From a virus, in IMG/VR virus record IMGVR_UViG_3300025108_000492, positions 1 through 20,318 of that record: DNA of 20,318 nucleotides; one strand, 5' to 3'. Of the stretch, positions 1-20,318 are shown in pieces. The position numbers were made by a program, and so were the translations under genes. Numbering within the stretch: position 1 is the first letter of the stretch; each line of letters starts with the position of its first letter. The notes below the pieces were generated by a model that worked only from the letters and a program-made list of their open reading frames with translations, was not told the origin of the DNA and did no database searches.

Positions 1-859
1 GTGTTATCTCTCTACAGTTGTGAGTAGAGATATAAGTCTCTTTAATGTATTGTGCTTCTTCATAACTAATTGGCAAGTCAAGTGTAACACGTAGATACAT
101 TTTAGGTTTGATAATGTCTTGGTTTGGGTCTAGTAGTTTGCTTAATGTAGTTGTACGATACTTAGGACAGTTCCACCAATTGATGTATTCAGGTTCTTTA
201 TTATTTTCTCTATCAAGTATCATCATGCCACGCTCGTCGTCCCATGCATCTGCATAGTTGTGTGGAAATGCATTACCAATGTAATGAATCTTACCTTGTA
301 CTTGACGTTTATGGAAGTGTCCACTAAACACATAGTCTTGATTTTTAAAATGCGACGGCTTTAGATCACCGTGGTCAGGCATTTTAACAAGTGCATTCAT
401 ATAAAAGCTAGGAAGTTCAAAGTGACCAAACATGTACTTGGCTTTAATCTTTTCTATCTTCTTCCATTCGTCGCCTACTAACCAAGGAACAAGTACTACA
501 TCTTCTTCCTCATATATTCCATCAACAAGTGTTACTCCAGGAATATGTCTACCAAAGATAGTAGAGCTTACATCACGCTTGTCTTTATAGTATAAATCAT
601 GATTGCCAACAAACATATAAAACTTATCAAATGCAGCACCTAGTTTTTCGAGGCATCTTATAGTAGCATCCATAGTTGTAAGGTTAAGACTGTTCCTGTT
701 ATGGTGCCAGTCGCCACAAAATATGCCTGTTTCACAGCCATTAGCTTGTGCTTGTTCGATATACCAGTCTACAAATTCTTCGCAGTCGTCGTTATGTACT
801 TTTGAGTTGCCTTTTAGACCAAAGTGAATATCGGTAAAGACAGCAGCTTTCTTAAACAA
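1..859 (-). CDS. gp47: gp47-like recombination endonuclease subunit (SbcD/Mre11 family), 3' end outside window
   Basis: A minus-strand reading frame of 286 codons runs off the left edge. In order it shows calcineurin-type metallophosphoesterase motifs: TDIHFG near residue 8, CGDWHHNR near residue 50, VGNHDLYYK near residue 85, FGHFEL, SGHFHKR and YIGNAF. These supply the Asp, His and Asn metal ligands of SbcD/Mre11/T4 gp47 nucleases. T4 gp47 is 339 aa, so about 50 residues are probably missing. In T4, gp47 pairs with the ATPase gp46 to resect DNA ends for recombination-dependent replication and host DNA breakdown; gp46 would be expected just left of the window (inference). The start is TTG at 859: an in-frame TAA lies at 881-883, no ATG or GTG lies between it and the DIH motif, and GGAG sits 8 nt upstream. 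It follows gp55 on the same strand with a 48-nt gap, so the two are probably co-transcribed. Confidence 0.88.
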   Translation of the reverse strand, partial: MFKKAAVFTDIHFGLKGNSKVHNDDCEEFVDWYIEQAQANGCETGIFCGDWHHNRNSLNLTTMDATIRCLEKLGAAFDKFYMFVGNHDLYYKDKRDVSSTIFGRHIPGVTLVDGIYEEEDVVLVPWLVGDEWKKIEKIKAKYMFGHFELPSFYMNALVKMPDHGDLKPSHFKNQDYVFSGHFHKRQVQGKIHYIGNAFPHNYADAWDDERGMMILDRENNKEPEYINWWNCPKYRTTTLSKLLDPNQDIIKPKMYLRVTLDLPISYEEAQYIKETYISTHNCREIT

Positions 860-867
860 ATTAGAGT

Positions 868-871
868 CTCC
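868..871 (-). promoter_or_regulatory. Shine-Dalgarno site that decides the TTG start of gp47
   Basis: On the minus strand GGAG lies 8 nt upstream of TTG (859-857). The nearest in-frame ATG downstream falls after the first two metal-binding motifs, so it cannot be the true start. The site therefore supports a non-ATG start. Confidence 0.65.
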
Positions 872-907
872 AGTTTTGTATTATTATACATGAAATTGAT
901 TAAAGTG

Positions 908-1741
908 TCAAGTAGTTTTTTTCTTAGCAGCTTCTTCACGCTTCTGTGCGGCTTCCCACTCCCCAGCATGTTGTCTGGTATAACTTGGATTCATATTATT
1001 CATTTCAAGAATATCGTCTCTAATGTTTTGATTACGCTTTTCTAAGTTGATAACACGCACAAAACTGTTAGTAACCGCGGCTGTATAGTATGCAAACGGA
1101 TTATTAGACTTTGATTCGTCAAATTGCAAACCAATTTGTGATAATTGAAGAATTGCTTGTCCTTTCATCTCATCGTTGTAAGTATAACCACGTACATTGC
1201 CACGTGTAGCATAACGATCAACAAGTTTCATCCACATGCGAGCAAGTTCATTAGTCGCTCTAGCATGTTTTAAACTAAATCCACCGTTTTCCATGCCGCC
1301 TTCCCAGTGACTTTTGCCCACTAATATCAATTCACCATCCTCGTTAAACTTGTAGTGTTGAAAAGGTGGAAAATTAAGTTTAACTTTTGTATCGGCTATT
1401 GTTTTTGGTGTCTTTTTCCGTCCTGGCTCGTCTGGAATATGGTCAAATGTCATTATACGGAAGATTAATTCTTCTTTTGTAATTTTTCTATAGTCAACTT
1501 CGCATTCAGCCTGTTTAACCTTTTCGCCTGCTTTTCTTCTTGCTTCGTAATCAGCAGTTGATAAGCGTTTTGCTTTGTTTCGTTTTGCTTCTGCAATAGT
1601 TCTTATGTTAATTTTATCAACATCTGGTAAAATGATGTCAAATTGGTGGTAGTCAGTATCAATAAAGCTACAAAATCCTGACTTTGATTTATGTATCTGT
1701 TTAAGTAAGTCTTTATTGTTGAGGTAATTCACTTTTCTCAT
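908..1741 (-). CDS. gp55: gp55-like sigma factor for late transcription
   Basis: This 277-aa protein directs RNA polymerase to late promoters in T4-like phages. The N-terminus VNYLNNKDLLKQI matches T4 gp55 (YNYVNNKELLQAI). Residues about 180-235 (GYTYNDEMKGQAI, then QFDESKSNNPFAYYTAAVTN and FVRVINLEKR) match the sigma region 2-like core of T4 gp55 ([20 protein letters not shown]). T4 gp55 is 185 aa. The extra length here is mostly an insertion of roughly 110-125 residues (about 25-150), rich in charged residues, that I do not recognise. The C-terminus (after PSYTRQHAGEWEAAQ) is a Glu/Lys/Ala tail, and the LDFLYE-type sliding-clamp-binding motif of T4 gp55 is not visible. The ATG at 1741 has AGGAG 5 nt upstream. 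A consensus sigma70 promoter precedes it, which fits expression before late genes. It stands first in a leftward pair with gp47, an order also found in T4. Confidence 0.85.
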   Translation of the reverse strand: MRKVNYLNNKDLLKQIHKSKSGFCSFIDTDYHQFDIILPDVDKINIRTIAEAKRNKAKRLSTADYEARRKAGEKVKQAECEVDYRKITKEELIFRIMTFDHIPDEPGRKKTPKTIADTKVKLNFPPFQHYKFNEDGELILVGKSHWEGGMENGGFSLKHARATNELARMWMKLVDRYATRGNVRGYTYNDEMKGQAILQLSQIGLQFDESKSNNPFAYYTAAVTNSFVRVINLEKRNQNIRDDILEMNNMNPSYTRQHAGEWEAAQKREEAAKKKTT

Positions 1742-1765
1742 AGTTTCTCCTGGAGTTATCTATAT

Positions 1766-1794
1766 ATTATAATATACTCTGATAATTTTGTCAA
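1766..1794 (-). promoter_or_regulatory. consensus sigma70 promoter for gp55-gp47
   Basis: On the minus strand TTGACA (1794-1789) is followed by exactly 17 nt and then TATAAT (1771-1766). Both hexamers match the Escherichia coli sigma70 consensus perfectly at optimal spacing. The gp55 ATG lies 24 nt beyond the -10 box, leaving a leader of roughly 15-20 nt with AGGAG. This is what a host-polymerase (early or middle) promoter should look like. Such a full match by chance is unlikely even in AT-rich DNA. Confidence 0.85.
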
Positions 1795-1801
1795 CTAAAT
1801 A
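1795..1801 (+). promoter_or_regulatory. candidate gp55-dependent late promoter CTAAATA upstream of the baseplate operon
   Basis: CTAAATA shares the TAAATA core with the T4 late -10 element TATAAATA. It ends 18 nt before the ATG at 1820, with TAGGAG (1808-1813) in between, implying a start near 1807 and a very short leader. T4 late promoters have no -35 element, and none is seen here on the plus strand. The same heptamer occurs before gp6 at 7475. It abuts the -35 hexamer of the opposing gp55 promoter. Late function is inferred from the resemblance and position. Confidence 0.6.
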
Positions 1802-1819
1802 ATACTATAGGAGATTATT

Positions 1820-2593
1820 ATGCCAAACAACCCATTATCTAGTATTGAAAATTTACAAGGTAGCAATCCGTCATCTGGTAACTCAGTTTCTAGCACTAGC
1901 AACGTTATAATTGATCCTAGTGCAAGGCGCCGAGGCAATTTACCTCCAGGAGCAGTTCCAACAAACGATTTAAATTTCGTTGAAGCTGACTGGGGATCAC
2001 AAACTGATCTTGATTGGAGAGTAAGATTGTCTATGCCTCCAAATTTTCAAAACAGTTCAGTGATGTCGCCGTTATTAGAAACTAACGGATTTATGTTTCC
2101 TTTTACTCCGCAAATTACTATGGAACACACAGCTAACTACAATGCTCTTCATCCTACACATAGTAATTATCCCTTTCCTGCTTATCAGAACAGTCAAGTG
2201 AGTTCTTTAACTATGATTGGAGAATTTTTTGTAGAAAATGCAAAAGAAGCAGAATATTGGGTAGCTGCAACACATTATTTAAGAAGTGTAACTAAAATGG
2301 CATATGGTGCAACTAGCAATCAAGGTTCGCCACCACCAGTAGTAAAGTTAAATGGGTATGGCGACTTTGTATTTAAAGACGTTCCTGTAACAGTAACATA
2401 CTTTACAGTTGATATGCCAAACGATGTAGATTACATTCAGTGTAACGTAGGAGAAAACGGAACATGGGTTCCGGTTAGAAGTCAAGTTAACGTTCAGGTA
2501 CAGCCTACTTACAGTAGAAAAGCGGTAACTAAGTTTAGCTTAGATACATTTGTTTCCGGCGGCTATATTTCAAGCGGTAAAGGATTTATTTAA
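1820..2593 (+). CDS. gp48: gp48-like baseplate tail-tube cap protein
   Basis: A 257-aa protein, first gene of the rightward structural cluster. Residues 1-50 are Ser/Asn-rich and probably flexible. The body has a segment SLTMIGEFFVENAKEAEYWV followed by AATHYLRSVTKMAYG, which recalls T4 gp48 (DLTPRSTEDLMAIINIYQYF then NYFSYG). The end (VQVQPTYSRKAVTKFSLDTF) resembles the closing beta strands of gp48 and gp54 (TFTLEITMREIITLNR). In T4, gp48 (364 aa) and gp54 cap the baseplate hub and nucleate tail-tube assembly. This protein is shorter and the match is by eye, so gp54 or another tube-related protein remains possible. TAGGAG lies 6 nt before the ATG. The stop overlaps the next ATG (TAATG), and gp53 follows. 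Confidence 0.55.
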   Translation: MPNNPLSSIENLQGSNPSSGNSVSSTSNVIIDPSARRRGNLPPGAVPTNDLNFVEADWGSQTDLDWRVRLSMPPNFQNSSVMSPLLETNGFMFPFTPQITMEHTANYNALHPTHSNYPFPAYQNSQVSSLTMIGEFFVENAKEAEYWVAATHYLRSVTKMAYGATSNQGSPPPVVKLNGYGDFVFKDVPVTVTYFTVDMPNDVDYIQCNVGENGTWVPVRSQVNVQVQPTYSRKAVTKFSLDTFVSGGYISSGKGFI

Positions 2594-2898
2594 TGAAAAT
2601 ATCTTACGAAAACAATAGTCCTTGGTTTAATACTAGTGTTGTTAATAATGAATATCTAGACATCTTAACTATTAGACCAATACCAGTTAGTGATGATGAC
2701 ATATTATATGAAGTACAACCTCAATATACATATAGACCAGATTTGTTAGCATTTGATCTATATGGAACAAAGAATTTATGGTGGGTTTTTGCACAGCGCA
2801 ATATTGACCTACTTAAAGATCCAGTTTACGACTTAGTTCCTGGAGTTAAAATATTTTTGCCTAAGGGCGATTCGTTAGCAAGACAATTAGGATTTTAA
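2593..2898 (+). CDS. gp53: gp53-like baseplate wedge protein
   Basis: A 101-aa protein. Residues about 46-70 (YTYRPDLLAFDLYGTKNLWW followed by VFAQRN) carry the gp53 signature: a short helix packing a Tyr-Gly turn and a Trp-rich strand, as in T4 gp53 (ANAIYGNPQLYWVLLMCND). The end, LVPGVKIFLPKGDSLARQL, has a LysM-like look. T4 gp53 is 196 aa, so this is the short form lacking the T4 C-terminal extension. In T4, gp53 joins neighbouring wedges around the hub during baseplate closure. Its ATG shares a base with the preceding stop (TAATG at 2591-2595) with AGGA just upstream, and the next gene begins immediately after its stop, so translation is probably coupled. Confidence 0.75.
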   Translation: MKISYENNSPWFNTSVVNNEYLDILTIRPIPVSDDDILYEVQPQYTYRPDLLAFDLYGTKNLWWVFAQRNIDLLKDPVYDLVPGVKIFLPKGDSLARQLGF

Positions 2899-5274
2899 AT
2901 GCCATTTGTACCCGAAGATAGCGGTAATATAATAGTTGGAGACCCAGGAGTTGATGCTGTTGGTAATCGCGGCACTGCGACAGTAAGTGATAGAGATAGT
3001 ACAACTAGTCAAACTATAAACTTTTTACAGAATCCAAGTCTTGCAGGTGCTAGTGCGTTATATGGCGCAGATATTTTTCCTTTTAGAAACGAATTAGATC
3101 AGTTTGCAAGTTATGCTCCAGTTTTTACACTTGGATGTCTTACTAATATTGAATTTAATTTTCCACTAAGTTATAGAACACTTGGACCAGCAGTTAAAAT
3201 AATTAGAAGTGGAGGCGGCGGTGGCCCAACAATACCATCATTGTATGATTTAGACGGTAAACGAGAGTTTTTTATTGAAGATTTAAACATAAAAAATACA
3301 GTTGCACCAAATCCAAAGTCAAGACATTCAAATGCTACTGCAATTAACTTTAAAGTTATTGAACCGTACTCAATGGGTCAATTTTTTCATAACTTAAGAA
3401 GTGCATCATTGGTAACTGGGCATAAAAATTATTTAGAAGCACCATTTTTAATTAGTATTGCATTTATAGGATATGATGATGACGGAAATGTTAAATCTCC
3501 GTTTTTTAGTCAGCGACATTTTCCTATACAAATAGTACAAGCTGAAATGAATGTTTCAGAATCAGGCGCAACTTACGATATTCAAGCAGTTCCGTATACA
3601 GAAAAAGCAATGACTAATCGAGCGCAAAGATTAAAAACAGATGTTGCGATTAAAGGACGTACAGTAGCTGAACTTTTACAAAATGGCCCACAAAGTCTTA
3701 CAGCTGCGTTAAATCAAGTAACTGTTGAACAAAAAGCTGCTCAACAAAGTAGCGGCGACGAATTTGTAATACAATTTCCTAACACAAGTATTCTTGGAGC
3801 ACTTGGCGGAGTAGTAGACGGACTAGCATCAGTTGCAAGTTCAGTAACAGGCTCACTTTCAGGTGTTGGTGGCGCTGTGAATGAATGGTATCAAGGATTA
3901 GTAGGTGGTGATAATTCTCCGCCACCGAGATTATTAGAAAAAGTTTCAGAAAATACGGCTGTGTTTAGTTTAGGAACCCTTATTGGCAATAAATTAAAAG
4001 CACAAGCTGCGGCAGATATTAATGCAATTGGTAGATCTCAATTATTACGCCCCGGAACTCAATATAATTTAGGTAATACTCCTTACCAACTTCCTTCATT
4101 TGCTGAAGATCCAGCCAACCCCGGGTTTCTAAAGCGTAATCTAATAAGTTATAATCCTGGCACATCGGTATATCAGTTTGAACAAGGCTCAAAAATACAA
4201 GATATTATTGAAGAAGTTTTAATTACTTCACAATACGGTAGAGATTTTGCAAGTGCAAACGGAGACTTTTCAGGACGTAGATCGTGGTTTAGAATTGAAC
4301 CTCAAGTATACAATGGTGGCGGGCTATTAGGAGGTTTAATAACTGGAAAATCTCCTAAAACATATGTTTATAGAGTGCGTCCATATAAAACTGACGGATC
4401 AAATTTTTCAGCACCAGGATTTACAGGGTTTAGTAGAACACTTATAAAACAACTATTAACACCGAAAGCATACAGTTACATTTATACAGGGCAAAACAAA
4501 GATATTATTGATTTTGATTTACGGTTTAACATGATGTACTACACTGGTGTGCAAGCCGCAAGAAACCAAAAACAATTAGCATCAGTATTAGGCGGAGCTG
4601 CATTGTTTGGACCAAAAGAAAGAGATGCTATTACAACAACAGGTGCAAATCCAAATATTTTGCCTGCTGGTGATGCAGTAGGCGGCGAAGTAAATGATGA
4701 TGGATCATCTACAGACAACGAACAAGGTGCAAATGGCGGTAATGCTGCTGGTGACGATCCGGAAACTGGAACAGCAAGATATTTTAATGATATGATGATT
4801 AATTCTGGTAACGATTTACTACAAGTTGATTTAAAAATACACGGCGATCCGTATTTTATATCTGATGTTGGAGTAGGAAACTTCTTAGGACTTCCGAGCT
4901 CGCCGTTATTACCAGTAACTATAGATGGTAGTATGAATCCTATGGACGGTGAAGTATATGTTATTTTAAATTTTAGAACACCAATTGATTATGACGAAGA
5001 AGATGGATATGTAAAATATCCGTTAGGTGGGTTTTTACCAGTGTCAATGTTTAGCGGAATATATCAAGTTATTCAAGTTAATAATAGTTTCGATAATGGA
5101 AAATTTGAACAGACACTCCAATTGGCTAGAAAGCGTAATCAAGATATTTCAATTGAAGCAGTTGCTGGAAAAGTAATCAGCTTCTTAATGGGCGGCAAAG
5201 GCAATGCCCAAGAAACTAGCGGCATACCATTTGTTAATAATATTGGAGAAACAGGCGTGGATGAAGGTGTATAA
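2899..5274 (+). CDS. baseplate hub-like structural protein (gp27-position, VrlC-type)
   Basis: A 791-aa protein directly upstream of the gp5 spike gene, where a hub subunit is expected (T4 gp27 is 391 aa). Residues about 124-235 (FFIEDLNIKNTVAPNP, PYSMGQFFHNLR, ISIAFIGYDDDG, FPIQIVQAEMNVSESGATYD) and about 640-750 (LLQVDLKIHGDPYFI, YVILNFRTPIDYDEEDGYVK, FSGIYQVIQVNNSFDNGKFE) look like paired beta-rich domains of contractile-tail hub proteins. There the last motif ends in a TLxLxRK strand (LQLARKRNQ here). A glycine run lies near residue 103. A low-complexity acidic/Asn-Gly linker covers about 591-624. Marine T4-like phages carry a large protein of this kind next to gp5, often labelled VrlC-like. 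The hub role is inferred from position and domain look; direct homology to gp27 is unproven. The ATG follows the gp53 stop without a gap, with AGGA at 2889-2892. The stop overlaps the gp5 start. Confidence 0.6.
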   Translation: MPFVPEDSGNIIVGDPGVDAVGNRGTATVSDRDSTTSQTINFLQNPSLAGASALYGADIFPFRNELDQFASYAPVFTLGCLTNIEFNFPLSYRTLGPAVKIIRSGGGGGPTIPSLYDLDGKREFFIEDLNIKNTVAPNPKSRHSNATAINFKVIEPYSMGQFFHNLRSASLVTGHKNYLEAPFLISIAFIGYDDDGNVKSPFFSQRHFPIQIVQAEMNVSESGATYDIQAVPYTEKAMTNRAQRLKTDVAIKGRTVAELLQNGPQSLTAALNQVTVEQKAAQQSSGDEFVIQFPNTSILGALGGVVDGLASVASSVTGSLSGVGGAVNEWYQGLVGGDNSPPPRLLEKVSENTAVFSLGTLIGNKLKAQAAADINAIGRSQLLRPGTQYNLGNTPYQLPSFAEDPANPGFLKRNLISYNPGTSVYQFEQGSKIQDIIEEVLITSQYGRDFASANGDFSGRRSWFRIEPQVYNGGGLLGGLITGKSPKTYVYRVRPYKTDGSNFSAPGFTGFSRTLIKQLLTPKAYSYIYTGQNKDIIDFDLRFNMMYYTGVQAARNQKQLASVLGGAALFGPKERDAITTTGANPNILPAGDAVGGEVNDDGSSTDNEQGANGGNAAGDDPETGTARYFNDMMINSGNDLLQVDLKIHGDPYFISDVGVGNFLGLPSSPLLPVTIDGSMNPMDGEVYVILNFRTPIDYDEEDGYVKYPLGGFLPVSMFSGIYQVIQVNNSFDNGKFEQTLQLARKRNQDISIEAVAGKVISFLMGGKGNAQETSGIPFVNNIGETGVDEGV

Positions 5275-6983
5275 TGGCACAGGATAGAAGAACTAATGAT
5301 AGAACTAGCAATACTGTAGGAGTTTATCTTGGTAAAGTTGTTAACCATCTTGATACTACTTTTATGGGCGGCTTACAAGTTGAAATTTTAAGAAGAACTA
5401 AAACAGGTAGTTTGCAAGGCGAAACAGTTAATTGTAAGTATGCAAGTCCGTTTGCAGGACAAACTCCGTATGCAGGATTAGGATATGGATCAGACTATGC
5501 AAGTACACAAAAAAGTTATGGCTTTTGGGCAGTCCCGCCAGACATTGGAACACAGGTAATTGTTCTAATGCCTGAAGGCGATTTTTCTCAAGCATTTTGG
5601 GTAGGATGTGTTGCTGATGTTGGCATGAATTTTTCAGTTCCAGGAAATGCCGGTACTACATACAATGATACTGATCCTTCTAAAGCATTGCCTGTAGCAG
5701 AATATAATAAAAGAGCTACAGAACTCAGCGGAAAAGATCCTACACAGGCTATAAAGCCAGTGCCTCCAGAAAGATATAAACGACTTGACGAAGCAGGACT
5801 AGCTTCTGATCACGTTCGTGGTACAAATACGTCAAGTGCTAGACGAGAGTCGCCTAGTACAGTATTTGGTATATCTACTCCAGGACCACTAGACTTAAAC
5901 GGACCAAAACATGCATACGGCCCAACGCCAGGCAGTTCAATTCAACGTCCCTTTAGTAGGTTAGGCGGACATTCTTTTATTATGGATGACGGTGACTTAA
6001 CATTACAGCGAAAGGCTGCGGCAGGCGGCAATGACGGTGACAAGCTGGAATATGCTAATTTTGAAAAAGGTGATAAATCTGGAAAAAAAGAAATCCCTGC
6101 AAACGAAATGATAAAAATTCAAACACGTACAGGACATCAAATAATGATGAATTGTAGTGAAGATTTAATTTATATTGCACATGGTAGCGGAAAGAGTTGG
6201 ATTGAAATGACATCCAACGGTAAAATTGATATTTACTCAGAAGATAGTATAAGTGTTAATAGTGACAATGATTTAAATCTTAATGCTGGCCGTAATATTA
6301 ATATGAGTGCTACAGAAAATATTAACATTATTTCTGATAAAAATACAGCAATACATTCACTTGAAAATACAAGTATGCAAGCAAAAAACTTTAGTCAATT
6401 TATAGAAGAAGATTTTAATCTTAGAGTTGACGGAGAATCTAATGTTTATGTAAAAGGTAATCATAATTTAGTTGTAAAGGACAATTATTATATTTCTGTA
6501 GACTCTAACATGGAAACAAAAGTAGATCAAAATTCTGTAACACAGGCAAACACTATTAAAGAAAGAGCAATGGTCGATCATACGATTGGATCAAATAATT
6601 TATATCTAGATGTTAATGTTGAAATTAACGGTGAAGCTAAAATTAAAAAATTAAAAGCAGGAATTATAAACAATACAGTAGCTGGATTAGCTTGGGAAGA
6701 TAAGCCAGGAACCGATAATCAAATACTAAGTGAGTTTTCTTTTGGCTATAGCGGCGGTTCCCCTGGACAAGCAGCATCGGCAAAAGAAGCCAACGAAATA
6801 GGAGACGGAGATAAAGCATTGTATCCAAAGCGTATTCCGTTACATGAACCTTGGGAAGGACATGAAAATTTAGATCCTAAATCTTTTAAACCAGATCGAA
6901 CACTAGCAGAAGAATCAGAGCGTCCTAAGGAAGAAGAATCAAAATTTCAATTCCCTCCAATCGACGATACATTTAAAAAGTAA
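5274..6983 (+). CDS. gp5: gp5-like baseplate central spike protein (no lysozyme domain)
   Basis: A 569-aa protein. Residues 15-125 form the OB-fold typical of gp5/VgrG/gpV spikes: VGVYLGKVVNHLDTTFMGGL, a middle with SYGFWAVPPDIGTQVIVLMP, then FSQAFWVGCV. Residues about 125-230 are a Pro/Ser/Thr-rich linker with no sign of the T4-type lysozyme fold that T4 gp5 carries there. RLGGHSFIMDDGD (about residue 225) and MIKIQTRTGHQIMMNCSED (about 279) lead into short alternating repeats to about 445 (KIDIYSEDSISVNSDND, LNLNAGRNINMSATENINII, SNVYVKGNHNLVV). This is the periodic pattern of the triple-stranded beta-helix needle. The total length is close to T4 gp5 (575 aa) despite the missing enzyme. The protein should trimerise on the hub and puncture the outer membrane. 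It starts within the stop of the hub-like gene (TAATG) with GAAGGTG upstream. Confidence 0.88.
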   Translation: MAQDRRTNDRTSNTVGVYLGKVVNHLDTTFMGGLQVEILRRTKTGSLQGETVNCKYASPFAGQTPYAGLGYGSDYASTQKSYGFWAVPPDIGTQVIVLMPEGDFSQAFWVGCVADVGMNFSVPGNAGTTYNDTDPSKALPVAEYNKRATELSGKDPTQAIKPVPPERYKRLDEAGLASDHVRGTNTSSARRESPSTVFGISTPGPLDLNGPKHAYGPTPGSSIQRPFSRLGGHSFIMDDGDLTLQRKAAAGGNDGDKLEYANFEKGDKSGKKEIPANEMIKIQTRTGHQIMMNCSEDLIYIAHGSGKSWIEMTSNGKIDIYSEDSISVNSDNDLNLNAGRNINMSATENINIISDKNTAIHSLENTSMQAKNFSQFIEEDFNLRVDGESNVYVKGNHNLVVKDNYYISVDSNMETKVDQNSVTQANTIKERAMVDHTIGSNNLYLDVNVEINGEAKIKKLKAGIINNTVAGLAWEDKPGTDNQILSEFSFGYSGGSPGQAASAKEANEIGDGDKALYPKRIPLHEPWEGHENLDPKSFKPDRTLAEESERPKEEESKFQFPPIDDTFKK

Positions 6984-6996
6984 AAAGGCGTAAGTT

Positions 6997-7449
6997 ATGA
7001 GTACATTAGAAAAATCGTTATATCAACAAACTAAAGTAGCAGTAGGATCGAAAAAAGATAACATCTACGTAAAAAGTCCAACCTACAAAGGATTTAGTAC
7101 AGCAGATGATTCTCAATCGAGCAATAAGCTATACGACATTGCATTGATTAAACAGGATATTATAAATCATTTTCATATTAGAAAAGGTGAAAAACTTAGT
7201 GATCCTGAATTTGGAACTATAATATGGGACGTATTATTTGAACCGTTAACTGATCAAACTCGCAATCTTATTATTAAAGATGTTTCAGATATTATAAATT
7301 ATGATCCTCGAGTTTCAGTTAATCAAATTACTGTTGACACATACGAGCATGGTATTCAAGTAGCATGTGAGTTAGTGTACAAACCGTATTCTATTGTTGA
7401 AAAAATACAGTTTCAGTTTGATGAAAACGCTGGATTTTTTACAGGATAA
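6997..7449 (+). CDS. gp25: gp25-like baseplate wedge protein
   Basis: A 150-aa protein; T4 gp25 is 132 aa. The conserved core includes NHFHIRKGEKLSDPEFGTII, WDVLFEPLTDQTRNLI and YDPRVSVNQI. It matches T4 gp25 (RKGSRPFDPEFGCDLSDQLF, ENMTPLTADTV, YEPRIDKLAV), including the DPEFG motif shared by gp25 and the wedge proteins of other contractile systems. Residues 1-45 form a polar N-terminal extension with YKGFSTAD. gp25 binds gp6 and gp53 in the wedge core and contacts the sheath initiator region. AAAGGCG lies 6 nt before the ATG. It starts 13 nt after gp5, so it belongs to the same operon. After it comes a 56-nt gap with a second late-type promoter box. Confidence 0.92.
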   Translation: MSTLEKSLYQQTKVAVGSKKDNIYVKSPTYKGFSTADDSQSSNKLYDIALIKQDIINHFHIRKGEKLSDPEFGTIIWDVLFEPLTDQTRNLIIKDVSDIINYDPRVSVNQITVDTYEHGIQVACELVYKPYSIVEKIQFQFDENAGFFTG

Positions 7450-7474
7450 TTATATACGCGGTTATTTAATACTG

Positions 7475-7481
7475 CTAAATA
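7475..7481 (+). promoter_or_regulatory. candidate late promoter CTAAATA upstream of gp6
   Basis: This is the same heptamer as at 1795-1801, here in the 56-nt gap between gp25 and gp6. It ends 24 nt before the gp6 ATG, with AAGGGA at 7494-7499 as ribosome binding site. A start about 6 nt downstream would give a leader near 19 nt. It would let gp6 and the giant gene be transcribed independently of the upstream genes. No terminator hairpin is visible in the gap, so read-through is also likely. Confidence 0.55.
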
Positions 7482-7505
7482 TTACAAAGATATAAGGGAA
7501 TAAAG

Positions 7506-10500
7506 ATGTCCTCAACTGACAGACAAAATAGATTGTTATTATCGGAAGATTGGAAGCGTGTCTACCAGTCATTCCGTAACGCAGACTTTCAGAGTTATGA
7601 TTTTGATAACTTGCGTAGAACTATGATTCAATACCTAAGGGATAATTATCCTGAAGATTATAATGACTATGTAGATAGTTCAGAGTATCTTGCACTAATA
7701 GACCTTATTGCATACTTAGGACAAAATATTGCTTTCCGTATTGACTTAAATGCTCGTGAAAATTATATGGAACTTGCAGAGCGTAGAGAATCAGTTCTCC
7801 GTCTAGCAAGATTGCTTTCTTATAACCCAAAGCGTAATCAAGCTACTAACGGACTTGTAAAATTAGATAGTATCAAAACTACTGAACAAGTAATTGATAG
7901 TAACGGAAATAACTTACAAGAACAAACTATTGTCTGGAACGATGTTTCAAATCCTGACTGGTATGAACAATTCATTAAAGTAATGAATACAGGATTACCG
8001 TCAAATTCAGAGTTTGGAAAACCAAACAAAAAAGAGTTGATATCAGGAATATCAACAGAGCAATATAGATTTAATTCTATTAATTCAGACATTGCAACTT
8101 ACCAATATAATAAAATTATTGACGGAAGAAACTTACCGTTTGAAATAGTGTCAACTGATGTTACAAATACATCTATTAAAGAAGAAGCACCGTTTCCGGG
8201 AAATAAATTTGCATTAATTTATAAAGACGACGGAAAGGGTGTTGCTAGTAATTCAACAGGCTTCTTTAGTCACTTCCGCCAAGGGTCTTTAGACCAGGGT
8301 GTATTTACAATAAACAATCCTAGTTCTAATCAATCAATTGCAGTTGAAGCACCAGACATTAATGATACTGATGTTTGGTTATATAAATTAGATTCTGAAG
8401 GAAATGAACAAGAACTTTGGTCCAAGGTTGATGCATTACAAGGTAATAATGTTGTTTATAATAGCTTATCTAAATCAGAAAGAAATATTTACAGTGCGCT
8501 AACAAGAGTTGACGACAGAGTAACCTTAGTGTTTAGTGATGGTGTCTTTGGTAATTTACCACAAGGTACATTTAGAGTATACTTTAGATCTAGTCAAAAC
8601 GAACGCATTGTTCTTACGCCTAAAGACTTCAGTAATATTGCAGTTAGCATTCCTTATACTTCTAAATCAGGAAAAACAGAAGAATTAACATTATTGTATA
8701 GTTTGTATTACACAGTTGATAACGGCGCAACAAGCGAAAGTACTGATACTATTAGATTTAATGCACCGTCAACATACTATACACAAAATAGAATGGTAAC
8801 TGGCGAAGACTATCAAGTTGCCCCACTTGGCATTAACCAAAAAATTGTAAAAGTAAAAAGTGTTAATAGAACAGCAAGCGGCATTAGTAGATATTTTGAT
8901 TTAATTGATGCAACTGGAAAATATTCTCAAACTACACTTTACGGAAACGATGGTGTATTATATAAAGAGTATCAAAATAAGTTAGAAGGCTTTACTTTTA
9001 CAACAAAGACTGATGTAGAAGGTGCTACTGAAAATACTATTGTTCCGTTATTGTCGGATAAGAAACTTCGAAATTTTTACTTTGACCAATTTCCTAAAAT
9101 ACTAACAGACGACTTAGGTATTAACTGGAGTAGAACAACAGTTGAAACTAACTTAGTAACAGGATTATTTAAAAGTGCAGACGGTATTGATATTAAATTA
9201 GGTTCATTTACATCAACAATTATGTCTTTGTTAAAGCCAGGAACTTTAATTAAATTTATTGCTCCAACAGGAAAACATTTTGATAAAAAATTAAACATAG
9301 TTGATGGGCCGTCATCTAAAATTGGTGACTTAGATTATAAGTGGGTAAAAGTAATTTCGGTTAATGGTACAGGTATTGAAGAAAGACCAGACGGAACCGG
9401 AGCTGTATACTTAAATGACGAAATTCCTACTGGTGCTCTTTTAGGTGAAATTAAACCTGCATTAGCAAATAATTTAATTGGCAGTGTTAAACAACAGGTA
9501 ATTGATCAAATATTTGTATATAAAACATTTGGACTACGCTTTGATCAAATAAGCGGCGAATGGAGACTAGTTACCGAAAATAACTTATCAATAGGCACTG
9601 AATTTTCATCTGGAAAATCAGGAGATACTACTAATCAACAATTAGATGCTAGTTGGACACTACTATTTGAAAATGACGGTGAACGTTATACAATTACATA
9701 CCGCGGTATGCGTTATGTATTTGAAAGTGATAAAGAGATTAAGTTTTATTACGATCCTAAAGAAAAAATTTACGATAGTAAAACCGGTAAAATTATTAAA
9801 GATGCAATTACAGTTTTAAATATAAATTATAAACCAGATGATGTTAATGCATTTACAAGAGATTTTGATTGGGAAATTGTTGATGCATATAGAGATTTAG
9901 AAGGTTATGTTGATAGTAAAAAATTAGAAATTAGTTACTTTGATGCAGACGAAGACGGTATTGTTGACGATGCAGATTTGTTTGAAGAAATTGTTTCGCC
10001 AACAGTTAACGTAAGATCTAAGTATGTTATATTTCAAAAAATAACCTCAGTTGACGGAGTTGAAGATTTTAATTATCTAAACAATGATGACGATGCAGTT
10101 ATTATATTAGCTACAAAATCTGAATTAAGGCCATTTAGCGAATATAAGGATGGACAAGTATTTTATTACATTGATACTGATGTATTTGAAGTGCTAAGCC
10201 AAACATCATTAAAGTTAACTATTAGTGCAGATTATAAAGCACGTCTTGGTCGTAATAATTTAAAATTTAGATATTATCATGCAGCGAGTGCAGAAACACG
10301 TATTGATCCTAGTGCAAGCAATATTATTGATATGTATATTCTTGATAGAACATATGATGCAAATTACCGTATATGGTTATTAGAAAATTCAATTAAACAG
10401 CCACTTCCGCCAAGCAGTGACGAGCTGTTTATATCTTATGCTAGTGAATTAAATAAAATTAAATCATTAACAGATGAAATTATATACCATCCGGTTAAGT

Positions 10501-10997
10501 ACAAAGTACTATTTGGTAATAAGGCAACAGAAGATTTGCAAGCTACATTTAAAATTGTAAAAAACAAAGACAAAGTATTAAATGATAACGAAATTAAAAC
10601 ACGTATCATAACAGCAATTAATCAATTTTTTGCTTTAGACAATTGGGATTTTGGAGAACAGTTTTATTTCTCAGAACTTGCAAACTATGTTATGTATCAA
10701 CTTGCTCCAGATGTATCTACATTTATTATTGTACCAAAACAAGAAGAACAAAGTTTTGGTAGCTTATACGAAATTAAAGCAGAAGCTGACGAAATTTTTA
10801 TTAGTGGCGCTGATGTTACTAACATCGAAGTTATAGACGCAGTAACAGCTTCGAGACTCAAAGCACAAAATACAATAACTACACAAGCTGCTTCAGTAAA
10901 TGCTGGAATACAAAGTTCAGCATTAGACGATGCTTCGGCAAGAGTTACATCTACAAACAATGTAATTAATAATACTAACACAGGGACAACTTACTAA
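7506..10997 (+). CDS. gp6: gp6-like baseplate wedge protein, enlarged
   Basis: At 1163 aa this is much longer than T4 gp6 (660 aa). Residues 1-125 hold the conserved start: LSEDWKRVYQSFRNADFQSY, RTMIQYLRDNYPEDYNDY, SSEYLALIDLIAYLGQNIAF, RREVL-like RRESVLRLARLL, YNPKR. FSDGVFGNLPQGTF near residue 343 is the baseplate-J type motif. The C-terminal part (about 1040-1080) has FFALDNWDFGEQFYFSELAN and APDVSTFIIVPK, typical of gp6 dimerisation/wedge-core domains. Between them (roughly 450-950) is inserted beta-rich sequence absent from T4. It includes an Asp-rich loop DADEDGIVDDAD (813-824) that could bind calcium. gp6 forms the inner ring linking wedges and triggers sheath contraction. AAGGGA lies 6 nt before the ATG. 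The TAA stop shares a base with the ATG of the giant gene. Confidence 0.9.
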   Translation: MSSTDRQNRLLLSEDWKRVYQSFRNADFQSYDFDNLRRTMIQYLRDNYPEDYNDYVDSSEYLALIDLIAYLGQNIAFRIDLNARENYMELAERRESVLRLARLLSYNPKRNQATNGLVKLDSIKTTEQVIDSNGNNLQEQTIVWNDVSNPDWYEQFIKVMNTGLPSNSEFGKPNKKELISGISTEQYRFNSINSDIATYQYNKIIDGRNLPFEIVSTDVTNTSIKEEAPFPGNKFALIYKDDGKGVASNSTGFFSHFRQGSLDQGVFTINNPSSNQSIAVEAPDINDTDVWLYKLDSEGNEQELWSKVDALQGNNVVYNSLSKSERNIYSALTRVDDRVTLVFSDGVFGNLPQGTFRVYFRSSQNERIVLTPKDFSNIAVSIPYTSKSGKTEELTLLYSLYYTVDNGATSESTDTIRFNAPSTYYTQNRMVTGEDYQVAPLGINQKIVKVKSVNRTASGISRYFDLIDATGKYSQTTLYGNDGVLYKEYQNKLEGFTFTTKTDVEGATENTIVPLLSDKKLRNFYFDQFPKILTDDLGINWSRTTVETNLVTGLFKSADGIDIKLGSFTSTIMSLLKPGTLIKFIAPTGKHFDKKLNIVDGPSSKIGDLDYKWVKVISVNGTGIEERPDGTGAVYLNDEIPTGALLGEIKPALANNLIGSVKQQVIDQIFVYKTFGLRFDQISGEWRLVTENNLSIGTEFSSGKSGDTTNQQLDASWTLLFENDGERYTITYRGMRYVFESDKEIKFYYDPKEKIYDSKTGKIIKDAITVLNINYKPDDVNAFTRDFDWEIVDAYRDLEGYVDSKKLEISYFDADEDGIVDDADLFEEIVSPTVNVRSKYVIFQKITSVDGVEDFNYLNNDDDAVIILATKSELRPFSEYKDGQVFYYIDTDVFEVLSQTSLKLTISADYKARLGRNNLKFRYYHAASAETRIDPSASNIIDMYILDRTYDANYRIWLLENSIKQPLPPSSDELFISYASELNKIKSLTDEIIYHPVKYKVLFGNKATEDLQATFKIVKNKDKVLNDNEIKTRIITAINQFFALDNWDFGEQFYFSELANYVMYQLAPDVSTFIIVPKQEEQSFGSLYEIKAEADEIFISGADVTNIEVIDAVTASRLKAQNTITTQAASVNAGIQSSALDDASARVTSTNNVINNTNTGTTY
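9942..9977 (+). other. EF-hand/dockerin-like Asp loop within gp6
   Basis: Codons 813-824 of gp6 read DADEDGIVDDAD: Asp at positions 1, 3, 5, 9, 10 and 12, Gly at 6 and a hydrophobic residue at 8. This follows the DxDxDG pattern of EF-hand-type calcium loops, although position 12 is Asp rather than Glu. Calcium binding is inferred only. Confidence 0.45.
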
Positions 10998-13900
10998 TGG
11001 CAAAAAATGACCAAAACGAATTTCCATTGCCAAATGGTTCTAACTCTAATAAAAGAGAAAGTGCTAGACATTTACCAAAGTATTTTAGAACAGATAAAAA
11101 TCAAAAGTTTTTAAAGTCTACATTAGATCAAGTATTACAACCTGGTGTAGCTGAAAAAATTAGTTCATTTGTTGGTAGAAAAACTGCAAAGTCATATGTT
11201 AAAGATGACAACTATTTAAGTGATATATCAGCAGACAGAACTAACTATCAATTAGAACCTGCTAGTATTATACAAGACTCAAATGGAAATGTTGATTACT
11301 ATGCCGATTACCGAGATTACATAAACCAAATTGCTAACTTAGGCGGTTCAAATATTAATCATGGTAGAAATACAAAAGAAGAATTTTATTCTTGGGATCC
11401 AAAAATTGACTGGGACAAATTTAGTAATTTTAGAGAATATTACTGGTTACCAAACGGTCCAAGATCTGTAATTGTACCTGGCGAACAAAAAGAAATTAAA
11501 AGTACATATACAGTTGAGTTAGCAGAAGCGTTAGGCGACTATTCTTATGTTTTTACTCCAGACGGGCTAACTAACAATCCTATACTAAAATTATATAGAG
11601 GTGTAAAATACAGATTTGAAATTAACACTCCTGGGTTACCATTAACATTTAAAACTCAACGAACGTTAGATGATGCATTTTTATTAGTAGACGGAATATC
11701 AGCCCAAAAAGTTGATGAAGGTGTTATTGAATTAGAATTAGGAACAGATGCACCTGATGAGTTATTTTATGTTTCAAATGAAGATATTAATGCTGGTGGA
11801 TTAATTAGAGTAGCAAATCAAAGCGATGCTCAGTTTATTGATGTCGTTGCAGAAATTATTGGTAAGAAAGAATATCAAACAAGAGATAATTGGTCATTAA
11901 CTAACGGATTAAAAGTTAGATTTAGAGGCGATGTGCAGCCAGAAATATATCGAGATAAAGAGTGGTATGTTGAGGGTGTTGGTGAAGAAATTGAATTAAT
12001 ATCATCAGCTGATGTAGAAGTTTCTTTTCCTGTAGGTATTGATGTTGATGTTCCGTTTGATAGTGACGAAGGATTCGATCAGTTTCCTTTCTCACAAGCA
12101 ACAGGATATCCAAGAGATAAAGACTATATTACTATCAATAGAGCAAGTATTGATGGAAATTTTTGGTCAAGATATAACAGATGGTTCCATAAAGATGTAA
12201 TTGAATTAGTAGATACAATTACAAATAATTCTATTGCAGTTGATGAAACTTCTCGTGCAAGTAGACCTATTATTGAATTTGAATCTGGTTTAAGATTGTA
12301 TAACTTTGGATCATTCTCTAAAGGAACTGTTGACTTAATTGACACATTTACGACAGATGCATTTAGCACTATTGAAGGTAGTTTAGGTTATAATATTGAT
12401 GACATACAGTTATCAACAGGCATGCGTGTTATATTCTTAGCAGACACTGATCCACTAGTAACCGGTAAAGTATTTGAAGTAAAACTTATTAATTTCAAAG
12501 GAAGCGGAACAGCCGGACAGATAACTCTAGTCCCAACCACAGACAGTGAGCCGTCTAGCGGTGAAAACATACTTGTAACTCGCGGCACAGAAAACGGCGG
12601 CAAAATTTGGTATTACGACGGTAATGAATGGAGTGTTGCGCAGGAAAAAACGTCAGTAAATCAACCACCAATTTTTGATGTATTTGATGAAAACGATATT
12701 AGTTATTCTAACATAAATGTATATCCTGCATCGTCTTTTAGAGGAAGTAAGATATTTGGGTATAAAGTTGGAACAGGTGCAAACGATACTGCATTAGGAT
12801 TTCCGTTAAGTTATAAAAGTATTGAAAATGTTGGAGACATAGTATTTGATTTTAATTTTAATACAGACACTTTCCAATATCAAACTAATGATACATTAAA
12901 TGTAGTAGATGTTAAACAAGGATTTTTAAGAAAATATAAAGGTAAAAATTTTACAATAGCAAATGTTTATACTAAGGCTAATACATTAAGTGAGCAAAAA
13001 GTTATTCTTCAATATGTAAATGATAACACACGCATTACGTATCCAATTAATTGTTATGATCGAAGTGCCGAGCTTACTGATTTATCTATCACAGTACTAT
13101 GTGATAATGTTATAAAATATGAAAATATTGATTACGAATTTGAAGATAGCGTTGATAAAATTAGAAGTATTAAATTTAAATATGATCTAAAAAAAGATGC
13201 ATCAATTGTTATAAAATGCTGTTCGTCGGCTGTAAAAAATAATAATGGTTATTATGAAATTGCTAATAACCTTGAAAAGAATCCGTTGAATGAAGATTTA
13301 ACTTCATTTACCCTAGGCGAAGTTAACGATCATGTTTTTAGTATAACTGAAAATGTTCCTAATTTTAATGGAATATTTCCTGGGCCGTCTAATTTAAGAG
13401 ATCTAGACGGGTTAAGCAAATACGGAAGAAAGTTTATTAAACATAGTTCGCCGTTAAACTTATCAATGTACAGTCTTATCGATAAGCCGTCAAATATAAT
13501 TAACGCTGTTAGATATTCTAAAAAAGAATATGCTAAATTTAAACGTTTGTTTATTGAAACAGCTGAAAGTATAGGGTATTCAGGAAACGTAAAAGGGCAT
13601 GTTGATAAGATTATTACTGAGCTAGTAAAAAGTAAAACAAATGTTATGCCATTTTACTTTAGCGATATGATACCTTTTGGTACAGCAATTACAACTAAAA
13701 TAATAGTAGAAGATGTAGCAACTCAGTTCTATGCTTTAAATACTAATTTTACACTAGAAACATTAAGCACTCGGGCAGTAACAGTATATTTAAATAGTGA
13801 ACAATTAATACACAATAAAGATTATACATTTAATACTGAAGGCTTTTTAGTAATTACTGCTACTAAGGCTGTTGGTGACATTCTTGAAATAAACGAATAC

Positions 13901-16900
13901 GATACAACTAACGGGTCGTTTATACCACCTACACCAAGTAAGTTAGGTCTATATCCAGCATTTGAACCATATCTATATCAAGATACTTCATTTAGTAGTA
14001 ATCCTACAGTTATTAAAGGACATGACGGAAGCATAGTAAAGGCTTTTGGAGATTATAGAGATGCACTAATTTTAGAATTAGAAAAAAGAATCTTTAATAA
14101 CATTAAAATTAATTACGACCCTACGTTGTTTAATATCCATTCATATGTACCTGGACTTAATCGTAATACTTCGTTTACTAGAAAAGAAATTAATGATCCG
14201 TTAACTACAGATTTTTTACAATGGATGACATTAGTTGATAAAGACTATACTGTTAACTCTTATTTTGATACAGACAATCCGTTTACTTTTAATTATTCAT
14301 TATTGATGGATAAGAATGGAGACAAGTTACCAGGATGGTGGAGAGCAATATACAGATATTACTTTGATACAGATAGCCCGCACTTAACACCGTGGGAAAT
14401 GCTAGGATTTAGTATTAAACCAAACTGGTGGCAAGATCAATATGGTCCTGCACCTTACACAAAAAATAACTCCTTACTTTGGGAGGATTTAGAAAGAGGA
14501 ATAATTAGAGATCCTAGCGGTTCATTTAAAATTAATAAATTATATAAACGTCCTGGATTAAAAACGTTTATTCCAGTTAATGCTTCAGGTGAATTATTAG
14601 GTCCTTCTGATTGCAATATTCCAAAACGATTTGATACACAGTCATTAGATAGAGGATTTGTTTTTGGTGATGGAAGCCCAGTTGAAGATGCATGGGTAAA
14701 CAGTTCAGAATATCCATTTGCAATTTTAACTAGTTGGCTGATTAATAGCACACCATCCGCACTTGCTACTGGATTTGATAGATCAAGACAAGTTCGTAAT
14801 TCTATTGGACACATAGTTTATAAAGATACAAAGAATCATATTAAATTAGAAGACTTATGTTTTCCAACAGGTATTAATGAATCTACACAAAAATTAACAT
14901 CAGGATTTGTAAATTATATACAAGATTATATGTCATACAATCTTGCTGATAGATTTGTTGAATATCAGAATAATATAAAATCAATTAAAAACAAACTTAC
15001 CTTTAAACTAGGCGGATTTACTGATAAATCTAAATTTAAATTAATACTTGATAGTAGAACACCTACAAACGAAGGTAATGTTTTTATACCAGAAGAAAAT
15101 TATCAAGTATTTTTAAATACAAGTACTCCGATAAAAACTATAAATTATAGCGGTGTTATAGTTGAAAAAGTACAAGGCGGATTTTCAATAAGAGGTTATG
15201 ATAGCGAGTTACCCTATTTTAAATACTATCAAGCATTAACATCTTCAAAAGATATCGAAGTTAATGTTGGCGGCGTGTCAGATTCATACATAGAGTGGAA
15301 TGAAAATAGAACCTATGCTAAAGATACTATTATAGAAAATAACGGATCTTATTATAGGACAAATGTTACCTTTACTTCGGGTGACGTATTTGACCCTAGT
15401 CAACCTACAGAGTTAACAAAACTTGCTAAACTTCCTATTACTGGCGGCCGCGATGCAACCTTTAAAAATAGGTTTAATAAAGATAATGTATTAACTTTAT
15501 CGTATGGTACAATCCTTACATCAATACAAGATGTTATTGACTTTTTATTAGGATACGAACATTGGCTAGTTGAACAAGGATTTAGATTCCAATACTTTGA
15601 CGGCACAGAAAATATAATTTCAGACTGGAAAAATGCTTCGAGAGAGTTCTTATTTTGGACAGCACACTCTTGGGGAGAAGGCGCACTTATATCTTTAAGC
15701 CCTGCAGCAGATCAAGTTTGGTTTAATACTGAGTATGCTAAGGTCGATAGTGTAACTGATAATTTCTTTGGGTATGGATTATTAAAATCAGATGGCAAAC
15801 CTTTAGAAAGTAAATTTTTAAAGATTGACAGAATAGATAGAAATAATTTTAAAATAACACCAACTATTACAGCTGACGGAGTTTACTCTATTAAAATTCC
15901 GTTAACACAAACAGAACATGTTGTAATGATTGATAACTCGTCGGTATTTGGTGATGTAGTTTATCAACCAGCTACAGGATATAGACAAGATAGAATAAAA
16001 GCGTTTGGATATCGTACTACTGATTGGAACGGTAGTCTTGACATTCCAGGATTTATATATTCTGAAGTTATTATAAAAGATTGGCAACAATGGACTGATT
16101 ATGCAGTAGGTGATATAGTTAAGTATAAAGAATTTAATTATACAGCTGATGCAGTTATTACAGGATCAGAAACTTTTGATTATAATCAATGGGTACGGTT
16201 AAATGAAACGCCTCAAAGTAAATTAATACCAAACTTTGAATATAAAACAAATCAGTTTGCAGACTTTTATGATCTAGACACAGATAATTTTGATATAGTA
16301 CAGCAACAACAAGCTCAACACCTTATTGGATATCAAAAACGTAAGTATCTTGAAAATATTATTAACGACGAAGTTAGTCAGTACAAATTTTATCAAGGAA
16401 TGATTCAAGAAAAAGGAACTCGTAATAGTCTTGATAAACTGTTTGATGTATTAAGTGCTAATGATAGAGAAAGTTTAGACTTTTATGAAGAATGGGCAAT
16501 TAAACAAGGGCAGTATGGTGCAAGCGAAGGATTTGACGAAGTTGAATTTAAATTAGACGAAAAGAAATTTAGATTAAACCCACAGCCAATACAGTTAACA
16601 AATAGTGATGACGTCGACGGGCTCGTATATAATATTAAAGATTTTGAAGTTTATAAAAAGCCATTAACGTATAATAATAATTTTCTTCCTCCAAAAACAG
16701 ATTTAAAATCATTTACTCGTAGTCCTGGATTTGTTAACTTATCAGATGTAAATGTAGTGTTAGCTGATTATAATAGTATAGCTAATTTAGATATCGAATC
16801 ACTTAGTAATAAAGATTATTTATGGGTTGGATCTAAAGAAAATAAATGGAATGTATTACAGTACGTTGCATTGGATACTACTATTACTTCTATTGAAACC

Positions 16901-19900
16901 TTACAACAAAAAGTTACCGACACTGCGGCAACGTATGAGTTAGAAATAACATTAGATAATTCACCTCCAGGAATTAAAGCTGGCGACATATTAGGTATAT
17001 TTAATATACAAATTAATGACGATGCTGAAGACGGATCTACTGAGACTGAAACTGTTAACACTAAGTTATCACAGTTAAAAGGATTTTACAAAGTCACTAA
17101 AAAGTTACTTAATAAAATTTATTTTGAAAGTGATGTCCAGATTGAAAAAATACCTTCATGTCAAGGATTAGTTACAACTTTTAACTCTGTAAAAGTAAGC
17201 GATTATGTTGAAGCTAATAAGATAGCACAACAAGGCATTGACGAAGGATCGTTAATATGGATTGAAAATAATGAAAATGATTGGAAAGTCTTAAAAAACT
17301 CTCAAGGATTTAATTTATTACAACAAATACCTGCAGAAGAAACTGGCGAAAATAATTATGGCGGATCAATTACAGTTGATAACAGAAACAGTATTATGTC
17401 AGTGTCGTCGCCGATTGCTAGTAATAACGGAAAACTTTTTATATATAGTAGAGGCGGAAACAGTCAAAACTATCAATTTACACAAATAGTAGAACCAGCA
17501 ACAAGTGCATCAGTAGGATCAGGACAACTGTTTGGTACAGGACAAGCTATTAGTGCAGACGGAAAATACTTAGTAGTAGGTGCTCCGGGTGCTTCAAATG
17601 TTAAGTCAAGATACAAAGGTGAATTTGTACCTTCGCAAAATTATGATAACAAAGATATTGTTCAATCCGACGGACTATTATGGGAAGTAGTAGTTGATAT
17701 TCAAGGTGCCCAAGCACAACAACAATTTGGAAGTTTTGGGTCCATAGCAGAAGTATTACAAAATAACAATATTTTTGCAAATGAAGCATTTTTCAAAAAT
17801 ATGTTAACGGGTAATTATCCATTTACTGAATCTGAAGAAGATACACATCCTCAGCACATTCTTGTAAGAGCTCCTGCGGACCAGTATTCAGGAACTACAG
17901 CAGGTGATGTAGTTTATATGGAATGGAACGAATTTACAACAGCAAATCAAGATATATCAAACACAACAGCAAGACTTCCATTTAATAATGAATTCCCTGC
18001 AATTACACAAGAATTTTTAGAATCGGGATTAACTATACAAAAGAAAGTCGATGTAATTTTAGAGATTCCAGTATTGTCAATATTGCCACAGATTGGCGAT
18101 CAAGTTGAAGCAACCGGAGTGTTTGGATATGTAAACTACGTATATGTATCAAATAATAGAGCAGTAATTTATATTGAAAGAACAAATGGTGTTTGGCCTC
18201 TTATTGGACAATTATTTAAGGAATCTGGAGAAGTTGTTGGAGCATTTCAAAGAGCTGCACCTACAGATTCAATTGATGTTGATGCAGAGCTCGGCGGTTA
18301 TTGGTTCTTTAATACCGGCGCTGATATTGAACTTTCTGCAAATAATGTTGATGAAGCTAGAGGCTTAGTAGTTTATAATGTTATACCAACAGGCGAAGTA
18401 GACACAAATGCATTTGGTGCAAATATTTGGAAGTATAATAATACGCAGTCTGGAATTTATGGTTCTAATGCAGATAATAGTTATATAAGAACTCTTACAT
18501 ATCAAGGTACTCCAGGACCAGCAGATAACTTAGATATTATACCAAGTGATTTGTTTATTGTTCGAGCTCCTAAAGCACTAACTGACAATATAGTAGTTGG
18601 TGACGAAATAGGACTAGAAATATTACGCTTTCCAAGTGATGCTGACGGATCCTTTATTGATATTACACCAACAGGGTTAACTTATACTCAAACAAATAAG
18701 AAGCATACGTTGTATGATTTATGGGACGGCTATATTGATTTTGATTTAGACGAAACAAATTCTGTTACTGGCGCACCATTTGAACCTAAAATAGGACAGT
18801 TTGTTAGAGAGCGTACACCTAACCCAGGAGCAACGGCAAAGGTAGTATACTATCAAAAATTTAATAACAGTAAAGCTCGAGTATATGTTACTGATGTATT
18901 AGGCGACTGGGGAGCATTAGGGACAGGTAGAACTATTGAATATATAGGTATTCCGACAGACCCTGATCCAGCATATAACCAAGACCAATTACTTGGCGAT
19001 ATTAATGCAGTGTCATTAGGCGATTTAGTTGCAGATAATTTAGGTATAGGTAAATTATGTGTATTTCAATTAGATGCAGAAATTGAAACAGTGCCTGTTA
19101 ATAGTACAATAATAGGTGCAGAATATATTATATATAAAGATACATTAATTTCAGGACAACCGTTATTAGCTAATCCTCCAAGCTCTATTAACCTTGACTA
19201 CAAACAAGTATTTAAAATACCAGTCAATCCAGATGCTCCTGGAAACAATTTAAATAACTTTGGTTATTTCTCAGTATTCCAAAAAGAAAATGTGTCGTCA
19301 TTTAACCCAATTGATACATTCATACTACCTGATGTAACAGAAAATCTGCGTATAGGTAGTAAGATTAAAATAGCTAAAAGAAATGACTTATATAAAGTTC
19401 TTATAGGAGCACAAGGAAACGGAACAGTTAGTAATCCAGGAAAGATATTCTTTATTAACAAAGGTACCGACGCTGAAGGTATAGTATACGATTGGGAAAC
19501 TTCTAAAGATAAGCGTTACAAAGGTGTGTTTAGCGCATCAACAAATTATATAATTAATGACTATGTTTATTATAGCGGATATTTTTACAAAGCATTAACA
19601 AACATAGCCGGAGACGGAACAACATTCACTGCTACAGAATGGCAATTAGTAAATAACGATCAAATAAGAAGCATTGACTACTTAGGATACATTCCGAATG
19701 ATACAGGAACTATTCCAGAGGATCTTGATTATAAAGGATTCTTTACTCCGCTATCAACGTACATAATAGATGAAATTATACAATATTTTAATGGTAATTT
19801 TTATAAAGCCAAACGTAATATTCCATTAGGATATAACGAATTTGTTGATGTTAACGGAACAATTGAAGTTCCTGCAGAAGATTGGGAATTAATTAGTTTT

Positions 19901-20318
19901 GTACCTGGAGGTGACACTGAGTTAAAACTTGATCAAACAGGGTTAATAGAATTTGGGCGTGACTTTGATATTAGTGACAACGGTGAAGTATTAGTAGTAA
20001 GTGCTAAGTTTAATAATGATATTACTAAAGTTGTTGTATATAGAAATATAAACGATAATTATCAAAAATCACAAGAATTAATTCATCCGTCAGTAGACGA
20101 AACTGACTCACAATTTGGAACATCAATAAGTATCAGCCAAGATGGAAAAATGATAGCTATTGGTGCCCCGTTAGCAGATGACTCAACTAGTACTAATGTT
20201 GGAAAAGTATTTGTTTACACACAAAAAGGTAACACGTTTGTATTAACACAAACATTGTCAAGTGTCAATGAAGTTGATGGAGAATTATTTGGTAAGAAAA
20301 TTGAATTTGACGGCAACT
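10997..20318 (+). CDS. giant baseplate/tail structural protein at the gene 7 position, 3' end outside window
   Basis: Reading from ATG at 10997, no stop occurs through the window end, giving at least 3107 codons; I followed every codon. Conserved-looking blocks in the N-terminal half include WDPKIDWDKFSNFREYYWLP (about 133-152), LKLYRGVKYRFEI (198), NGLKVRFRGDV with YVEGVG (303-328), RYNRWFHKDVIE (about 391), PPTPSKLGLYP (about 977), GHDGS (1008), LPGWWRAIYRYYFDTDSPHL then TPWEMLGF (1111-1138) and FYQGMIQEKGTRNSLDKLFD (1798). I recall such blocks from very large structural proteins of marine T4-like phages; this is from memory, without a search. The C-terminal part has FG-GAP-like, aromatic carbohydrate-binding-like and VRAP modules, listed separately. 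T4 gene 7 (1032 aa) follows gene 6, and the FYQGMIQEKGT helix recalls T4 gp7 FYSTKGIEASYKFLF, but overall similarity is not evident. A peripheral wedge or host-contact role is inferred. It overlaps the gp6 stop (TAATG), with AGGGA at 10982-10986. Confidence 0.8.
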   Translation, partial: MAKNDQNEFPLPNGSNSNKRESARHLPKYFRTDKNQKFLKSTLDQVLQPGVAEKISSFVGRKTAKSYVKDDNYLSDISADRTNYQLEPASIIQDSNGNVDYYADYRDYINQIANLGGSNINHGRNTKEEFYSWDPKIDWDKFSNFREYYWLPNGPRSVIVPGEQKEIKSTYTVELAEALGDYSYVFTPDGLTNNPILKLYRGVKYRFEINTPGLPLTFKTQRTLDDAFLLVDGISAQKVDEGVIELELGTDAPDELFYVSNEDINAGGLIRVANQSDAQFIDVVAEIIGKKEYQTRDNWSLTNGLKVRFRGDVQPEIYRDKEWYVEGVGEEIELISSADVEVSFPVGIDVDVPFDSDEGFDQFPFSQATGYPRDKDYITINRASIDGNFWSRYNRWFHKDVIELVDTITNNSIAVDETSRASRPIIEFESGLRLYNFGSFSKGTVDLIDTFTTDAFSTIEGSLGYNIDDIQLSTGMRVIFLADTDPLVTGKVFEVKLINFKGSGTAGQITLVPTTDSEPSSGENILVTRGTENGGKIWYYDGNEWSVAQEKTSVNQPPIFDVFDENDISYSNINVYPASSFRGSKIFGYKVGTGANDTALGFPLSYKSIENVGDIVFDFNFNTDTFQYQTNDTLNVVDVKQGFLRKYKGKNFTIANVYTKANTLSEQKVILQYVNDNTRITYPINCYDRSAELTDLSITVLCDNVIKYENIDYEFEDSVDKIRSIKFKYDLKKDASIVIKCCSSAVKNNNGYYEIANNLEKNPLNEDLTSFTLGEVNDHVFSITENVPNFNGIFPGPSNLRDLDGLSKYGRKFIKHSSPLNLSMYSLIDKPSNIINAVRYSKKEYAKFKRLFIETAESIGYSGNVKGHVDKIITELVKSKTNVMPFYFSDMIPFGTAITTKIIVEDVATQFYALNTNFTLETLSTRAVTVYLNSEQLIHNKDYTFNTEGFLVITATKAVGDILEINEYDTTNGSFIPPTPSKLGLYPAFEPYLYQDTSFSSNPTVIKGHDGSIVKAFGDYRDALILELEKRIFNNIKINYDPTLFNIHSYVPGLNRNTSFTRKEINDPLTTDFLQWMTLVDKDYTVNSYFDTDNPFTFNYSLLMDKNGDKLPGWWRAIYRYYFDTDSPHLTPWEMLGFSIKPNWWQDQYGPAPYTKNNSLLWEDLERGIIRDPSGSFKINKLYKRPGLKTFIPVNASGELLGPSDCNIPKRFDTQSLDRGFVFGDGSPVEDAWVNSSEYPFAILTSWLINSTPSALATGFDRSRQVRNSIGHIVYKDTKNHIKLEDLCFPTGINESTQKLTSGFVNYIQDYMSYNLADRFVEYQNNIKSIKNKLTFKLGGFTDKSKFKLILDSRTPTNEGNVFIPEENYQVFLNTSTPIKTINYSGVIVEKVQGGFSIRGYDSELPYFKYYQALTSSKDIEVNVGGVSDSYIEWNENRTYAKDTIIENNGSYYRTNVTFTSGDVFDPSQPTELTKLAKLPITGGRDATFKNRFNKDNVLTLSYGTILTSIQDVIDFLLGYEHWLVEQGFRFQYFDGTENIISDWKNASREFLFWTAHSWGEGALISLSPAADQVWFNTEYAKVDSVTDNFFGYGLLKSDGKPLESKFLKIDRIDRNNFKITPTITADGVYSIKIPLTQTEHVVMIDNSSVFGDVVYQPATGYRQDRIKAFGYRTTDWNGSLDIPGFIYSEVIIKDWQQWTDYAVGDIVKYKEFNYTADAVITGSETFDYNQWVRLNETPQSKLIPNFEYKTNQFADFYDLDTDNFDIVQQQQAQHLIGYQKRKYLENIINDEVSQYKFYQGMIQEKGTRNSLDKLFDVLSANDRESLDFYEEWAIKQGQYGASEGFDEVEFKLDEKKFRLNPQPIQLTNSDDVDGLVYNIKDFEVYKKPLTYNNNFLPPKTDLKSFTRSPGFVNLSDVNVVLADYNSIANLDIESLSNKDYLWVGSKENKWNVLQYVALDTTITSIETLQQKVTDTAATYELEITLDNSPPGIKAGDILGIFNIQINDDAEDGSTETETVNTKLSQLKGFYKVTKKLLNKIYFESDVQIEKIPSCQGLVTTFNSVKVSDYVEANKIAQQGIDEGSLIWIENNENDWKVLKNSQGFNLLQQIPAEETGENNYGGSITVDNRNSIMSVSSPIASNNGKLFIYSRGGNSQNYQFTQIVEPATSASVGSGQLFGTGQAISADGKYLVVGAPGASNVKSRYKGEFVPSQNYDNKDIVQSDGLLWEVVVDIQGAQAQQQFGSFGSIAEVLQNNNIFANEAFFKNMLTGNYPFTESEEDTHPQHILVRAPADQYSGTTAGDVVYMEWNEFTTANQDISNTTARLPFNNEFPAITQEFLESGLTIQKKVDVILEIPVLSILPQIGDQVEATGVFGYVNYVYVSNNRAVIYIERTNGVWPLIGQLFKESGEVVGAFQRAAPTDSIDVDAELGGYWFFNTGADIELSANNVDEARGLVVYNVIPTGEVDTNAFGANIWKYNNTQSGIYGSNADNSYIRTLTYQGTPGPADNLDIIPSDLFIVRAPKALTDNIVVGDEIGLEILRFPSDADGSFIDITPTGLTYTQTNKKHTLYDLWDGYIDFDLDETNSVTGAPFEPKIGQFVRERTPNPGATAKVVYYQKFNNSKARVYVTDVLGDWGALGTGRTIEYIGIPTDPDPAYNQDQLLGDINAVSLGDLVADNLGIGKLCVFQLDAEIETVPVNSTIIGAEYIIYKDTLISGQPLLANPPSSINLDYKQVFKIPVNPDAPGNNLNNFGYFSVFQKENVSSFNPIDTFILPDVTENLRIGSKIKIAKRNDLYKVLIGAQGNGTVSNPGKIFFINKGTDAEGIVYDWETSKDKRYKGVFSASTNYIINDYVYYSGYFYKALTNIAGDGTTFTATEWQLVNNDQIRSIDYLGYIPNDTGTIPEDLDYKGFFTPLSTYIIDEIIQYFNGNFYKAKRNIPLGYNEFVDVNGTIEVPAEDWELISFVPGGDTELKLDQTGLIEFGRDFDISDNGEVLVVSAKFNNDITKVVVYRNINDNYQKSQELIHPSVDETDSQFGTSISISQDGKMIAIGAPLADDSTSTNVGKVFVYTQKGNTFVLTQTLSSVNEVDGELFGKKIEFDGN
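15296..15418 (+). repeat. aromatic surface-binding-like module, copy 1 (giant protein residues 1434-1474)
   Basis: The protein segment has W, then YAKDTIIENNGSYYRT, then a Phe-rich tail. Aligned with copies 2-4 it shares Y-x4-[IVY]-[VI]-x5-[YN]-Y. The pattern resembles the small chitin/cellulose-binding CBM5/12 fold (W..Y..GD.V.Y.G..Y.A). Function is inferred. Confidence 0.5.
16082..16201 (+). repeat. aromatic surface-binding-like module, copy 2 (residues 1696-1735)
   Basis: This is the clearest copy: WQQWTDYAVGDIVKYKEFNY, then TADAVITG, F and a closing WVRL. It follows the Y-x2-GD-[IV]-[VI]-x-Y-x4-Y-x-A pattern, with the final Trp 15 residues after the Ala. Binding to sugars or surfaces is inferred from resemblance to CBM5/12-type modules. 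Confidence 0.6.
17339..17596 (+). repeat. FG-GAP-like propeller motifs, cluster A (residues 2115-2200 of giant protein)
   Basis: Two successive blades are visible: YGGSITVDNRNSIMSVSSP, then GKLFIYSRGG, then LFGTGQAISADGKYLVVGAP. The pattern FG-x3-[AS]-[IV]-S-x-DG-x2-[LI]-x-[VI]-GAP is that of FG-GAP repeats found in integrin alpha chains and bacterial adhesins. Only about two blades are seen here, too few for a closed seven-bladed propeller. Confidence 0.65.
17855..17929 (+). repeat. VRAP-x9-GD module, copy 1 (residues 2287-2311)
   Basis: HILVRAPADQYSGTTAGDVV is followed by YMEWN. The spacing between VRAP and GD is exactly nine residues, the same as in copy 2. The module has no name known to me. 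Confidence 0.5.
18551..18631 (+). repeat. VRAP-x9-GD module, copy 2 (residues 2519-2545)
   Basis: LFIVRAPKALTDNIVVGDEI is followed by GLEILRF. It lies about 230 residues after copy 1, with the same VRAP-to-GD spacing and a following beta-strand-like segment, so it probably marks a duplicated beta domain. Confidence 0.5.
19517..19651 (+). repeat. aromatic surface-binding-like module, copy 3 (residues 2841-2885)
   Basis: YKGVFSASTNYIINDYVYYS is followed by GYFYKALTNIAGDGTTF and a closing W. Tyr and Ala positions align with copy 2 without gaps through YxA, and the final Trp is 16 residues after the Ala. Copy 4 follows after about 25 residues and also starts with YKG-F, which suggests a tandem duplication. 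Confidence 0.6.
19727..19894 (+). repeat. aromatic surface-binding-like module, copy 4 (residues 2911-2966)
   Basis: YKGFFTPLSTYIIDEIIQYF is followed by NGNFYKAKRNIPLGY and, after an insertion, EDWELI. It matches copy 3 with a one-residue insertion before FYKA and a longer loop before the last Trp. Confidence 0.58.
19949..20317 (+). repeat. FG-GAP-like propeller motifs, cluster B (residues 2985-3107, continuing past window)
   Basis: Three blades begin here: EFGRDFDISDNGEVLVVSA followed by KVVVYRNIN, then QFGTSISISQDGKMIAIGAP followed by GKVFVYTQKG, then LFGKKIEFDGN at the window edge. The regular alternation of FG...DG...GAP with VYVY strands indicates a propeller that probably continues beyond the window. 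Confidence 0.7.

Follow-up and report, generated by a model that had tools for sequence, protein, structure and literature searches.

Does a phage stop making its late sigma factor once the late structural genes are engaged? The question is raised by IMGVR_UViG_3300025108_000492, a 20-kb virus record whose 20,318 nucleotides we call the window, in which the gene for a gp55-type late sigma factor and a block of tail and baseplate genes diverge from a gap of 78 bp. To our knowledge, little is known outside T4 of how phages shut off their own late sigma factor or subdivide the timing of their late genes. The initial annotation had read the gap as an early/late switch, in which a perfect sigma-70 promoter for gp55 abuts a late box for the structural genes and polymerase bound at one promoter would exclude the other.

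Gene content and promoters of the gp55 spacer

The window is a fragment of a T4-superfamily myovirus (Table 1). Its plus-strand genes from 1820 encode, in order, a structural protein, a baseplate wedge protein, another structural protein, a hub/lysozyme, and a gp25-type wedge protein, followed by a 1,163-aa protein and a very long reading frame. PHROG matches identify the genes behind the late box as virion, baseplate, and tail genes. We take the 1,163-aa protein to be gp6 from its size and its place in the gene order, and not from a family match. An ORF of 3,107 codons at 10997-20317 (plus strand) continues past the end of the window. The cultured phages in the collection whose gp55 is closest are jumbo phages, PA5oct, Phosso, and Atu_ph07 among them, at identities no higher than 47%.

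The minus-strand gene is the late sigma factor gp55, as had been proposed, with strong family matches (Table 1) and a profile match to T4 gp55 (7d7c) at E 3.5e-10 that covers residues 146-237 only. Its AlphaFold model (pLDDT 86.5) aligns to 7d7c with a VIA-align Z of 12.6 (rmsd 3.9, 119 aligned) and a Foldseek E of 0.03. In the model, residues ~22-160 appear as a confidently predicted extra domain before the sigma-2 region, outside the sequence match to T4 gp55; whole-protein searches, which barely test that domain, gave no clear PDB match of its own. Encoded beside the late box, this gp55 homologue is the candidate sigma factor for it.

The promoter sequences are as first described. The early promoter matches the sigma-70 consensus at 12/12 positions, with TTGACA and TATAAT hexamers 17 nt apart, and on the opposite strand CTAAATA directly adjoins the -35 hexamer, with 0 bases between them. 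Exact TTGACA-N15..19-TATAAT occurs at 2 sites in the window, where shuffled sequences average 0.05 and 0/100 shuffles reach two. The second site lies upstream of gp47. It gives gp47 a promoter of its own, and in the same region (857-911, minus strand) gp47 has, by eye, an apparent TTG start codon, seemingly kept in four contigs.

CTAAATA is rarer in the window than expected (3 observed, 8.6 expected), so its presence alone is not significant; its position is. Two of the 3 boxes precede virion genes on the plus strand (starting at 1820 and 7506) by 25 and 31 nt, and the third, at 3430-3436 on the minus strand, lies within the coding region 2899-5274. The box in the gp55 spacer is of the TATAAATA/CTAAATA type, 25 nt upstream of a virion gene, as in T4-type late promoters. 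In five contigs, the regions preceding 464 ORFs contain ATAAATA 43 times in the sense orientation versus 11 antisense, and CTAAATA 13 times versus 3.

Table 1. Features of the gp55 spacer and of related sites in the window.
Feature	Position	Strand	Basis or remark
gp47	2-859	-	
Second full-consensus host promoter, upstream of gp47	883..911	-	Without adjoining CTAAATA; outside the best palindrome matches
gp55, late sigma factor, 277 aa	908..1741	-	PHROG 12791, E 1.9e-78; PHROG 234
Shine-Dalgarno AGGAG for gp55	1747..1751	-	Sequence
Early promoter -10, TATAAT	1766..1771	-	Predicted start near 1759
Degenerate palindrome copy	1768..1787		Dyad centre 1777/1778; 17 nt upstream of late box
Early promoter -35, TTGACA	1789..1794	-	Spacer to -10 of 17 nt
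Late box CTAAATA	1795..1801	+	Predicted start near 1807
Shine-Dalgarno AGGAG for first structural gene	1809..1813	+	Sequence
Virion structural protein, first gene in tail/baseplate block	1820..2593	+	PHROG 12050, E 2e-47
Strong palindrome copy, gp6 late promoter	7448..7467		Score 18.2, best in window; gp6 is the training family
gp6 late box CTAAATA	7475..7481	+	

Conservation of the joint in related phages

Comparison of the spacer in relatives, which had been suggested as a check on the abutment, draws on the 80 closest of at least 600 gp55 relatives in IMG/VR. Leaving out two that were too short (L049, L074), 78 relatives and the window gave 79 spacers, 58 of them distinct. The abutment is exact in 75/79, comprising 72 by best script score and three with a tied promoter match (L029, L032, L080). 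It is not universal: L056 and L070 have the late box without its C, and in L045 and L060 there is no late box at the -35 joint, the early -35 lying 56 and 55 bp, respectively, from the box. The perfect -35 described for the window is likewise not general, with TTGACT replacing TTGACA in 37/79 spacers (34 tallied, together with the same three tied loci, where the script tied on TTAACA and we read TTGACT). The -10 is TATAAT in 77/79 and TATACT in 2, and the hexamers are 17 nt apart in 78/79.

Nineteen contigs (38-169 kb) contain the sequence GTCAACTAAATA exactly once each. Among cultured phages, Atu_ph07 has it once, in the gp55 spacer, and PA5oct once, at a different place; Phosso and RaK2 have none. 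In Atu_ph07 (NC_042013.1, 475384-475395) the sequence precedes a cytidyltransferase gene and, by eye, no clear TATAAT stands at the right distance. Pairwise identity was calculated for 73 loci selected for GTCAACTAAATA, in two bins holding 2,518 of the 2,628 pairs. Because of this selection, identity of 1.00 over its 12 bases is circular and is not counted as evidence. Outside the selected bases, identity is 0.99 for the -10 and 0.90-0.91 for the TTAA of the spacer, while four-fold sites of gp55 average only 0.40 and 0.50 in the same two bins.

A simple explanation for the contact would be compaction, in which two promoters, each conserved for itself, share a short divergent gap and touch without regulatory meaning. 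We regard this as improbable. A parsimony reconstruction on the gp55 tree (77 loci, after exclusion of two more truncated ones) gave 29 length changes in the gp55 leader and 33 in the late leader, both ~20 nt long, against 3 at the joint and a single one in the promoter spacer. Since just 1-2 positions at the joint could take a harmless insertion, 3 changes there are not clearly low, nor fewer than the leaders predict, and the zero spacing alone would be weak evidence of selection on spacing. The size of the gap and the existence of separated arrangements (see below) also fit compaction. The first base of the box does not: at the joint (1795, plus strand) the box is CTAAATA in 75 spacers, lacks its C in 2, and is ATAAATA in 0, yet A is the commoner first base at gp6 (61/81) and upstream of ORFs generally.

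A palindromic element in the late promoters

The gp55 spacer holds a third element that the initial annotation missed, an AT-rich palindrome of ~20 bp with a TRCGYA core, placed between the early -10 and -35, its dyad centre lying 17 nt ahead of the late box. The same palindrome recurs in front of gp6, at a late promoter that faces no divergent gene. The gp6 set comprised the window and 80 of 324 relatives, giving 81 upstream regions, 38 of them distinct. All 81/81 have a late box 26-32 nt before the start (61 ATAAATA, 20 CTAAATA), preceded at a fixed distance by a AATTATATACGCACTTA-like element with a central CG in 36/38 distinct sequences. The palindrome is in fixed register both at gp6 (38 distinct sequences) and at the gp55-spacer promoters (51 distinct).

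A symmetric model of the palindrome was trained on 36/38 distinct gp6 sequences, dropping the 2 without the central CG, and applied to ten contigs totaling 949 kb. It gave 35 matches scoring above 12, of which 33 are intergenic in sequence that is 4.6% intergenic (binomial p 5e-42, ignoring homology between contigs). Many of these matches are the same promoter in different contigs and are therefore not independent. Twenty permuted models averaged 10.3 matches, 0.3 of them intergenic. Seven of the 35 matches are gp6 promoters, the training family; 26 of the other 28 are intergenic, and one of the two coding matches is the gp55 spacer of G004, miscalled by a crude ORF caller. At a loose threshold of 9, match counts in five contigs (6, 5, 4, 5, and 7) resemble those in shuffled sequence (5.6, 4.0, 3.4, 4.4, and 3.0), with 20/27 matches intergenic. 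The signal is carried only by location and by high scores.

The copy in the window's gp55 spacer is weak, with a whole-site score of 4.0, fourth best in the window. Over the 16 columns outside the -10 it scores 3.6, above the 99.9th percentile of random sequence (1.8). Scored over the same columns, 30 distinct gp55 spacers range from -5.1 to 19.2 with a median of 11.9, and 24/30 exceed 1.8 while 6/30 fall below it. At 39 other early promoters of the same contigs, palindrome scores do not exceed -12.0 and their median is -33.9. The palindrome sits inside the core of the early promoter at its fixed 17 nt from the late box, so that the two share bases and are not mere neighbours, which is a second argument against contact through compaction. 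The early promoter of a 115-aa gene (G001 57783, G005 47355) also carries a palindrome and at first seemed a second, independent example; it was dropped, since only 2/18 relatives matched, one of them G001 itself and the other with a different layout.

Register and sign of the palindrome

The distance from dyad to late box takes few values. It is +17 in 14/34 rows (6 gp6, 7 gp55 spacer, 1 tail tube), +4 in 8/34 (6 baseplate hub, 2 others), and -12/-13 in 5/34, with 7/34 elsewhere. Such placement, upstream of, over, or after the late box, is seen more typically with repressors than with activators. It raises the possibility that the palindrome serves as an operator, bound by a phage or host repressor that would silence the early gp55 promoter jointly with the late structural promoter within a tail/baseplate regulon, a reading that we hold to be tenable but rather unlikely. 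The recurrence of sites at gp6, the gp55/structural spacer, the baseplate hub and its divergent virion gene, the tail tube, a radical SAM gene, and several unidentified genes would be in keeping with it. The small number of registers, with +17 shared by three unrelated promoters (gp6, tail tube, gp55 spacer), also fits an activator.

Were such a repressor a late product, late negative feedback on the sigma factor and the tail genes would result. One candidate is a 95-aa protein (starting MSRPKP; L087:8084-8371, relatives L315-L394) whose family has members in at least 600 IMG/VR stretches; among cultured phages, it occurs in 15 records of the PA5oct, Atu_ph07, Phosso, and SCTP-2 kinds. In marine relatives, the late box of its gene is flanked by one or two palindromes; at a score above 10, at least one is present in 69/70 distinct promoters and two in 36, as in autoregulated repressors. 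Against this candidate, the protein has no PHROG or Pfam match and a poor model (pLDDT 63), and in PA5oct, Phosso, Atu_ph07, and SCTP-2 its gene has no good palindrome match (best 4.2). The latter result suggests that the element is a trait of the marine group.

Relatives that hold the promoters apart

The initial annotation had counted well-separated elements in related phages as evidence against a switch, and some relatives do have them. In L045 and L060, the palindrome keeps its 17-nt register to the distant late box and is near-perfect, with scores of 20.7 and 22.9. The element stays with the late box, which indicates that it belongs to the late side and that the early promoter has been laid over it. 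The region before this distant box resembles the gp55 promoter spacer of other phages. L045 and L060 form one clade and so count as one event, and the deeper tree nodes around them are weakly supported.

In the PA5oct-like group, the early -35 and the late box are ~35 nt apart in 27 distinct sequences, drawn from 31 of 48 loci and scored for the -35 and the box. Together with L045 and L060, this group indicates that the overlap is dispensable. In the PA5oct-like gp55 spacers (L124-L168), the late box is preceded at a similar position by another conserved inverted repeat, ATAAA-N8-TTTAT, and the interval separating the early promoter from the late one also contains a conserved TTTC-like stretch. 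By eye, GATAAATAAG sites from other places in this group are without the ATAAA-N8-TTTAT repeat. In RaK2-like phages, the late box appears by eye to lie a few nt from a weak -35.

A possible switch from early to late transcription

The order of elements at the gp55 spacer is interlocked: host sigma-70 -10, palindrome, sigma-70 -35, late box. With the early -10 set at -12 to -7 and the late box at -12 to -6, the predicted starts (Table 1) are 48 bp apart. The footprint of a bacterial polymerase reaches from about -40, or beyond, to +20; the two complexes would therefore share ~30 bp, and two polymerases should clash. The early and late promoters of this spacer therefore probably cannot fire simultaneously, and occupancy of the late side should block gp55 synthesis. 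The sharing of bases between the early promoter and the palindrome would lock the joint.

Early in infection, host polymerase would use the minus-strand promoter and gp55 would be made. Active gp55-polymerase would then use CTAAATA to transcribe the tail and baseplate block, and with the late side occupied, by this polymerase or by a palindrome binder, the gp55 promoter would be physically blocked. Conversely, the late box would be blocked while the early promoter is occupied. The palindrome tells against exclusion by polymerase alone, in that a factor bound there might silence gp55 with no polymerase involved, or silence both promoters; one that activates the late side would make a true switch. 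Our best explanation, to which we give a probability of about 0.55, is that the gp55 promoter is excluded once the late side is occupied, whether by late polymerase or by a factor bound to the palindrome. Against it, early promoters may have been closed in some other way before late transcription sets in, as in T4. The sequences, their conservation and registers, and the pairing of the palindrome with the late promoter are observed directly; promoter activity, exclusion, and feedback on gp55, like the identity and sign of the palindrome factor, are what we infer from the arrangement of these sequences.

A broader proposal, which we offer tentatively, is that the late promoters are of a two-part kind, in which palindromes at a few fixed registers and a putative factor that reads them define a tail/baseplate sub-regulon, and that embedding one at gp55 would switch off the regulon's own sigma factor. 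If exclusion of the gp55 promoter by late-side occupancy is correct, engaging the late structural operon would directly stop synthesis of its own sigma factor.

Comparison with known systems

Like T4, this phage combines a gp55-family sigma factor with a TATAAATA-type late box just upstream of virion genes (PMC2988020, PMC7892883). T4 late promoters are described as having no sequence conservation at the -35 position (PMC2988020), where the gp6 and gp55-spacer late promoters here, unlike those of T4, carry a palindrome in fixed register. The late promoters described here are for that reason a variant of the T4 type. In the T4 late complex, the upstream end is occupied by the sliding clamp (PMC7892883). 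The late promoters of Aeromonas phage Aeh1 have the same box, CTAAATA, from -12 of the putative start, and in the excerpted account the box is described without an early promoter or palindrome (PMC1524935).

Divergent promoters that interfere with each other are known from bacteria. At E. coli bidirectional promoters, polymerases cannot bind both ways, activated transcription in one direction can repress the other, and a regulator bound over the core can block the divergent start, as SoxR binding does at PsoxS/soxR (PMC12825309). A putative factor bound at the palindrome could block gp55 directly in the same way. Other findings of that study weigh against exclusion: basal activity at its five E. 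coli promoters was too low for polymerase competition, weak promoters do not compete, and direct polymerase clashes leave separate divergent promoters unaffected (PMC12825309). The E. coli class (Warman et al.) has a shared symmetrical -10 and starts commonly 10, 18, or 23 bp apart, most often 18 (PMC12825309); the gp55 spacer falls outside it, having separate elements, predicted starts 48 bp apart, and different sigma factors. Plasmid pLS20 likewise has overlapping divergent promoters in a genetic switch, which serves conjugation genes of a Gram-positive plasmid, in contrast to the succession of sigma factors in a phage here (PMC4207663). Within the literature searched, largely outside subscription journals, the titles and abstract openings listed describe no such early/late arrangement.

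Conserved in the uncultured marine relatives that we examined, a stretch of ~40 bp at this locus combines the early promoter and the late box with a late-promoter element of a new kind. A single small DNA fragment thus suffices for tests of succession, exclusion, and feedback, and the palindrome provides a handle for finding a missing transcription factor. We know of no T4 counterpart in which gene 55 is divergent from a late operon in such a manner. The gp55-type late box and the sigma-70 promoter are both known elements; the departures from T4 are the upstream element of the late promoter and the extra domain of gp55, which has 277 aa here and 185 aa in T4.
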